Shown piece after piece: positions 1 to 64,000 of a DNA stretch of 64,000 nt. The notes beneath the pieces are model-generated. The model worked only from the letters and a program-made list of their open reading frames with translations. It made no database searches and had not been told where the DNA came from. The number at the start of each line of letters is the position of its first letter. Positions within the stretch are counted from its first letter, which is position 1. The stretch is from Ktedonobacteraceae bacterium (lineage in GTDB: Bacteria > Chloroflexota > Ktedonobacteria > Ktedonobacterales > Ktedonobacteraceae). A program made the translations under genes and the position numbers. The DNA lies in the NCBI GenBank assembly GCA_035653615.1, contig DASRBN010000012.1:62001-126000 (forward strand). The letters run 5' to 3'.

Positions 1-92
1 CAATGGTAATCCAGGAAACACATGAGACACTCTACCATGTCCTCTGGGAGTTGGTACATATTTTCTTTGAACACGAGGGGTTGTTGACATGA
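1..92 (+). CDS. SIS-domain (phosphoheptose-isomerase-like) protein, C-terminal end only
   Basis: The last 29 codons of a gene that enters from the left edge, read in the frame that begins at base 3 and stops with TGA at 90-92. The visible end (VIQETHETLYHVLWELVHIF) is clearly paralogous to the C-terminus of the complete SIS protein at 440-1120 (IQEAQATAYHALLEVIHVLL), so this is a second GmhA-like sugar-phosphate isomerase-fold protein. Its stop overlaps the start of the HypC-like gene in an ATGA arrangement, so the two are translationally coupled in the hydrogenase maturation operon. Proteins of this fold accompany actinobacterial and chloroflexal group 1h hydrogenase clusters, but their role there is not established. 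The start lies outside the window. Confidence 0.75.
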   Translation, partial: MVIQETHETLYHVLWELVHIFFEHEGLLT

Positions 93-427
93 GCGATGAC
101 AATACAATTGTAAGGATGGGGGAAGTGGAGACAAGCGGCGGGGACCCTGGTGGTCGCCCTCAGATACGCCTGGATCGGAGCTTCATGATTGATGGCGGCA
201 TGTATTGCATTCCTGATGAGGATGGTCATTGCACGACATGCTCGGACGAGGCATTACAGGCAAAAGTCTTGCGCATCGACGAGGAGACCGGCCTGGCGCT
301 GGTGGAAATGATGACGGAGGAGCCACGAACAGAGGAGGTCGATATCAGCCTGGTTGAGAATGTCGTGCCGGGCGATTTGTTGCTGGTCCATGGCGGAGTG
401 GCAATTGGGAATGCCGATATGGTCTAG
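89..427 (+). CDS. hypC: HypC/HupF-family hydrogenase maturation chaperone, atypical N-terminus
   Basis: 112 residues, longer than the usual 75-95 of HypC. HypC binds HypD and carries the Fe(CN)2CO unit to the large hydrogenase subunit, using the cysteine that follows the initiator methionine. Here the HypC-like core begins only at about residue 38 (MYCIPDEDGHC, then TTCSDEA), after a polar 37-residue extension, so no Met-Cys N-terminus is present. The beta-barrel end (VVPGDLLLVHGGVAIG) fits the family. The TCSDEA segment resembles HypC relatives that travel with group 1h hydrogenases. An internal ATG at 200 would give Met-Tyr-Cys and has no good ribosome site, so the long start, coupled to the upstream stop, is preferred. 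It is followed after 12 bases by the second SIS gene. Confidence 0.8.
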   Translation: MSDDNTIVRMGEVETSGGDPGGRPQIRLDRSFMIDGGMYCIPDEDGHCTTCSDEALQAKVLRIDEETGLALVEMMTEEPRTEEVDISLVENVVPGDLLLVHGGVAIGNADMV

Positions 428-439
428 AAGAGATAAACA

Positions 440-1120
440 ATGAGCGACTCGGAGGGTTCTGAATACGACCGGCTATTTTATCCTTTCCTTTTTGAGGGAG
501 GTAAATCTAGTAAAGAGGATGTGCTTGCGCAGGTACGCCATTCGACACTGGAAAAGTGCCGCGAGGTGATTGAGCTGCGACGCGCAACCCTGGAGCATTC
601 TGGCGAGCGCATCGTTGCCGCGGCTGAGGCGATGGCGAGCGCTTTTGCGCGTGGAGCTACGCTGCTGGCCTTCGGTAATGGCGGAAGCACCACCGACGCT
701 CAGGACCTGGTGACAGAACTGCTCAATCCGCCTTTTCCTGACTGGTCGCCGCTGCCGGCCATCGCGCTGACCAACGATATCGCCGTAGTGACAGCAGTGG
801 CAAATGATGTCGGCTTCGACAATGTCTACGCGCGCCAGGTGATTGCTTTCGGCAGGCCGGGAGATATCGCGCTCGGCATCTCGACGAGTGGCAATTCGAC
901 GAATGTGCTGGTTGCGCTCGAACAGGCCAAAAAGCAGGGACTTATGACGGTAGGATTGACCGGTTACGACGGCGGCAAAATGATGCGTTCCAGAGTAGTC
1001 GATTTTTGCATCAATTCGCCGGGAGACCATATTCCGCGTATTCAGGAGGCGCAGGCAACGGCCTATCACGCGCTCCTGGAGGTGATCCATGTTCTCTTGA
1101 AGGAAGGGAAAACCAGATGA
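440..1120 (+). CDS. SIS-domain phosphoheptose-isomerase-like protein of the hydrogenase operon
   Basis: 226 residues, a single SIS domain. Recognisable features are the sugar-phosphate loop LLAFGNGGSTTDAQDL near residue 75, the second loop ALGISTSGNSTNVLVAL near residue 150, and the C-terminal helix IPRIQEAQATAYHALLEVIH, all as in GmhA (sedoheptulose-7-phosphate isomerase). It lies inside the hyp operon and its stop overlaps the ATG of hypD (ATGA at 1117-1120). Lipopolysaccharide heptose synthesis is not expected in this lineage, so a role linked to hydrogenase maturation or to a small ligand is more likely, but this is inference. The two SIS proteins around hypC could form a hetero-oligomer. 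Confidence 0.85.
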   Translation: MSDSEGSEYDRLFYPFLFEGGKSSKEDVLAQVRHSTLEKCREVIELRRATLEHSGERIVAAAEAMASAFARGATLLAFGNGGSTTDAQDLVTELLNPPFPDWSPLPAIALTNDIAVVTAVANDVGFDNVYARQVIAFGRPGDIALGISTSGNSTNVLVALEQAKKQGLMTVGLTGYDGGKMMRSRVVDFCINSPGDHIPRIQEAQATAYHALLEVIHVLLKEGKTR

Positions 1121-2262
1121 GCATGAAGTATGTTGACGAGTACCGAGATCCAGAACTGGCCAAACGCATCGCCGCCGAGATCGCGAGGATGAGCGAAGCT
1201 CGACCCCTCAAGTTCATGGAGGTCTGCGGCGGCCACACGCACACCATCTACAAACACGGGATCGAGGACGTATTGCCGCATAATATTGACCTGGTGCATG
1301 GGCCGGGCTGTCCCGTCTGTGTCCTGCCCATGGGCCGCATCGATGACGCCATCGCCATTGCTCGTATGGACAATGTCATCTTCACTACCTTTGGCGATAT
1401 GATGCGCGTGCCGGGTTCAAAAGGCAGCCTGCTCGATGCCAAGGCCGAGGGAGCCGATGTGCGCTTCGTCTATTCGCCGCTTGATGCCTATAAGCTGGCC
1501 CGCCAGAATCCGGACCGCCAGGTAGTCTTCTTTGCCATCGGCTTTGAGACCACCGCGCCCTCAACTGCCGTAACCCTGCTGCGAGCGAAGGCTGAGGGAC
1601 TCAAGAATTTTTCCGTCTTCTGCAATCATGTCACCATCATCCCGGCAATGAAGGCCATCCTTGACTCGCCCGACCTGCGGCTGGATGGCTTTATCGGCGC
1701 GGGGCATGTCAGCATGGTCATCGGCATGCGACCCTACAATTTTGTTGCGCGCGACCACCACAAACCGGTCGTGATCGCCGGCTTCGAGCCGCTCGATATC
1801 ATCCAGGCTGTGTATATGCTTGTGAAGCAGATCAACGAGGGGCGAGCCGAGGTCGAGAACCAGTATTCGCGCGTCGTGCGACCGGAAGGGAATGTCAAGG
1901 CGCTAGAGGCAATGGCGCGTACCATGGAATTGCGGCCATTCTTCGAGTGGCGCGGCCTCGGTTTTATCACGCACAGCGCGCTGAAGCTGCGTCCAGAATT
2001 TGCCGATTGGGATGCCGAACTGCGCTTTGAGGTGCCGGGACTGCGTGTGGCCGATCCCAAGGCCTGCCAGTGCGGCGAGGTACTCAAGGGAGTCATCAAG
2101 CCGTGGGAGTGCAAGGTATTCGGAACCGCCTGCACGCCGGAGACGCCTATCGGCACCTGCATGGTTTCGCCAGAGGGTGCCTGTGCCGCGTACTTCAACT
2201 ATGGGCGGTTCTCTATGGCCGCTGAACGCACGCGGCTGAAAGTTCTTCCAACGACAAATTAA
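1117..2262 (+). CDS. hypD: HypD, Fe-(CN)2CO assembly scaffold for [NiFe] hydrogenase
   Basis: 381 residues. HypD is an iron-sulfur protein that, with HypC, holds the iron while HypE delivers cyanide ligands. The signature motifs are all visible: FMEVCGGHTHTIYKHG near residue 35, VHGPGCPVCVLP near 66, IGFETTAPSTAV near 143, GHVSMVIG near 205, and the C-terminal cysteine cluster (ACQCGEVL, WECKVFGTAC, GTCMVSPEGACAAYFNYGRF). The open frame extends upstream to 1006, but the ATG at 1117 is chosen because it overlaps the stop of the SIS gene, is preceded by AGGAAGG, and gives the usual family length. It is followed by hypE after 19 bases with a GGAGG ribosome site. Confidence 0.95.
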   Translation: MSMKYVDEYRDPELAKRIAAEIARMSEARPLKFMEVCGGHTHTIYKHGIEDVLPHNIDLVHGPGCPVCVLPMGRIDDAIAIARMDNVIFTTFGDMMRVPGSKGSLLDAKAEGADVRFVYSPLDAYKLARQNPDRQVVFFAIGFETTAPSTAVTLLRAKAEGLKNFSVFCNHVTIIPAMKAILDSPDLRLDGFIGAGHVSMVIGMRPYNFVARDHHKPVVIAGFEPLDIIQAVYMLVKQINEGRAEVENQYSRVVRPEGNVKALEAMARTMELRPFFEWRGLGFITHSALKLRPEFADWDAELRFEVPGLRVADPKACQCGEVLKGVIKPWECKVFGTACTPETPIGTCMVSPEGACAAYFNYGRFSMAAERTRLKVLPTTN

Positions 2263-2281
2263 CACTCCTCTGGAGGCAAGT

Positions 2282-3394
2282 ATGGATACATCAAGGCCGG
2301 ATAACTCGGAGCGCATCGACGATGTGCTGAAGAAGATTGAGCGCACGCGGCAGGCACGCAGGCATAAGTTCTACCTGCGCGACGAGAAGATCAATCTCAG
2401 TCACGGCAGCGGTGGTAAGGCCACGCATAACCTGATCGAAGGCGTCTTCGCACCCGCCTTCTCGAATCCGCTGCTGGACTCTATGGACGATGCGGCAACA
2501 TTCGGCATCGATGGTACGGGGCAGCGCCTGGCATTCACCACCGATACATACGTGGTAAGCCCGCTCTTCTTTCCCGGCGGCGATATCGGCAAACTGGCGG
2601 TCCATGGCACCATCAACGATCTGGCAATGGCGGGCGCGCAACCACTCTATCTTTCCGCAGGCTTTATCCTGGAAGAAGGATTCCCCATCACCGAGCTGCG
2701 CCGCGTCGTGGCCTCGATGGCAAAGGCGGCAGCGGATGCCGGTGTAGCCATTGTCACGGGTGATACGAAGGTGGTGCAGCGCGGCAAGGCGGACGGCCTG
2801 TTCATCAACACGGCGGGTGTTGGACTTATTCGTGCCGCCTGGCCCATGGGGCAGGCCCAGGTGCAGCCGGGAGACAAAGTGTTGTTGAGCGGCCCGGTTG
2901 GCGATCACGGCATCGCCATCATGCTGGCACGCGAGGCGCTGGACATTGAGACCGACGTGGTAAGCGATACGGCTCCCCTGCATACAATGGTGGCCGCTAT
3001 TCTAGAGGCGGCAGGGGATGCAGTTCATTGCATGAAAGACCCCACGCGCGGCGGCGTAGCGACGACATTGAACGAGATCGCCATCGGCTCGGAAGTTTCC
3101 ATCGGTCTTGACGAACAGGCTATCCCCGTCCGTGCGGAAGTGCGCGGGGCCTGCGAAATTCTCGGCCTCGATCCGCTCACCATCGCCAACGAGGGCAAGA
3201 TGCTGGCTATTGTTTCTGCTGAGAAAGCGGAGGCCGCGCTGGAAGCCATGCGCTCGCACCCGCTGGGACAGGAGGCCGCGATTATCGGCTCTGTACAATC
3301 CGAGCCGCCAGGAATCGTTTTCTTGCGCACGGACATTGGGGGCATGAGAGTTTTGGATATGCTGGTGGGGGATCCGCTGCCGAGGATATGCTGA
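2282..3394 (+). CDS. hypE: HypE, carbamoyl dehydratase/cyanide donor for [NiFe] hydrogenase
   Basis: 370 residues, AIR-synthase (PurM-like) fold. HypE dehydrates the carbamoyl group placed by HypF on its C-terminal cysteine to a thiocyanate, which is passed to HypC/HypD. The diagnostic C-terminus PRIC is present. Other motifs are LSHGSGGKATHNLIE near residue 40, the ATP-binding region VTGDTKVVQRGKADG near 158, and GDHGIAIMLARE near 205. An extra polar N-terminal stretch of about 35 residues precedes the conserved LSHGSGG. GGAGG lies 8 bases before the ATG. This is the last hydrogenase gene in the window. HypF, HypA, HypB and the structural subunits must lie upstream of base 1 or elsewhere. 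Confidence 0.95.
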   Translation: MDTSRPDNSERIDDVLKKIERTRQARRHKFYLRDEKINLSHGSGGKATHNLIEGVFAPAFSNPLLDSMDDAATFGIDGTGQRLAFTTDTYVVSPLFFPGGDIGKLAVHGTINDLAMAGAQPLYLSAGFILEEGFPITELRRVVASMAKAAADAGVAIVTGDTKVVQRGKADGLFINTAGVGLIRAAWPMGQAQVQPGDKVLLSGPVGDHGIAIMLAREALDIETDVVSDTAPLHTMVAAILEAAGDAVHCMKDPTRGGVATTLNEIAIGSEVSIGLDEQAIPVRAEVRGACEILGLDPLTIANEGKMLAIVSAEKAEAALEAMRSHPLGQEAAIIGSVQSEPPGIVFLRTDIGGMRVLDMLVGDPLPRIC

Positions 3395-3450
3395 AGATGA
3401 ACCCTGTATCATTGAAGTGAACAGGTCAAATTCATATTGAGGCAAGCAGG

Positions 3451-4107
3451 TTATTCTTCTTGATCTAGCGCATCTTTCAAGGGAACCAGATTCTGTTGCA
3501 GGGCATATATCGCGGCCTGCGTGCGGTCTGCCAGGTGCAGTTTTGAAAGAATATTTGCGACATGGGTACGTACCGTCGGCTCGCTGATAACGAGTTCCTG
3601 AGCGATCTCAAAATTAGTGCGCCCGCGAGCGATGCGCGCCAGTACTTCCAGTTCACGCGGGGTTAGATCATTGAGCGGGGTGTGCGGACGATGCTGCATC
3701 TCACGTAGCAGGCGGGCAGCAACCATCGGGTGCAACTTGCTCTCTCCCCGGGCGGCGGCGCGTACCGCTTCAACCAGCTCCTGGGGACTGCTATCCTTTA
3801 ATAAATAGGAGAGCGCCCCGGCCTTAATGGCATTGAAAATATGCTCATCATCGTAGTAGGAAGTCAGGATGATAATCTTTGTGCTAGGTACGAGCCGCTT
3901 GATCTCTCGTGAAACCGCGACCCCATCCATTGTAGGCATAAGCAGGTCCAACAGAGCGACATCAGGTAACAGTTCGGCAACCAGCTCGAGCGCTCGCGCT
4001 CCGTCACCACACTCTCCCACGACCCGAATATCAGGACGCTGCTCTAACATAAAACGCAGGCCATGACGTACAACCGCGTGATCGTCGGCCAGTACTACTT
4101 TAATCAT
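3451..4107 (-). CDS. NarL/LuxR-family response regulator
   Basis: 218 residues: receiver domain (MIKVVLADDHAVVRHGL at the start, phospho-acceptor Asp in the DVALLDLLMP stretch near residue 54, conserved Lys in SYLLKDSSPQE) followed by a LuxR-type helix-turn-helix (LTPRELEVLARIARG, then FEIAQELVISEPTVRTHVAN). The open frame runs on upstream, but the ATG at 4107 matches the family start and overlaps the end of the kinase gene by 8 bases, showing translational coupling to its cognate sensor. Because the ABC exporter genes lie immediately upstream on the same strand, the likely targets are those genes, which is inference from position. Confidence 0.93.
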   Translation of the reverse strand: MIKVVLADDHAVVRHGLRFMLEQRPDIRVVGECGDGARALELVAELLPDVALLDLLMPTMDGVAVSREIKRLVPSTKIIILTSYYDDEHIFNAIKAGALSYLLKDSSPQELVEAVRAAARGESKLHPMVAARLLREMQHRPHTPLNDLTPRELEVLARIARGRTNFEIAQELVISEPTVRTHVANILSKLHLADRTQAAIYALQQNLVPLKDALDQEE

Positions 4108-5656
4108 TTGCTTTCTCCCATGGTACACTGAGCAGGATACTGGTTCCCTGTCCTGGCGCCGTCTTAAGCTCGAATATGCCATGCAGTTCCTCAACACGTT
4201 CTCGCATGAGATGCAGTCCCAGACCCTCCTGATCTCTATCATCATTCGCAACAAATCCCTTGCCATTATCGGTAATGGTTAGCTTCACGCTATCCCCCTC
4301 ACTCGCCAGGCAAAGTGAGATCAGGCTAGCGTTGGAATGGCGGGTGGCGTTGGCAAAGGCCTCCTGCGCGATGCGCAATAGTGCATGTTCTATCCTCGGC
4401 TCAAGTCTAATCGGCCGCACATCGGTTGTAATAGTAATACCCAGGCGCGTGCTATAGACCTGGGCCAGCTTCAACAGAGCGCCTTCCAGTCCAAGGTTTT
4501 CCAGCTGTAGCGGGCGTAATTCAAGCAAAAGCGCGCGCATTTCGCGGATCATATTGGCTGTTGTTTGCTCCAACAGTGTGATATGCTGGCGCAGGTCTGT
4601 AACAGGTTGTCCCGCCCGTGCAGCCTCCTGCAAGCCATCGGCCAGCATACGCAGCGAAAAGAGGTCTTGCGAGATGGCATCGTGCAACTCACGCGAGATG
4701 CGAGATCGCTCTTCCAGGCGCGCATTCTGTTCGGCCAGTTGTTTTTGCAGCACGATATTCTCCGCCAGTCGCTCAGCCATCTGGTTAAATTGCCGCTCCA
4801 GCTGTCCGATCTCATCTTGCCCATGCGACTCGACCTGTTGTGTATAATCTCCAGCGGCAAAGCGCGTCGTCGCCAGCACAAGCTGTTGCACCCGCTGCAC
4901 CAGGCCCCTTGTCGTCACCCGTCCGAAAAAGACGCCAAGCGGAATGACGAGCAACAGCAGCAAGATATTGGTAATCAGTGCGCTGGTTAGCCGAGAAAAA
5001 ATACTATCTTCCTGGGGTTCTGGGGCCTGCAAAAAGATCGCGCCAATCGGCTGGTGATTCTCGCTCCAGACGGTTTCCGCGGCGTATGCCAGCGGGACCG
5101 AGGAGAGTTGTTCTGTCCCCATGAAAGCCTGTCCAGTAAGGGCCTGCCTGATGGCCGATCTTTGCTCAGGCAACAGAGCAGCAACAGTCATACCGGCGGG
5201 ATAGCGTGACGGATAAGAGCTGGCAACCACGCGACCATCTGGCGCAATAAGCAGAGCAATCGTCACTGCTGTTGGATCGGGAGTAGCTGTCGAGATATAG
5301 GGAGCGAACACGTTATAGACCTGATTTTCCTGGCCAGGTAAAGCAATCGTATGCGCCTGCCCGGGCATAAAATTGCTCTGTGGATCAAGCGCCATACCCT
5401 GAGCCTGGAGACCAGCTACCAACGCATACGCCTGAGCCTGTTGTTGCGTGTCCCTAAGAAAAGTGCTGTTCCCCTGTGAGTCCGAGAAAAAAGCCGCCAG
5501 CACTCCGGTGGTCAGGGCCACCAGCAGCAAAAAAGAGACCACCGAGCCGAGCGTTACAGCCACATATGAAATAGTCATATGCCTCCGCAGGCCCGATCCA
5601 TGAAATGGCCGCGGGACGCGCAATCGCATCCACAAAGGAACCGCCGGACTTTTCAT
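4100..5656 (-). CDS. NarX/LiaS-type membrane sensor histidine kinase
   Basis: 518 residues. A transmembrane helix near residues 35-58, an extracytoplasmic segment of about 170 residues, a second helix (NILLLLLVIPLGVFF), a HAMP region, a HisKA_3 dimerisation/phosphotransfer box (SRELHDAISQDLFSLRML, phospho-His in ELHDA) and a HATPase domain (EAFANATRHSNAS, TDNGKGF, GLGLHLMRERV). It would sense an envelope or extracellular cue and phosphorylate the LuxR-type regulator encoded next. A TTG at 5671 is in frame, but the ATG at 5656 has GGGAGG seven bases upstream and is chosen. A large imperfect inverted repeat (5678-5752) separates it from the exporter genes. Confidence 0.93.
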   Translation of the reverse strand: MKSPAVPLWMRLRVPRPFHGSGLRRHMTISYVAVTLGSVVSFLLLVALTTGVLAAFFSDSQGNSTFLRDTQQQAQAYALVAGLQAQGMALDPQSNFMPGQAHTIALPGQENQVYNVFAPYISTATPDPTAVTIALLIAPDGRVVASSYPSRYPAGMTVAALLPEQRSAIRQALTGQAFMGTEQLSSVPLAYAAETVWSENHQPIGAIFLQAPEPQEDSIFSRLTSALITNILLLLLVIPLGVFFGRVTTRGLVQRVQQLVLATTRFAAGDYTQQVESHGQDEIGQLERQFNQMAERLAENIVLQKQLAEQNARLEERSRISRELHDAISQDLFSLRMLADGLQEAARAGQPVTDLRQHITLLEQTTANMIREMRALLLELRPLQLENLGLEGALLKLAQVYSTRLGITITTDVRPIRLEPRIEHALLRIAQEAFANATRHSNASLISLCLASEGDSVKLTITDNGKGFVANDDRDQEGLGLHLMRERVEELHGIFELKTAPGQGTSILLSVPWEKAND

Positions 5657-5677
5657 AGGTATGCCTCCCAAAGATAG

Positions 5678-5752
5678 CAGGACCAGACAGAAGCTCTGTA
5701 AAATCTTCTTTTGAAGATACGTTTCACAACGTACAGAGTTCTATCTGTCCTG
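5678..5752. promoter_or_regulatory. nested inverted repeat between ABC exporter and sensor kinase
   Basis: Outer arms of about 21-23 bases (5678-5700 against 5732-5752) are complementary apart from two single-base bulges and one mismatch (arm ends CAGGAC...CTCTGTA). Inside lies a separate perfect 6-bp hairpin with a TTTT loop (5703-5718, ATCTTC/GAAGAT). In the direction of transcription (minus strand) it falls after the permease gene and just before the kinase ribosome site. It may act as an attenuator or RNA-stability element that sets the ratio of exporter to regulator. No long U-tract follows, so a simple terminator is less likely. Confidence 0.55.
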
Positions 5753-5769
5753 TTTTCCCGCTCGTAGAA

Positions 5770-6816
5770 CTAGCTGGTCACATCGCGATGCACCGTCAGC
5801 CAGCAGGAGACGCCTACAAACACGACCAGGTAAGCAGCAACCACCAGGAGCGAATGCCCATTGGAATAGGGACCAGGATCGCTAAATGAGAGGATGTGTC
5901 CCTGGTTATGCAGCAGCGACGTGAGGTTATTGCCCAGGAAGTAGTCCGGGACATGCTTCAGAAAATCCGTCAGACCGCCGCTGCTATTGCTCGTCAGAAC
6001 CGTAATGCTGCTGCTGACCAGAGGTTCAATAGCGAGTACGATGAGCGGCCCGACAATAGCGGCCACTGTCGAACGCCCTACAGTACCAAAGAACAGCGCC
6101 AGCAGCATATAGGCATACCAGTAGAGTATCGCCATTAGCGCATAGAGGACAACATGACCGAAATGGTCTGCGGTCAAAAAGCTTAAACCGTTGGCAAGGC
6201 CTGCCAGTTGAGCCATGACCGCTCCAATCACGATTCCCAACAGCATCAAGAACAGAATGGTGGGAATGACGTAAATGACAAGCACTAGCATCTTCGCGAT
6301 GAGAAACTGCAAGCGGGTCGGGCCGCGCGTGAACATCAGGCGCACCGTACCCAGGCTATATTCACCGCCCACCAGCGTGCCGGCCAGGATGACCCCCAGC
6401 ACCGCGAGTGGCAGGATGAAAAAGTGTTCCTCTGCGAACCAGGCGCCGGGCATAGTCAAAAACTGAGCCCCGCCATTCACGACGCGCTGCTTCTCGCGCT
6501 GCATATCGGCAAGGGTTGCCGGTTGATGGGTAATGCACCCGGCAGCAGAAAGCTGCGGAGTCGCGGCACATTTCGATGGCACAAAACTGGTGACAGGCTC
6601 GCTCGCGTAATGTAGGACCGCTATACCAATCCCCAGAAAAACCAGGGCGATTACACATATCCCGACAAGCAGCAACACTCTCGCTAGAAGACGACGGTAC
6701 ACTTTATACAAGTCCATGCCGACCAGGCGAAACAGCTCACTCAGGTAATCTTTGCGTCCCATCACAATGGGCGCGACACGTTTAACATCAGGCCGGGCCT
6801 GCGTATCAATAATCAT
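5770..6816 (-). CDS. ABC-2 type exporter, membrane subunit
   Basis: 348 residues with about six hydrophobic segments (first near residues 45-68, VLLLVGICVIALVFLGIG) and a large extracytoplasmic loop after the first, typical of ABC-2 permeases of the CcmB/NatB/drug-export type. The motif LVGGEYSLGTVRLMFTRGPTR near residue 170 is the conserved cytoplasmic loop of this family. It follows the ATPase gene (6862-7896) after 45 bases and surely forms the exporter with it. The two-component genes downstream suggest inducible export, for example of an antimicrobial or peptide. The substrate cannot be read from sequence. Confidence 0.88.
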   Translation of the reverse strand: MIIDTQARPDVKRVAPIVMGRKDYLSELFRLVGMDLYKVYRRLLARVLLLVGICVIALVFLGIGIAVLHYASEPVTSFVPSKCAATPQLSAAGCITHQPATLADMQREKQRVVNGGAQFLTMPGAWFAEEHFFILPLAVLGVILAGTLVGGEYSLGTVRLMFTRGPTRLQFLIAKMLVLVIYVIPTILFLMLLGIVIGAVMAQLAGLANGLSFLTADHFGHVVLYALMAILYWYAYMLLALFFGTVGRSTVAAIVGPLIVLAIEPLVSSSITVLTSNSSGGLTDFLKHVPDYFLGNNLTSLLHNQGHILSFSDPGPYSNGHSLLVVAAYLVVFVGVSCWLTVHRDVTS

Positions 6817-6861
6817 CGTTTATCTCACTTTCTTTTTATCGATGCGGAATCAGTAGTTGAT

Positions 6862-7896
6862 TTAGGGCATATCAGGTGCAGTCGGGTTGGTCAAATCGGT
6901 CATTCTGGAGCGTGAGCCTTCGCCTGACGCGGTACCGGTCAATTCCAGGAAGAACGCTTCCAGACTGGCCTCGGATTGATACATTTCAGCTATGAACAGA
7001 TTGTGCCGGCCTAGCAGCGAGGCAATCTCTTGCGAATGCGAGGCCGGGGCATCCACAAAGAGTGCCGGAAGATCGTGCTTATCGGTACCCTTACTCACCT
7101 GGGAAATCCAGTTCATATCATTCTGCGCAGCCTGCTGGAGAATAGCCAGGGCTTGCTCAATCTCTTCAACTGTACCCAGGCGTATCACAAGTCGTCGTCC
7201 TTCACTGAGCAGTTCCTGTACATTTCCCTGTTTGAGCAGCCTGCCTTTCTGCAAAATGGCCACACGGTTGCAGACCTGCTGGATCTCATAAAGGATATGA
7301 CTCGACAGGAAGATCGTCTTACCGATCGAGGCGAGACGGACAATCAACTGGCGAATCTCACGCACACCCGCGGGATCAAGGCCGTTCGTCGGCTCGTCGA
7401 GCAGGATCAACTCGGGATCGGTCAACAAAGCAGCGCCAATGGCCAGGCGTTGCTTCATACCAAGCGAGTACTTGCGATAGGCATCTTTTGCTCGCGCGCT
7501 CAAATCTACCAGGTCCAACACCTCGTCGATGCGCGCCTGATTTACTCGCCCCAACCGCATCCCGGAAGCCGCGGCGACCATGCGTAGATTATCGACGCCC
7601 GAGAGGTAAGGATAGAAGACGGGGGTCTCGACGATTGCTCCAACACGCGGCAAAATTTCTCGAAGGTGCGTAGAGTTGTCCAGGCCAAAGAGAGAAACGC
7701 TCCCTGCAGTGGGCCGGATCAGACCAAGCAGCATACGAATCGTCGTTGTCTTGCCGGAGCCATTAGGCCCCAGAAAACCGAAGACATCGCCGCGCAACAC
7801 CTCAAGTTCTAGATCATTGACGGCTACCAGGGTATCAAAAGCCTTTGTCAGCCGATGGGTGGTGATGATATGTTCTTGCGCAGGTTCTTTTTCCAT
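6862..7896 (-). CDS. ABC exporter ATPase subunit
   Basis: 344 residues. Walker A GPNGSGKTTTIRML near residue 43, signature YSLGMKQRLAIGAAL near residue 143, and Walker B LILLDEPTNGLDPAG near 163 show a functional CcmA/BcrA-type ATPase. A C-terminal accessory segment of about 110 residues follows the nucleotide-binding domain, as in BcrA and NatA relatives. It starts the minus-strand order ATPase, permease, sensor kinase, regulator. The ATG is preceded by AGAGGA at a good distance. The arrangement matches self-protective or lipid/peptide exporters controlled by their own two-component system. Confidence 0.92.
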   Translation of the reverse strand: MEKEPAQEHIITTHRLTKAFDTLVAVNDLELEVLRGDVFGFLGPNGSGKTTTIRMLLGLIRPTAGSVSLFGLDNSTHLREILPRVGAIVETPVFYPYLSGVDNLRMVAAASGMRLGRVNQARIDEVLDLVDLSARAKDAYRKYSLGMKQRLAIGAALLTDPELILLDEPTNGLDPAGVREIRQLIVRLASIGKTIFLSSHILYEIQQVCNRVAILQKGRLLKQGNVQELLSEGRRLVIRLGTVEEIEQALAILQQAAQNDMNWISQVSKGTDKHDLPALFVDAPASHSQEIASLLGRHNLFIAEMYQSEASLEAFFLELTGTASGEGSRSRMTDLTNPTAPDMP

Positions 7897-8254
7897 AAGA
7901 TTCCTCTTCTTTCAACAAAATGCTTTTTTGTTCATTTTCCTGTTCTACAGGAGTGATCCAATGAGCTAACTATAAAAAGTAGGGGAAAGGACATCTCCTC
8001 TGTTCACAAGTGTAACCGCTCTCCGGGGATTTGTGATCAACGCAGCATAGATTGCGCCTCATCATTTTGTTGAGTGGGAAGGAGTACTTATGGGTGGATG
8101 ATGCAGGCAGGGATGACAGGGAAGTGAGAAAAAGGCAAACGGAGGCAAGATGCTGGCTATCATCTTGCTGACAAAAGCGGAAGTCAAAGTAAATGGAAGG
8201 CCAGATATCAAGATATCTAGTCTTTAGCCTGTGGATATATTTGTTAGTTTCATC
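7897..8254. other. intergenic region upstream of ABC exporter / downstream of amino-acid importer
   Basis: No open frame with a ribosome site or recognisable coding pattern. The exporter promoter should lie near 7900-8000 on the minus strand, but no convincing -35/-10 pair was seen. At 8203-8218 is a small perfect palindrome (AGATATC-AA-GATATCT) just after the importer genes in their reading direction, possibly a protein site or weak hairpin. Confidence 0.4.
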
Positions 8255-9106
8255 TCAGTACGCTCTCCCCATCCTCCCCTCAAGATACCGGGCCACCAGT
8301 GCCAGCGCGTAGCAGATCACGAAGTAAATCATGGCGCCCAGAATATACATGAAGAGCTTGTCATTTGAATTCAACATCGGGTCGGCAAACGAACCGGTTG
8401 TTTGCTCCAACTCGGTCACGCCAAGGATTGACAGCAGGGCGCTATCCTGGATGAGCGTGATGAAATAGTTGGTAAATGGGGGAAGTGTAATGCGCAGGGC
8501 CTGGGGCAGGATGATATGGCGCATGGTTTGGCGCGAATTCAAGCCCAGGCTCAAAGCGGCCTCGGTCTGTCCTTTATCCACGGTTTCAATACCCGCGCGA
8601 AAGACTTCGGTCAGGTAAGCGCCATAGTTGAAACTCAAACCGATGACTCCATAGAAGAAAGCATCGAAAGCGATTGGCACAAGGCTATTTTCTTGCAATA
8701 TGGTCATGAAATTAAATGCAGCATTATATGGATCAAAACCAAGATTCGAGAGCAACTGACCGATGCCAAAATACCAGAATAATAACTGTACTAGAATCGG
8801 CGTGCCGCGCACAACCTCGACATAGATGGTCGCAATCCAGCGCAGCGGGGCAAAACGCGAGAGACGCCCCATCGCCCCCAGGAAGCCGAAGATGATCGCC
8901 AGTATTGCGCTCACTACCGAGAGACCAATTGTCAAGCCGGCCGCCTGCAATAGATAGGGCAGATAATTGCTGATAATGTCCCGGTAGGAATACAAATAGT
9001 AAATGAATCCTGCCACGGCTGCTATCAAGACGATATAGAAGATATAGTCCAGTATGACGCGCCAGTTACGCGGCTGCGGTGTAGCTTTTACGATAGTCTG
9101 TTCCAT
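8255..9106 (-). CDS. polar amino-acid ABC transporter permease (HisM/GlnP type)
   Basis: 283 residues, a longer form with about 60 extra N-terminal residues and one additional membrane segment (DYIFYIVLIAAVAGFIYYLY). The core carries the amino-acid permease hallmarks: VEVVRGTPILVQLLFWYFG, and the EAA coupling loop EAALSLGLNSRQTMRHIILP followed by QALRITLPPFTN. It is the last gene of the importer operon, 21 bases after the other permease, with AGAGGA before the ATG. The two dissimilar permeases probably form a heterodimer. Glutamate/glutamine-type substrates are plausible, but specificity is not readable. Confidence 0.92.
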   Translation of the reverse strand: MEQTIVKATPQPRNWRVILDYIFYIVLIAAVAGFIYYLYSYRDIISNYLPYLLQAAGLTIGLSVVSAILAIIFGFLGAMGRLSRFAPLRWIATIYVEVVRGTPILVQLLFWYFGIGQLLSNLGFDPYNAAFNFMTILQENSLVPIAFDAFFYGVIGLSFNYGAYLTEVFRAGIETVDKGQTEAALSLGLNSRQTMRHIILPQALRITLPPFTNYFITLIQDSALLSILGVTELEQTTGSFADPMLNSNDKLFMYILGAMIYFVICYALALVARYLEGRMGRAY

Positions 9107-9127
9107 ACATTCCTCTTTCTATTCGTG

Positions 9128-9793
9128 TTACAAAGCTGCGCGTAACCGGCGCTCGAACGTTCTGGCAACATACGAAGTCGGCAGGCTCATTACCAGGTAT
9201 AAGACGATGGCGAGGGCGAAGAGCGGCAAAGGATTGGCCGGGTTCTGGAAAACTTTGAGTTGCAGGACAGAGGTGAGTTCGCTACCGGAGATAACGCTTA
9301 CTATTGCCGAGTCCTTCAGCATATAGATAAAATCATTGACGAATGGCGGGATCATTAAGGGGATGGCCTGCGGCAGCACAATGCGAAAGAAGTTCTGCTG
9401 TGGCGTCAGTCCTAACGAAAGCGCGGCCTCTGTCTGCCCCCGGTCCACGGAGAGGAAACCGGCACGATAGACTTCGGCCTCATATGCAGCATAGTTCAAA
9501 GCTAACGTTGCGATACCGGCGACCCAGGCGTTATCATACTGCGCAAGATTGTAATTCACCAGAATTGCTCCTATACCATAGTAGACGAGAAATATCTGTG
9601 TGATAATCGGGGTACTGCGCATAACCTCGATAAAAATCCGAGAAGGCGTGCTCAACCAGACAAAAGGGGAATTTCGCATCAGGGCGAGTATCAGCCCTAG
9701 CAGCAAAGCCAGGGGAAAAGAGATGAAACAGTAAATCAGGGTGTTGCGCGCGCCAATCAGAAAGGCCGGAAGGTTTTGCAGGATTATATCCAT
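9128..9793 (-). CDS. polar amino-acid ABC transporter permease
   Basis: 221 residues, the usual length for this family, about five membrane helices. Motifs: FIEVMRSTPIITQIFLVYYG near residue 55 and the EAA loop EAALSLGLTPQQNFFRIVLP near residue 135. The ribosome site GGAGG lies nine bases before the ATG and is itself partly self-complementary (GGAGGCATCTCC), so it may be mildly masked. The gene is separated from the upstream binding-protein gene by 123 bases that contain a 33-bp perfect hairpin (9828-9906), unusual within a transporter operon. Confidence 0.93.
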   Translation of the reverse strand: MDIILQNLPAFLIGARNTLIYCFISFPLALLLGLILALMRNSPFVWLSTPSRIFIEVMRSTPIITQIFLVYYGIGAILVNYNLAQYDNAWVAGIATLALNYAAYEAEVYRAGFLSVDRGQTEAALSLGLTPQQNFFRIVLPQAIPLMIPPFVNDFIYMLKDSAIVSVISGSELTSVLQLKVFQNPANPLPLFALAIVLYLVMSLPTSYVARTFERRLRAAL

Positions 9794-9827
9794 CAGGAGA
9801 TGCCTCCATTACATAGCACATTGCTCG

Positions 9828-9906
9828 TGAAGTAGAGAATATCCACAAACATCTCCATTACACACATTGCATATAATGGAGATGTTTGTGGATATTCTCT
9901 ACTTCA
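9828..9906. repeat. perfect 33-bp inverted repeat (hairpin) inside importer operon
   Basis: Arms 9828-9860 and 9874-9906 are exactly complementary over 33 bases with a 13-base loop (9861-9873). The arm begins TGAAGTAGAGAATATCC. It lies between the stop of the binding-protein gene and the permease start, on the transcribed strand. Such a stem greatly exceeds an ordinary terminator. It could be an RNA-stabilising or processing element that keeps binding-protein mRNA in excess over permease mRNA, or a small palindromic mobile element. No U-run follows the stem on the transcribed strand. Confidence 0.85.
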
Positions 9907-9916
9907 TATAGGACCC

Positions 9917-10849
9917 TTACACGATGCCAATTGCCGCCTGCTGGTCGTTCCACATGCTCCATTTCATGTAAATACGCTTGAGCGTGCCATTCTTTTTGAG
10001 AACAGCAATCGCCGCGTTGATCTCGGGCAAGAGGATCTGGGCATTGGGATTGCTCTTGTTGAAGCCGCACACATACACATCGGGATAGAGCGGCTTGCCG
10101 ATGGGCTTCAAGGCAGGATCGGGCGTACCGCCAGGACCAGCGCCATCCACATAATAGGCAACGATGGGTACATCAAGCATTGTGGCATCAATCTTCTTCT
10201 GCTTGAGGTCGTCAAATGGCAGATCCCCATTGTAGAGCTTGGTATTGATCTTGGGGTCCGCTTGTAAATACACAGCCGCCTTGTAGCCATCGCCGGTTCC
10301 CACTGTGAGACCATCCAGGACGCTTAAGGTTAAATCGCTATTGCTGTTATACTGGGAGAAACGGGGGTCGTCCGCGCGCACGACGATTTGCTGGCCGTAG
10401 CGATAGTAGGGATCGGAAAATAATTGGACTTTCTTGCGCTGGTCTGTAATTTCCCAGCCGTTCATGACCATATCGAATTTGTTGGCTGCCAGCGCCTGGT
10501 CAAGCTCGCCGTAGCATGTTTCAACCTGTACTTGTCGCACGCGCATCAGGTTGGCCATAGCAACCGCAATCTCAACCTCGAAGCCGATGAGTTGCGAGGG
10601 ATTTTTCGGGTCCTTGAAGACGTAGGGAGCGCCATCGACAAAGTCCGACCCCCATTGCAACACACCGGGGGTCTTCAGACCAGCATTGCCAATGGGTGTG
10701 ACTCCTGGAGTAGGAGTCGAACTTGATCCGGTAGAAACATTGCCTCCACAGGCCGCCAGCAATGCTTCGAGTGAGCTACCGGCAACGACGAGGCCACCCG
10801 CCTGCCCCACGCGCTTCAAGAATGTTCGCCTGTCGATTTCATGGCTCAT
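9917..10849 (-). CDS. Tat-exported amino-acid-binding lipoprotein of ABC importer
   Basis: 310 residues, family 3 extracellular solute-binding protein. The N-terminus has a twin-arginine signal (DRRTFLKRVGQAGG) and a lipobox-like LLAACGG, so the protein should be Tat-exported and lipid-anchored. Family features: VLQWGSDFVDGAPYVFKDPK, LIGFEVEIAVAMANLMRV near residue 87, and FDMVMNGWEITDQRKKVQLF near 125. It binds the substrate and hands it to the two permeases. It follows the ATPase gene after 58 bases. GGAAAGGA precedes the ATG. Confidence 0.93.
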   Translation of the reverse strand: MSHEIDRRTFLKRVGQAGGLVVAGSSLEALLAACGGNVSTGSSSTPTPGVTPIGNAGLKTPGVLQWGSDFVDGAPYVFKDPKNPSQLIGFEVEIAVAMANLMRVRQVQVETCYGELDQALAANKFDMVMNGWEITDQRKKVQLFSDPYYRYGQQIVVRADDPRFSQYNSNSDLTLSVLDGLTVGTGDGYKAAVYLQADPKINTKLYNGDLPFDDLKQKKIDATMLDVPIVAYYVDGAGPGGTPDPALKPIGKPLYPDVYVCGFNKSNPNAQILLPEINAAIAVLKKNGTLKRIYMKWSMWNDQQAAIGIV

Positions 10850-10907
10850 GATGTGGATAATCCTTTCCGTTGATCGTCCTGGTACATCAATCGTATGAAT
10901 GCTTTAT

Positions 10908-11744
10908 CTATGGCAACGTTGAGAGCACGCGCTCCAGGAATAGCCTTGTGCGCTCATGTTTGGGTTGCTTAAACAGTTCTTCGGGGTCGCCCTGCTCCAC
11001 AATCACACCATCCGAGATAAAGACAACGCGGTCCGAGACATCGCGCGCGAATTGCATTTCATGCGTCACTACCACCATCGTGCTACCCTCGTAGGCCAGG
11101 TCGCGCATTACCTTGAGTACCTCTCCCACCAGCTCTGGATCGAGCGCCGATGTCGGCTCATCGAATAACAGCGCCCGTGGCTGCATGGCAAGCGCGCGGG
11201 CAATAGCTACACGCTGCTTTTGCCCACCTGAAAGACGGCTGGGATAGACATCGCGTTTGTCGGAAAGCCCCACTTTCGCCAGTAACCTTTCGCCGAGAGC
11301 CACCGCCTGGTCTTTGGGCATCTTGCGCACAAGTAGCGGCGCCATGATAACATTTTGCAGCACGGTCATATGGGGAAAAAGGTTAAAATTCTGGAAGACC
11401 ATGCCGAGTTCGCGGCGTATCGGGCTGAGTTGTTTATTAGAGAGATTGGGATCGAGCTTCTGCCCGTGAATGTAGATTTCGCCGCTGGTACACTTCTCCA
11501 ACCCGTTCAGGCAACGAATAAGCGTGCTTTTACCCGAACCACTGGGGCCGATCAACGCGACAACTTCTCGTTTACGCACTTCAAAATCGACATCCTTAAG
11601 GACATGCTTATCGCCGAAATACTTGTTGACCTTGATGGCGCTGATAATGACTTCATCCTCAATGCTATTCGAGACCTGGGGCAGACTACCAGAACTGGTT
11701 GCGGGAGATAAGGCATCATTCGAAATAGTTTGCTCGGAGTCCAT
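10908..11744 (-). CDS. amino-acid ABC transporter ATPase (GlnQ type)
   Basis: 278 residues. Walker [19 protein letters not shown], the Q-loop region [18 protein letters not shown], signature [17 protein letters not shown] and Walker [16 protein letters not shown] are all intact. About 30 Ser/Asn-rich residues precede the domain. The frame extends upstream to 11777, but the ATG at 11744 has AAGGAG seven bases upstream and is the better start. First gene of the importer operon, with a strong promoter 100 bases upstream. Confidence 0.94.
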
Positions 11745-11842
11745 AGGCCACTCCTTCCAAAAGCGCAAAATATGCACCTTATCGCATGGCGAAATCTGGC
11801 GGTTAGATCACCGAAATTATACAGCCATGAATGTTGCCTTAT

Positions 11843-11870
11843 AGTATAGCACCGGCAAGAAGCCTGTCAA
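11843..11870 (-). promoter_or_regulatory. sigma-70 promoter of amino-acid importer operon
   Basis: On the minus strand TTGACA (11865-11870) and TATACT (11843-11848) are separated by 16 bases, close to consensus. Transcription would begin near 11836, leaving a leader of about 90 bases before the ATPase gene. A second TATAAT (11816-11821) lies further down but lacks a partner -35. Confidence 0.75.
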
Positions 11871-11984
11871 GCAGTCGAATTTGACCCCGCGGAACAGGCA
11901 GACTCAACGCATTGATTGCCTGGTGATATACTATTTGCATCTCAGCAAGTCGGGAAACATCGTTTTCACAAAGTAGGTACAAAA

Positions 11985-12773
11985 ATGCCCTTGCTTACAA
12001 CCCCAAATACTAGTCTGTACTACGAAATTTTTCAACCAGCGTTCACCGCACAGCCCCTTCTATCCTACTCATCAGAAACTGTGTTGCTACTGCACGGCTT
12101 CGCGGGAACCCCGGAAACCGATTTTGAAGCCCAACTCCCTCATTTGCGAAATCGCTACCGCGTGCTTGCTCCTCACCTGCATGGCTACGGGCGCTCATCA
12201 CATCGAGATCGTTACAAACTCACCTACTATCGCGATGATGTGGCGGATATGGCCGCACTGCTTGACGCGCTGCGGATCGAGCAAGTACTGGTGCTGGGTT
12301 TCAGCGATGGCGCGATTGTCGCTCTGTTGCTGGCAGCACTTCACCCAACACGGGTGAAAAAATTGGCCGTGCTGGGGGCACAGCCAACTATCAATGTGCA
12401 GAACGCAGCCGATATTCGTCACTGGCTGCTTGAAGAGCCTCTTTCAGAGAAATGGCAGGCGCAAATGGCGGCACTACACGGCGAACCCTACTGGCGTTCC
12501 CTGCCGCGTATGTACGTCGAAGCTCAGGAGGCGCTGGTCGCCAATGGTGGCGTCCTGATTACTGACGAAGAACTGGCCTCTATCCGCTGCCCGGCACTCG
12601 TTATGCACGGCAAGCGCGACCGCGTCGTTCCTGCTGAGTACGCGCGTATTATTGCCGAACATATTCCCGGTTCACAATTGCTACTGTTCGACGCCGGACA
12701 TGCCGCGCACATTCGCCGCGAAAACGAATTTACCGAGGCAGTTATGAATTTTTTCGCGAGGGCGGCGGAATAA
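11985..12773 (+). CDS. alpha/beta-hydrolase
   Basis: 262 residues. Oxyanion region VLLLHGFAGTP, nucleophile elbow GFSDGAIVALLLAA (Ser in G-F-S-D-G), acid in HGKRDRVVP and histidine in DAGHAAHIRRE give a complete triad. The substrate is unknown; the family includes esterases, lipases and C-C hydrolases. A TTG at 11916 is in frame, but the ATG at 11985 gives the normal length. The stop lies two bases from the stop of the converging MurJ-like gene, and the last codons of both form one hairpin (12763-12786). Confidence 0.88.
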   Translation: MPLLTTPNTSLYYEIFQPAFTAQPLLSYSSETVLLLHGFAGTPETDFEAQLPHLRNRYRVLAPHLHGYGRSSHRDRYKLTYYRDDVADMAALLDALRIEQVLVLGFSDGAIVALLLAALHPTRVKKLAVLGAQPTINVQNAADIRHWLLEEPLSEKWQAQMAALHGEPYWRSLPRMYVEAQEALVANGGVLITDEELASIRCPALVMHGKRDRVVPAEYARIIAEHIPGSQLLLFDAGHAAHIRRENEFTEAVMNFFARAAE

Positions 12774-12786
12774 ACTTATTCCGCCG
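12763..12786. terminator. shared hairpin over two converging gene ends
   Basis: CGGCGGAATAA (12763-12773) pairs exactly with 12776-12786 around a 2-base centre. It is built from the final Ala-Glu-stop codons of both converging genes, so the palindrome is coding on both strands. It may end transcription in both directions, although the flanking runs of T are short. Confidence 0.5.
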
Positions 12787-14932
12787 TCTTGCCACGAGTT
12801 GAGCGTTTTTGTTTGCTTCCTTTACCCGTCCCTGATTTACCAGCCGTACGCTTTTTACGTGAAGATGTGGACTTCGATACAGATTTAGTGGCCTTTTGCT
12901 TGACAGGAACAGCCTCTTCTAAGACAACTTCTGGCTGACCTCGGTCACTACCGGACTGATCAGGTATCAATGCATCCCCGGGTTCCTCCTGCTTCTCAGG
13001 GAGTACCAGCTCTAACTTATCTATTTTTTCCTGCTGCTCTTCAGGAGAGATCGGCTCCAACTTCAGCGTTACTTCCTGTTGCTCTTCAGAAGGTGTCTCG
13101 GGCTGCGGTTCTGCCAGCTTCTGTGTGGGAAGTTCTGCTTCTGTCTGAACTTCTGTCTCAACCGGCATGCTATCAGTTCCAGGTGACTGAAGTTCTGATA
13201 CTACTTCGCCTTGCTCCTGAGCAACAGGTTCGGATTCCACCAGCTTTGCTGTGGCTGGTAAACCGTCTTCTCCTGGCAGTTCAGCTTCAGACTCTTCCTT
13301 CCAGGCATCCAATAATTCGGCCCCTGGTTCAATCGCCGGCTCCTGCCTGCCATTGTTAGAAAAATGCACTGGCACTGTAGAAGGCCCTGGTTGCTCTTCG
13401 CTTTCAACGGCTTCACGCTGTCGCTGCAAGCGGCGCATGCCGCGGTCTGCGCTTATCTTCGCGCGCAGGCGTCCTAGCAACAGGAAACCGAGTAAGACCG
13501 CTTCAAGGGCCGCGGCTCCTCCAACGGCCAGGGGAATGGACATGAGCAAGTACTTGCCGTGCAGCACCCGAACGAGCATGACGATCAGCCCGACACGCGC
13601 TCCTAATCCAATGATATCCATGAAGAGCGGCGTGCGAGCATCCTTTAAGGCGTAGAAGCTGCGATTCAACAATTCATCCGCGACGCGTGCCGGCAAAATG
13701 AGGGCATAGCCGACGAGCGCGTAATAGACCAGGCTGGAGGAGCGTCGTGTAAAGGCTCCGTGCTGGAACAGGAGATGAATGACAGGCTTGCCGAACAACG
13801 CCAGGAAAATGGCCGCGGGTATGCTTAGCAAGATACCGGCTCCCACCACCTTGATGATCATTTTTCGCAAATGCACGTAATGCTGTTTCAATGCCAGCAA
13901 GGACATACGAGGCAAGGCCGCTCGAGCTACTACCTGCGCCAGCAGCGCGAATGGCAGGGCAAAGAGCAACTCTGCATTATTTATCGCCGCAATACTCCCC
14001 TTATCGCGAAAAAAGGAAGTAAACGATATATCGATGACCGATCCAATTGAGGCAACGCCTACAGCAAGCAAGCTTGGGATCAGCAGGCGCAAGACGGCAT
14101 GCAGTCCGGGGTCTTTGAGATCCCAGACGAAGAAATAGCGCACCTTTTGCTTCACCAGACCGGGTACCTGCACGCCAAAATGGCAGGCAGCCGCGGCCAG
14201 CACACCAAACGTAGGGCCATAGATGCCGATGGATGGGAAAATCAATGTACAGATCAGGCCACCGATCAGCCCGATGTTGTAGACGGCGATGGCAAGAGCG
14301 GGCAGCGCAAACTGTCGCCTGCTGCTGAGAACACCACTCATGACGGTACTCAAACCAAGGATGAGCGGCTGGAAAAGCATAATGCGTGTCAACGTGATCG
14401 TTAACGCCTGCTCGGATGGCGAGAAACCGGGAACGAGAAATCTATTGACGAATGTGGGAGCCACAAACTCGCCGATCACGAGTAAAGCAGCTAACGTTGC
14501 GAACATGATATTGAAGACCAGGCTTGCAAGTCGCCAGATTTCACTTTCGCTGCGCTCCTTGTCATACGAGACGAAGATGGGCACGAATGCATGAATGAGC
14601 GTGCCTCCAGCAACCAGGTTAAACAGCGTATCTGGCAGGCGGAAAGCCGCTACATAGGCGCTGGCCTGCACGCTCGTACCGAAAATCGCATTAAAGGTGA
14701 CCTGGCGTACTACACCGAGGCCACGCGAAGCAAGTATGCCCATCATAAGCAGGACCGCGGCTTCTGCTACGCTAAAGCGGCGCAGCGAAAAGCCCCGGCC
14801 TGGTCGAAAATTTTCCAGGTTGAAGTGGAAACGAAACGAGCCTATGCCCCACTTCTCTCGCTGTTGGGGTATTTTCTCATGTCTCGTCGATGGAGATGCT
14901 TCTGGTTCAGGATCAAGAGTGGACACCGCCAC
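12776..14932 (-). CDS. murJ: MurJ-like lipid II flippase (MviN family) with charged C-terminal tail
   Basis: 718 residues from the GTG at 14932. Residues about 50-500 form the 14-helix MOP-superfamily flippase that moves lipid II across the membrane for peptidoglycan synthesis; typical pieces are LASRGLGVVRQVTFNAIFG, DTLFNLVAGGTLIHAFVPIF and LLNRSFYALKDARTPLFMD. The last 220 residues are not membranous: first a Glu/Pro/Gln-rich acidic stretch with imperfect PEEQQE-like repeats, then a Lys/Ser/Arg-rich basic tail. No start with a ribosome site exists at the GTG. GAGGAG lies eight bases before an in-frame ATT at 14971, which would add 13 residues. The frame is closed by a stop further upstream with no ATG, GTG or TTG between. 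Confidence 0.9.
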   Translation of the reverse strand: MAVSTLDPEPEASPSTRHEKIPQQREKWGIGSFRFHFNLENFRPGRGFSLRRFSVAEAAVLLMMGILASRGLGVVRQVTFNAIFGTSVQASAYVAAFRLPDTLFNLVAGGTLIHAFVPIFVSYDKERSESEIWRLASLVFNIMFATLAALLVIGEFVAPTFVNRFLVPGFSPSEQALTITLTRIMLFQPLILGLSTVMSGVLSSRRQFALPALAIAVYNIGLIGGLICTLIFPSIGIYGPTFGVLAAAACHFGVQVPGLVKQKVRYFFVWDLKDPGLHAVLRLLIPSLLAVGVASIGSVIDISFTSFFRDKGSIAAINNAELLFALPFALLAQVVARAALPRMSLLALKQHYVHLRKMIIKVVGAGILLSIPAAIFLALFGKPVIHLLFQHGAFTRRSSSLVYYALVGYALILPARVADELLNRSFYALKDARTPLFMDIIGLGARVGLIVMLVRVLHGKYLLMSIPLAVGGAAALEAVLLGFLLLGRLRAKISADRGMRRLQRQREAVESEEQPGPSTVPVHFSNNGRQEPAIEPGAELLDAWKEESEAELPGEDGLPATAKLVESEPVAQEQGEVVSELQSPGTDSMPVETEVQTEAELPTQKLAEPQPETPSEEQQEVTLKLEPISPEEQQEKIDKLELVLPEKQEEPGDALIPDQSGSDRGQPEVVLEEAVPVKQKATKSVSKSTSSRKKRTAGKSGTGKGSKQKRSTRGKTAE

Positions 14933-14971
14933 GGTTGATTTATCTTCCGGGTGTTGTGATTTGTTTAAAAT

Positions 14972-15724
14972 GGTAGTCTCTCCTCGTCTATATAGCCGAT
15001 GACAGAAAGTATTGGTTCCAGGGCGATCTCAAGGGCATCGCCCTTACATGGCTATCGAATGTATCGACGGCAAATAGCGCTAAAAACGGACATTTTTACC
15101 GAAAGTACTCCTGCATGCTTCCCCAAATAAGGCTATTCGTGCTATGAGTAGAACGAATAGCTGCGAATTTCATCACGCCCTCTCTTTTTTGGTACTATTG
15201 AGGACCGCCTAAAACCTGGAGTGCTGGTATAATGCCCTGGTATCAGCAGAGACGACCAGAGGCGTCGATGGCCATGTATTAGAGGCTATTTCGCATGAGC
15301 GGCTTAGAACCCTACTCCAGTCTTGAACTGAAATCAGGGCGTATCTCATCCTCTGCAAAACACTACAAAACGAACGTTCATATGCAGTAGATAGCAGGCT
15401 GGCATAAATCGATGGTAAAGATCCCAAGGCTCGCATAGCCTATTCGCGCTATCTCACAACATTCAAGCTAGCAAATTGCCATATTTTCAGGTAAATTTAC
15501 TCTTGTGTATTTTAAAAGCACAACAGATTATTGTTTTCGTAGAGCGAGGATGTAGTATGTTATCTTCAAATGAGGGTCCGCATCTAACGAAGCCCTTACT
15601 AAGTGGAAGTAGCTGACCAGCATCTGAGCCTGCAAAATTAGCACTTCGTTCTCAATCAGAGCAAGCCACCGGGCCGCTAACTAGCCTCAAGCAACCCATA
15701 GTCATTCCGGCCTCAACTAAGAGA
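14972..15724. other. long intergenic region, no gene recognised
   Basis: About 750 bases between the MurJ-like gene and the M23 peptidase gene, which diverge. A 75-codon minus-strand frame (15209-15436) has no ribosome site and no recognisable similarity. A 7-bp inverted repeat (15021-15043, GGGCGAT/ATCGCCC) resembles the short dispersed repeats elsewhere in the window. I checked for the conserved boxes of the c-di-AMP riboswitch, which often precedes cell-wall hydrolases, and did not see them. Confidence 0.4.
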
Positions 15725-16444
15725 TTGAAAACACAGCCATTGGCCTCACCACAACCCAGGCGCCGTTTTGCTCCGCTGATTATTTTGTTTGGCAGCCTGC
15801 TTATGGTTATTGGCGCCTCTCTTTTTGTTGTGCCTTTAGATAACGGGCAGCAATCGCATACAGTTGTTCAAATTATCAGTGACTTGATTGCTAGCGGGGA
15901 ATTGAATAGCGCCAATCCTTTGGAGTATTCAGCCCCTCCTACACCGACAGTTCCACCGCAAACGTTGAACGAAGGATACTGCGGCGGTACCGATATCTGG
16001 GGGACGTGCGCAACCTATGATACTCAGAGCGGCGTCATGGGAACCGGGCATATGCAGCGCCCCATCATTGGCGCTGTGATTACGCAGGTATTTGGGCACC
16101 CCGAATTCCAATCATGGTGCGGATGCTGGAAGCCGCATACCGGCATCGATCTTGCGGCCCCTTTTGGCACGCCTATCATGGCGGCAGATAGCGGCCAGGT
16201 GATCTGGACGGGTTGGGATTGGTCAGGGCTGGGATGGGCTGTAAAAATCAATCACGGGAATTATATCGCAACGATTTATGGGCATATGGAACGCTTCATC
16301 GTCAAAGTTGGGCAGAACGTGACAAAAGGGCAGGTGATTGGCTATGAGGGAAGTACAGGAGCTTCTACAGGGCCGCACTTGCATTTCATGGTAGTGATCA
16401 ATAATACCTGGGTAGACCCTACCCTTTACGTACAGCTTCCTTAG
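15725..16444 (+). CDS. membrane-anchored M23 peptidase (LytM-like)
   Basis: 239 residues. One N-terminal membrane anchor (APLIILFGSLLMVIGASLFV), a Pro/Thr linker, then a LytM-type zinc metallopeptidase domain. The metal site and catalytic motifs are visible: HTGIDLAAPFGTPIMAAD (first His and Asp), GHMERF, and the final HLHF motif in GPHLHFMV. It should cleave peptidoglycan cross-bridges outside the membrane, or act as a regulator of a hydrolase. The start is TTG at 15725. No ATG or GTG occurs upstream before an in-frame stop, and AAGAGA directly abuts the TTG, so the exact start is uncertain. Confidence 0.87.
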   Translation: MKTQPLASPQPRRRFAPLIILFGSLLMVIGASLFVVPLDNGQQSHTVVQIISDLIASGELNSANPLEYSAPPTPTVPPQTLNEGYCGGTDIWGTCATYDTQSGVMGTGHMQRPIIGAVITQVFGHPEFQSWCGCWKPHTGIDLAAPFGTPIMAADSGQVIWTGWDWSGLGWAVKINHGNYIATIYGHMERFIVKVGQNVTKGQVIGYEGSTGASTGPHLHFMVVINNTWVDPTLYVQLP

Positions 16445-16453
16445 AAACAGGAA

Positions 16454-16475
16454 AGGCTGGCGTAAAAGCCAGCCT
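16454..16475. terminator. hairpin between converging M23 and KGG genes
   Basis: AGGCTGGC (16454-16461) pairs exactly with GCCAGCCT (16468-16475) around a 6-base loop, ten bases after the peptidase stop and 22 before the end of the converging KGG gene. No long T-run follows, so it is a plausible but unproven bidirectional terminator. Confidence 0.55.
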
Positions 16476-16496
16476 GACCGAAGTATCGATCCCGTT

Positions 16497-16694
16497 TTAT
16501 GCCTGAGCAGCATTCTTCGGGCGACGGCGGCTAATGGAACCACCCTTGCGGCCCGCAGCCTGTGCTTCTTCGCTCGTCCATTTGTGCGCTGTTCCCATCT
16601 GATGGGCAGCTTTTCCGCCCTTGCTGGCAATCTCGCGCTTCTTTTCCGGGCTCATCGAGGCAAAACCACGTCCACGACCTTTGTTTCCTTGCAT
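16497..16694 (-). CDS. KGG-motif stress protein (YciG/con-10 type)
   Basis: 65 residues, highly hydrophilic. Two KGG repeats are evident (MSPEKKREIASKGGKAAH and SEEAQAAGRKGGSISRR), the hallmark of small stress- or starvation-induced proteins related to YciG, GsiB and fungal con-10. Function is unknown in molecular terms; a desiccation or stationary-phase role is known for relatives. AAGGAGAG precedes the ATG at an ideal distance. About 165 bases upstream lie two copies of a 14-bp direct repeat (16859-16893) that could be regulatory. Confidence 0.88.
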   Translation of the reverse strand: MQGNKGRGRGFASMSPEKKREIASKGGKAAHQMGTAHKWTSEEAQAAGRKGGSISRRRPKNAAQA

Positions 16695-16858
16695 TGTTCT
16701 CTCTCCTTACCTTAAAATTAGAGGTACCAACCAAAGGTATTGAAACTCTGAACAGATAGCTCTCTCTGCATCTGTTCCCAACATGAGATGGAGTATTTTC
16801 TTCCATCACAATCATAAGGTTAACATGCTCTCATCTATTCGGCAAGTCAACAATAAAA

Positions 16859-16893
16859 AGACTCAGCATTCTCTAAGGTAGACTCAGCATTCT
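16859..16893. repeat. two direct repeats, 21-bp period
   Basis: AGACTCAGCATTCT occurs at 16859-16872 and again at 16880-16893, exactly two helical turns apart, in the gap between the response-regulator gene and the KGG gene. The spacing fits a tandem binding site on one DNA face, but no regulator can be named. Confidence 0.5.
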
Positions 16894-16959
16894 TTCATGA
16901 TGAGCTTATTTACCGGGCTTGATTGCTGCAAACCCTCCATACAGCTATGCCCCGGTACT

Positions 16960-17355
16960 CTAATGACTCCCGGAAGATGTTGTCGTAAGGCTCTCGACCA
17001 TCTTGACAAGCTCATCAACGTCAAAAGGTTTTTCTAAGAAATGCACACGTAAATCTGAAAGATCCTCTATGTCGGTAAAAGAGGCAGCAGAGGTTAAAAT
17101 AATGGGGAGGGAAGAAAGACGAGAATCATTTCGTATCTGCCTGATTACCTGGATACCTGAAACTGCTCTTGGCAGGCGCAAATCTACGATCAGGAGACCC
17201 ATCGAAACGGCGGCCTGTTCTCCTTCTCCGGCCAGCAATGCGTTTAAACAGGCATCGGCAGTAGGATAAATGACGACGCTATATTTTGCATCCTCCAGTA
17301 TGAGACGCAACATCTCCTGGATCGCTACATCGTCTTCCAGCAGGCCAATTTGCAT
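16960..17355 (-). CDS. single-domain response regulator
   Basis: 131 residues, receiver domain only: IGLLEDDVAIQEMLRLIL (acidic pair), GLLIVDLRLPRAVSGIQV (phospho-acceptor Asp near residue 58), LPIILTSAAS (Thr/Ser switch) and FLEKPFDVDELV (conserved Lys). With no output domain it works by protein contact. It follows the sensor kinase gene (17477-18889) on the same strand after 121 bases and is probably its partner. The ATG at 17355 is preferred over an upstream in-frame ATG at 17379 because GGGAAG lies just before it. Confidence 0.88.
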   Translation of the reverse strand: MQIGLLEDDVAIQEMLRLILEDAKYSVVIYPTADACLNALLAGEGEQAAVSMGLLIVDLRLPRAVSGIQVIRQIRNDSRLSSLPIILTSAASFTDIEDLSDLRVHFLEKPFDVDELVKMVESLTTTSSGSH

Positions 17356-17476
17356 ACTTCTTCCCTTTTTACGATTCATGGGACGACTCTGCTTACATAG
17401 ACACTATATCAGAACCGGCCACGTTTAGCAAGAGTTGGAATATGTTACAAATGTGGGGCGGAATGAAGACCTCCGC

Positions 17477-18889
17477 TTAAGTGGAAACGACTAGACTTTT
17501 TTCATCTGCTGGGATCATAATTTCATTCGTTTGCGCCAGGAGCATAGTAGAATCGGCGAGTGGTAAGGTGAAAGTGATGCTTGTCCCTTCCGTTTCACGG
17601 CTGGTCAGCATAACTTCGCCCTGCATAGCCTCGACAAACTTACTAGTGATATAGAGCCCGAGTCCAATACCAGGAATATAGGCTGTAGCCGGGCGCGCGA
17701 GCCGGCTATACGGCTTGAAGAGCTGCGAGCGCAGCTCATCAGGAATACCGATACCATAATCGCGTACAGTAATATGCATCACGCGAGATTCTTGTTTATC
17801 TTCACCGGCGATGAACTTTTGTAGCTCCTTTTCCCACGAGAAGCGGTTTTGCTGTTGCTGCGGCCTTTGCTTTACGCATGCCAGCACCTCGATCAATCCC
17901 CCATCCGGGGAATATTTCAGCGCGTTATCCAGGAGATTCTGAAGCACTTGCTCCACCCGGTCTGCATCGGCCCATACTAAAGGAAGATCAGGATCGAGAT
18001 CACAACGAATATGATATTTTCCCGGTTGTTGCTGATCGACGCGATCCTGGATAAGCTGTGCCACACGCCGGCACAATTGCGCTATATCGACTTTAGAGAA
18101 GTAGAGAGCCAATCGCCCCGACTCTATGCGCGAGATATCGAGAAGATCAGCTATGATGACTTCCAGGTGATCGACCTGCTCCATAATCACGTGCAGGTAG
18201 TGTTGCCGGCGTTCCAGGGTCATCTCTGCCTGACCACTCGTATCAAGATGATCCGGCACGCTATACGCCTGTAAAAGCCCTGCGTAGCCTTTGATCGCGG
18301 TCAGCGGCGCTCGCAGTTCATGGCTAACCATAGAAACAAACTCGCTTTTCACCACGCCATCATTCGCCATCCCTGCCTGAGGCGATTCATATCTATCCGG
18401 GCTGGAAGTCAATATCTCCTTCATGCGATGAAGATATAGATCACGTAGCGCGCGTTCGAGGTCAGGAGCAATTGCCTGTCGATACTCATCCAGCAGCCGG
18501 TACTCACCTTGAGAGAAATTGCCTGGAAACGGATTGGCTATAAGAAACAGGCCAGGTAGCCCGGCAGGTTGCTCAACCGGCACCACAACAAGGCTGCGCA
18601 CCTCAAGATTGGAAATTGCCACCCGGTAGTTATTGCTGTATTGTATGTAACCGGACTGTACAGCGAGATCGAACAATGCCCGCACCTGCTCTTGCTCGAG
18701 TAATGGCTTAAGTTCTGGCGAGCCATAATAGCTCAGGGGAAAGCATGAAGTGGAAGGAAACAGGTCAAGCAAGGGATGCCGTAACTCCATAACAGGGCAG
18801 CCTATCATAAGACAGGCTGCCTCACCATCTACAAGCTGCCTCGCCTGTTCTACCAATCCAAGAACACGTGCTTCCCGTCTCACAGGCAT
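17477..18889 (-). CDS. soluble GAF-type sensor histidine kinase
   Basis: 470 residues without membrane helices. The first 170 residues resemble a GAF-like sensory region. A HisKA domain (KSEFVSMVSHELRAPLTAIK, phospho-His in SHELR) and HATPase domain (VLQNLLDNALKYSPDGG, DYGIGIP, GIGLGLYITSKFVEAM) follow. GGGAGAG precedes the ATG at 18889. The cognate regulator is probably the single-domain receiver downstream. The signal is unknown. Confidence 0.9.
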   Translation of the reverse strand: MPVRREARVLGLVEQARQLVDGEAACLMIGCPVMELRHPLLDLFPSTSCFPLSYYGSPELKPLLEQEQVRALFDLAVQSGYIQYSNNYRVAISNLEVRSLVVVPVEQPAGLPGLFLIANPFPGNFSQGEYRLLDEYRQAIAPDLERALRDLYLHRMKEILTSSPDRYESPQAGMANDGVVKSEFVSMVSHELRAPLTAIKGYAGLLQAYSVPDHLDTSGQAEMTLERRQHYLHVIMEQVDHLEVIIADLLDISRIESGRLALYFSKVDIAQLCRRVAQLIQDRVDQQQPGKYHIRCDLDPDLPLVWADADRVEQVLQNLLDNALKYSPDGGLIEVLACVKQRPQQQQNRFSWEKELQKFIAGEDKQESRVMHITVRDYGIGIPDELRSQLFKPYSRLARPATAYIPGIGLGLYITSKFVEAMQGEVMLTSRETEGTSITFTLPLADSTMLLAQTNEIMIPADEKSLVVST

Positions 18890-18982
18890 CTCTCCCTCGC
18901 CGTTTAAAGTACGCGCCAGAAGAATCTCATTTCCAGTATATGCGGCACTCCAACAAGCGGGCGAAGAATCCAGAAACGCGGG

Positions 18983-20101
18983 TTATGGCCGGGTGTTCAA
19001 GTGTATGTCACCGCTGTTCGTCTTGAACGTCAACTGGCTAGATGAGCCTGGCGAGCCAATATAGCCGCTGGCTGTCGCACCAGAGTCGTTATTCTGTACA
19101 TCTATCGTGGGCACATTTCTGTCGATCGAACCTGAATCTGTAGAGGCATTTACAGAGGCATTACCATTCAAATTGGCAGTGATATCACCGCTGTTGGTCG
19201 TAAACTGGTAGTTTCCAGAGCCGGTAATGCTTCCATCGAAATTAATATCACCAGAATTATCATTGAGAGTAGTTGTGCCTGCCAGCTGATCCTGCCTGCC
19301 ATTAATATCACCGGAATTATCCGTCAACAGGGAAGAGGTACTCAATATATCGTTTGTGGTCGTGATATCGCCGCTATCGGTGGAGAGAATCATCTGCCCA
19401 CTGATACCGTCAACACTGATATCATCTGAATTTGTATGAATTTGCAGGTTGCTATTATCAGGAACCGTTAGATTAAAATCAACGGAGCCACCCTGGCCAT
19501 CAAAACTGATCGTAATAGTATTCCCATCCTGGTTGTAGGCTACTTTTTCATTGTTGGGATTGCTAAAAATATCTGCTTGCTTGATAGCTTGAACATTTAC
19601 GCTTTTCGAACTACCGCTGCTCTGCACGTGAACCGAGCCGCCCAAATCGTTGATGATAATCGTCGGCTGATTGGTCACAGTGAACGTTTGCGGTACAGTA
19701 ACGCTATTCTGGAAGCCAAAACCTCGAAAGGCCGAGCCGAATCCGCCGCTCATAAACCCAAGAATGATAATTGCGATGATGATCCATAACCAGGGGCTGC
19801 GACCACGCCTTCTCGCCTGTTGCCTGTAAGGTGTTCTGGTAACGTTGTTTGGCGGAGCATAGCTATAAGAGTCTGGGCTGGGATAATCCAATTTCTGATC
19901 TGGTGGAATCTGCTGCCCGGCGCCGGCATACCCATCTTGATAGTCGCGTAGTGGAGGCGGCGCCTGCCATTGCTGCTCTTGCGGTCTAGCATTGACCGGT
20001 TGTGTCGCGTCTATTTCCTGCTCCTGCGGAACATTATTCTTGTTCAGTGGCCGCGTAGGTTTCCAGTCCGGGTCGGCAAACTGCATCTCCTGATCGTTCA
20101 T
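18983..20101 (-). CDS. DUF4097-family membrane-anchored beta-repeat protein
   Basis: 372 residues. About 110 Pro/Gln-rich cytoplasmic residues, a basic stretch (RQQARRRGRSP) and one membrane helix (LWIIIAIIILGFMSGGF), then an external beta-rich domain. That domain repeats the DUF4097 signature S-G-D-I at roughly 20-25-residue intervals (TDSGDITT, DNSGDINGR, DNSGDINFD, TNSGDITAN, TNSGDIHLN), each probably one turn of a beta-helix. DUF4097 proteins are often linked to envelope stress systems, but the function is not known. The ATG at 20101 has GAAGAGGA before it; the upstream in-frame extension to 20185 is not expected to be coding. Confidence 0.85.
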   Translation of the reverse strand: MNDQEMQFADPDWKPTRPLNKNNVPQEQEIDATQPVNARPQEQQWQAPPPLRDYQDGYAGAGQQIPPDQKLDYPSPDSYSYAPPNNVTRTPYRQQARRRGRSPWLWIIIAIIILGFMSGGFGSAFRGFGFQNSVTVPQTFTVTNQPTIIINDLGGSVHVQSSGSSKSVNVQAIKQADIFSNPNNEKVAYNQDGNTITISFDGQGGSVDFNLTVPDNSNLQIHTNSDDISVDGISGQMILSTDSGDITTTNDILSTSSLLTDNSGDINGRQDQLAGTTTLNDNSGDINFDGSITGSGNYQFTTNSGDITANLNGNASVNASTDSGSIDRNVPTIDVQNNDSGATASGYIGSPGSSSQLTFKTNSGDIHLNTRP

Positions 20102-20185
20102 AGTATCCTCTTCTCCATGTGGAATTACACTCAGCACCCTTATTATCCTGTAATCATTTACGCAAAGTGAGAGGTAGAGTTGCAC

Positions 20186-20214
20186 TTGACCATCGCGGAA
20201 GAGGACGTTACAAT
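20186..20214 (+). promoter_or_regulatory. sigma-70 promoter of the HEAT-repeat gene
   Basis: TTGACC (20186-20191) and TACAAT (20209-20214) with a 17-base spacer, about 80 bases before the ATG at 20303 and divergent from the DUF4097 gene. Confidence 0.65.
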
Positions 20215-20302
20215 AACCCCGTATCGCTCAGCGTATTGTTTTGAGAGGACTATGTAAAATAGTTCTGAGCAAATATGATTACTATAAAAGGATAGAAATT
20301 GC

Positions 20303-22135
20303 ATGTCCGAAACGAGATTGGAACAAACTGAGAATCCCATTCCTCCTGATAGCGGCTCATCCGAACCCGGTGAGGTGCTGATCGACGAAAGTACAACGGG
20401 AACGACTATAGTAGCGCTTGCCCCCCCTGCCAATGTCTCTCCTGTACCGGCGGCAACACAACGACCATCAAACCGCTCCGCCACAGTAGAACACCTCGCT
20501 GCCCGGCGCACTGTAACGCCGCTCAATGCTGATGATCGTGAAGTGAAACAAAAGATCAGCGAACTGCGCGCGGAAATGACGACTCTGGTGACTGGCCTGC
20601 GCTGGGGAGGAGTGCCTGTCAGCGAGACTGCTGAGCGTATGATCCCGCTTCTGAATATGGGTTCGTTGCAGCAATGGATACCAATTCTGGTGCCCAACCT
20701 GCTGGAAATTGATCGTGCCGGAAACCTGGTCCCGGCCTGGTTCAACATCATCGAACGAGAAGACCCTATCGATATAGCTCCAGATGCCAACCCTGCTGAA
20801 ACGATGATCGGACGCGCCCGCCGCATCGGTATCCTGATGCTGGGGTATTATAAAACCCCGGAGATTGCCGAATTCCTGGGCAAGCTGGCAACCGATCCCC
20901 ACTCTTCACTCTACGCCACGCGCTCGCTGGTAAAGCAGAACACAATCGCTTCAATGCAGGCCATGGCCAATGCGCTCAAGTCTGCTGAAGGCTGGGCGAA
21001 GGTCGATATCATCGATGCTTATGCCACGCTGAACCAGTCCCGTTTCTATGAACTTATGCTGGCAAGTGGGCTGGATCGTGCCAACGGGCTGGAAAGCTAT
21101 ATTGCCATTCCACTTTACCGCACTATTCCACTCGCGAAGTACTTGCGGGGTGGAAAAGACATCCCGGCACGCCTCACACAGCAAGCCGCCCTGGTTGTCG
21201 GCCAGGTGCTTCAGGATAGTTCGAATACAGCTCCGGCAAGCCCTGATGCGCTTCCCATTATCTTCGAGCGCGATTTGCGTGAGATTGCCACGGCCCTTTT
21301 TGAGGGAACCCGCAATACTCCTTTCTGGCAGAACGTGACCGCGTTGCATCGCCTGGGCCTCTTCCTTGGCCGGTATTGGGCGAACATCTCGCGCGGCGCT
21401 GTGCAGGATCAGCGTATTGTACAGCCCGTCTATGCCTGCCTATCGCTGATGCCGGATATCGAACGCTGGATGAATAGCACGGGCCGCGATGTGCTGCTGA
21501 ACGCACTCGCCAATTCAGAAGAGGCTTTCCTACCCGCGATGAAGGTATTGAATGAATTGCGCGATCCACGCGCGGCTTCTGTACTCCTGTCACGCCTCGA
21601 CAGCGTAACACAGATTACTGACCGGACGCAAGCCATCCAGGTGGGTCATATCTGCGATACCCTGGCGCAACTTGGAGATCCCCGCGCGACCAGCTCCATG
21701 CTTTCGCTCATCAAACGGGTCGCGAACATTGACCTGCGGGCCAGTCGTGGCAGGCGTCGCGATAACCTGGCCGTAGGTGATCCCGACCTGCCTACAAGTA
21801 TTGTATACGCTGCTGTTATTCGCGCTTTTGCCCAATCCGGTGATCGCGGCGCTATTGATATTGTTGCTCGCGCAGCCGGCGACTTCGATCCATATGTGCG
21901 AACACAGGCGCTTGAAGCATTGAAAAAAATCGACCCGAATGGAGAAGATATGCGCAGCCGCCGGGCAGCACGCGAAGCGCTGAACGATCCGCGTGATACA
22001 GTAGTCCGACTTGCCTGCCAGCTACTCACACAGTATCACGACACCGAATCGATACTCCTGCTACGCAACCTGGCCGAGACCCGTCCTGAATTCGCCCCAT
22101 CAGCTCAGGATGCCTTGAGAAAGCTAGAAATGTGA
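20303..22135 (+). CDS. HEAT-repeat protein of unknown function
   Basis: 610 residues, soluble. The first 60 or so residues are Pro/Thr/Ser-rich and probably disordered. The rest is helical, and the last 230 residues show HEAT-like repeats (for example LNELRDPRAASVLLSRLDSV, LAQLGDPRATSSMLSLIK, DPYVRTQALEALKKIDP, LNDPRDTVVRLACQLLTQY). Such solenoids are protein-protein scaffolds. It precedes the Ser/Thr kinase gene on the same strand, but a strong terminator lies between, so they are separate transcription units. AAGGAT precedes the ATG. The middle region matches nothing I recognise. Confidence 0.85.
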   Translation: MSETRLEQTENPIPPDSGSSEPGEVLIDESTTGTTIVALAPPANVSPVPAATQRPSNRSATVEHLAARRTVTPLNADDREVKQKISELRAEMTTLVTGLRWGGVPVSETAERMIPLLNMGSLQQWIPILVPNLLEIDRAGNLVPAWFNIIEREDPIDIAPDANPAETMIGRARRIGILMLGYYKTPEIAEFLGKLATDPHSSLYATRSLVKQNTIASMQAMANALKSAEGWAKVDIIDAYATLNQSRFYELMLASGLDRANGLESYIAIPLYRTIPLAKYLRGGKDIPARLTQQAALVVGQVLQDSSNTAPASPDALPIIFERDLREIATALFEGTRNTPFWQNVTALHRLGLFLGRYWANISRGAVQDQRIVQPVYACLSLMPDIERWMNSTGRDVLLNALANSEEAFLPAMKVLNELRDPRAASVLLSRLDSVTQITDRTQAIQVGHICDTLAQLGDPRATSSMLSLIKRVANIDLRASRGRRRDNLAVGDPDLPTSIVYAAVIRAFAQSGDRGAIDIVARAAGDFDPYVRTQALEALKKIDPNGEDMRSRRAAREALNDPRDTVVRLACQLLTQYHDTESILLLRNLAETRPEFAPSAQDALRKLEM

Positions 22136-22141
22136 AAACGA

Positions 22142-22184
22142 GGCCGGATACCCGAAAACTTTCCGGGCATCCGGCCCCATTTTT
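22142..22184 (+). terminator. rho-independent terminator after the HEAT-repeat gene
   Basis: GGCCGGAT (22142-22149) pairs with ATCCGGCC (22169-22176), with an inner CCCG/CGGG stem (22151-22154, 22164-22167), followed by TTTTT (22180-22184). It lies six bases after the stop codon. Confidence 0.9.
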
Positions 22185-22386
22185 GTCTGTCTATCCCCTA
22201 TTTCTTTTCCTTCCATGATAGTTCTATTGGGTGATACTCAATAAGAGAACTTCAGACGCCTCTGTATACTGTTAGTAGGAAATATAATTATCCGAGATGC
22301 GAGGCAAAGGTTGTCCTCAAGCTAACGGTACATGAAAGACTTTTCTGAACTACATCTTTTATCTTATTTCTTACTAGAGGCGGCAA

Positions 22387-23772
22387 ATGAATATGCTGGT
22401 GGGGAAAACTCTTGGTGGGTATCGTCTTTTGCGGCTCATCGAAAGCGGTGGAATGGGTGATATTTACCTGGCCCAACATGCTCGCATTGGGCGTAAAGTT
22501 GCGATTAAAGTTGTGTGCGGAGATTTGCGCGACCATCCCGATACGCCTGAAAGCAGGCAGGCGGCGGCGCGTTTTGAACGCGAGGCCCGCGCTGTGGCCG
22601 CACTGGAGCATGAACATATTTTACCGCTCTATCATTTTGGAGAAGAGGTCATCGATGGCGATGCAGCGCCCATTACATACCTCGTCATGCCCTATTTACC
22701 GGAGGGTTCGCTGTGGAACTGGCTGCAGAGGCGCACGCAGCACTTTGGCTTCTCCTGGCCAATTGGCGCACAGGAAGCCGGTTATTATCTCTTACAATGC
22801 GCGGCGGCATTACAATGTGCCCACGATCATGGCATCATCCATCGCGATATCAAGCCGACGAATTTCTTAATTCGCGTTGAGCGGGGCACCGGCAAAATGG
22901 GAGCAGATGGAAACCTCAAAAAAATCTTTCCCCATGGCAGGCCGCACCTGCTACTGGCGGATTTTGGCTTAGCCGCATTCTACCGCAATGGCCGTTCACT
23001 GCACCGCTCTGTCGGCACTCCTTTGTATATGGCCCCCGAACAGTTCGACGACCCGGCGCTAGAAACTTCTGTACATGTAGGGCCGGCAGCAGATCAGTAC
23101 GCGCTGGCCGTCATGATCTACCAGCTTGTGACGGGTCGCGCGGTCTTCGAGGGAACGGCCAGCCAGTTGCTTCACCACCATCATCATACACCGCCAACTC
23201 CACCGAGTGTTTACAATACTTCTCTTCCTGCTGAGTTGGACGAAGTATTTCTCAAAGCATTGGCGAAGAAACCAGAACAGCGCTACGCCAATATCCTCGC
23301 GTTTGCTCAGGCCTTTGACGCAGCGCTGCAACACCTGAGACGTTCATACCAAACCGGTCCCCTTGAGCCAGGAAGGCGCGTGGAACAGGCTGAAATTGAG
23401 AAGCCGAAAGCGGCCCCTGTACTCCCCGCCGCCCAGCAGCGAGATCGCGGCACTATGCCTTTGCCAACCATCAGAATAGCCGCGTCTCCCCCGCGTGGCA
23501 CTCCCCAACCCGCCCTTATCCTGCCAGGCAGGCCTCATATTGCTACATTGGAGAAGAGCAGGTCGCGCGGACAGACGCCACTTCCGCAGGTGGAAGCGGC
23601 CTACAGCGATGAACCAACAGCGCCCACAATAGAGATACCGCAGGTACCGCGTAGGACGAGAGCAGTTCACCTCTCATCCTCAACTATAGTAGCGTTGACG
23701 GGATCGATTGTGCTTTTGCTGCTGGTAACGGGCCTGCTGTTGGCGATGTTGAGCCTGGGGCATGGACACTGA
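22387..23772 (+). CDS. PknB-type Ser/Thr protein kinase with C-terminal membrane anchor
   Basis: 461 residues. Kinase domain from about residue 11 to 275: ATP loop [11 protein letters not shown], Lys in KVAIKVV, catalytic loop [24 protein letters not shown] and [12 protein letters not shown], so it is predicted active. A Pro-rich juxtamembrane stretch of about 130 residues leads to one C-terminal helix ([20 protein letters not shown]) and only a few external residues, so there is no external sensor domain. Substrates are unknown. AGAGG precedes the ATG. Confidence 0.93.
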
Positions 23773-23795
23773 TAGCGATGCCTTCCGGCGGCAAC

Positions 23796-25091
23796 TTACA
23801 CCTGGCTCATAGAGGCCAGGGGGAGAATAAACCAAAAAGTAGAACCCTGCCCGGGGATGCTCTCGACGCCAACCTGCCCTTGATGGCGTTCAATAATGAT
23901 GCGGCAAATGTACAACCCTAATCCCAGTCCAACGCTGTTGCCGCTCTGGACCTCAATCCCCGGGACCCGGTGGAAGCATTCCCAGACTCGTGCCTGTTCT
24001 TCTGCTGCAAGCCCTGGCCCCTGATCGCGCACCCAGACTCGTGCCTGCTGTTCCATAACATCAAGCCCCGCAAAAACAGGGCGATCTTCGGGCGAGTACT
24101 TGAGCGCGTTGGTCAGGTAGTTAGTCACAACCTGGGCAAGGCGATCGGCATCAGCGTAGACCAGCACCGGCTGTGCCTGCGGAATTTGGAGCAAAAGTGT
24201 ACGTGTTGGCGCAGCCTGACGTTGCTCGTTGAAGGCCCGGCGGACAATCATCCTCAGATCAGTGGCCTCACAGTGCAGTTCCAATCTACCTGCCCGGATA
24301 CGCGACACATCCAGCATATCGTTCACCAGCCGTTCTACCAGGCATACCTGTTGATCGATGTGCGCAAATTCCTGGGGCATGAGCATTACCTTCTGGTTGA
24401 ATTCCTCAGGCACCCCGGAACTCGTGCGTACCAATTTCTCCAGACGCCGCTGCATCGATTGAAGACTAAGCTTGATGTAGGTCAGCGGAGATTTCAGTTC
24501 ATGGCCGGCTATAGCCAGAAAGGTATCCATCTGGGTCTGGGTCTCACGCAGGACCTGCGCCTGCGTTTCGACTTCCTGGCGGGCCTGGCTCCGTCGCGCC
24601 ACGTTCCCGGCGATCAGGCTGATCAGCAGGCCCACCAGCAGCATCAACCCCACGCCAACTACCTTTTCCATCCTTACGATGGACCAGGAGAACTGAGGTG
24701 GGAAGATAGCATAATACTCCATTGCTGAGCCAACTAGCGCCGCCAACAGGCTCGGGCCACCACCCCAATTCAGCGCCACCAATGCCACTCCCAGGGTCAC
24801 CAACACCCCTGACATGCTGAGTGCAGGCATGACCATCCTCAAGAGCAGTGTCAATGCGACGGCAATCACTTCCACTATTACTGCTGCCAGGTAGCCAAGA
24901 GCCGGATGGCGGAGACGAGCGGGCAACCAGGAAGGCGCAAACGTATTGATGCGTACCAACTGGCATAGGCGATGCCACGTGTCGCCGGTAAGCCACCACT
25001 GTGGAGCGGACGGCCTGGTTTCGTCCAGGTCATGGCCAGCGTTTGGCGTACCGGACTGAGACCGGTGCTTCACGGAAACCATCTCCATCAT
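23796..25091 (-). CDS. sensor histidine kinase with KdpD-like DUF4118 membrane domain
   Basis: 431 residues. A four-helix membrane module of DUF4118 type (LGYLAAVIVEVIAVALTLLL, then LNWGGGPSLLAALVGSAMEY) as in KdpD-related sensors, then HisKA (FLAIAGHELKSPLTYIKLSL) and HATPase (VVTNYLTNALKYSPED, RDQGPGLA, GLGLGLYICRIIIERHQG). No response regulator gene is adjacent. The start may be any of three clustered ATGs at 25091, 25088 or 25082; none has a strong ribosome site. It converges with the Ser/Thr kinase gene. Confidence 0.9.
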   Translation of the reverse strand: MMEMVSVKHRSQSGTPNAGHDLDETRPSAPQWWLTGDTWHRLCQLVRINTFAPSWLPARLRHPALGYLAAVIVEVIAVALTLLLRMVMPALSMSGVLVTLGVALVALNWGGGPSLLAALVGSAMEYYAIFPPQFSWSIVRMEKVVGVGLMLLVGLLISLIAGNVARRSQARQEVETQAQVLRETQTQMDTFLAIAGHELKSPLTYIKLSLQSMQRRLEKLVRTSSGVPEEFNQKVMLMPQEFAHIDQQVCLVERLVNDMLDVSRIRAGRLELHCEATDLRMIVRRAFNEQRQAAPTRTLLLQIPQAQPVLVYADADRLAQVVTNYLTNALKYSPEDRPVFAGLDVMEQQARVWVRDQGPGLAAEEQARVWECFHRVPGIEVQSGNSVGLGLGLYICRIIIERHQGQVGVESIPGQGSTFWFILPLASMSQV

Positions 25092-25260
25092 ATTCCACCA
25101 CGTTCATAGAGGAATGCTCTTCTGGCTGCGCTAGCTCATCAGACAAAAGATAATGTCCCTGTTTAGAGTATGACCGGAGAGCATTATGAAAACGTCACGC
25201 GCATCGTCATAAATGGAAACCGCCTCCACACCAGGCATCTTTCGGAGAGGTTTTTGGGTA

Positions 25261-25290
25261 AGGAGCGCACTTTTAACACTGTGCGCTCCT
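25261..25290. terminator. hairpin after the CocE-type hydrolase gene
   Basis: AGGAGCGCAC (25261-25270) pairs exactly with 25281-25290 around a 10-base loop. It lies 22 bases beyond the stop of the minus-strand hydrolase. The T-run (CTTTTGTT) is on the plus-strand side, so efficiency on the minus strand is uncertain. Confidence 0.6.
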
Positions 25291-25311
25291 CTTTTGTTGG
25301 CTCAGTCCCCT

Positions 25312-27078
25312 CTACTGCCCGGGCACAACCGGCAGTACTATGTAGGATGGATGGTCACGGTCATGCAATATTGTCTGATGTGCTACTGCCAGCTCTATAT
25401 CTACACCAAAATCGTGCCCTGTATTGGGATTGCGGTCCCAGCGCGGGAAACCACTGCTTGTCACATCCAGGCGAATGCGATGCCCGGCCTTGAAGACGTT
25501 ACTGGTTGACCAGAGATCAATTTCATATTCATAGGCTCTGCCCGGCTCAATGAGGGAAGGAGCCTCGCCGCGAGCAAAGTTGCGGTAGCGCGCGCGAATG
25601 ATGCCATCGGTCAGAATTTGCGCGAAGCCATTGGGATGCACATCCACGAGGCGCGCCACAAAATCAGTATCCGGCGCGCTGGAAACGGCCCAGAGATGCA
25701 TGGTGATGGGGCCAGTGACCTCTACATCCTGCTCCAATACGGGCGTCGTATAGACCAGGACATCCGGGCGGATTTCAATGGGAGTTTGATCAAGCGGACC
25801 AGCACGAAATTCCGGCGACATCAGTAGCGCGCCGCCACGCGTCATCACCGGATTGGCCGGATCGTAGACAAATTGATCGAACGGCTCATTATCGGGACTT
25901 TCAGTACTCAAAGTACCATCTCCGTTCAGTGTATTGGCCTGGCCATTGCTGCGCAGGTAGAAGCGTGTCTCGACTGCTCGCGCCAGCGGCCATTCCTGCT
26001 CGTCGCGCCAGATATTCGCGCCCATCACGAACAGGCGAATCGGTGCCTCACGCATCATGCCCGTGTCGATCCCCTTAAGCCAGTGGTCGAACCAGCGTAC
26101 TTGCAGGCTTGTCAGGTCGATCTGCAGGTTGATGTAGGCGGCGGAAGCGCCAAAGCCAAAATTCATATCGCCAATGGGATTGTTCATTCCACCATGCGAC
26201 CAGGGGCCGATCAGCAACTTGCTCTGCCGCGCCTCTGACGTGCTGCCAGAATGGCGCATGAAGGTGAAATTGTCGATGGTATCCTGCAGGAAGATATCGT
26301 ACCAGCCGGCGACGTTAAACGTAGGAACCGTGACACGCTCGCGTTTCTCCAGCAACGTCATGTAATCGAGCGAAGAACGATCCATCGGCTTTTCGACGAG
26401 CGAGAAGAAGGTGGAATCGATGCCTTGCCGTTTGAAAGGCGCGAAATCCCGCAGTGGCAATTCCCAGTAACCCCGGCTCGCCAGGTTATCCATTTCGGCG
26501 GCAAGCATATAGATTGCGCGCCCTAGAGCCTCTGGATTCCCACGATGACGGCGCATCAGCACATCGAGATTCATTTGCAAATCCCAGTTCGCCAGCCCAA
26601 GCTGCAATGCTCCACCGCGGAAGAGGACGCCGTTCAATGGGTCATTCCAGGTTTGAACGGGTACCATTGCCTTCAGTGCGGGCGGCTGGAGTACGGCGGC
26701 GGACCATTGCGTGAAGCCGAAATAAGAGATGCCGTACATACCGACGCTGCCGTTACTGTAGGGCAACCTGGCGGCCCATTCAACGGTATCGAACCCATCC
26801 TGATCTTCATTGTGAAAGGGATTCCATTCGCCCTCCGAAGTCAGGCGCCCGCGCGTATCCTGTACAATCACGACATAGCCCCGTCGCGCCACCTGCGCAG
26901 GGTCCATGACGGCAGTCCCAATGGGGAAATCCTTGCCATAAGGTAGACGTGTGAGCAGAACCGGCCATTGACCATCGCCCGCGGGCCTGTACACATTGGA
27001 ACGTAATACGGTGCCATCTCTCATGCTGGCCGGTACATCAAAATCGACGGTGATTTCCTGACCCAGTTGCATTGCCAT
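25312..27078 (-). CDS. CocE/NonD-family serine hydrolase (X-Pro dipeptidyl peptidase fold)
   Basis: 588 residues. Catalytic triad by family pattern: nucleophile in YGISYFGFTQWS near residue 118, acid in VAGWYDIFLQDT near 258, histidine in LIGPWSHGG near 292. The C-terminal jelly-roll domain (VTGPITMHLWAVSSAPDTDF onward) is present, so the protein is full length like cocaine esterase and glutaryl-7-ACA acylase. No signal peptide. Substrate could be an ester or an N-acyl/prolyl peptide. GGAGG lies nine bases upstream of the ATG. It stands alone, with a palindromic repeat upstream. Confidence 0.9.
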   Translation of the reverse strand: MAMQLGQEITVDFDVPASMRDGTVLRSNVYRPAGDGQWPVLLTRLPYGKDFPIGTAVMDPAQVARRGYVVIVQDTRGRLTSEGEWNPFHNEDQDGFDTVEWAARLPYSNGSVGMYGISYFGFTQWSAAVLQPPALKAMVPVQTWNDPLNGVLFRGGALQLGLANWDLQMNLDVLMRRHRGNPEALGRAIYMLAAEMDNLASRGYWELPLRDFAPFKRQGIDSTFFSLVEKPMDRSSLDYMTLLEKRERVTVPTFNVAGWYDIFLQDTIDNFTFMRHSGSTSEARQSKLLIGPWSHGGMNNPIGDMNFGFGASAAYINLQIDLTSLQVRWFDHWLKGIDTGMMREAPIRLFVMGANIWRDEQEWPLARAVETRFYLRSNGQANTLNGDGTLSTESPDNEPFDQFVYDPANPVMTRGGALLMSPEFRAGPLDQTPIEIRPDVLVYTTPVLEQDVEVTGPITMHLWAVSSAPDTDFVARLVDVHPNGFAQILTDGIIRARYRNFARGEAPSLIEPGRAYEYEIDLWSTSNVFKAGHRIRLDVTSSGFPRWDRNPNTGHDFGVDIELAVAHQTILHDRDHPSYIVLPVVPGQ

Positions 27079-27201
27079 AAACGGAACATCCTCCTGAGGT
27101 TATGATTCTTTTCGTGTAGAAAGGTTGATAGGTTTTTCATCATACAACTTTAAAGGAGGGAATGCCAGTTCTGGTAACTGGCGCTTCCCATAAGTTGGGG
27201 G

Positions 27202-27286
27202 GAGATTCTTCGCTGCGCTCAGAATGACAGGCCCCAAGATCAGAATGACACGGGGACCCGTCATTCTGAGCGCAGCGAAGAATCTC
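27202..27286. repeat. dispersed palindromic repeat, family 1, copy A
   Basis: Arms 27202-27228 and 27260-27286 are exactly complementary over 27 bases (core CATTCTGAGCGCAGCGAAG on the right arm), with a 31-base loop. It lies between the FAD oxidase and CocE-type genes. Confidence 0.9.
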
Positions 27287-27329
27287 TGTCTACCCTCTAG
27301 AGAATCACCGGCTAATATCCTCTCGCACA

Positions 27330-28937
27330 TTAGGAGGCCGGGGGAATGCTCTGGGCGAAGTGGAAGAGATTATTGGGATCGTAGGCAGCTTTGATTTGTT
27401 GCAATCGCGGCAGGTTGGAACCGTAGTAGGCCTGTTGCCAGTTGGCAAGGTTGGGATCAATGTAGTTCTGGTATGCGTATCCGCTGGCATAGGGGCGCAT
27501 GCTCTGCCAGATGCTGGATAACCAGGAAGTGTTGGCATTGACAATGGAGTCAGGATCACCAGCATTCCAGTTGGCGGTATACTGGGCACTGAAAAGGGCA
27601 TTGCGATGCACAAAAGCAGTTGCATCCGCGGCAACGCGATTAATAGCCCCGCCAAACGCATCCAGCCCGATACCGCCATTACCAAATGTGGAAGCCTGGC
27701 GTTGTGCAATCGCGTTTACCAGGCTATTGATGCCCTGACGCGGCAACAGACTATTGAAGTAGTCCGATTTAGCGCCATAGGCGGTGCGCTGCAACTGGCC
27801 CTGTGGATTCTGGCTCGGCAGGTGACACTCACTCACCGTCTTACCATAACAGCCGGCCTCGACCATCATTGTATCGAGCAGGCCTGAATTCGAGGCGTAA
27901 CGACTCGATGGCGCGGAACCAACGCGATTGATCAGTTGCTGGAGCAGCGTATTCAGTGCGGAGACATCTCCAACATAGACACCATTCGCAAGCACAACCG
28001 GGCCAGCACTCTTATCAGCAGTGGCTTCGAGTACGCAATTCGACCAGAGCGCGTCCGGGGCCTGGGGCGCCCAGTTTTGCCAGGCGTCGACAACATTGGC
28101 CGCCTGGCTCCAGGGCCAGTACAGCGTGAAAAGCGAGAGTGCAGAGACGGGCTGCGCCTGGAACGTAAAGGATGTGACGACGCCAAAATTGCCGCCACCA
28201 CCGCCGCGCAGCGCCCAGAAGAGGTCAGCGTTGGTATTCGCATCGCAGGTGAGTACGCGTCCATCGGCAACGACAATCTGCGCCGATTGCAGCGTATCGC
28301 AGGTGAGGCCGAACTTGCGTCCCAGCACACCAACGCCACCTCCCAGCGTTAGCCCGGCAATACCTACAGTTGGGCAGGAACCGCCGGGGAGCGCCAGGTT
28401 ATACTGCGACAGGGCCGCGTAAATATCGATGAGTCGCGCGCCTGCGCCGATGGTAGCCAGACCGCTGCTGCTATCCACTTTGATGGTATTCATGCGGGTG
28501 ACATCAATTACCAGGCCGGTACTGGTTGAATAGCCTGCATAGGAATGGCCACCGCTGCGGGGCGCGAACGACACTGCGAACGAGCGCACGAAACTGAGGC
28601 ACTGCTGCACGTCGGCAGGCGAGACGCAGTAGGCAATGGCCGCTGGTTGAATGCTGTCGAAGCGTGGATCGAAAAGCTGCAATGCAGTCGCATAACCAGG
28701 GCTGCTCGGTCGAACCAGGGTTCCTTGCAGGCTGGAAGCCAGGGTTTTCCAATCGGCATCCGCAGGTGAAGGACGCGGTGTGGGTGACGGCTGCGGTGTG
28801 GGTGACGGCTGCTGAGTAGGTGACGGGCGAGGCGTGGGTGTAATGGTAGCCGTACCGGATGGGCCATTCTGACAGGCGCTCAAGATGCAGGGAACTGCTC
28901 CCAGGACGCTCAAAGCGAGGAATTTACGCCGGTTCAT
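27330..28937 (-). CDS. Tat-exported FAD-linked oxidase (berberine-bridge-enzyme family) lipoprotein
   Basis: 535 residues. N-terminus NRRKFLALSVLGAVPCILSACQ combines a twin-arginine motif with a lipobox (LSAC). A Pro/Ser/Thr-rich linker with tandem PSPT(P/Q)QP units (28770-28850) follows. The FAD-binding domain has PRSGGHSYAGYS, whose His is normally linked to FAD, and GGSCPTVGIAGLTLGGG, whose Cys gives the second covalent link; the C-terminal BBE segment YDPNNLFHFAQSIPP is intact. These enzymes oxidise sugars, alcohols or alkaloid-like substrates with oxygen. The ATG at 28937 begins the Tat signal. An upstream in-frame ATG at 28988 would be leaderless from the promoter seen at 28996-29023. 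Confidence 0.9.
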   Translation of the reverse strand: MNRRKFLALSVLGAVPCILSACQNGPSGTATITPTPRPSPTQQPSPTPQPSPTPRPSPADADWKTLASSLQGTLVRPSSPGYATALQLFDPRFDSIQPAAIAYCVSPADVQQCLSFVRSFAVSFAPRSGGHSYAGYSTSTGLVIDVTRMNTIKVDSSSGLATIGAGARLIDIYAALSQYNLALPGGSCPTVGIAGLTLGGGVGVLGRKFGLTCDTLQSAQIVVADGRVLTCDANTNADLFWALRGGGGGNFGVVTSFTFQAQPVSALSLFTLYWPWSQAANVVDAWQNWAPQAPDALWSNCVLEATADKSAGPVVLANGVYVGDVSALNTLLQQLINRVGSAPSSRYASNSGLLDTMMVEAGCYGKTVSECHLPSQNPQGQLQRTAYGAKSDYFNSLLPRQGINSLVNAIAQRQASTFGNGGIGLDAFGGAINRVAADATAFVHRNALFSAQYTANWNAGDPDSIVNANTSWLSSIWQSMRPYASGYAYQNYIDPNLANWQQAYYGSNLPRLQQIKAAYDPNNLFHFAQSIPPAS

Positions 28938-28995
28938 TTCAATCCCAAATGGGTTCGGGAATGGATGCAGTTCCTGTTGCCTGGTCATGGAGAAA

Positions 28996-29023
28996 AGTAT
29001 ACCACGAAACCCGAAAAGGTCAA
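28996..29023 (-). promoter_or_regulatory. sigma-70 promoter of the FAD-linked oxidase
   Basis: On the minus strand TTGACC (29018-29023) and TATACT (28996-29001) with a 16-base spacer. Transcription would start at about 28989, very near an in-frame ATG at 28988 and about 50 bases before the preferred start. Confidence 0.65.
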
Positions 29024-29252
29024 GTGGAAATGCCCTCATTTTTTGCTCGTTAAATCATGACCACAACAAAAAATCAGCTTTGATAGCGAAATCACCCCAA
29101 TTTTCGACTCTCATGAAATGTGCGGAAACAGGTCAGTAAGCCTTCTCGACAAAGAAATATGGTATATTTTTGTATACCTGAGAAACAAGACGATAGGCCT
29201 TGTGATTTTGTACCTATTCATACATCAACACATTACCAGAAAGGTTTGAGCT

Positions 29253-30749
29253 ATGAGTGATGCCATCGTGGAGACGCGCTACGGCAAAGTGCGTGGGACG
29301 AATCATGGCACGGTCAGTGTGTGGAAAGCTATTCCATTCGCGCAACCACCCGTGGGAGCATTGCGTTTTCGCGCGCCACAACCACCGGCGCCCTGGTCGC
29401 ATGTACGTGACGCGACAGCATTTGGCCCCATTGCGCCTCAAGCCACTTTACAAGGCAACGGCTTCTTCGGTGCGCGGCGGTTGACGCAGGAACCCGAAAG
29501 CGAAGATTGCCTGTACCTGAATATCTGGTCGCCGGTGCCACAGGCTGATGGCAAGAAGCGACCCGTGATGGTCTGGATACATGGGGGAGCGTTTACGATG
29601 GGGTCAGGCTCGACCGCTACCTATGATGGCACGAACTTTGCCATGCATGGCGATGTTGTCGTGGTAACACTCAACTACCGGCTGGGCGCGCTCGGATTCC
29701 TTTACCTGGAAGAGCTGGCCGGAGAACAATATGCCACATCGGGCAACAATGGTTTACTCGACCAGATAGCGGCGCTGCAATGGGTGCGCGACAATATCGA
29801 GGCCTTCGGCGGCGATCCCAACGCGGTCACGATCTTCGGCGAATCGGCCGGGGCGATGAGTATCGGAGCCTTGCTCGCTATGCCCGCGGCAAAGGGCCTT
29901 TTCCGTCATGCCATTCTTCAAAGCGGCGCCGCTCATAATGTGCGCAGCAAAGAGGCGGCCAGCCAGATCGCTTACCAGTTCCTGCAGGCGCTCAATCTGA
30001 AAGAGGACGAGTTGGCATCGCTGCTCCAGGAGCCGACTGATGCTTTGCTGGCAGCGCAGGCCGTTGTATTACGCAAGCATGTCAGCCTCGCATTCGGGCC
30101 TGTTGTTGATGGTATTTCCCTCCCCCTTGCTCCCAGCGCCGCGATTGCAAGCGGCATGGCAAAAGATGTGACCGTGCTGATTGGCACCAACCACGACGAG
30201 ATGAAGCTCTTCCGCGTGGGCCCTGCCGCGACAGAACCTGACGCAAGAGTACTGCAACGCACATTCGGAGCGGCCGCTGATACAGCCATTGCCACCTACA
30301 CCTCTGCCCGCCCGGAGTTGCCGCTTTCCGACGTCTGGACGGCTGTGCTGACCGACCAGGTATTTCGCATTCCGGCCATTCGGCTGGCCGAAAAGCAGGC
30401 ACAACAAGGAGCGCCTGTGTGGATGTATCGTTTCGACTGGGCTACCCCTGCCTTTGGCGGCATTTTCGGTGCCAGCCACGCGCTAGAAATCCCTTTCGTC
30501 TGGGATAATCTCGACACGCCGGGGTTAGGCATGCTGCTCCAGGATTTCCCGGGACGCCAGCAGCTTGCTAATCGCATGCATCATGCCTGGATCGCCTTCG
30601 CGCGTACCGGTAACCCCAACGCACCCGATCTGCCGCCATGGCCCCGTTACGATACCCTTCGCCGCGCCACAATGCTGTTTGATGAAGTATGCCGTGTGGT
30701 CGATGATCCGCAGAGTGAAGAACGCCTGGTTTGGGACGGGCTGATGTGA
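29253..30749 (+). CDS. type B carboxylesterase
   Basis: 498 residues, full length for the carboxylesterase/cholinesterase family. Motifs: the oxyanion loop WIHGGAFTMGSGS near residue 108, nucleophile FGESAGAMSIGALLA near 191, acid in IGTNHDEMKLF near 310, and histidine in FGASHALEIPFVW near 405. No signal peptide, so it is cytoplasmic. AAAGGT precedes the ATG. Upstream at 29161-29178 is a GGTATA-N6-TATACC palindrome that might be an operator. Substrate unknown. Confidence 0.93.
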   Translation: MSDAIVETRYGKVRGTNHGTVSVWKAIPFAQPPVGALRFRAPQPPAPWSHVRDATAFGPIAPQATLQGNGFFGARRLTQEPESEDCLYLNIWSPVPQADGKKRPVMVWIHGGAFTMGSGSTATYDGTNFAMHGDVVVVTLNYRLGALGFLYLEELAGEQYATSGNNGLLDQIAALQWVRDNIEAFGGDPNAVTIFGESAGAMSIGALLAMPAAKGLFRHAILQSGAAHNVRSKEAASQIAYQFLQALNLKEDELASLLQEPTDALLAAQAVVLRKHVSLAFGPVVDGISLPLAPSAAIASGMAKDVTVLIGTNHDEMKLFRVGPAATEPDARVLQRTFGAAADTAIATYTSARPELPLSDVWTAVLTDQVFRIPAIRLAEKQAQQGAPVWMYRFDWATPAFGGIFGASHALEIPFVWDNLDTPGLGMLLQDFPGRQQLANRMHHAWIAFARTGNPNAPDLPPWPRYDTLRRATMLFDEVCRVVDDPQSEERLVWDGLM

Positions 30750-30813
30750 ATAGCAATGATATGTTACACTTTAAACATCAGAGCTTGTACTCCCAGGAAA
30801 GGAATCAACGACG

Positions 30814-32334
30814 ATGAGCGGAGCCACAGGTGACACAAGAAATACTCTTCCCATTGACTTAGTGGAAATGCAGCAGGCAGAAGAGGCATTCCGGCAGGCA
30901 TATCCATCCTTTGAAAGCACGTCCTTGCTGGATGATCTGCGGGAAACCGAGTATGTACGCCTGGACGAGCTGGATCATATCTACCTCGATTATACCGGCG
31001 GCGGACTCTATGCCGATAGCCAGCTGCGCGAACACTTTGAACTGCTGCGCCAGAACGTCTTCGGCAATCCACACTCGCTCAATCCCACCTCGCGCGCGAT
31101 GACCGAACTGGTCGAACGAGCACGTGCCAGCGTGCTGGACTTTTTCCATGCCTCACCCGACGAATACGCGGTCATTTTCACATCCAATGCCAGCAATGCA
31201 TTGAAGCTGGTTGGTGAGGCCTATCCTTTTCAGGATGGCGGCCAGTTCCTGTTGCTCTTCGATAACCACAACTCGGTCAATGGCATCCGCGAGTTTGCGC
31301 GTACCAAGGGCGCCTCTTTTACCTACCTGCCCGTTATGGCTCCCGAACTACGGGCCGAGGAAGATCTACTCTTCTCGTTCTTAGATCTGGGCAGGCGTTA
31401 TACGCATCCCTTATTTGCCTATCCCGCGCAATCCAATTTTACCGGCGTGCAGCATCCGCTAGAATGGATCGAAGAAGCTCAGAAGAGAGGATGGGATGTG
31501 CTGCTGGACGCGGCAGCGTTTGTGCCCACCAATCGCCTGGACCTCTCCCGCTGGCACCCCGATTTTGTGCCGCTCTCGTTCTACAAGATGTTCGGCTATC
31601 CGACGGGCGTGGGCTGTTTGCTGGCGCGCAAGGCTTCGCTGGCTAAATTGCAGCGGCCCTGGTTCGCGGGCGGAACGGTGTGGGGCATTTCGGTACAGGG
31701 CGATGGCTATGTCATGCTTTCAGGTGGCGAGGGATTTGAGGATGGGACGGTCAACTACCTCAATCTGCCAGCCGTCGAAATCGGCTTGAAACACCTCGAA
31801 TCTATCGGTATGGAAACCATCCACGAACGGGTTTGCTGCCTGACCGGCTGGCTACTCGACGCCCTGCTGTCCCTGCGCCACAGCAATGGGAACCCGCTTA
31901 TCGAAGTTTACGGTCCGCACGATACTACTATGCGCGGAGGAACCATCGCGCTCAATTTTCTTGACCCGGATGGTACAATCATCGATGAGCGCGTGATTGA
32001 CCGCAAGGCTAGCGAAATCCGTCTCTCACTGCGTACTGGCTGTTTCTGCAACCCGGGCGCAGGTGAGGCCGCTTTCAACCTGTCGAAAGAGGCGCTGCAT
32101 AAAATCTTTCATGAGAAGCCACAAGAGACTCTTCCACAGCTTTTTCAGGGTGAGAAGGGTATGACCTGGGATGAATTTCTGGCCGATTTGGGCATGCAGA
32201 GCGGCGGTGCTGTGCGCGTCTCGCTGGGCCTCGCCACGAACTTCGCGGATGTGTACCAGCTGGTGCAATTTGCCAGAACTTTCGTGGATACTTTTCCGGG
32301 AGAAACCGATTTGCCGCCAAGGTTGCATTGTTAA
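30814..32334 (+). CDS. class V aminotransferase-fold protein (Moco-sulfurase/cysteine-desulfurase-like)
   Basis: 506 residues, PLP-dependent fold type I. The N-terminal part YLDYTGGGLYADSQLREH and GNPHSLNPTSRAM resembles the N-terminal domain of molybdenum-cofactor sulfurases. The PLP lysine is probably in PLSFYKMFGYPTGVGCLL near residue 257, and a cysteine-bearing loop RTGCFCNPGAGE near residue 411 matches the persulfide-carrying region. There is no MOSC domain. It could mobilise sulfur for a molybdo- or thio-cofactor, or have another substrate. It follows the esterase gene after 64 bases and may be co-transcribed. Confidence 0.85.
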   Translation: MSGATGDTRNTLPIDLVEMQQAEEAFRQAYPSFESTSLLDDLRETEYVRLDELDHIYLDYTGGGLYADSQLREHFELLRQNVFGNPHSLNPTSRAMTELVERARASVLDFFHASPDEYAVIFTSNASNALKLVGEAYPFQDGGQFLLLFDNHNSVNGIREFARTKGASFTYLPVMAPELRAEEDLLFSFLDLGRRYTHPLFAYPAQSNFTGVQHPLEWIEEAQKRGWDVLLDAAAFVPTNRLDLSRWHPDFVPLSFYKMFGYPTGVGCLLARKASLAKLQRPWFAGGTVWGISVQGDGYVMLSGGEGFEDGTVNYLNLPAVEIGLKHLESIGMETIHERVCCLTGWLLDALLSLRHSNGNPLIEVYGPHDTTMRGGTIALNFLDPDGTIIDERVIDRKASEIRLSLRTGCFCNPGAGEAAFNLSKEALHKIFHEKPQETLPQLFQGEKGMTWDEFLADLGMQSGGAVRVSLGLATNFADVYQLVQFARTFVDTFPGETDLPPRLHC

Positions 32335-32346
32335 TTACTAATGAAT

Positions 32347-32467
32347 AGATTCTTCGCTGCGCTCAGAATGACATGCCGCGGGTATGACATGCCGCGGGCA
32401 TGTCAGGACAGTCTGGGGCATGACTGGACTGTGCGGGGCATGTCATTCTGAGCGCAGCGAAGAATCT
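32347..32467. repeat. dispersed palindromic repeat, family 1, copy B
   Basis: Arms 32347-32377 and 32437-32467 match perfectly over 31 bases. The 59-base loop holds further short CATGCCGCGGG direct repeats. It lies between the aminotransferase-fold gene and the acidic unknown gene. Confidence 0.9.
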
Positions 32468-32504
32468 ACTCAACCAAAAACACTTCGCATGGAGGATAGT
32501 CGCG

Positions 32505-33758
32505 ATGAGCGAATATCAACGTTACGAGTTTATGACCATAGATCGACCGCTGACACGGGAGCAGCTCGATGCCATCAATGGTCTTTCCAGCCACATCAAG
32601 GCATCACCAACCCACGCTTTCATAGAATATCATTGGGGCGATTTCAAGCACGACCCTATCCAGGTACTTTACGAGTTCTTCGATGCCTTCCTCTACTGGG
32701 CCAACTGGGGCTCGCCGCAACTCGCATTCCGTTTTCCCCATGGCGTCCTGCCCGCCAATCTCCTCGAGGGCTATAATCTCGAAGACTTTGTCACGTTCAC
32801 ACGCCATGCTGACTATGATATCCTCGATATCGAGTTTGGCGAGTTGGAAGCGCCTGATGTTTGGGCTGAGTATGAACTTGGCTCGCTCATCCCTATCCGC
32901 GATGAACTGATGGAAGGCGACCTGCGTCCGCTCTATATCATCTGGCTGGCTGCTCAGAATATGATGAAGGGCTATGCTCGGAACAGGTATAGCTATTCTC
33001 GTAACAATGATAATGATGGATATGAAGAGGACGAAGACGAGGAATGGGATGAGGATCAGGAGGACGAAGACGACGAGAGTGAAGATGAGGATCAGGAGGA
33101 AGACGAAGACCATGAAATCAGCATACCGGCGGTTCCACCTGCATTCGATAAACTGACTGCCGCTCAGCAGGCGTTGGCCGAGTTGTTTCGGGTACCTGAA
33201 GAACTACTTACGGCTGTAGCAGGACATAGTAAGGCAAGCATGGCTCGGGCTAAGGATGATTTTGCAGCCTGGATCAGGTTGTTGTCACCTGAGCGCCAGC
33301 ACGATTACCTGGTTCGCTTAGCGCATAATGAGCCAGGATTGAGCAGGCAACTTGTGAGAGAGTTGCGCGAACTGGGTCATGACAAAACGACAGATGCAAC
33401 GCCAACAGGCGAGCGCGTCCCTTTTGCCATACTGCTTGCTGAAAGCAAAGAGATTAAAGATAGGGCGGAACGCGAAAAGCGCGAACAGGAGCGCGCGGCG
33501 CGATTGCGTCACCTGCAAGATATCCACAAGTACCGCGACACCTACTGGCGTAAGGTCGATCAGGGAGCTGCAAGCAAAACGTCCGCTGGCTATGACGAAG
33601 CCACCACATTGCTGGTTGACCTGCGTGATGCTGCCGAACAATTCAATACGACCCAGGAGTTTCAAGATCGTTTCAACACCTGGATTCGAGCTTACCTGAG
33701 CCGTCCTGCCCTTATCAGGCGATTGAAGGAACGTCATTTTTCGTGGCCAGGAGGGTGA
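32505..33758 (+). CDS. unknown protein with central acidic tract
   Basis: 417 residues, not recognised. The first 160 residues look globular and aromatic-rich (EYHWGDFKHDPIQVLYEFFD, LYWANWGSPQLAFRFPHGVL). Residues about 170-203 are almost wholly Asp/Glu (DNA 33020-33115). The rest is helical, with a possible coiled coil (KEIKDRAEREKREQERAARL near residue 312) and an AEQFNTTQEFQDRFNTWI segment near the end. The acidic linker and charged helices suggest a soluble binding protein. No motif supports an enzyme function. The start ATG is preceded by GGAGGA. It stands alone between a palindromic repeat and the HyuB gene. Confidence 0.8.
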   Translation: MSEYQRYEFMTIDRPLTREQLDAINGLSSHIKASPTHAFIEYHWGDFKHDPIQVLYEFFDAFLYWANWGSPQLAFRFPHGVLPANLLEGYNLEDFVTFTRHADYDILDIEFGELEAPDVWAEYELGSLIPIRDELMEGDLRPLYIIWLAAQNMMKGYARNRYSYSRNNDNDGYEEDEDEEWDEDQEDEDDESEDEDQEEDEDHEISIPAVPPAFDKLTAAQQALAELFRVPEELLTAVAGHSKASMARAKDDFAAWIRLLSPERQHDYLVRLAHNEPGLSRQLVRELRELGHDKTTDATPTGERVPFAILLAESKEIKDRAEREKREQERAARLRHLQDIHKYRDTYWRKVDQGAASKTSAGYDEATTLLVDLRDAAEQFNTTQEFQDRFNTWIRAYLSRPALIRRLKERHFSWPGG

Positions 33759-33894
33759 AAGATAAGTTAAACCTATCCATTGTGTGAGACCTTGTGTTCA
33801 AACCTGCTCAGATGGTGTGACAGGTCATGCACCATGAATGGCTATTTCTTTCTGACGGGCGTAATGCCAGGCTTCACGGGGATTGCTTATTCCT

Positions 33895-35643
33895 CTAGTG
33901 CGTGCTTCCTGGTAAAGTCTTTCTGAGTGCTTCCGTTGCCTCCTCATCAACCATATAAAGATTCGGTGGCCTTACAAGCGCCTTCTCACTCCCAAGATAG
34001 CGAATCACGACGCCATATTCGCGCTCGGCGGCTTCGAGCGAGACATAGCCGTTCACGACATCCTTCAGGACAAGCTCGATGGGACGTTTGAAAGGATCGC
34101 CATAGCCACCACCGCCGGGCAGGTTCAGTTGCACGCGGGCATCCGGTGCGAGGGGGACGAGCGCCTTGGCTTGCGGGCGAATGCTGTTGTTGACGAGAAA
34201 TTCGCCGGGGGCGCCGGATTTCCCGCCTTCAAGCCCGGTAGCGGGAAATTGGGTGCGGTCGACCAGCGCGGAAACACCCCAGGGTACGCGGGCAGGATTA
34301 CCAAACTCTGTCCATTGCCCCAGGCCACCACGATAAGTGCCAGGACCGCCGGAGTCGGTACGCAACTCGCGGCGATGCTGCACCAGCGGCGTCAGGCTTT
34401 CCATCACTTCGGCTGGCACGCCGGCCACCCCACTGGGAAATCCTGTGGTATTTAACCCATCCTTGATGGCTCGCGCACCCGTTCCACCACACTGGAAAAG
34501 ACTGAAGGTGAAGGATTCCTGGGAAACGGGCCATTTGCCGTGCCAGACGGAGATCCAGATCGGGTCGGCGCCACAGGCCATCAATTTGCCTGGCATCGCG
34601 GGTGCCAGCGCGCCAAAGATGACTCCGGGCAGGAAATGTCCGATCACATGCCGCGAGGCAACAGGCGCAGGCTCAAGGCAGTTCAGGATAGAACCGGGCG
34701 GCGCGCTCACATGCACGGGACGAAATGCGCCCTCGTTATGCGGTACCTCCGGGCTTACGGCAGCTTTGATGGCAAACGAGGCATAGGCGTGGGTATAATT
34801 CAGCACCACGTTGATGCCACGCGAACTTTGCGGCGATGAACCCGTGAAGTCGATAAACATATCTTCGTCCTCGATAGTGACCGTGACGTTGATACGGATG
34901 GGTTCGTCATAGCCATCGCTCCACGACTCGTTCTCGTAGCGTCCGTTGGGAAGAGCGCGAATAGCATTGCGCATCGCCTGTTCGGAACGAGTAATGATCT
35001 CGTCTGCAAGCGGATCGATGGAGTCTAGCCCGAACTCCTTCATAAAGTGCAGCAGTTCGCGAGCGCCGACCGCGTTCGAGGCCGTCTGCGCGTACAGGTC
35101 GCCAACTGTTTCATCAGGGGTGCGCACGTTGGCGCGGATAATCTTGAAAAGCTCGGCATTCGGTTCATTGCGCATGAATAATTTGGTGATGGGGATGCGC
35201 AGGCCCTCCTCGAAAACTTCGCGCGCCTCACCTGAGAAGATGCGGCCGCCGATATCGGGTGAATGGCAGGTGCTGGCAAAATAAGCCACGACGCGCTCAC
35301 CTATGAAGACGGGAGTCAGGATCGTCATATCGTTGATCTGCCCGGCCGTCTGCCAGGGATCGTTGGTAATCAGCACATCGCCCGGCTGCAGCGTTTCCGG
35401 TGGATACGCTTGCAAGAAATGGCGCACTCCGGTTGCCATGGCGTTGATATGGCCGGGCGTGCCGGTCAACGATTGCGCAATCATCCACCCGTGTGTATCA
35501 AATACGCCGCATGCCAGGTCCTGCGATTCGCGCACAATGGTACTGAAAGCGGTGCGCATCAGTGTGACCTGCTGCTCGTTCACCACCGCAAGCAGCCGAT
35601 TCCACAACACTTCTAACGTTATTGGATCAAGTGTATTCCTCAT
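33895..35643 (-). CDS. hydantoinase B / oxoprolinase-family subunit
   Basis: 582 residues. N-terminus DPITLEVLWNRLLAVVNEQQ and the glycine-rich end LNLPGGGGYGDPFKR are typical of HyuB (N-methylhydantoinase, 5-oxoprolinase and acetone-carboxylase-related beta subunits). It works with the HyuA-like subunit encoded just upstream, 26 bases away, in ATP-dependent ring opening or carboxylation. The substrate is not readable. Last gene of an SDR-HyuA-HyuB operon. Confidence 0.93.
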   Translation of the reverse strand: MRNTLDPITLEVLWNRLLAVVNEQQVTLMRTAFSTIVRESQDLACGVFDTHGWMIAQSLTGTPGHINAMATGVRHFLQAYPPETLQPGDVLITNDPWQTAGQINDMTILTPVFIGERVVAYFASTCHSPDIGGRIFSGEAREVFEEGLRIPITKLFMRNEPNAELFKIIRANVRTPDETVGDLYAQTASNAVGARELLHFMKEFGLDSIDPLADEIITRSEQAMRNAIRALPNGRYENESWSDGYDEPIRINVTVTIEDEDMFIDFTGSSPQSSRGINVVLNYTHAYASFAIKAAVSPEVPHNEGAFRPVHVSAPPGSILNCLEPAPVASRHVIGHFLPGVIFGALAPAMPGKLMACGADPIWISVWHGKWPVSQESFTFSLFQCGGTGARAIKDGLNTTGFPSGVAGVPAEVMESLTPLVQHRRELRTDSGGPGTYRGGLGQWTEFGNPARVPWGVSALVDRTQFPATGLEGGKSGAPGEFLVNNSIRPQAKALVPLAPDARVQLNLPGGGGYGDPFKRPIELVLKDVVNGYVSLEAAEREYGVVIRYLGSEKALVRPPNLYMVDEEATEALRKTLPGSTH

Positions 35644-35669
35644 CAGAAAGAAAAACCTCGCTGCTTGCG

Positions 35670-37763
35670 TTACAATTCAACAATCAGATTGCGCTGCTCA
35701 TCGATGCGAAAACGGCTGTCTGGCCCTATGATCACCGTCGACTCACGCTCTTCAACGATGGCAGGCCCGCTGAAGCTCATGCCGGACACCAGGCCATAAC
35801 GGTTATACACAGGCGTATCGACATAACCGCCCGGCTCAGGGAAATAGGCCTTGCGATATCCCTTGTGAACAGCTTGACCCGCTTCCTGCTGTTCTCCAGA
35901 CGCTTGCAAGCGTATCTTTGGCGCGGGACTGGACGAAACGATACGCCAGTTGATAATCTCAACCGGCACGGACGGGCTGAGCCGTTCATAGAGGTTGCGA
36001 TAGACCTCTTCGAAGGATTTGAGAATCGTGGGGACGCTTTCACTACTCAGGTGACCGGGCGGTAGAGGCACCGCTATCTCATGACCCTGACCAACATAGC
36101 GCATATCCGCCTGGCGACGATGGTTTATCTGCTCTGAGGAAACGCCGGACTGCTCTAACAGCGCCTGGCCCTCTGCCTCCATTTCAGCGAGCAGCGCGTT
36201 GGCCCTGTCCCAATCCAGGGTATCGAGGCGGCCGCGCCAGGAGCGCACGAAGTCAAAGGCGAGCGGGGCCGTTAAAAAGCCAAACGCGCTCATTACTCCC
36301 GCCCCAAAAGGCGCGATCAACGCCGGAGATCCCAAAGCTCTAGCGATACGAAAACCATGTACGGGTCCTGCTCCCCCAAAGGCGAAGACCGGAAAGCGAT
36401 GCGGGTCTTTGCCGCGTTCAAGTGTATGGATACGGGCAGCATTCGCCATGTTTTCGTTTACTACCTGGTGGATGCCCCAGGCCGCTTCCTCAATCGAGAG
36501 TCCTAATGGCCGGGCAATTTGTTCTTCAATGGCCTGTCGAGCCGCCGCGAGGTCTATTTTGAACTGGCCGCCGAGGAAGTAGTCGGGGTCAAGATAGCCA
36601 AGCACAAGGTCGGCATCGGTTACAGTAGGCTCGGTTCCACCCAGGCCGTAGCAGGCGGGGCCTGGATCAGCGCCTGCCGATTCTGGCCCTACTTTCAATA
36701 ATCCCAGCGGGTCTATACGGGCTATAGAGCCGCCACCGGCGCCGATCTCGATCATCTCGATCACCGGCAGCTTGATCGGCAGCCCTGATCCCTTTTTCAA
36801 GCGGTAGCGCCGGTCAACCTCGAAATTGCTGGTAGTGAGCGGCTGGCCCTGGTCGATGACGCAGAACTTGGCGGTGGTTCCACCCATATCGAACGAGAGC
36901 AGGTCATCGTAACCGCAGGCGGTTCCGTAGCTGGCTGCCGCCAGTGCCCCCGCCGCCGGACCCGATTCGAGCAGCCGCACCGGAAAGCGAATGGCCGTGT
37001 CTATTGTAACGATGCCACCGCTGGAAGTCATCAAGAAGATACTACCGTGAAATCCGATGCGCTCCAGGCGTGCCTGCAACTCGCGTAAATACCTTTCAAC
37101 GCGATCCTGCACATAGACATTCGCAAGCGTCGTCGAGGTTCGTTCAAACTCGCGGATTTCAGGCACCACCTCTGATGAGATGGAGACGCGCATATTGGGA
37201 GCGATGCGTTGTATGACGGCTCGCGCTTCCCGTTCGGCGGCAGGATTGGTGAAGCTATGTAGAAAGGTTATGGCGATGGCCTCTATGCCATTGGCAACCA
37301 GTTCGCGGGTCAGTCGCTCGACAAAGGTGATATCTAGCTCCTGGAGTGTCTCACCGCCTGCAAGCGTCCTTTGAGGCACGTCAAACCGCAGGTAGCGAGA
37401 TACCAGTGGCTGCGGCATTTCCAGCATCAGATCGTAGAGTTCGTAGCGATGTTCGCGCCCGATTTCTGTAGAGTCGCGGAATCCCTGCGTGGCGAGCAGC
37501 GCGGTTGGCGAACCGGTGCGCTCGATAATGGCATTGGTGACTAACGTCGTGCCATGGATAATCTGCTGAACCAGCCCCGTGTCGAGCTGCACGCGCTCAA
37601 GGGTATCGAGGATGAGCATTTCGACGGCCTGAGAAGGATCGCGCGGCGTGGTGAGCGTTTTGCCAACAGCGAAATTGCCACCGGCATCGTCAAATAGGAC
37701 GAGGTCGGTGAAGGTTCCGCCAATATCTACCCCTATCCTGTGATGGGCGGCAATACCCTCCAT
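35670..37763 (-). CDS. hydantoinase A / oxoprolinase-family ATP-binding subunit
   Basis: 697 residues. ASKHA-fold nucleotide motifs: GVDIGGTFTDLVLFDDAGG at the start and LSFDMGGTTAKFCVID near residue 290, with VFAFGGAGPVHGFRIAR near 463. Together with HyuB it should use ATP to activate an amide, lactam or ketone. The ATG at 37763 is chosen over GTG 37766 because GGAGG is correctly spaced and because it forms a TGATG overlap with the stop of the SDR gene, indicating coupled translation. Confidence 0.93.
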   Translation of the reverse strand: MEGIAAHHRIGVDIGGTFTDLVLFDDAGGNFAVGKTLTTPRDPSQAVEMLILDTLERVQLDTGLVQQIIHGTTLVTNAIIERTGSPTALLATQGFRDSTEIGREHRYELYDLMLEMPQPLVSRYLRFDVPQRTLAGGETLQELDITFVERLTRELVANGIEAIAITFLHSFTNPAAEREARAVIQRIAPNMRVSISSEVVPEIREFERTSTTLANVYVQDRVERYLRELQARLERIGFHGSIFLMTSSGGIVTIDTAIRFPVRLLESGPAAGALAAASYGTACGYDDLLSFDMGGTTAKFCVIDQGQPLTTSNFEVDRRYRLKKGSGLPIKLPVIEMIEIGAGGGSIARIDPLGLLKVGPESAGADPGPACYGLGGTEPTVTDADLVLGYLDPDYFLGGQFKIDLAAARQAIEEQIARPLGLSIEEAAWGIHQVVNENMANAARIHTLERGKDPHRFPVFAFGGAGPVHGFRIARALGSPALIAPFGAGVMSAFGFLTAPLAFDFVRSWRGRLDTLDWDRANALLAEMEAEGQALLEQSGVSSEQINHRRQADMRYVGQGHEIAVPLPPGHLSSESVPTILKSFEEVYRNLYERLSPSVPVEIINWRIVSSSPAPKIRLQASGEQQEAGQAVHKGYRKAYFPEPGGYVDTPVYNRYGLVSGMSFSGPAIVEERESTVIIGPDSRFRIDEQRNLIVEL

Positions 37764-38566
37764 CACTCGACCTCCAGCTTGGGAAAACGGCTCAGCGGGA
37801 AAATATCGACCTGCGGCGAGCGCTGCTGGGCAAGGAGTCCACCGTCAACTACGAGAATATGCCCGGTGATATAGCTGGCATCATCTGAGGCGAGAAAAGC
37901 GGCAGGGCCGGCCAGTTCTTCTGGTTCGCCCACGCGCCCCAGCGGTATGGTCTGGCCGCGATCATGCTTCACCTCCAGATTCATGCCCTGCGTATCAATC
38001 GAGCCGGGAACAAGCGCGTTGACGCGAATGCCATACGGGGCAAGGTCGAGCGCCATCGCCCGCGTCAGAGCTTCTATGCCGCCCTTCGAGGCATCGTAAG
38101 CCGCCATCCCTCGATGCGAGCGCGTGGCTCCTCCGCTGGACATATTGATAATTACGCCTTGACGGCGACGGGCCATCGCGTGAGCGGCGCGCAGCGAACA
38201 GAGAAATGCTCCCTTGAGATTTGTTGATAGGACGCTATCCCACCAGGCCTCGTCACCCTCGAGAAAGTGGCGTTCGACATTGATGAGACCGGCGTTGTTG
38301 ACCAGCACATCCAGCTTGCCGAAACGCTCAAGTATGTTGTCGAACAGGCCATCAACCTGGCCTTTATTCGATACATCCGCGATACCGGCAATGGCCGATC
38401 CACCGGAACCGGTAATCGCCCGCACGGTGGCTTCGGCGCCCTCCCTATTTACATCATTAACGATGACCTGCGCGCCCTCGTTAGCGAAACGCAGTGCGAT
38501 GGCACGGCCTATGCCATGCGCGGCTCCCGTCACCAGCACCACTTTAGACGTAAAGCGTTTCTCCAT
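37763..38566 (-). CDS. short-chain dehydrogenase/reductase
   Basis: 267 residues, classical SDR. Cofactor loop VTGAAHGIGRAIALRF, NNAG in LDVLVNNAGLINVE, catalytic Ser in INMSSGGATRS, and Tyr-x3-Lys in AAYDASKGGIEAL. Pairing with HyuA/HyuB suggests oxidation or reduction of an alcohol/ketone intermediate in the same catabolic route; this is inference. The in-frame upstream ATG at 38602 is rejected in favour of 38566, which has AAAGGA upstream and matches the family start. Confidence 0.92.
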   Translation of the reverse strand: MEKRFTSKVVLVTGAAHGIGRAIALRFANEGAQVIVNDVNREGAEATVRAITGSGGSAIAGIADVSNKGQVDGLFDNILERFGKLDVLVNNAGLINVERHFLEGDEAWWDSVLSTNLKGAFLCSLRAAHAMARRRQGVIINMSSGGATRSHRGMAAYDASKGGIEALTRAMALDLAPYGIRVNALVPGSIDTQGMNLEVKHDRGQTIPLGRVGEPEELAGPAAFLASDDASYITGHILVVDGGLLAQQRSPQVDIFPLSRFPKLEVE

Positions 38567-38630
38567 GGATGCATTTTCCTTTCTGTTTTGAGGCTTCAAC
38601 AACCGTCGGGACCGAGGGCCGATTCAGGAG

Positions 38631-38697
38631 TTCGACAAAATACTCCAGCAATGCACAGCAGGCCGATGAATCGGCGGTGGGCGCGATCAATCGGCCC
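38631..38697. repeat. dispersed repeat, family 2, copy A
   Basis: Sequence beginning TTCGACAAAATACTCCAGCA and containing GGCCGATGAATC, followed by a pairing stretch that includes ATCAATCGGCCCC. It shares two blocks with the copy at 55021-55091. It abuts the 3' end of the receiver-kinase gene. Confidence 0.6.
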
Positions 38698-39882
38698 CTA
38701 CGGCAGAGCCGTGGGAGCCGATTCATTGTCCTCAGACTCTTGTAAAACAGCGGGGACGTTGAGTGGCAGGGTGAAGCAGAACGTTGCGCCTGCGCCCTCC
38801 TCACTTTCTACCCATAGGCGCCCCTGGTGCCGCTTAATCAGGCCTGCCGCTATCGCCAGTCCCAAACCGAGGCCTTGCTTAGAACCGTTGTCGGGCGTAT
38901 CGACGCGGTAAAACGGCTCAAATATGTACTCCTGATATTCTTTAGGGATACCTGGACCGAAGTCCTGCACGCATGCCGTTACAAACTGCTCATCTCTCTT
39001 CAGTTTAACCAGAATCGTCTCGGATTCTGGAGCATATTTGATGGCATTCGCCAGCAGATTCGTCAACACCTGGCTGATGCGTTCCCGGTCTCCATAAATC
39101 GTTGCGCCGCTCCGGCCCTCGATGACGATGGTTTGCTGCTCCGTTGTCAGTTGGATATCCGCCACTACCTCTGCCACCAGTTCATCGAACGCGAACAGGC
39201 TTTCACGCAGCCGGAGCTTTCCTCCCTCCATGCGATTGATATCCTGTAAATCGTCGATCAGGCTGGTCAGGCGGTTGACCTGCTGGTCCAACCTGGCCGC
39301 CAGTTGTGCTCCCTGCGTATCCCCTGAACGTCCGCAACGCCTGCCGAGCAATTGCGAATATCCTTTGATGCTGCTGAGAGGCGTCTTGAGTTCATGCACA
39401 ACCATGCTGATGAATTCATTTCTCCTCGCATCGCGCTCGTCACGAATCATTTGCTCGCGCATCAGTCGCTGGCGCTCCTGCTCAGCTTTGCGTCGCTCAA
39501 TCGCATAGCGTATCAGGCGATCCAACAATTCTCCTTGCAGCAGGTCCTTCGTGATATAGTCATCAGCACCGGCCTGCAATGCCTGGATATCGATGCCTCC
39601 TCCCCCAACCGCGCCCGTCAGAAGAATAATGGGCAGGTCGTACCCTCGCCTGCGGGCCTCTTTCAACAGTTCGATGCCGCTGTTTGCCCCAAGCCGGTAA
39701 TCGATCAGGCAGATATCGTGATCCTCTCGCAGCATGTGCGCGAGTCCTTCCCCGGCATGTTGTTCCCACTGCACCTTATAGCGAGTGGATGAAACCTTCG
39801 CGAGTACCTTTTGCAGGAGAATAAAATCTTCCTCGTCGTCCTCAATGAGCAGGATGCCAATCGATTGTGTGTCAGTAGGCAC
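38698..39882 (-). CDS. receiver-histidine kinase hybrid
   Basis: 394 residues: an N-terminal receiver (ILLIEDDEEDFILLQKVLAK, Asp in DICLIDYRLGANSG, Lys in ADDYITKDLL), a linker helix, then HisKA (NEFISMVVHELKTPLSSIKG) and HATPase (VLTNLLANAIKYAPES, DFGPGIP, GLGLGLAIAAGLI). Receiver-first kinases usually sit in the middle of a phosphorelay, their activity set by an upstream kinase. The start is GTG with GGAGGAG seven bases before it, overlapping the upstream receiver gene by 11 bases. Third gene of the relay operon. Confidence 0.92.
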   Translation of the reverse strand: MPTDTQSIGILLIEDDEEDFILLQKVLAKVSSTRYKVQWEQHAGEGLAHMLREDHDICLIDYRLGANSGIELLKEARRRGYDLPIILLTGAVGGGGIDIQALQAGADDYITKDLLQGELLDRLIRYAIERRKAEQERQRLMREQMIRDERDARRNEFISMVVHELKTPLSSIKGYSQLLGRRCGRSGDTQGAQLAARLDQQVNRLTSLIDDLQDINRMEGGKLRLRESLFAFDELVAEVVADIQLTTEQQTIVIEGRSGATIYGDRERISQVLTNLLANAIKYAPESETILVKLKRDEQFVTACVQDFGPGIPKEYQEYIFEPFYRVDTPDNGSKQGLGLGLAIAAGLIKRHQGRLWVESEEGAGATFCFTLPLNVPAVLQESEDNESAPTALP

Positions 39883-40336
39883 CTTTGTTCTCCTCCGGAG
39901 GTAATGTTACAATCTCGAACCAATATTTGCCGATCATCTGCATGACCTCGATGAGGCGTTCAAATGTTACCGGCTTCGTAATAAACGAGTTTACGCCCAG
40001 TTTGTAAGAGCGATAGATATCTTCCTCTGCTTTTGAGGTTGTGAACACCACGATGGGAATATCGTTGACATCTGGATGCGCTTTGATCTCTCTGAGCGCC
40101 TCGCGTCCATCCTTGCGCGGCATATTTAAATCGAGCAGGATGACGCCGGGACGGGGCGCACTCTCCTTATCTGTATAGGCCCCACGATGAAACAGGTAAT
40201 CAAGTAATTCTTCGCCATCCCGCACACAATGGAGTTCATTGAGCAGTTTCCCCTGCCGCAGCGCTTTTTGCGTGAGCAGGATATCATCTTCATCATCGTC
40301 AGCCATCAAAATCACAATAGAATCTCTGCTTGCCAT
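39872..40336 (-). CDS. single-domain response regulator (Rcp1/CheY-like)
   Basis: 154 residues: VILMADDDEDDILLTQKALR, phospho-acceptor Asp in GVILLDLNMPRKDG near residue 66, IVVFTTSKAEEDI and FITKPVTFERLIEV. The RKDG and DLNMP pattern is that of regulators paired with phytochrome-type kinases. It lies 11 bases after the PAS-GAF kinase gene and overlaps the receiver-kinase gene, so the three products probably form one relay. AAGGAAAG precedes the ATG. Confidence 0.92.
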   Translation of the reverse strand: MASRDSIVILMADDDEDDILLTQKALRQGKLLNELHCVRDGEELLDYLFHRGAYTDKESAPRPGVILLDLNMPRKDGREALREIKAHPDVNDIPIVVFTTSKAEEDIYRSYKLGVNSFITKPVTFERLIEVMQMIGKYWFEIVTLPPEENKGAY

Positions 40337-40347
40337 AGGCTCTTTCC

Positions 40348-42183
40348 TTACTCATTTATTAGGGGTTTCGCGGTCTGCCGGAGTGGAAGCGTTACGAGGA
40401 ATGTTGAGCCTTCCCCGACAGCGCTTCTCGCGGTAATAGACCCGCCGTGCCGTTCGACAATTTTTCGTACGACTGCCAGGCCGATACCTGTTCCCTCGTA
40501 TTCTCCCCGGCTATGTAGCCGCTGAAAAACGGTAAAAATACGATCAAGGTATTTCTCATCGAAGCCAATGCCATTATCGCGGACGGCAATCACACATTGT
40601 TCTTCGGATGCCTCCGGATTCACCTGCAATTCAGCAGCAACGGAAACGCACGGTGGAACGCCAGGACGATGAAATTTTAATGCATTGCCAATCAGATTTT
40701 GCAGCAACTGGCGCATCTGCAAAGGATCGGCCTCGATGATGGGTAGCGTGTCGATCTCGACTGTTCCTCTGGTTGCCTGTAGCAGGGCTTCCAGGTCGAT
40801 AACCACCTCGCGTGCGATCACATTCAGATCGACCTCGCTAAACGGCAGGGCCTTTGTGGTGACGCGAGAGAATATTAAGAGATCGTTGATCAATACCTGC
40901 ATACGCGATGCGGCATTACGCATGCGATCCAGGTATGTTTTACCTTCGCTCAGGACGGAACCGTATTCTTCTTCCAGCAGATTGCCGAAGGCCTGGATTT
41001 TGCGCAGTGGTTCCTGTAAATCATGCGAGGCAACATAGGCAAAATCTTGCAGTTCCTGGTTGCTGCGCTGCAATTCGGCGTTCAACTGGCGCAACGCCTC
41101 GCTCGACTCCGTCAAAGCAGCAGTTCGCTCAATCACCTTCTGCTCCAGATTGGCGTTGAACTCCTGAAGCTGGCGGTACATGCGGGCGTTTTCCATGGCC
41201 ATGGAGATACGGTTGGCGAGTTCTTCTGCCATCGTCAAATCGGTAGGAGTATAGTGTCGCTTCGTTTCGGTTGTCACCAGAGTGATTGCGCCTATCCCTC
41301 GTTCCTGCAAAACGATGGGAACAGTGATCACTGAGGAGAAGCCGATGGAGCGAATCATTTCAAGCTCCTGTTCATCTTTCGCCGCGGCCACCAGCATTTC
41401 ATCTGGAATAAATGGGTAAAATTCAGATGTTCGTGTGCGTATCACGGCAGGGACTCCGCCTGGGGCATCGGGATCATACGGGGTCTTTGCGCTCAATTCG
41501 TAAGCCCAGGCCACCTTCTCAGGATCGACATGCGCGATGGCCAACGGGTAAAGCGTCCCATCCTCGCGAAGCAGATCAATACGGCACCAATCCGCGACCA
41601 TGGGTACGGCATGTTGAGCCACCTGTACCAGTACATCCGGGTAATCGAGCGAGGAGACTAGCAACTTACTGGCTTCTGTCAAGAATCGCAGGTGTTGGAG
41701 GGTACGCCGCAGTTCAGTGATATCCCGATTGACTTCTAAAATCGTCATCGACGTACTCTCCGGCAGCTCCAATACGATCCAGCGGCTAGCAACCACGAGA
41801 GGCTCTCCATCACTCCTACTCTGTTCAAGCTCACCTTCCCAGCTGCCTTTTTCGCGCAGGGTTTGTTCAATCTCCGCCAGTGGCACGGAGGGTTCGGTCT
41901 TCAGCACGCTATGCACATTCTTGCGCTGGATTTCCTCTTGCGACCAACCATAAAGCCGGCTGGCTCCAGAATTCCAGAACAGCACATGGCCATTCTCGTC
42001 GTGAACGATAAACGCATCGTGCGATGCCTGCAGGAGCAACGCGAGTTGCTTCTCCGTAAGCCGGCCATAAAAGGTGGGAGCCGAAGTCTCAGGCAAGCTG
42101 GTATCTGTAATATCCTGAGACGATGAACCAGCAAGCATAGAAGCAGCGGGAAGCTGATCGCTGTTTCCTTTATTCAAGGTCAT
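40348..42183 (-). CDS. PAS-GAF sensor histidine kinase
   Basis: 611 residues, no membrane helices. A PAS domain (residues about 45-165; DENGHVLFWNSGASRLYGW), a GAF domain (about 190-350), a coiled linker, then HisKA (FAYVASHDLQEPLRKIQAF, phytochrome-like) and HATPase (LLQNLIGNALKFHRPG, DNGIGFDEKYLDRIF, GTGIGLAVVRKIVERHGG). The GAF lacks an obvious bilin-binding Cys-His pair. First gene of the relay operon. ATG 42183 is preferred to an upstream TTG at 42210. Confidence 0.92.
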   Translation of the reverse strand: MTLNKGNSDQLPAASMLAGSSSQDITDTSLPETSAPTFYGRLTEKQLALLLQASHDAFIVHDENGHVLFWNSGASRLYGWSQEEIQRKNVHSVLKTEPSVPLAEIEQTLREKGSWEGELEQSRSDGEPLVVASRWIVLELPESTSMTILEVNRDITELRRTLQHLRFLTEASKLLVSSLDYPDVLVQVAQHAVPMVADWCRIDLLREDGTLYPLAIAHVDPEKVAWAYELSAKTPYDPDAPGGVPAVIRTRTSEFYPFIPDEMLVAAAKDEQELEMIRSIGFSSVITVPIVLQERGIGAITLVTTETKRHYTPTDLTMAEELANRISMAMENARMYRQLQEFNANLEQKVIERTAALTESSEALRQLNAELQRSNQELQDFAYVASHDLQEPLRKIQAFGNLLEEEYGSVLSEGKTYLDRMRNAASRMQVLINDLLIFSRVTTKALPFSEVDLNVIAREVVIDLEALLQATRGTVEIDTLPIIEADPLQMRQLLQNLIGNALKFHRPGVPPCVSVAAELQVNPEASEEQCVIAVRDNGIGFDEKYLDRIFTVFQRLHSRGEYEGTGIGLAVVRKIVERHGGSITARSAVGEGSTFLVTLPLRQTAKPLINE

Positions 42184-42257
42184 ATGTACTATTAACCCTT
42201 TCCAACACAAATAAAGAATATGGGTCTCTTCTCTTCAGATGTGGCACAGTAGCGAGC

Positions 42258-42272
42258 GAGGTAGTCTACCTC
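42258..42272. promoter_or_regulatory. perfect palindrome in the leader of the relay operon
   Basis: GAGGTAG-T-CTACCTC, a 7-bp perfect palindrome about 10 bases downstream of the predicted transcription start of the relay operon. It could be an operator or a small leader hairpin. Confidence 0.4.
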
Positions 42273-42288
42273 TATAAATCTTACGTGC

Positions 42289-42317
42289 AGTATAAAGAAA
42301 AGTTGATGTGTTGGCAA
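42289..42317 (-). promoter_or_regulatory. sigma-70 promoter of the PAS-GAF kinase operon
   Basis: Minus strand TTGCCA (42312-42317) and TATACT (42289-42294) with a 17-base spacer, about 105 bases before the kinase ATG. Confidence 0.65.
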
Positions 42318-42334
42318 GTCCCACTATCCTTGCC

Positions 42335-43339
42335 TTATGTCTGCTGCGCCTTGCTATAAAGCTCGTACCAGGTATCATCGTAGTAGGGAGAGAACATATG
42401 GCCACGCTGCATACTGCTCGTGAAGTCGTTGTGGCCGTTCAGATACCAGTCGCCGTTGATTTGTATGAACCAGGGGCCGCCACTTGAGCCACCGGTCATG
42501 TTGCAGGGGATAGAGATGACGGTACCACCACCATGCTGCCAGGCGATGCCGGTGGCACCAGGGCAGGACTGGCGGGTCTCACCATCAAAAGGATAGCCGG
42601 CAGGGTAACCATAGGCGTAGAACGTGGAATTCTCCGGCTGGTTATAGGCCCAGCCCGCGCCACCGACTACGTTGGTCAGTTGGCCCTCACTATTGGGCGC
42701 AACGATGAACATGCCAAAGTCATGATGTAAGTCGTTCGGCGCGGCATCTATCCAGTCAGCAGGAACCTCCAGATCGCGAGCCGCCCAGCAGCCATAGGGT
42801 GTATTGCCATGATCATACAATGGGCAGAAAATGACATTATTCATCCAGCTTCCCTGCCAGTAGAGGCAGTGACCAGCGGTATCAACCACGCTATGATTGC
42901 TGCTCACAACAGCAGTGCCAGAACAGGACAGGTTTTGACCGGAAGCGTTGGTCAAAAAAACCCTTCCCACGGTCGAAAGCGGATAGGAAAGGTCCTTGCT
43001 GCCAGGCAGTTGCCCCCGTTGTTGGGCCGCTTTTCCCGCGCTCTGGTTACTGCTCTGCTGTGTCAACCCCGAAGTAGAGGCCATTTGCGAATCGGCAGCG
43101 GTGGCATTCTGCATATTTGTAGCTGTCCAATAGTTGATCTCGAACTGAGGATTCGTCGCTACCTGGTGTTCGACAACCGTCACGCCGGGAGCTGGCAAGG
43201 ATGGAAACGCGAACAAAAAATGCGCGAACGCAACCAGGTATATCAGGTAGGCGCTGCCAAGTGTGTAAAGAAAAACCTTGCCGGTTAATGGATGTAGAAT
43301 GAATCGATGCAGTTGCGGCATGATACGTCTCGCTTTCAC
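42335..43339 (-). CDS. membrane-anchored trypsin-like serine protease
   Basis: 334 residues. An N-terminal signal anchor (LYTLGSAYLIYLVAFAHFLF) and Gln/Ser-rich linker precede a chymotrypsin-fold domain with the full triad: His in DTAGHCLYW, Asp in LHHDFGMFIV, Ser in MTGGSSGGPWF. Cysteines near both ends could form disulfides. It should act outside the membrane. The GTG at 43339 overlaps the stop of the small membrane-protein gene in a GTGA arrangement, supporting coupled translation; an ATG at 43321 is the alternative. Confidence 0.88.
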   Translation of the reverse strand: MKARRIMPQLHRFILHPLTGKVFLYTLGSAYLIYLVAFAHFLFAFPSLPAPGVTVVEHQVATNPQFEINYWTATNMQNATAADSQMASTSGLTQQSSNQSAGKAAQQRGQLPGSKDLSYPLSTVGRVFLTNASGQNLSCSGTAVVSSNHSVVDTAGHCLYWQGSWMNNVIFCPLYDHGNTPYGCWAARDLEVPADWIDAAPNDLHHDFGMFIVAPNSEGQLTNVVGGAGWAYNQPENSTFYAYGYPAGYPFDGETRQSCPGATGIAWQHGGGTVISIPCNMTGGSSGGPWFIQINGDWYLNGHNDFTSSMQRGHMFSPYYDDTWYELYSKAQQT

Positions 43340-43608
43340 TCAGCATCGGGAGATCGCCGTGGCTGTTCCTTTTTTGGCTCGACCTGATTGACCCGGGGCA
43401 TCTCAACACCCTTAGTCTTGCGCATCTTCTCTTCAGTCCAATATTTCAACGCATCTTGAGGAGAAGTTTTCACCGTATGTTTGCGAATCCTGGACGCGGG
43501 ACCCGGTTTCGAAGAACGCTTACCCGCGAACAGGTAAAGAGCAACTACTACGCCCACAATCGTCATGCCTATGAGAGGTAGGCGAATAAATTTCTTGTGC
43601 CGCAACAT
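43336..43608 (-). CDS. small single-pass membrane protein, unknown function
   Basis: 90 residues from the ATG at 43608. One membrane helix (LIGMTIVGVVVALYLFAG) with a basic cytoplasmic N-terminus (LRHKKFIR) and a hydrophilic, Lys/Glu/Pro-rich outside region (residues 35-90). Not recognised. Its stop overlaps the start of the serine protease, so it may be a partner, inhibitor or substrate of that protease; this is inference. The open frame continues upstream to 43698, but that stretch covers a dispersed repeat (43639-43668) and is unlikely to be coding. Confidence 0.65.
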   Translation of the reverse strand: MLRHKKFIRLPLIGMTIVGVVVALYLFAGKRSSKPGPASRIRKHTVKTSPQDALKYWTEEKMRKTKGVEMPRVNQVEPKKEQPRRSPDAE

Positions 43609-43638
43609 TCTGGCTCTCACTTTCACATAATGGACCCT

Positions 43639-43668
43639 CGGACAGGCACAAGGCGCTGTCCCTACAGC
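43639..43668. repeat. dispersed repeat, family 3, copy A
   Basis: Begins CGGACAGGCACAAGG and ends GTCCCTACAGC, with GGACAG/CTGTCC arms. A related copy is at 57317-57358. Confidence 0.55.
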
Positions 43669-43913
43669 CGAGACCCTAAAGCGTGTAACAAGCATCACCT
43701 TAAAACAATACCATCTTCACATTGCAAAAGCAACTCTCGTCCAATCATTTTCAACAACCCGGGAACAACAGCAAAAAAAGACATGCTGGAAAATAACGAC
43801 AAAAAATGGGAACTTTTGGAACGGGAAAAACGACTATCGCACAGATAGAAGGGATCGTATCTTCTTTGTTTTCCCCATACAAAGAAGTCCCCCAACATCC
43901 CTTCTTTCTGTCT

Positions 43914-45848
43914 TTACTCGTTCTCCTGTTCAGTAGACAGAAGTGGAAGAGTCAAGAAGAACGTGGAACCGGCTCCCTCCGCCGATTCAAACCAGAGATG
44001 ACCCCCGTGTTGTTCGACCAGTTCGCGGCTGAGATACAATCCCAGGCCCGTTCCGCCAATGCCCCAGGCCGAGGCGTTATCAGCGCGCATAAAACGTCCG
44101 AATATCTGGGCATGTTGCCGCTCCGGAATCCCTATGCCCTTATCCTGCACGCTGATCTCAACCATCGACTCGGCCACTCGTGGCCGGATAGTAATGACAA
44201 CGGGTCCCCCTTCAGGGCTGTACTTAATGGCATTACCGATCAGATTGATCAATACCTGCTCTATTCGACCTGGATCGATATACGCAACCAGCGAGATGTG
44301 GTCCGTATTTACTGTTATACTGTGTCGTGTGGTAGTCTGCTGCAGGTGGGCGACCATACGGCGTGTCAACGGCACTACATCGGTGGGTACGCGGTGCAGG
44401 AGCATCCGCCCCGCCTGCAATCGCGTGACATCCAGGAGTTCGTCAGTCAGCTTGGAAAGGCGGGTGGTAGCCTCGTCAATCTCCATCAGCGCTTCCTTTT
44501 GCCAATCGGCCAGCTGCGGCCCGTGCCCGCGTCCGGTTTGCACCAGCAGCATGTCGGCAAATCCTCGCAGGGCGGCCAGAGGCGTGCGCAATTCGTGCGC
44601 CACAATACCGATGAATTCGTCTTTGAGATATTCCGTTTCCTTAAGAGCGGCAACATCCTGATAGACGACCAGGGCTACCGCCTGTGGAGATGATACCTGC
44701 TGCTCTGCCCCCTCACGCTGTTCTTGTAGCATCTTCCAGGACTCTTGCGAGCCGAGCGGCAGGGCATTGACCAGGACGGGCAGGCTCGATTCATCAGGAC
44801 GGCGAATGGTTTCCTGGTGTTGCAGCACGGTTTCTCCTCGTACCGCTCTTAGTGTCGCGTAGTGGGATTCAGGCAAAGGATGGCCCTGGGGGTCGAAAAT
44901 TCTGATACCCTTCGTTGCAAGAAACTCCAGCATTGGCCGGTTCACCTGCCATTCAGCACCCCATAAATTGTTGGCCTTGCGATTGGCCAGCAGAAGGCGC
45001 GCGTCGGGGCCATAGACAAGATAGATGCTACTGGGCAGGGCGTCAAGTATTTTACGCAGAAATTCTAGCTGCGCTGCCGTTTCAACATGCGCTGCATGCT
45101 CCTGTTCTTCCTGGCGCTGCCGCTCAGTAATATCGCGGTTAATCTCCAGTATAGCAGATGGCTTCCCTGCTTCATCGCGAAAGAGTGCCTGCCGGCTTTC
45201 GACGGTGACAATCCTGCCATCTTTGCAGGTATGGAGCAGTTTCCCCTCCCATTGTCCTTCTTGTTCGAGTTGCGCATCAATGACGGAAAGAGTGAGAGGA
45301 AAGCGCGTTTTGAGCAATATGTGAGTGATACGCCCTGACGCTTCCTGGGCCGTCCAGCCATAAAGTTCTTCAGCGCCGCGATTCCAGTAGAGAATACGAC
45401 TGATGGGGTCGCGCACGATAATCGCATCATGTGCCTGGTTGATTAATTCGGCCTGTAAGCGAATTTGCTCTAATTGTTGCAGGCGTTCCCGTTCCGCACG
45501 CCGTTGCTCGGTAACATCCCGAATAGCGGCGATAGTCAGGGGCCGATCATCCAACAGTAATGGGCGCAGGCTGATATCTACCGGAAACTCGCTGCCATCC
45601 TTGCCTCGCCCAAAAAGTTGTAATCCCAGTCCCATAGGACGGCGGCGTGGAGCAGCGAAAAAGCGCTCGCGGTGACCAATGTGAGCTGCGCGAAAACGTT
45701 CGGGCATCAGCGATTCGAGGAGCTTCCCCTGGAGTTCTTCCTGGTCATAGCCAAACAATGCAGCCGCCTGCTCATTGAGCATCACAATCGATCCTGCCTG
45801 GTCAGTAACGACCAGCGCATCCGGCGACACATCCAGCACCTGCTGCAA
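43914..45848 (-). CDS. multi-PAS sensor histidine kinase
   Basis: 644 residues from the TTG at 45848, soluble. Three PAS-like domains (starting near residues 1, 130 and 265; NEQAAALFGYDQEELQGKLL, YWNRGAEELYGWTAQEA), with PAC tails (IRDVTEQRRAERE, INRDITERQRQEE), then HisKA (EFIGIVAHELRTPLAALRGF) and HATPase (VLINLIGNAIKYSPEGG, DKGIGIPE, GTGLGLYLSRELVEQHGG). No regulator is adjacent. There is no ATG or GTG in frame near the N-terminus. A CTG at 45923, seven bases after GAAAGGA, would add 25 residues and complete the first PAS domain. Confidence 0.9.
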   Translation of the reverse strand: MQQVLDVSPDALVVTDQAGSIVMLNEQAAALFGYDQEELQGKLLESLMPERFRAAHIGHRERFFAAPRRRPMGLGLQLFGRGKDGSEFPVDISLRPLLLDDRPLTIAAIRDVTEQRRAERERLQQLEQIRLQAELINQAHDAIIVRDPISRILYWNRGAEELYGWTAQEASGRITHILLKTRFPLTLSVIDAQLEQEGQWEGKLLHTCKDGRIVTVESRQALFRDEAGKPSAILEINRDITERQRQEEQEHAAHVETAAQLEFLRKILDALPSSIYLVYGPDARLLLANRKANNLWGAEWQVNRPMLEFLATKGIRIFDPQGHPLPESHYATLRAVRGETVLQHQETIRRPDESSLPVLVNALPLGSQESWKMLQEQREGAEQQVSSPQAVALVVYQDVAALKETEYLKDEFIGIVAHELRTPLAALRGFADMLLVQTGRGHGPQLADWQKEALMEIDEATTRLSKLTDELLDVTRLQAGRMLLHRVPTDVVPLTRRMVAHLQQTTTRHSITVNTDHISLVAYIDPGRIEQVLINLIGNAIKYSPEGGPVVITIRPRVAESMVEISVQDKGIGIPERQHAQIFGRFMRADNASAWGIGGTGLGLYLSRELVEQHGGHLWFESAEGAGSTFFLTLPLLSTEQENE

Positions 45849-46112
45849 TCCACTTGCATTGACATGCAGAGGAGCAGACGAGAGAATAGCATTGGTTTTT
45901 TCCGATGATGGCTCGGGTATCAGGTCGATATCCTTTCAATTACAGGCCGCTACTAACTGCAAGACAAGATGAGGCAAAGACCTATCTCAGCAAGGGCATG
46001 TAATAATTATAGGGTATCTCTAAGTGAGGAGAAATGCAAGGGAAAGCAATCAGAAGTGTTGTTTGCGAACTTGCAAGGCGCTCAACACAGCAAATACTGC
46101 ATCGAATGGTTG

Positions 46113-46454
46113 TTACCTGTCAACATCGACAACCAGAACGCGGGCACCGCCAGGTCTTTGCACCACATCGATGTGCGGAGTGGCGGAAGCCGCGGACCTC
46201 TGGCCTTTTTTGACGCGAACGTACCTGATAAGGGTCTTGATCGCATCAGAGAGAGCGTCGCTATCCACATTTGCAGGGGTGGCAAGCTGTACGCTGGTCA
46301 GCAAAGGTTCGTAGTAGGATATTCCTCTTGGGATGCTGAGCCGGGCTATCGCAAGGTTGCGCGTGTCCGGTGTAGCATTCCAGGCATCGGCAAACTCTTC
46401 GGCGCTCAGGTTGAGGTCGGGCGATAATGCTACCTGGTATGTCTGATACTCCAT
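46113..46454 (-). CDS. small conserved-looking protein, unknown function
   Basis: 113 residues, soluble, mixed alpha/beta character (LSAEEFADAWNATPDTRNLA, ALSDAIKTLIRYVRVKKGQ, ARVLVVDVDR). Not recognised. GAGGAAG before the ATG at 46454 and a protein-like composition favour this frame over the plus-strand frame at 45969-46427. It stands alone, divergent from the pentapeptide-repeat gene. Confidence 0.6.
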   Translation of the reverse strand: MEYQTYQVALSPDLNLSAEEFADAWNATPDTRNLAIARLSIPRGISYYEPLLTSVQLATPANVDSDALSDAIKTLIRYVRVKKGQRSAASATPHIDVVQRPGGARVLVVDVDR

Positions 46455-46653
46455 CTGGGTCTTCCTCATTTTACATAGCTATGACTGCTGAGTGTAGCAT
46501 ACCACATAGCCTACAATTTGCAAACCTCGTGTTGAAACTGACCCCCGCGGTACATCGATACATATACACTGTCGTGGTTATTTGCTATACTATGGCACAA
46601 AGCATTTGATCAAAATCCTGGATCATGGATTACATGCATGTGGAGTAGAGGCA

Positions 46654-47568
46654 ATGGGAAACAGGTTGCGAACATGGTGGCAGAAGATTACGAGGCCATT
46701 GGATGCCGTCATCATGATTTTCCTCGTCGTTTTGTTCGCGCTCGTCATTGTGATTATCTGCGGTTACCTGCTCCATTGGGGTTGGACAGGGCTTACTGCA
46801 TCTTCCAGCACATCTATAGCCACTGAAATCGACACCGCAACGCACAAAGTCACGACAACGATAAGCCAGCAACCAGGAAAAACATTATGGGACTGGCTGC
46901 AGTTGCTTGTCATTCCGGCAGTACTTGCCATAGGTGGCTATCTCTTCAATTACACTACGAGCGAAAATGAGCGAAAGTCTACAGATAGCCGTGATAAGAC
47001 CGCGCGCGATATCGCATCGAATAACCAGCGCGAGGCAATCTTGCAATCATACATTGATAAGATGTCCCCGCTGCTGCTCGAGAAAAACCTGTCTAATAAG
47101 GCAACCAATGAAGCGAAAACTATAGGCCGCGTGCGAACGCTGACAACTTTCCCTCATCTGGATGGGCAACGAAAAAGAGTTGTGCTTATGTTTCTTTATG
47201 AAACCGGGTTGTTAGACAAAGACCATACCATTGTCCCTTTAAAAGAGGCTGATCTCAGCTTTATCAACCTGATTTCGGCCAGTCTACGCAGAGCAAACCT
47301 GAGCGGAACAATTTTATTTAAGGCCGATTTAAGGTTCGTTGATCTGAGTGGTGCCGACCTGAGCAATGCCAATCTCACCGAAGCCGACCTGAGCTTCGGT
47401 GACCTGAGTGATGCCAATCTCAGCGGGGCCGACTTCAGCGGTGCTGATCTCAGCGGGGCCAATCTGAGCAGGGCTGATCTAAGTGGAGCTATAATCTTCG
47501 AGAAACAACTGAGCCAGGCAATATCGCTCAAAGATGCTATTATGGTGGATGGATCAAAGCATTCATAA
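46654..47568 (+). CDS. membrane protein with C-terminal pentapeptide repeats
   Basis: 304 residues. Two membrane helices (VIMIFLVVLFALVIVIICGY near residue 20 and LQLLVIPAVLAIGGYLFNY near 85), a cytoplasmic helical middle, then about 18 consecutive A(D/N)LS-type pentapeptide repeats (residues about 195-285), which fold into a right-handed quadrilateral beta-helix. The layout resembles cyanobacterial and other membrane-tethered pentapeptide proteins; DNA-mimic gyrase protection occurs in other members but is not implied here. The ATG at 46654 has AGAGGC before it; the open frame extends upstream to 46582 without a ribosome site. Confidence 0.85.
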   Translation: MGNRLRTWWQKITRPLDAVIMIFLVVLFALVIVIICGYLLHWGWTGLTASSSTSIATEIDTATHKVTTTISQQPGKTLWDWLQLLVIPAVLAIGGYLFNYTTSENERKSTDSRDKTARDIASNNQREAILQSYIDKMSPLLLEKNLSNKATNEAKTIGRVRTLTTFPHLDGQRKRVVLMFLYETGLLDKDHTIVPLKEADLSFINLISASLRRANLSGTILFKADLRFVDLSGADLSNANLTEADLSFGDLSDANLSGADFSGADLSGANLSRADLSGAIIFEKQLSQAISLKDAIMVDGSKHS

Positions 47569-47629
47569 CGGGGAAGTTATCATTTATCATCTGTCAGAGA
47601 TGTTGATAATTATTGAAGGAGCAACCATT

Positions 47630-48799
47630 TTGAACGACATCAACCCGCGCGCGCAACAATACGCCGATATTCGCCAGGGAGTGCGCGATGTTTGCAAGGC
47701 CTTCGATAGCGCCTACTGGCAGAAGGTTGAGGAAGCCTCTAGTTATCCTGAAGCGTTTGTGCAGGCGCTGACAGAGGCAGGATGGCTTGCCGCGCTCATT
47801 CCAGAGGAATATGGCGGCAGCGGGACCGGTTTGACCGAGGCGTCGGTGATCCTCGAAGAGATCAACCGCTCAGGCGCGAATTCTGGGGCCTGCCACGCGC
47901 AGATGTATACCATGGGAACGCTATTGCGCCATGGCTCGCCTGAGCAGAAACGCGCCTACCTGCCGCGCATCGCTTCGGGCGAGCTACGCCTGCAATCCTT
48001 CGCCGTCACCGAGCCAACAACCGGCACCGATACCACGAAGACCAGAACCTTCGCCGAGAAGCGTGGAGACCGCTATAGAGTGAATGGGCAGAAGGTCTGG
48101 ATTTCGCGCGTCCAGCATTCGGACCTGATGCTGTTGCTGGCCCGCACCACACCGCTGTCGCAGGTCGGGAAGAAAACCGAGGGATTATCCGTCTTCCTGG
48201 TGGATGTACGGCAGAGCCTGGGACATGGTATGACGGTGAGGCCCATCCGCAACATGGTCAATCACGAGACCAACGAAGTCTTTTTCGACAATCTCGAGGT
48301 TCCCGCTGAAAACCTGATCGGAGAAGAGGGCAAGGGCTTCTCATACATCCTGGATGGCATGAACGCCGAGCGCATCCTGATCGCGGCGGAGTGCATCGGC
48401 GACGGCTACTGGTTCATTGACAGGGCCCGTACGTATGCGAGCGAGCGCATCGTCTTCGACCGGCCTATTGGGCAGAATCAGGGCATCCAGTTTCCTATCG
48501 CCCAGGCTTATGCTAACGTGCGCGCTGCCGATTTGATGCGCTACGAAGCAGCAGGCCTCTTCGATGAGGAACAGCCCTGCGGAGCCGAGGCAAATCTGGC
48601 GAAGCTGCTGGCGGCAGACGCTTCCTGGCAGGCGGCCAATGCCTGTCTGCAGACGCACGGCGGCTACGGCTTCGCGGCAGAATACGATGTGGAGCGTAAG
48701 TTCCGCGAGACGCGCCTCTACCAGGTAGCGCCCATCTCGACAAATCTGATCCTATCATATCTAGGCGAGCATGTGCTGGGTATGCCGCGCTCATTTTAA
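47630..48799 (+). CDS. acyl-CoA dehydrogenase
   Basis: 389 residues from a TTG start at 47630, which has GAAGGAG eight bases upstream and gives the usual family length; in-frame ATGs further upstream lack ribosome sites and overlap the pentapeptide gene. FAD/substrate motifs: LQSFAVTEPTTGTDTTKTRT near residue 122, VNGQKVWISRVQHSDL, and LQTHGGYGFAAEYDVERKFR near residue 345. At the C-terminal position where many members have the catalytic glutamate (Y-E-G-T), this protein reads LYQVAPIST, so the base must be elsewhere, as in the isovaleryl-CoA type, or the chemistry differs. Probable role: alpha,beta-oxidation of an acyl-CoA in the catabolic island. Confidence 0.92.
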   Translation: MNDINPRAQQYADIRQGVRDVCKAFDSAYWQKVEEASSYPEAFVQALTEAGWLAALIPEEYGGSGTGLTEASVILEEINRSGANSGACHAQMYTMGTLLRHGSPEQKRAYLPRIASGELRLQSFAVTEPTTGTDTTKTRTFAEKRGDRYRVNGQKVWISRVQHSDLMLLLARTTPLSQVGKKTEGLSVFLVDVRQSLGHGMTVRPIRNMVNHETNEVFFDNLEVPAENLIGEEGKGFSYILDGMNAERILIAAECIGDGYWFIDRARTYASERIVFDRPIGQNQGIQFPIAQAYANVRAADLMRYEAAGLFDEEQPCGAEANLAKLLAADASWQAANACLQTHGGYGFAAEYDVERKFRETRLYQVAPISTNLILSYLGEHVLGMPRSF

Positions 48800-48830
48800 A
48801 GGGCAACGCGCAATAACATGCCAGTCCTAC

Positions 48831-49817
48831 TCACCAGGGAATGAGAATGAACTTGTGACGGGCAAAAGCTGCCTGGCGCTCCCAGGCATCCGCAACTTGC
48901 TCAAGCGGAACCATCTCCCGCTCAACCGTACAACGGCCAGCGGCAGCATATGCCAGGATTTGTTTGAGTGCCTGGGCCTTCTGCTCGTGTGCCAGCGCAT
49001 TGTTGGTATAGCCTAGAATGGCATGCAACCGGCTGCGCACGGTGGCCGATTCAAAGCGTGCTGAGGCTCCGGCAGCAGAGCCGATATTGACGAGCCTTCC
49101 TTCTGGCCCCAGCACGCGCGCAGCTGCTTCCGCCGGAATGCCCCATACAGGATCAATCACGAGGTGCAGTGGACCATCACAGGCCGCGACGATACGCCTG
49201 GTGATCTCGTCCACATCACTGCCTATAAGATCAACAGTGGCATCGGCGCCACGTGAAAGCGCCAGGGCAAGTCCTTCCTTGTCACGCGAGGCAGCAATCA
49301 CACGTCCGGCCCCAAGCAGCCTGGCCAACTGCACAGCCACCTGTCCAACCGCGCCGCTGGCCCCCAGTACCAGCACCTGTTCTCCAGCCTGGAGGCGACC
49401 GCGCCAGGTGAGCGCCATCCAGGCGGCAATCGCGGATAGTCCGAGGGCCGCGGCAAGGTCGCTCTCGATCTCATCAGGGAGCAGGAGGGCCGCCGTCTCG
49501 TCGATCAGGCAGTACTGCGCCATGCTGCCATCCCCAGGCTTCATACCAGCATCGCAACTGAACCATATGCGCTGCCCCGGCGCAAGGGTATCGGCCTCTT
49601 CGACGATGCCGACGCCCTGGGTACCCGGAATATAGGGGAGCTTTGGCGGCCCAAAGTAGGACTTACCGGACGCGCACAGCCGGTCTAAAGGGCTGATGGG
49701 AGCGGCCAGGACGCGCACCAGGACCTGCCCTTTCCCACGCTCAGGGATGGACCACGGGTGAAATTCGGGTGGAGCAGCATACTTGTGAAGTACTGCTGCC
49801 TGCATCTCGGCGCTCAT
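48831..49817 (-). CDS. zinc-free quinone oxidoreductase-like MDR protein
   Basis: 328 residues, medium-chain dehydrogenase/reductase fold. NADPH loop LGASGAVGQVAVQLARLLG near residue 150; GTQGVGIVEEA and LCASGKSYFGPPKLPYIPG in the catalytic domain. The zinc ligands of alcohol dehydrogenases are absent, placing it with quinone oxidoreductase/enoyl reductase types. AAAGGAG six bases before ATG 49817 makes that start better than 49823. It converges with the acyl-CoA dehydrogenase gene. Substrate unknown. Confidence 0.9.
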   Translation of the reverse strand: MSAEMQAAVLHKYAAPPEFHPWSIPERGKGQVLVRVLAAPISPLDRLCASGKSYFGPPKLPYIPGTQGVGIVEEADTLAPGQRIWFSCDAGMKPGDGSMAQYCLIDETAALLLPDEIESDLAAALGLSAIAAWMALTWRGRLQAGEQVLVLGASGAVGQVAVQLARLLGAGRVIAASRDKEGLALALSRGADATVDLIGSDVDEITRRIVAACDGPLHLVIDPVWGIPAEAAARVLGPEGRLVNIGSAAGASARFESATVRSRLHAILGYTNNALAHEQKAQALKQILAYAAAGRCTVEREMVPLEQVADAWERQAAFARHKFILIPW

Positions 49818-49891
49818 TTTCATCTCCTTTCACTTGGAGTTGAAGAAGATAATCTGAGAAACATCCTGATGAATTTTGACGACCGAATGGC

Positions 49892-49967
49892 GCCCTGTCA
49901 TGCTGAGCGCAGCGAAGAATCTCTGCCGGGCGAGTGAGATTCTTCGCTGCGCTCAGCATGACAGGGC
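49892..49967. repeat. dispersed palindromic repeat, family 1, copy C
   Basis: Arms 49892-49923 and 49936-49967 are perfectly complementary over 32 bases with a 12-base loop. Both arms carry the same variant base (CATGCTGAG instead of CATTCTGAG), showing compensated change. It lies between the amidohydrolase and oxidoreductase genes. Confidence 0.9.
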
Positions 49968-50053
49968 CAGAGGGTCCTTACCGGATTTGAAAGTTAAAAT
50001 TCACCAGGATGTTTCCGCCAGTACATTAGCTGCATCCGTTTATGAAGTGAACG

Positions 50054-51520
50054 TTACTCCTGTTGCCCGGTCTGCGCATGTTCAGAATGGGTGTAGGTAT
50101 ATGGATTCTCAATCAGTTCAACTTCTGCCTTCTCGGGGTTCATACCCTCATTCCAGGCCTGTTCGCCCATTTTAGATCGCGCGTATTCAACCGTTTTCGC
50201 CACGGCCTGCCTGGCCTTTTCAAGGTCAATGCCGATGAGGCGGTGGTCGTACTTGATGACCTTGCCATCCACCATCACCGTATGCACATCGCCGCGTCCG
50301 GCCTGGAACACGACATGTCCGTAGGGATGAAGCACCGGGAACATGGCGGGCGAGGAATCATTCTTAATCAGGACGAGATCGGCCTTTTTGCCCGGAGTGA
50401 TACTGCCGATAATGTTGCCCATCCCTAACGCTTCGGCTCCTCCAATCGTGGCGTAGGCGACAACCTGCTCGGCGCGCAGGTGAGAGAGCATGACGGTTTC
50501 GCCGCGTTTATGCGCTTCCATATGCTCGCGAGCGCGGTCGGCATTGAGCGTGGCACGCATGGCAGAGAATAGATCGGCGCTCCACCACACGCTGGTATCC
50601 ATCGACAAAGAAACCGGGATGTTATGCCGCCGGAGCTTCCAGGTCGGCGGATAGCCCTGTCCGGCGTTATCCTCGCTCTCGGCGGACACGGAGGCATGAC
50701 CGCCCGTTGCGGCGATACGCTGGTACGAATCATCGGACAGCGATGCCGCGTGTACGTAGATAGTAGACGGGGTCATGAATCCATGGTCATACATCATACG
50801 GATACTATCATCTTTGGTGACGCCCCACACACCGGCATGGGTTGTCACCGGCAGGTTGAAGTCACGCGCCGCCTCGAAAGCCGCCTTTTCGGGGAAGGCC
50901 GGGTCGCCAGTCACGTCAAAGGCAATCTGCATACGCAGCATATCTCCGCGCCCATCGATACGGCGCTTGATGAAATCGGCAAACTCCGGCGCCCTTGTCC
51001 ACTCCCAGGGCGCTCCAAGTAGATTGCCATAGGCGAGAACGAAGCGCCCCGGAACCGCTTCGAGCGCATCCACCGCGGCATCGGCATATTCAACAGTTTG
51101 CAAGCCATGAGACCAGTCAACTGCCGTGGTGACTCCGGCGTCTACAGCCTCAATCGCGGACAGGAGGTTGCCGGCATAGATATCTTCGGGGCGGAAAATC
51201 TTGCCCCAGTTCAGGTAGTAGAATTGGAAATAGTTTGTGAGGGTCCAGTCCGCGCCGTATCCACGAAGTGCTGTCTGCCACATATGGCGATGGGTGTCGA
51301 CCATACCGGGCATGAGAATGCCGCCGCTCGCGTCGATCTCCATGGCACCATCAGGAGCAGTAAGCTGTCTCCCGACTTCCGCAATGCGGTTATCAACGAC
51401 GAGGACATCGCCTTGTTCAATCATCCCGAGTGAAGGATCGATAGTCAGCACGGTGGCGTTGCGAAATACCACCGGGCGTCCTGAGGGGAAGGAAGTGCTG
51501 TCTGCTGCATTCTGGCTCAT
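50054..51520 (-). CDS. amidohydrolase (TrzA/cytosine-deaminase-like)
   Basis: 488 residues. Metal-binding HxH in MVDTHRHMWQTALRG near residue 70, later His in VTTHAGVWG and VHAASLSD, and Asp in LSMDTSVWW, matching the single-metal aminohydrolases that deaminate or dechlorinate heterocycles (cytosine, guanine, melamine, S-adenosylhomocysteine types). C-terminal composite domain present (GSITPGKKADLVLI). The ATG at 51520 has GAGGTGAG before it. It is divergent from the IclR gene, and its promoter carries the palindrome repeated at the CoA-transferase promoter, so it is probably under IclR control. Substrate unknown. Confidence 0.92.
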   Translation of the reverse strand: MSQNAADSTSFPSGRPVVFRNATVLTIDPSLGMIEQGDVLVVDNRIAEVGRQLTAPDGAMEIDASGGILMPGMVDTHRHMWQTALRGYGADWTLTNYFQFYYLNWGKIFRPEDIYAGNLLSAIEAVDAGVTTAVDWSHGLQTVEYADAAVDALEAVPGRFVLAYGNLLGAPWEWTRAPEFADFIKRRIDGRGDMLRMQIAFDVTGDPAFPEKAAFEAARDFNLPVTTHAGVWGVTKDDSIRMMYDHGFMTPSTIYVHAASLSDDSYQRIAATGGHASVSAESEDNAGQGYPPTWKLRRHNIPVSLSMDTSVWWSADLFSAMRATLNADRAREHMEAHKRGETVMLSHLRAEQVVAYATIGGAEALGMGNIIGSITPGKKADLVLIKNDSSPAMFPVLHPYGHVVFQAGRGDVHTVMVDGKVIKYDHRLIGIDLEKARQAVAKTVEYARSKMGEQAWNEGMNPEKAEVELIENPYTYTHSEHAQTGQQE

Positions 51521-51691
51521 ATTGCTCACCTCGTTGTGTCGTGGCCGCAGGACGTGAAGCAGGACGCATGTTGCCTGATTGCCGGACGCCACTGCTGGTG
51601 CTGGCAGCGCCGGGCGAGCTGTACCGTCTCCCGCATCCTGGTAGCCGGATTATAATACTACTTTCAAAAGGCTGACGGCGGTTATGAGAAG

Positions 51692-51708
51692 TGTCCGTAG
51701 AACGGACA
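51692..51708. promoter_or_regulatory. probable IclR operator at the amidohydrolase promoter
   Basis: TGTCCG-TAGAA-CGGACA, a perfect 6-bp inverted repeat with 5-bp spacer, just downstream of the -10 box. A third half-site TGTCCA follows at 51711-51716. The same palindrome with the same spacing occurs at 52767-52783. Confidence 0.75.
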
Positions 51709-51723
51709 AGTGTCCACGCGATA

Positions 51724-51752
51724 ATATTACATGACAGATGAGGATGTGTCAA
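51724..51752 (-). promoter_or_regulatory. sigma-70 promoter of the amidohydrolase
   Basis: Minus strand TTGACA (51747-51752) and TAATAT (51724-51729), 17-base spacer, near consensus. Transcription would start near 51717, so the palindrome at 51692-51708 falls in the initially transcribed region, where a bound repressor would block elongation or open-complex formation. Confidence 0.8.
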
Positions 51753-51872
51753 GGATAACACTGTGAACAAACTGGACATCATATAGTGTTTCTGTTACGA
51801 TGAGCGCAGAAAAATGGTATCGTGTATACTGGCACAACGTACCCGGAAATGATCTGATGTGCATAGAGGGAA

Positions 51873-52697
51873 ATGATGCGAGGCGAAACAGGACCCGACT
51901 TTATCGAGGCGCTGGCACGTGGCCTGGATGTCATCCGCGCATTCGAGCCTAACCGGCCAACGATGACGCTCAGCGAGGTGGCTGCCGCTACCGGTCTGGC
52001 CCGACCGACGGCGCGCCGCATGCTGCTGACGTTGGAGGAACTGGGCTATGTCCGCATAGCGCAGGGAGGGTTTGCCCTAACTCCACGCGTGCTGGAACTG
52101 GGTATGGCCTATATCGGCTCGACCAGCATCTGGGAGATAGCTCGCCCGCACATGGAGCGGCTGGTCAGCTTTACCGGCGAATCTTCCTCGCTCGCGCAAC
52201 TCGATGGCTCTGATATCGTCTACGTCGCGCGTGTCGCCGTACCCAAAATCATCACCCTGGCGGTCACCATCGGCACGCGCTTTCCGGCCCTTCAGACCTC
52301 GCTCGGAAAAGTGCTGCTCGCGGAGCTGCCGCCAGATGAACTGGAACGAGTGCTCGCACAGCCAGGTCGCTCCGGCATTACACCACTCTGGCAGCCGGAT
52401 AGAGAGGAGCGCGACCGCGTTCTGAGGGAGGTGCGAACGAGGGGCTGGGCGCTCACCGATGAACACCTGGCATATGGCATTCGCTCGATAGCCGCGCCTA
52501 TTCGCGGCTGTAACGATCAGGTCGTTGCCGCGCTTAACGTTTGTGTTCACGCGGCGGAAACCAGCATCGAGGTACTGACCGGAAAGTATCTTCCCAGGCT
52601 GTTGCAGACCGCGGCCGCCATCAGCGGCGACTGGGTGCGATGGCAAGGCAGGCCGCAGATCACGCTTGGGACAAGGGCCACGAGCGACGCACCTTGA
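51873..52697 (+). CDS. IclR-family transcriptional regulator
   Basis: 274 residues. N-terminal winged helix-turn-helix (MTLSEVAAATGLARPTARRM, LEELGYVRIAQGGFALTP) and the IclR effector domain (RVAVPKIITLAVTIGTRFPA, SLGKVLLAELPPDELE, RGWALTDEHLAYGIRSIAAP, NVCVHAAETSIEVL). Members of the PcaR/PobR branch control aromatic catabolism. It sits between the divergent amidohydrolase and the CoA-transferase operon, and both promoters hold the same palindrome. The effector is probably a pathway intermediate. AGAGGG precedes the paired ATGs at 51873 and 51876. Confidence 0.94.
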   Translation: MMRGETGPDFIEALARGLDVIRAFEPNRPTMTLSEVAAATGLARPTARRMLLTLEELGYVRIAQGGFALTPRVLELGMAYIGSTSIWEIARPHMERLVSFTGESSSLAQLDGSDIVYVARVAVPKIITLAVTIGTRFPALQTSLGKVLLAELPPDELERVLAQPGRSGITPLWQPDREERDRVLREVRTRGWALTDEHLAYGIRSIAAPIRGCNDQVVAALNVCVHAAETSIEVLTGKYLPRLLQTAAAISGDWVRWQGRPQITLGTRATSDAP

Positions 52698-52721
52698 AAC
52701 GCTTTCATAGACCCGCGTCCC

Positions 52722-52751
52722 TTGACAGCCTCTCCTATTGTCATCTATACT
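52722..52751 (+). promoter_or_regulatory. sigma-70 promoter of the CoA-transferase operon
   Basis: TTGACA (52722-52727) and TATACT (52746-52751) with an 18-base spacer, immediately downstream of the IclR gene. About 115 bases of leader precede the CoA-transferase ATG. Confidence 0.8.
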
Positions 52752-52766
52752 TCTTTTACGGACGGC

Positions 52767-52783
52767 TGTCCGCATAACGGACA
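52767..52783. promoter_or_regulatory. probable IclR operator at the CoA-transferase promoter
   Basis: TGTCCG-CATAA-CGGACA, 6-bp arms and 5-bp spacer, identical in arms and spacing to 51692-51708. It starts 15 bases after the -10 box, the same relative position as at the amidohydrolase promoter. An extra half-site CGGAC is at 52759-52763. Confidence 0.75.
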
Positions 52784-52870
52784 TCAATCGCGCGAGAATA
52801 AATACTCCAACCAACAGGAGCCTGTATATATTGGTGACAACCGTTCGCTACCACGGGAGGCGTACATCTT

Positions 52871-54109
52871 ATGCCAGAGCAGGAACATGAGAGAACCAGG
52901 CAAGAAGCCAATTCGCGGCCCGCTCCACTTGATGGCCTGCTGGTCGCCGACTTCTCACGAGTGCTGGCCGGCCCATATTGCACAATGCTGCTGGGTGATC
53001 TAGGGGCGACCGTGATCAAGGTCGAAAGCCCCGCCGGAGATGATACGCGCAACTGGCTACCGCCTGAACGGGATGGAGTAGCCACCTACTACCTGGCCAT
53101 TAACCGCAACAAGCGTTCGGTCATCCTCGATTTTAACAACCCCGACGACCTGCAACTGGCTCAAGAACTGGCGGCACGTGCCGATATCTTCATCGAAAAT
53201 TTCAAGCCCGGTGGCCTCAAGCGTTTCGGGCTGGATTATGACGCCATCCAGCAGCGCAATCCTGCCATCATCTATGCCTCCATCAGTGGTTTCGGAACCG
53301 CGCAGGGAGCGTCGCTGCCCGGTTATGATCTCATCGTGCAAGCCATGTCCGGCTTAATGAGCCTGACGGGTGATCCCGATGGCCCGGCTTATCGCTCCGG
53401 CATCTCAGTATTCGATGTGATGGCCGGGCTGCACACAACCATCGGCATTCTGGCCGCCCTCAACTATCGCAACCATACGGGCCAGGGCCAGCACGTGGAA
53501 ACGAGCCTGTATGCTACTGCCATGTCGGGCATGGTCAATCAGACATCCGCGTATGTCTCCGGTGGCGTTGTTCCGCACCGCATGGGCAACGCCCATCCCA
53601 GCCTGTTCCCCTACGAGCCGCTGCCAACAGCGGATCAGGCCCTCATCATCGCTGCCGGCAACAATGGGCAATTCGCCAGGCTTTGCGAGATTCTTGGCCT
53701 TCCTGAGCTGCCACATGATCCCCGGTTTGTCAATACCAAAGATCGCACCCGCAACCGCGAGGCCTTGCGCCCATTGCTGGTGGAGCGACTGCGCACGAGG
53801 CCGGCGCAGGAGTGGTTCCGCTTATTAACGGCAGCCGGGGTGCCGTGTGGCCCGATCAACAGTGTCGATCAAGGAGTCGCATTCGCGCGCGAAATTGGAC
53901 TCAATCCCGTGGTGGAGGTCGGCAGCGGAGATAATGCCCTGCCTATGGTTCGTCATCCAATTTTGTTTTCGCTGACGCCACCGCGCTACAAGCTGCCGCC
54001 CCCGGCGCTCGGTCAGGATAACGAGCAGATTCGCGCCTGGCTCAGTCAAGGGGAAAGCACCGGCGCGGAAGGACTCGATATAGATAGTCCTTCCTCAGAG
54101 GAGGGCTGA
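52871..54109 (+). CDS. class III (CaiB/BaiF) CoA-transferase
   Basis: 412 residues. N-terminal ADFSRVLAGPYCTMLLGDLG and VIKVESPAGDDTRNW, INRNKRSVILDFNNP and PGYDLIVQAMSGLM are typical. Class III enzymes move CoA between acids through an aspartyl-CoA thioester. At the usual aspartate (hVDvSL) this protein reads HVETSLYAT, i.e. Glu, an observation to check by alignment. First gene of the IclR-controlled operon with the citryl-CoA lyase and dioxygenase genes, so it may activate a carboxylic acid from ring cleavage. The ATG follows a weak ribosome site. Confidence 0.93.
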   Translation: MPEQEHERTRQEANSRPAPLDGLLVADFSRVLAGPYCTMLLGDLGATVIKVESPAGDDTRNWLPPERDGVATYYLAINRNKRSVILDFNNPDDLQLAQELAARADIFIENFKPGGLKRFGLDYDAIQQRNPAIIYASISGFGTAQGASLPGYDLIVQAMSGLMSLTGDPDGPAYRSGISVFDVMAGLHTTIGILAALNYRNHTGQGQHVETSLYATAMSGMVNQTSAYVSGGVVPHRMGNAHPSLFPYEPLPTADQALIIAAGNNGQFARLCEILGLPELPHDPRFVNTKDRTRNREALRPLLVERLRTRPAQEWFRLLTAAGVPCGPINSVDQGVAFAREIGLNPVVEVGSGDNALPMVRHPILFSLTPPRYKLPPPALGQDNEQIRAWLSQGESTGAEGLDIDSPSSEEG

Positions 54110-54129
54110 GCTACGAGAAGTTCCGTTTA

Positions 54130-54146
54130 GCCAGATATGATCTGGC
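54130..54146. promoter_or_regulatory. short hairpin between CoA-transferase and lyase genes
   Basis: GCCAGAT-ATG-ATCTGGC, perfect 7-bp arms, 20 bases after the CoA-transferase stop and without a T-run. It may modulate mRNA or be chance. Confidence 0.4.
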
Positions 54147-54198
54147 AACTGCCTTGCACTGAGAGAAATGAGCAGTATTGTAATGGAGAACGAAACAC

Positions 54199-54996
54199 AT
54201 GGAATATCCTACCGGCATCGGGACATCTGATGCCACGAGTATTCACCTGCTTGGCCACGATCTTGCCAACGAACTGATTGGTCACGTCGGCTTTGGTGAG
54301 CTGGCCCTCTGGCTCGCCACACAGCAAAGACCGACACCCCAGCAGGTACGTGTGTTCGAGGCAGTGCTGGTCTCGCTGGCCGATCATGGCTTTACCCCAA
54401 CCGCGATCGCTGCCCGCCTGACTCTATATAGCGCCCCGGATGCGTTCCAGGGGGCGATGGCGGCGGGCCTGCTGGGAGGCGGCTCGCGGTTCCTTGGCGT
54501 TACGGAAGATACCGGGCGTTTTCTGGCAGGCGTGCTGGCAAGCGTCGCGGGGCACCTTCCAGAGACCGATGAAGAATGGGATGAGCTTGCCCGCGAGGCC
54601 GTCGCAGGGCAACGAGCCGCGGGGCGCTTCGTTCCAGGATTGGGCCACCCGGTACATAAGACGGCTGATCCGCGAACCCCGGTGATCATCGCTATTGCCG
54701 AACGCGAGGGTCTGCGCGGCCCGCACCTGCGGCTGTTCGAGGCGATTGGCCGCGTCCACCCGGAGATACTTGGTCGCAAGCTGCCCCTCAACGGCGCTGG
54801 AGTGGCTGGAGCGGCCCTTGCCGACCTCGGGCTGCCACCGGATTTGCTGCGCGGCGTGGCATTGCTGGCGCGAGCGGCGGGACTGCTCGGTCAACTTGCT
54901 GAAGAGTTGCGCCATCCCATCGCACCCGATATCTACGCGATGGTAGACCGCAATGCCGTATACCGGCCAGCAGCGAGCGACGACCATTCAGAATAG
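54199..54996 (+). CDS. citryl-CoA-lyase-like (citrate-synthase fold) enzyme
   Basis: 265 residues, much shorter than citrate synthase and equal to bacterial citryl-CoA lyase (Ccl, about 260). Citrate-synthase catalytic pattern: GLGHPVHKTADPR near residue 150, LPLNGAGVAGAALADLG near 200, and an aspartate in YAMVDRNAVYRP near 253. It should make or break a C-C bond next to a CoA thioester, for example releasing acetyl-CoA from a citrate-like acyl-CoA. Placement directly after a CoA-transferase suggests that pair acts in sequence on one substrate. Confidence 0.85.
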   Translation: MEYPTGIGTSDATSIHLLGHDLANELIGHVGFGELALWLATQQRPTPQQVRVFEAVLVSLADHGFTPTAIAARLTLYSAPDAFQGAMAAGLLGGGSRFLGVTEDTGRFLAGVLASVAGHLPETDEEWDELAREAVAGQRAAGRFVPGLGHPVHKTADPRTPVIIAIAEREGLRGPHLRLFEAIGRVHPEILGRKLPLNGAGVAGAALADLGLPPDLLRGVALLARAAGLLGQLAEELRHPIAPDIYAMVDRNAVYRPAASDDHSE

Positions 54997-55020
54997 TAGG
55001 ACAACTTCTCTGATGATGAG

Positions 55021-55091
55021 TTTGAACAAATAGTCCGGCAAGGGATGCAGGGCCGATGAATCAACCGGTTGCTGGTGTATTTTGTTCAACT
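55021..55091. repeat. dispersed repeat, family 2, copy B
   Basis: Ends are inverted (TTGAACAAATA and TATTTTGTTCAA), with GGGCCGATGAATC inside. Related to 38631-38697. It sits between the lyase and dioxygenase genes of one apparent operon. Confidence 0.6.
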
Positions 55092-55143
55092 GCTTTATCC
55101 GACGCCTGCCACATGTGCAGGCCCATATTTGAAGGAGGCACTT

Positions 55144-56004
55144 ATGGCAAATATTGTCGCTGTCCTCGCTACGACGCACCATCCTTTCTTTTATCGCGCC
55201 AGTACCGCGCCGCCTGAAAGCAGGCCCGATTTCGCGGACGAGTGGGTAAGCAAGGTGCTGGCCTACCGCGAAACGCTTACCCGTGCCAACCCGGATGTAC
55301 TGGTGATGGTTGGTTCCGACCACTTCCACCAGCTCTTTTACGATAACATGCCGCAGTTCCTCATCGGCAAAGCGCCCTTCTACGACGCCAACTATTACAA
55401 TGAGGAACGCGAATTCGGACTGCCGCGTATGAAATTGAAAGGACACGAAGAACTCTCGGCATACCTGCTGCGCGCCGGGCTGGATGCCGGTTTCGACTTC
55501 GCCTTCAGCAACGAACTGCGCGTCGATCACAGCATTACCTGCCCCATCATTACGACGCGCCCGCAGGCCGATTTGCCCATTGTGCCCATCTACACGAACA
55601 TCTTCGCGCCGCCACTTCCGCAACCCTGGCGGTTTGTCGAACTGGGCCGCACCCTGCGCCGTCTGCTCGAGGCCTGGCCCAGCAATGAGCGGGTAGCTGT
55701 CATTGGTACCGGCCATCTTTCTCTTGAACTCGGCGGGCCGCGACAGTTTGGCCCGCATGGACCTGACCCTGAGTTTGACCGCAAAGCAATCGAGTGGATC
55801 GCCAACGGCGACATCAAGGCCGCGTTACAGGAAGTTTCACTCGAAAGCCTGTGGCTGCCTGGCAACGCCACGCATGGTTTCCTCGACTTTATGCTGATGA
55901 TGGGCGTCGCCGGAGAAGTGAAGGCTGATTATGTCGATTCGCTCGATCTGTTCCACACCATGGAAGCCTACATCACCTGGTATCCGAAAGGGGCGAACTC
56001 ATGA
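55144..56004 (+). CDS. class III extradiol dioxygenase, LigB-type catalytic subunit
   Basis: 286 residues. Iron ligand candidates: His in VLATTHHPFFYR near residue 12, His in VGSDHFHQLFYDN near 60 and a glutamate in the GPDPEFDRKAIEW region near 210; the general-base His in VIGTGHLSLELGG near 190. This matches protocatechuate 4,5-dioxygenase beta and gallate dioxygenase, which open catecholic rings next to the diol using Fe(II) and O2. GGAGG precedes ATG 55144; the frame extends to 55069 without support. It overlaps the small subunit gene by four bases. Confidence 0.92.
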   Translation: MANIVAVLATTHHPFFYRASTAPPESRPDFADEWVSKVLAYRETLTRANPDVLVMVGSDHFHQLFYDNMPQFLIGKAPFYDANYYNEEREFGLPRMKLKGHEELSAYLLRAGLDAGFDFAFSNELRVDHSITCPIITTRPQADLPIVPIYTNIFAPPLPQPWRFVELGRTLRRLLEAWPSNERVAVIGTGHLSLELGGPRQFGPHGPDPEFDRKAIEWIANGDIKAALQEVSLESLWLPGNATHGFLDFMLMMGVAGEVKADYVDSLDLFHTMEAYITWYPKGANS

Positions 56005-56363
56005 GCAAGTATCTTCTCAACAAGTTTCTTTTCACCATTGACCGCGACCCGCAACTGGTCGAGCGCTACCGCGAAGATCCACGCGGCACCGTCACCTGGT
56101 GGGAAGCCGAGCGGGCCAACGTCGTCCTGAACCTGCCCGAGATCGAAGCCAGCTCGTGGCAGCAGTTTACTGACGAGGAGCGCGAGGCGCTGGCGACGCA
56201 TGATTATGTCAAGCTGTTCGAACTTGGAGCGCACCATTTCCTGACGCTGACGCTCTTTATCGCCCTGTTTGAGCGCGATTACGAGGAACCGCTGGGCTTT
56301 CAGCGCGAGTACGCGCGAAAGCTCCAGCACTGGTCGCTGCCCTACCCCGATATCACTACGTGA
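56001..56363 (+). CDS. LigA-like small subunit of extradiol dioxygenase
   Basis: 120 residues. Helical protein of the LigA/protocatechuate 4,5-dioxygenase alpha family (LNKFLFTIDRDPQLVERYRE, LTDEEREAL-like segment, YVKLFELGAHHFLTLTLF). In LigAB this subunit lids the active site and helps bind the substrate carboxylate. Start overlaps the LigB-like stop (ATGA), so the two are made together. Last gene of the CoA-transferase operon; the converging sigma-like gene ends 40 bases beyond. Confidence 0.9.
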   Translation: MSKYLLNKFLFTIDRDPQLVERYREDPRGTVTWWEAERANVVLNLPEIEASSWQQFTDEEREALATHDYVKLFELGAHHFLTLTLFIALFERDYEEPLGFQREYARKLQHWSLPYPDITT

Positions 56364-56403
56364 CGACGGGGCTTTTGAGTGGACGCGTCACTGGACGATT
56401 GTT

Positions 56404-57096
56404 TCACTCGTATTGACCGAGCAACCAGTTCAGGCGTTCGCGATTGCGGCGCAAGCGTTCAATGAAGTTCCGGTTCAGGCAATAGATCTCTTTCACGTCG
56501 CTAAATTCGCCTGGACAGTGGGCGACGATCTCTCGTGGCTTCAGGCCACAGTAGTAAAGCAGGTAGGCCACCCGGCTTTCACGCGCATCTGAGAGCAGTG
56601 GTTGTATGCTCTGCCAGATACCCTCGCTATCGAGCGTATCTCTGGTTTCCGGTTCTCCAGGAAAACCTGGCTCCGGTAAAGGAACAATATGCGAGCGCCG
56701 GTACATACGCAGAGCATCGATGAGGATACCATTAAGGGTGGCATGCAGGTAGTTCAGCAGAGCCGCCAGGGAGGTAAACGCAATAGGCGAGTCGTGTACC
56801 GCGCACCAGAAGCGAGCCATGGTTTGAGCAACATAGTTCTCTTCTGTATCGAACTGCAGGACGAGGCTACAACTGGAATGTGTGCGTACCCAGCAACAGA
56901 GCATATCGCTAAAACAGTGCTGTAACGCTGTCCAGGCATCATCTTCTTGTTCCTGGATAGCGCGCCGCAACAGTTCCAGGCAATAGCCCTCATCACCGGT
57001 TTCCTTGCGCCGGCAGCGCCTGAGTTCTGCGGTGCAGAGGTCGGCCAGGGTTGCCAGATTCATCTGATCGAGTACTTCATCTATGCAGATAATCAT
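56404..57096 (-). CDS. divergent sigma-70-like factor
   Basis: 230 residues. The middle part has a region-2-like stretch (NYVAQTMARFWCAVHDSPIAF, LLNYLHATLNGILIDALRMYR) and the end resembles a region-4 helix-turn-helix (ARESRVAYLLYYCGLKPREIV, then NRNFIERLRRNRERLNWLL). The N-terminal 90 residues are extra, with many Cys (CIDEVLDQMN, CTAELRRCRRKE). It is more divergent than ordinary ECF factors and could be a lineage-specific regulator. No anti-sigma gene is adjacent. ATG 57096 has AAGAAAGAG before it. It lies against the direction of the surrounding catabolic genes. Confidence 0.7.
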   Translation of the reverse strand: MIICIDEVLDQMNLATLADLCTAELRRCRRKETGDEGYCLELLRRAIQEQEDDAWTALQHCFSDMLCCWVRTHSSCSLVLQFDTEENYVAQTMARFWCAVHDSPIAFTSLAALLNYLHATLNGILIDALRMYRRSHIVPLPEPGFPGEPETRDTLDSEGIWQSIQPLLSDARESRVAYLLYYCGLKPREIVAHCPGEFSDVKEIYCLNRNFIERLRRNRERLNWLLGQYE

Positions 57097-57316
57097 CGTT
57101 TGCGACTCTTTCTTGTGAGTAATAACTGGACATCCTTGTTGTTCCAAGTGTGCCCGAAAAGTGGTCGCGTTTGAATAGCAAAGACTTATCAACTACTAGG
57201 CAATTTTTATTCCGGTTTTAGCGGCCAGATGATATGATTACGACAGCTTTAACCGGCCCATATTGGGAAGAGGGCGCGGTGACGAGTTGCCCGGCAAAGG
57301 AGGTGGTTTCCTAACA

Positions 57317-57358
57317 CGGACAGGCACGAGGACAAGGACAAGCCATTGTCCCTACAGC
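57317..57358. repeat. dispersed repeat, family 3, copy B
   Basis: Begins CGGACAGGCACGAGG and ends GTCCCTACAGC, as at 43639-43668, with an 12-base longer middle. It lies in the divergent gap before the maleylpyruvate-isomerase-like gene. Confidence 0.55.
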
Positions 57359-57406
57359 ATTCCCAGCAAAGTTTCAACGACGAATGTCACACAATGAAAG
57401 GAGGCT

Positions 57407-58231
57407 ATGATGCCAGCCAACCCGATGGATTACAATAGCAAAGACCTCGTACTTGATATAGCACGCACCGAGCGCGCTAAATTCTATGACATCATTGACA
57501 ATCCCGATAACTGGTACGTCCAGACGCGTTGCGAGGATTGGCAAGTGCGCGATATGGTCGGCCATATGATCGATGTGACCGAGGGCTATCTGGCGGCCTG
57601 GGAGATGGATCGCCGGGGCGAAACCGGCACTCCGCTTGGCCTGGGGATCATGAGCGAGCGGCTCAATGAACATGCGCAGGCATTCCGCAGCCTGCCACGC
57701 GAAGAAGCCATCGCCCGGCTCAAAAGCGACTCAGATCAGGCATTCGCTATTTTCGAGGGCCTTACCGCCGATGAATGGATGGGGAAAACCATCCCTCACC
57801 CCTATATGGGTCCAATTCCAACCTGCTTCTATCCTTCCTTCCAGATCATCGACTATGGCATTCACACGTGGGATATGAAATGGGGCCTGGGAGACAAAAC
57901 GGGCAAGCTCGAGGAGCGCACCGCCGGTATCTTGATGCCGTACATGTTTATCGTTATGCAGTATACGGTAGACGAGGAGTCGGCCAGGGGTGTTGATGCG
58001 GTCATTGGCATCATTGTCGATGGCGAATGGGGTGGTCAGTGGCGCGCTACTATCAGGGATGGACAGTTCATTTGCGTCCCGGCTGACAACCTTGATGATG
58101 TGCAGGCCATTTTCCACTTCAAAGATGCATCAGATTTTGTACTTACGACCTACCAACGCTTTCCGGGCGGCGAGACGAGCGGCGATCCCAGAATAATCGA
58201 CCAGGTTCGCCATCTCTTCTTCAGGATATAG
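57407..58231 (+). CDS. DinB-like / mycothiol-dependent maleylpyruvate isomerase-family protein
   Basis: 274 residues. The N-terminal four-helix DinB-like region (VLDIARTERAKFYDIIDNPD, DWQVRDMVGHMIDVTEGYLA) carries the family histidine in GHMID, and a C-terminal domain (VDAVIGIIVDGEWGGQWRAT) resembles a SCP2/MDMPI-C fold. Members isomerise maleylpyruvate or conjugate thiols, though many have unknown roles. In a dioxygenase neighbourhood, isomerisation of a ring-cleavage product is plausible. AAAGGAGG lies just before the paired ATGs at 57407 and 57410; the second is better spaced. Confidence 0.8.
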   Translation: MMPANPMDYNSKDLVLDIARTERAKFYDIIDNPDNWYVQTRCEDWQVRDMVGHMIDVTEGYLAAWEMDRRGETGTPLGLGIMSERLNEHAQAFRSLPREEAIARLKSDSDQAFAIFEGLTADEWMGKTIPHPYMGPIPTCFYPSFQIIDYGIHTWDMKWGLGDKTGKLEERTAGILMPYMFIVMQYTVDEESARGVDAVIGIIVDGEWGGQWRATIRDGQFICVPADNLDDVQAIFHFKDASDFVLTTYQRFPGGETSGDPRIIDQVRHLFFRI

Positions 58232-58275
58232 GAGTCAGTAATAGTGGGAGTAGGACTTTTACCCAAGAGCGCGCG

Positions 58276-58345
58276 AGAGATTCTTCGCTGCGCTCAGAAT
58301 GACATGCCTGCGAGCAGGCATGTCATTCTGAGCGCAATCAGCCGA
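58276..58345. repeat. dispersed palindromic repeat, family 1, copy D (decayed)
   Basis: Inner arms 58289-58311 and 58314-58336 match over 23 bases, but the outer part of the right arm has diverged (GCGCAATCAGCCG where the family has GCGCAGCGAAG). It lies between the maleylpyruvate-isomerase-like and VOC genes. Confidence 0.8.
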
Positions 58346-58438
58346 AGCCCTGAAGAACGAAGGGGAAGAAGCTCTTGCGCTGAGGGTCGTCTAGAAGAAG
58401 GGTGAAACAAAAGCTCTGCTCCTGCTGGGAGGAACTTT

Positions 58439-59008
58439 ATGTCTACAATACAAGCTCAAGGTGTTCACCATATCACTTTCGTCGGTTCTAACCGGGAGGC
58501 GACCATCGATTTCTATGAGGGTGTGCTGGGGATGCCGCTGGTGATGGAGCAGCCCAACCTTGATGTGCCAGAAGAGACGCATCTCTACTTTGACGCGGGC
58601 GATGGGCGATTGATTACGTTCTTCGTGCGCCCTTCACGGGTAAACGATCCAACTCCCAATCCAGAGGGTATTGGCAACCTGCATCACCTCGCTTATACCG
58701 TCTCGCGTGCCACGTATACCCAGGTCGCTCAACGCCTCAACGAGCGTGGCATCTGGAATACAGGCAACATCGACCGCGGCTTTATGGACTCGATCTACTT
58801 CAGGGACCCGAACGGGCAACTCCTCGAGATGGCCTGCTACAAGTTCGTTCCGCCGGAAGGCTATAGCGTTGTCGATGTGCTTGTCACAGCCCATCGCATT
58901 CGGGTGGCTGCCGGCGCCTACAGTATCCAGGATACGCACCTGGCCGATGCGATTGCCGAGTTGACCAGGCGTAAGGGGATTTCCATCAGTGAAGTGGTCC
59001 CGGCATAG
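58439..59008 (+). CDS. VOC-superfamily (glyoxalase/ring-cleaving type) protein
   Basis: 189 residues. Two beta-alpha-beta modules with the three metal ligands expected of VOC enzymes: His in GVHHITFVGSN, His in LHHLAYTVSR, and Glu in QLLEMACYKF. The order and spacing resemble ring-cleaving dioxygenase-type and glyoxalase members; a C-terminal helical extension of about 45 residues is extra. GGGAGG lies seven bases before the ATG. It shares the direction of the MetE-like gene 22 bases downstream and probably its transcript. Confidence 0.87.
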   Translation: MSTIQAQGVHHITFVGSNREATIDFYEGVLGMPLVMEQPNLDVPEETHLYFDAGDGRLITFFVRPSRVNDPTPNPEGIGNLHHLAYTVSRATYTQVAQRLNERGIWNTGNIDRGFMDSIYFRDPNGQLLEMACYKFVPPEGYSVVDVLVTAHRIRVAAGAYSIQDTHLADAIAELTRRKGISISEVVPA

Positions 59009-59036
59009 CGAAACATTTTGAGAGGGAGGGATGAGT

Positions 59037-60077
59037 ATGGCAGAGATGCTGCTGACGACGGTTGTGGGAAGCTACCCTCAACCCGAGTGGCTGGTTGACC
59101 GCAAAAACTTACGGAGCCGGTTACCACCGCGCATCCGGGCGCGAGAAATCTGGCGCATCCCCGAGCCTTTGCTGCAAGAGGCACAGGACGATGCCACGCT
59201 GCTCGCCATTCGTGACATGGAGCGCGCCGGAGTCGATATTATTTCTGATGGGGAGATGCGCAGAGAGAGCTACTCCAATCGCTTCGCTACGGCGCTGGAT
59301 GGGATGGATCTCGATAATCCGGGGGTGGCGCTGGATCGCACAGGTCATGCTAATCCTGTCCCACGCGTTGTCGGCCCGATCCGTCGCTTACACCCGGTCG
59401 AGGTGCGCGACGTGGAGTTTTTGCGGCGCAACACCAACCGCCGTATCAAAATCACGGTGCCAGGCCCTTTCACGGTCACCCAGCAGGCGCAGGATGACTA
59501 TTACCACGATGAGAAAGCGCTAGCGTTGGATGTGGCGGCGGCGGTGAATGAGGAGATCAAGAGCCTGCAAGCTGCCGGAGCCGATGTGGTGCAGATCGAT
59601 GAACCGTACCTGCAAGCGAGGCCGGAGAAGGCGAGAGCCTATGGGGTAGAGGTCATCAATCGCGCGCTGGAAGGAATTGAGGGGACTACGGCGCTGCACC
59701 TGTGCTTTGGGTATGCAGCCATCGTTCACAACCGGCCGCCCCAGTACTCGTTCCTCACGGAGTTGCGTGATTGCGTGGTGAGGCAGATTTCGATTGAGGC
59801 CGCTCAACCGCGCCTCGACCTCTCTGTGCTGCGCGCATTTCCAGATAAAACCATGATTGTGGGCGTGCTGGACCTGGGCGATATGGAGGTGGAGACGCCA
59901 GAGACGGTCGCCGAAAGAATACGCAACGCCTTACAGTACATAGAGCCGGAACGCCTGGTGCTTGCCCCGGATTGTGGTATGAAATACCTGCCACGAGAAG
60001 TCGCTTTTGGTAAGCTGCGCGCGCTGGTGGAAGGTGCCAGGATGGTGCGACAGGAGCTAGAGGAGGCCAGGCTCTAG
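59037..60077 (+). CDS. MetE-C-like (cobalamin-independent methionine synthase family) methyltransferase
   Basis: 346 residues, only the C-terminal catalytic half of MetE. Motifs: VGSYPQPEWLV at the start, IISDGEMRRESYSNRFA near residue 75, VVQIDEPYLQARPEK near 188, and zinc-site candidates in LHLCFGY near 221 and PDCGMKYLP near 321. Such short paralogues often take methyl groups from, or give them to, other thiols or substrates and are found in catabolic gene sets. The ATG at 59037 is better spaced from GGGAGGG than ATG 59031. Its stop overlaps the stop of the converging gene in a shared CTAG. Confidence 0.87.
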   Translation: MAEMLLTTVVGSYPQPEWLVDRKNLRSRLPPRIRAREIWRIPEPLLQEAQDDATLLAIRDMERAGVDIISDGEMRRESYSNRFATALDGMDLDNPGVALDRTGHANPVPRVVGPIRRLHPVEVRDVEFLRRNTNRRIKITVPGPFTVTQQAQDDYYHDEKALALDVAAAVNEEIKSLQAAGADVVQIDEPYLQARPEKARAYGVEVINRALEGIEGTTALHLCFGYAAIVHNRPPQYSFLTELRDCVVRQISIEAAQPRLDLSVLRAFPDKTMIVGVLDLGDMEVETPETVAERIRNALQYIEPERLVLAPDCGMKYLPREVAFGKLRALVEGARMVRQELEEARL

Positions 60078-60775
60078 AGCTTGACCACCTTGAAGCTGCT
60101 CATTTCAATTTGCATGTTAGCGCACCATAATCCGACTTCGCCCGCGGAGATGAACCTGTTGTCAACGACATTGAGGACGGATTTGCCATCGATCAAGAAG
60201 TTGATGGTATTCCCTCTGACTTCGGCGCGGTAGGTGTGAAAAGATGTGCCAGGGTTAAAAGAAGTAGTGTTGATGGCATCGCCGCCGGCAATAGCGATAT
60301 TTGCTCCACTGGAGGAATCGATATATGTCGAGTACCCGGTTTGAGTAGATGGAGATGGAAGCCCGCGCACATTCAGGCCGAAGCCGGAGTAGCTGTTCCT
60401 TGACGTTGATACGACCTGAATCGTTGCTTCCACGGCGTAGTCTGTGGTTTTTGGCTGGCAGCGGGCAGGAGCAACGAGCGTGGGCCTGCCATTATAATCG
60501 CCGTTGGTGCCGTCATTGAGCAGGAGGTTATTGAGTTGTTTCCAGCCGTTGCCGAGATGCCAACCGCGCCAGTTGTCGTTACTGCCTGATTGACACAACA
60601 CGTCCTCTGTTACCTGCCCGGGGAGTGAAGGAGCGAACGTGTGGTAAGCAAAACCGATCAGGAATATTACAAACACAGCCGCCATCAACTGCCAGCGATA
60701 GTGCCGCGAAAAATGTTGTAGAGCCAGGTAGCCCTTTTTTCCCCTTTCAACAAACCTGTTCTTCCGGTCATCCAC
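60074..60775 (-). CDS. membrane-anchored extracellular beta-sandwich protein (DUF1080/LamG-like)
   Basis: 233 residues. Basic N-terminus, one membrane helix (WQLMAAVFVIFLIGFAYHTF) and an external domain of about 180 residues that reads like a concanavalin-type sandwich (YAVEATIQVVSTSRNSYSGF, GTSFHTYRAEVRGNTINFLI, AGEVGLWCANMQIEMSSFKV), as in family-16/DUF1080 sugar-binding modules. No catalytic residues are recognisable. A GTG at 60775 with GAGGAG seven bases upstream is preferred to the TTG at 60790. Confidence 0.75.
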   Translation of the reverse strand: MDDRKNRFVERGKKGYLALQHFSRHYRWQLMAAVFVIFLIGFAYHTFAPSLPGQVTEDVLCQSGSNDNWRGWHLGNGWKQLNNLLLNDGTNGDYNGRPTLVAPARCQPKTTDYAVEATIQVVSTSRNSYSGFGLNVRGLPSPSTQTGYSTYIDSSSGANIAIAGGDAINTTSFNPGTSFHTYRAEVRGNTINFLIDGKSVLNVVDNRFISAGEVGLWCANMQIEMSSFKVVKL

Positions 60776-60790
60776 ATTCCGTCTCCTCAA

Positions 60791-61493
60791 TGAGCAAACG
60801 ACGTTCCCACAATCGCGAGTGATGATGGCGCAAAAGGGATAGGCAAGGCGGCACTATTTGCGCGCTCAAATGCCTCTGATAGCTTGAGAGCTTCCACCAG
60901 CCTTTTCCGGTTCTAGTTTAAGGAGGAAAGCGTCATGAAAGCGCTATAGCCTCGTCACAGTGTTTTGATAATTCGCTCTCATGAGCCTCAAGCGCTTGAG
61001 GCGAGACGTTACTGATGAACTTCCCGCTACTCTTACCACCTCAGGACCCTGTCATCTGAGCATGCTCCTTCGTCAGAAAGCTTGCAGTGGCAACACTGAC
61101 GCCTTATGGGAAGCGCTTTCCCGTTTGTAATGGTGCCATAACGTTTTCATAGCACTTCTCGCCTACACTGGGCTTGAGTTCACAATGGTCCTTGAGTACA
61201 TGTGAGGATGAACGGAGGAGGAGGCCTACGCGGGTTCATGGAACGTGGTGAACTCTGGTACCTGGAAAGCACACCTGCCGGGTGCAGGGGAAAGCAGCAG
61301 GAAATGCGCCTGTAGATGACTGTACAGGTCGCTTCCTGCTTCCTTACCCGCGACCTGGCAGGTAGTGCCGGCACCATTGGCGGTTCCAGGTGGGAAAGAC
61401 GACGTGGTCGCCCATCTGGGCCTGGGAATATGGCCTTATGTTTCTGGTAGCAGGCGCGGAATCTTCGGCGCCTGCCCGCGCTTGTAGAGCATG
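60791..61493. other. long intergenic region with gene debris
   Basis: About 700 bases without an intact gene. Minus-strand frames at 61180-61377 and 61344-61538 lack ribosome sites. The stretch next to 61494 continues a broken MaoC gene out of homology. No IS ends or target-site duplications were seen. Confidence 0.45.
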
Positions 61494-61594
61494 ATTATCC
61501 GTTGTTGTCACCGTTTTTCCCAGCGGATGTAGGCACACATCGCCAACCTCAAATCCTCGAAGAAGCGTCCTTGCCAGCCTTTTTTGATTGCCAT
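61494..61594 (-). pseudogene. MaoC-family dehydratase remnant (frameshifted and truncated)
   Basis: From ATG 61594 (AAGGAA before it) the frame reads GWQGRFFED, then one base is missing in the A-run at 61551-61553. In the next frame it reads FEVGDVCLHPLGKTVTTTDN. Together this is the N-terminal signature of MaoC/mesaconyl-CoA hydratase-type enzymes (FFEDFxVGDxxxHPxGxTVTxxDN). Beyond about residue 34 the similarity ends, so only the start of the gene survives. It follows the LutC-like gene on the same strand and was probably the last gene of that operon. Confidence 0.7.
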
Positions 61595-61648
61595 GAGTGT
61601 GTTCCTTCTTGTAGTGTGTTCGCGTTAGATCACCACGGGCAGTTCGCT

Positions 61649-62284
61649 TCAGGGCTTGTCCACGACGAAGACATGCAGGGTGCGCGGGCCATGCACGCCT
61701 TCAACGCGGCGAAGTTCGATATCACTGGTGGCTGATGGCCCGGATATGAGCGTGATGGGAGAGGTTTTGCGATCCGCGAGCCAGGCGATGGCTTCGGGAA
61801 CCAGCCCGACCACCTGTTCCGCATGCACGACGCAGAGATGTCGATCTGGAATCAGCGATAACGCGCGCCTGCCCTGGGTTGTCCCGCTATCCAGGATAAT
61901 TGTGCCCGTTTGAGCGATGGCCACGGCGCAGCCGGTGAGCACGGCGGAGCTTGCGTCCAGTTCAGCATAGGGGAGCGGTGGATCATCCTTTACTATGGTG
62001 ATACCTGCCGGCATCCAATTGTTGGGCAGATCTATTGGAATCACCAGTCGAGTGACGCCCAGCTGCTGGCAAGCATTCGCAATAGCGCCGGGCAAATTGG
62101 CAGCACTGGTGCGCGTGACGACGGCTTTGTAATCAACCAGCCTGTCAATGAAATCTTCGAGGATGGCGGCGCGGTCGCGCTCATCCCGTTCGCGGAAATC
62201 GCGCGGCACCGGCGCTGGTTCGGGCGCGTTGGCAAGGGACTGACGAATGCGCGCGAGTATAACATCTCTAGCGGTGTTGCTCAT
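61649..62284 (-). CDS. lutC: LutC/YkgG-type LUD-domain protein
   Basis: 211 residues. LUD domain with SNTARDVILARIRQSLANAP at the start, AVLTGCAVAIAQTGTIILDS near residue 130 and RALSLIPDRHLCVVHAEQVV near 155, as in LutC of the LutABC lactate-oxidation complex. The protein supports electron transfer from L-lactate (or another 2-hydroxyacid) with LutA and LutB. ATG 62284 overlaps the LutB stop (ATGA) and has AAGAGGA upstream. Confidence 0.9.
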   Translation of the reverse strand: MSNTARDVILARIRQSLANAPEPAPVPRDFRERDERDRAAILEDFIDRLVDYKAVVTRTSAANLPGAIANACQQLGVTRLVIPIDLPNNWMPAGITIVKDDPPLPYAELDASSAVLTGCAVAIAQTGTIILDSGTTQGRRALSLIPDRHLCVVHAEQVVGLVPEAIAWLADRKTSPITLISGPSATSDIELRRVEGVHGPRTLHVFVVDKP

Positions 62285-63699
62285 GGCTGATCCTCTTTCT
62301 CTCGCGCTCGCCACCAGTCGCGGAAGCTCTGTTTTGGAACAGGCGAGAGATCGCGGGCTGCGGTCCAGCCTGAGAGCATGCCCGGCAAATGGTTGATGAC
62401 GCCTTGACGGACGAAGATGCCTTGCCCGCGTCGCGCCAGTCGCTGTGCGCGTTCGTAGCGTTGCTGGCTGGCGAAGATGTACGCTAATTCTCGCATCACC
62501 AGCGCCTCTGGATTGAGAGGCGAGGCATGACGTGTCACTTCACCACGCAAGTGCAGCAGCACTTCAGGAATATTGATCTTGACCGGACAGACTTCGTAGC
62601 AGGCCCCACAGAGGCTGGAGGCATAGGGTAAGCTTTTCGCCCGCTCGATACCTAGCAACTGCGGCGTGAGTATAGCGCCGATAGGGCCGGGATAGACAGA
62701 GCTATAGGCATGCCCGCCCACACGAGCATAGACAGGGCAGATATTGAGGCAGGCGCTGCAACGGATGCAGTGTAAGGCCTGGCGACCTACCTCGTCGGCC
62801 AGGACACGCGTGCGACCATTGTCGAGTAATACCAGGTGAAATGCCTGCGGGCCATCGCCAGGCGTTACGCCTGTCCAGAGGCTGGTATAGGGGTTCATGC
62901 GCTCACCGGTGGAACTGCGCGGCAGCAATTGCAGGAAGACGGCAAGGTCCTGGAAAGTAGGCAGGATTTTCTCGATACCCATGACCGTAATCAGCGTCTG
63001 GGGCAGCGTGATACACATGCGTCCATTGCCCTCGCTCTCTACGACGCAGATGGTGCCGGTTTCAGCAATGGCGAAGTTGGCGCCGCTGATGGCTACCTGG
63101 GCCGAGAGGAACTGCTCGCGCAGGTAATGACGCGCGGCGGCGGCGAGCTGCTTCGGGTCGTCGGTGAGGTTCTGTCCCTGGGCGATGGTCTGGCGGAAGA
63201 GGTCGCGTATCTCGGCTCTATTCTTATGAATGGCGGGCACCAGGATATGGGAAGATGATTCGCCGGCAAGCTGGATGATGAGTTCGGCCAGGTCGGTCTC
63301 GATAGCACGGATACCTGCCCCTGCCAGCGCCTGGTTGAGATGAATCTCATCGGTCGTGAGGGACTTGACCTTGACGACGCGATCAGCGCCGGTATCCTGG
63401 ACGATCTTCGTAATAACGCGGTTCGCCTCGGACGCGTCGCGTGCCCAATGGACCTGTCCTCCGGCACGCCGGACGGAGGCTTCGAGCTGCAATAAATAGT
63501 CATCCAGGTGGCGCATGACGTGGGCTTTGATAGTCGATCCTGCTACGCGCAAGGCTTCCCAGTCGGGTAGTTCGCTGACAACGGCAGTGCGCTTGTCGCG
63601 GATGGTGGTGGTGGCTTTGCGCAGGTTGCTGCGCAGCTGGCTGTTGGTGAGGGCCTTTTTCGCGGTCTGAGGGAACATGGGCAAGGATTTGGATGGCAT
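62281..63699 (-). CDS. lutB: LutB-type iron-sulfur LUD protein
   Basis: 472 residues. LUD domain (AQVAISGANFAIAETGTICV near residue 215, EGNGRMCITLPQTLITVMG) followed by two [4Fe-4S] motifs, CIRCSACLNICPVY near residue 315 and CGACYEVCPVKI near 367, and a helical tail. It is the electron-transferring subunit of the LutABC-type lactate dehydrogenase. The frame is open to 63924, but ATG 63699 overlaps the end of the upstream gene by one base (TGATG) and matches family length. Confidence 0.93.
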   Translation of the reverse strand: MPSKSLPMFPQTAKKALTNSQLRSNLRKATTTIRDKRTAVVSELPDWEALRVAGSTIKAHVMRHLDDYLLQLEASVRRAGGQVHWARDASEANRVITKIVQDTGADRVVKVKSLTTDEIHLNQALAGAGIRAIETDLAELIIQLAGESSSHILVPAIHKNRAEIRDLFRQTIAQGQNLTDDPKQLAAAARHYLREQFLSAQVAISGANFAIAETGTICVVESEGNGRMCITLPQTLITVMGIEKILPTFQDLAVFLQLLPRSSTGERMNPYTSLWTGVTPGDGPQAFHLVLLDNGRTRVLADEVGRQALHCIRCSACLNICPVYARVGGHAYSSVYPGPIGAILTPQLLGIERAKSLPYASSLCGACYEVCPVKINIPEVLLHLRGEVTRHASPLNPEALVMRELAYIFASQQRYERAQRLARRGQGIFVRQGVINHLPGMLSGWTAARDLSPVPKQSFRDWWRAREKEDQP

Positions 63700-64000
63700 C
63701 ACGCGACCTCGCTTTCGGTGCGCGCCAGGATTTCGGCCAGGTGAACGGTTGCGACTCCGGCGCGCTGGCGATGCAGACCTCCGCCGATGTGCATCAAACA
63801 GGAGGTATCGGCAGCGCACAACACTTCCGCGCCGGTATCCAGCACGCAGCGCATTTTGTCGCTGAGCATCGCCAGGGATGTATCGGCATTCTTGATAGCG
63901 AAGGTGCCGCCAAAGCCACAACATTCGCGCGCGTTGGGCAGTTCTACCAGGTCGATGCCTTTGACGGCTCGCAGGAGTTGTAAGGGCGCATCGCCAACAT
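63699..64000 (-). CDS. lutA: LutA-type CCG-domain protein, C-terminal part
   Basis: The last 100 codons of a gene that enters from the right edge; it has no start inside the window. It shows the second cysteine-rich CCG domain (ARECCGFGGTFAIKNADTS, and LCAADTSCLMHIGGGLHRQR), as in LutA/GlcF-type subunits that bind iron-sulfur clusters and pass electrons to the quinone pool. The stop overlaps the LutB start, giving the order lutA-lutB-lutC on the minus strand. Confidence 0.9.
   Translation of the reverse strand, partial: VGDAPLQLLRAVKGIDLVELPNARECCGFGGTFAIKNADTSLAMLSDKMRCVLDTGAEVLCAADTSCLMHIGGGLHRQRAGVATVHLAEILARTESEVA

Follow-up and report, generated by a model that had tools for sequence, protein, structure and literature searches.

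The window, the 64,000-nucleotide stretch analyzed here (C12:62001-126000 of a 6.59-Mb draft genome), opens in a [NiFe]-hydrogenase maturation cluster in which a HypC-like protein lies between two SIS genes and begins without the Met-Cys of HypC. Since Cys2 of HypC is an iron ligand, the locus raises the question of whether such a protein can be the HypC of this hydrogenase and, if it is not, what it does instead. We find that it is a HypC paralog, referred to here as HypC2, and not the HypC of this hydrogenase, because a canonical HypC sits in the same group 1h cluster. The features concerned are the following:

1..92 (+): 3′ end of SIS1 (gene C12:61478-62092), with an ATGA overlap between its stop and the start codon of HypC2
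89..427 (+): HypC2, a paralog with the HypC fold and an internal CxxCxD; an ORF with a PF01455 match, in a separate clade
89..205 (+): non-conserved N-terminal extension, residues 1-39; its length varies among relatives and its pLDDT is mostly 50-70
206..208 (+): Cys40, the first Cys of C-x(n)-CxxC, present in 67/85 sequences
230..247 (+): CxxCxD motif, C48-T-T-C51-S-D53, from profile alignments and the motif-blind test
389..391 (+): His101, the HypD-facing equivalent of E. coli HypC His51, invariant in alignments
440..1120 (+): SIS2, a GmhA-like SIS_2 protein; phosphate loop STSGNS kept, Asp at the GmhA His64 position
1117..2262 (+): HypD (CGGHTH, GPGCPVC), of the HypC2-associated HypD clade; its start overlaps the SIS2 stop
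2282..3394 (+): HypE, with C-terminal PRIC

The ORF at 89..427 (+) encodes 112 aa, and its start at 89 is credible: the start codon and the SIS1 stop overlap by 4 bp (ATGA), GAGGGG stands upstream, and the ATGA overlaps at both SIS1/HypC2 and SIS2/hypD support the annotated start and suggest translational coupling. The protein starts MSDDNT, which confirmed the first-pass annotation in that there is no N-terminal Met-Cys; the internal MYC (residues 38-40) and CTTCSD (48-53) that it had described are both present, and both flanking genes match SIS_2, as it had proposed. HypC2 matches PF01455 (HupF_HypC) over residues 58-108 with 32.5 bits against a gathering cut-off of 28.5, and it scores 25.2 bits with TIGR00074, the curated HypC model, below the cut-off of 48. 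The implied view that this ORF is the cluster's own HypC had to be given up, since the ORF falls short of TIGR00074 and a canonical hypC, named beforehand as the finding that would speak against that view, lies ~0.8 kb to the left of window base 1 (C12:61188-61460). This gene encodes a 90-aa protein with a Met-Cys start (MCLGIPGK...; MCLGIPGKIIDIV...), which scores 96.6 bits with PF01455 and 88.8 with TIGR00074, above the cut-off of 48. The genome contains exactly two PF01455 genes, HypC2 and this canonical HypC, both in this cluster.

The cluster runs hhyS, hhyL, NifU-Rieske, DUF5947, DUF6084, two ORFs, protease, hypA, hypB, hypF, hypC, SIS1, HypC2, SIS2, hypD, hypE, and it encodes the only [NiFe] large subunit detected in the genome. 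Here hhySL occur with DUF5947, DUF6084, the protease and hypABFCDE, and we take the hydrogenase to be of group 1h from this gene set and from the identity of the large subunit to its cluster homologs. The gene immediately after hhyL encodes a NifU-like domain fused to a Rieske [2Fe-2S] domain (L003:7064-8071, C12:53064-54071). The two conserved ORFs before the protease (346 and 108 aa, L003:9416-10779) have no Pfam match; many Actinomycetota loci have them merged into a single ORF, and other loci have a fusion of the 108-aa ORF with the protease.

Our survey demonstrated that HypC2 is one clade, with members in Chloroflexota, Actinomycetota, Deinococcota and others, and that a single branch of the tree (support 100/98) parts HypC2 from HypC, the sole misplaced row being a false positive of the search pattern. 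Matches were found in 27 of 301 Chloroflexota genomes, one of them false, and HypC2 is present in about 41 of the 297 genomes of the Actinomycetota draw after removal of four canonical HypC matches. Further homologs came from GTDB contigs, where a search with the single window sequence gave no matches and an alignment query recovered them; all 83 homologs match PF01455 at E<=0.01. Two candidates were rejected as false positives, one a penicillin-binding-type protein (L030) and the other a canonical HypC read with upstream codons (L013_c2_10).

In nearly all cases, HypC2 occurs together with a canonical HypC and with a HypD of one particular clade. For example, 40 of the 41 HypC2 genomes of the Actinomycetota draw contain at least two PF01455 genes, and on a Thermus thermophilus plasmid HypC and HypC2 are adjacent and are followed by hypD. 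Most of the loci with no canonical HypC nearby have one elsewhere in the genome; G327, which was reached via a MAG contig, does not, and in G356, where HypC2 is present, no canonical HypC was detected, possibly because of assembly gaps. HypC2 is not confined to group 1h, since in G286 (L066) it adjoins HypC-HypD-HypE in a cluster with no SIS genes and with a large subunit that shares only 25% identity with HhyL. In Rhodococcus, we observe two Cys2-type HypCs in addition to a SIS1-HypC2 protein, and an ORF that follows hypD (L033:13489-14257) may be another, divergent component of the maturation cluster. In microarray tables for M. smegmatis, the Hhy gene region includes two genes labeled "HypC/HupF" and a gmhA (PMC5445863), so that a duplicated hypC annotation beside a SIS gene is already on record.

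HypC2 is a HypC by fold. In the AF2 model, the barrel (strands 56-108) is confident and the extension before it is of low confidence; Foldseek matches this model best, within the PDB, to HypC chains (TM on the target up to 0.87), including 3vyr/3vyu/2z1c and, among them, HypC chains of HypC-HypD(-HypE) complexes. The barrel retains the segment G-D-x-x-L-x-H-x-G-V-A, and ahead of the fold stands the motif C-x-x-C-[SGA]-D, which is essentially invariant. Raw motif percentages are circular for columns selected by regular expression, and the figure to cite is therefore that of a motif-blind search, whose profile was built solely on residues that follow the motif. With it, CxxCxD was found directly upstream in 29 of 30 further homologs, the exception being an apparent frameshift; the CxxC motif is thus not a chance occurrence. 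At L074/L151, the HypC2 ORF shows an apparent 1-base frameshift inside CxxC, probably an assembly error.

No Met-Cys start was seen among the HypC2 homologs. In profile alignments of HypC2 to HypC, Ala55 pairs with Gly/Ala4 and the Pro position with Pro6; a gapless extension two residues past this aligned block would place Asp53 at the Cys2 position, with Cys51 two residues before it. The first-pass annotation had proposed that internal cysteines replace the classical ligand, and this proposal survives in part: the internal CxxCxD is essentially invariant, but the residue extrapolated to the Cys2 position is Asp, and the upstream canonical HypC can still fill the classical Cys2 role. Compared with HypC/HybG, HypC2 thus shares the barrel fold, the segment GD-x-L-L-V-H-x-G-x-A with its HypD-facing His and the hyp neighborhood, and differs in having no Met-Cys, in the extrapolated Asp at the equivalent position with CxxC just upstream, in scoring below the TIGR00074 cut-off and in coexisting with a canonical HypC.

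The associated HypD proteins point to a partner. In a 72-sequence tree, the HypDs that occur with HypC2 group into a single clade (SH-aLRT 90, one label change), and the lowest identity to the HypD of the window is 66% for HypDs with HypC2 versus 44-56% for others, the latter being a small, non-systematic negative set. These sequences come from a BLAST-based set; a CGGHTH-filtered set was dropped, since the filter removed most of the negatives. HypD is a steadier partner of HypC2 than the SIS proteins are. In HypC, the conserved His51 is located where the protein meets HypD, and HypD is bound less well when this residue is exchanged (PMC9002611); to bind the apo-large subunit HycE, HypC requires Cys2 (PMC12134894). 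With the HypD-facing His kept and Cys2 absent, the economical reading is that HypC2 binds HypD and is not a carrier to the large subunit. We therefore favor, with a probability of about 0.6 and from sequence and fold comparison, the reading that HypC2 is an auxiliary protein of the HypC-HypD-HypE scaffold, not a carrier of Fe(CN)2CO, and that its CxxCxD is a metal or thiol site. HypC2 would dock on HypD via the conserved His face, it would not pass Fe(CN)2CO to the large subunit because Cys2 is absent, and CxxCxD may bind iron or provide a thiol site while the iron center is being assembled.

The SIS proteins are coupled to HypC2 in many of these loci. SIS1-HypC2-SIS2 is one polypeptide in 12 loci; this triple fusion is seen in Thermoleophilia-type MAGs, in one Chloroflexota genome and in a Dormibacterota MAG, and SIS1-HypC2 is one ORF in Rhodococcus, Acidimicrobiaceae and others. 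One triple fusion was modeled (pLDDT 85.7, pTM 0.84), and this model matches GmhA and, less well, the tandem-SIS structures of glucosamine-6-phosphate synthase. SIS1 and SIS2 share the SIS_2 fold with GmhA-type proteins, and GmhA structures are their best matches by sequence and fold; unlike GmhA-type proteins, they score below the GmhA equivalog cut-offs and are either coupled to HypC2 or fused with it. SIS1 has lost the phosphate loop of GmhA, which is degenerate here (SPGGTC), and keeps the His, Glu, Gln and His positions; SIS2 keeps STSGNS, but Asp replaces His64 and Gln replaces the first His in the C-terminal segment. SIS1 and SIS2 may form a heterodimer with composite sites. In SIS-containing lineages, HypC2 would anchor this sugar-phosphate-type heterodimer to the scaffold. 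A role as a SIS tether cannot be universal, since several HypC2 genomes have no SIS pair of the cluster type, and at the threshold used no SIS hit was found in the HypC2 genomes G084, G076, G310 and G314.

Pairs of HypC-family proteins are also known from other maturation systems. Like HupF/HoxL, HypC2 is a second HypC-family protein beside HypC in the hydrogenase clusters of aerobes; no SIS fusion is known for HupF/HoxL. HypC2 does not show the HoxL-type pattern of Met-Cys kept and His lost, and C. necator HoxL is rather its mirror case, with MC kept and the His missing, the reverse of HypC2. The likeness allows a second carrier, in which canonical HypC and HypD build the Fe(CN)2CO group, an internal CxxC cysteine of HypC2 replaces Cys2, and HypC2 delivers the group or protects it en route to the large subunit, comparable to the role proposed for HupF/HoxL. 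The essentially invariant CxxC two residues ahead of the Cys2-equivalent position is consistent with this, as are the pairs of HypC with a HupF/HoxL paralog in O2-exposed maturation (PMC3534401, PMC12134894). We regard it as a less likely possibility, however, because HoxL is the opposite of HypC2 in its N-terminal Cys and HypD-facing His, HypC binding to the large subunit reportedly needs Cys2 (PMC12134894), and a position between fused SIS domains would limit shuttling.

A different role is suggested by the distribution of HypX, the CO-forming enzyme of aerobic [NiFe] maturation, which resembles HypC2 in being an accessory gene of that maturation and is unrelated to it in sequence. HypX is absent from the genome of the window, and no full-length HypX was found in 29 HypC2 genomes; it is rare overall (8 of 297 Actinomycetota genomes), and unconditional co-occurrence with HypC2 is therefore uninformative. 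A signal appears only in the subset of Actinomycetota with a 1h large subunit (n = 27), where HypX is present in 1 of 18 genomes with HypC2 versus 5 of 9 without it (Fisher p 0.008, which overstates the evidence because HypX-bearing clusters share ancestry). Group 1h clusters thus tend to have HypC2 or HypX and rarely both, a partial alternation that is suggestive and phylogenetically confounded; G411 carries both. Three Chloroflexota genomes have HypX, with HypC2 in 0/3, and no hydrogenase genes were seen beside these three HypX genes. Five HypX clusters of Actinomycetota (L157-L161, from G351, G451, G490, G613 and G623) contain canonical HypC only, with no SIS/HypC2, and a HypD ~50% identical to that of the window; four of them adjoin group 1h large or small subunit genes, and in G490 hhySL lie ~0.2 Mb away. 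They are apparently an alternative maturation set for the same hydrogenase group. S. avermitilis has hypX, a gene that not every high-affinity H2 oxidizer carries (PMC4767420), and the CO source outside the HypX route has been described as unresolved (review PMC12134894).

The boldest conclusion that could be drawn is that HypC2 with the degenerate SIS1/SIS2 forms a separate and so far undescribed branch in the assembly of the [NiFe] cofactor, one that substitutes for HypX in many aerobic atmospheric-H2 oxidizers, with CxxCxD as an iron or ligand site in place of Cys2, and we consider this doubtful. More doubtful still is the specific proposal that, in aerobes, HypC2 and SIS1/SIS2 form a route independent of HypX by which the CO ligand is supplied or channeled. 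The 29 genomes with no full-length HypX, the alternation among 1h Actinomycetota and the HypX clusters with canonical HypC and no SIS would all fit, but the HypX clusters all fall within a single clade of HypD, and the association may therefore reflect one or two events; four 1h genomes without HypC2 have neither system, some HypC2 genomes have no SIS pair, and the rarity of HypX and the coexistence in G411 also count against it.

The three-gene order kept as fusions could alternatively mean that HypC2 is a purely structural adaptor between SIS1 and SIS2, in which CxxCxD is a zinc or structural site and HypD is not contacted. This is unlikely, as HypC2 adjoins HypC-HypD-HypE even where a genome lacks the SIS pair, and the His that faces HypD remains invariant. 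The option, also offered by the first-pass annotation, that the 37-residue extension is a leader cleaved to expose a catalytic N-terminal Cys, for which the location of Cys40 after Met38-Tyr39 might speak, can be dismissed almost entirely, since the extension is unconserved, variable in length, modeled with low confidence and nearly absent in relatives (starts MSYCHFDGHC, MSKQQCHRNDEHC and MNERYCQAEHC), the Cys40 equivalent is absent in 18/85 sequences, and HypC2 is internal in the fusions, with no N-terminus near the motif, the 12 loci with a single SIS1-HypC2-SIS2 polypeptide excluding a processed N-terminal Cys as a general mechanism.

In the open-access literature, we found no functional study of HypC with SIS or phosphoheptose isomerase and no paper on a CxxC HypC-like protein. 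HypC2 proteins are simply named HypC in databases, although the residue that defines HypC function is absent, and the fusions link them to SIS proteins. HypC2 occurs in many hydrogenase clusters of the atmospheric-H2 type. If HypC2 belongs to the HypC-HypD-HypE scaffold, as we favor, it would be a missing maturation factor for heterologous production of these hydrogenases; if it replaces HypX, it would point to the origin of the CO ligand in aerobes that lack HypX.
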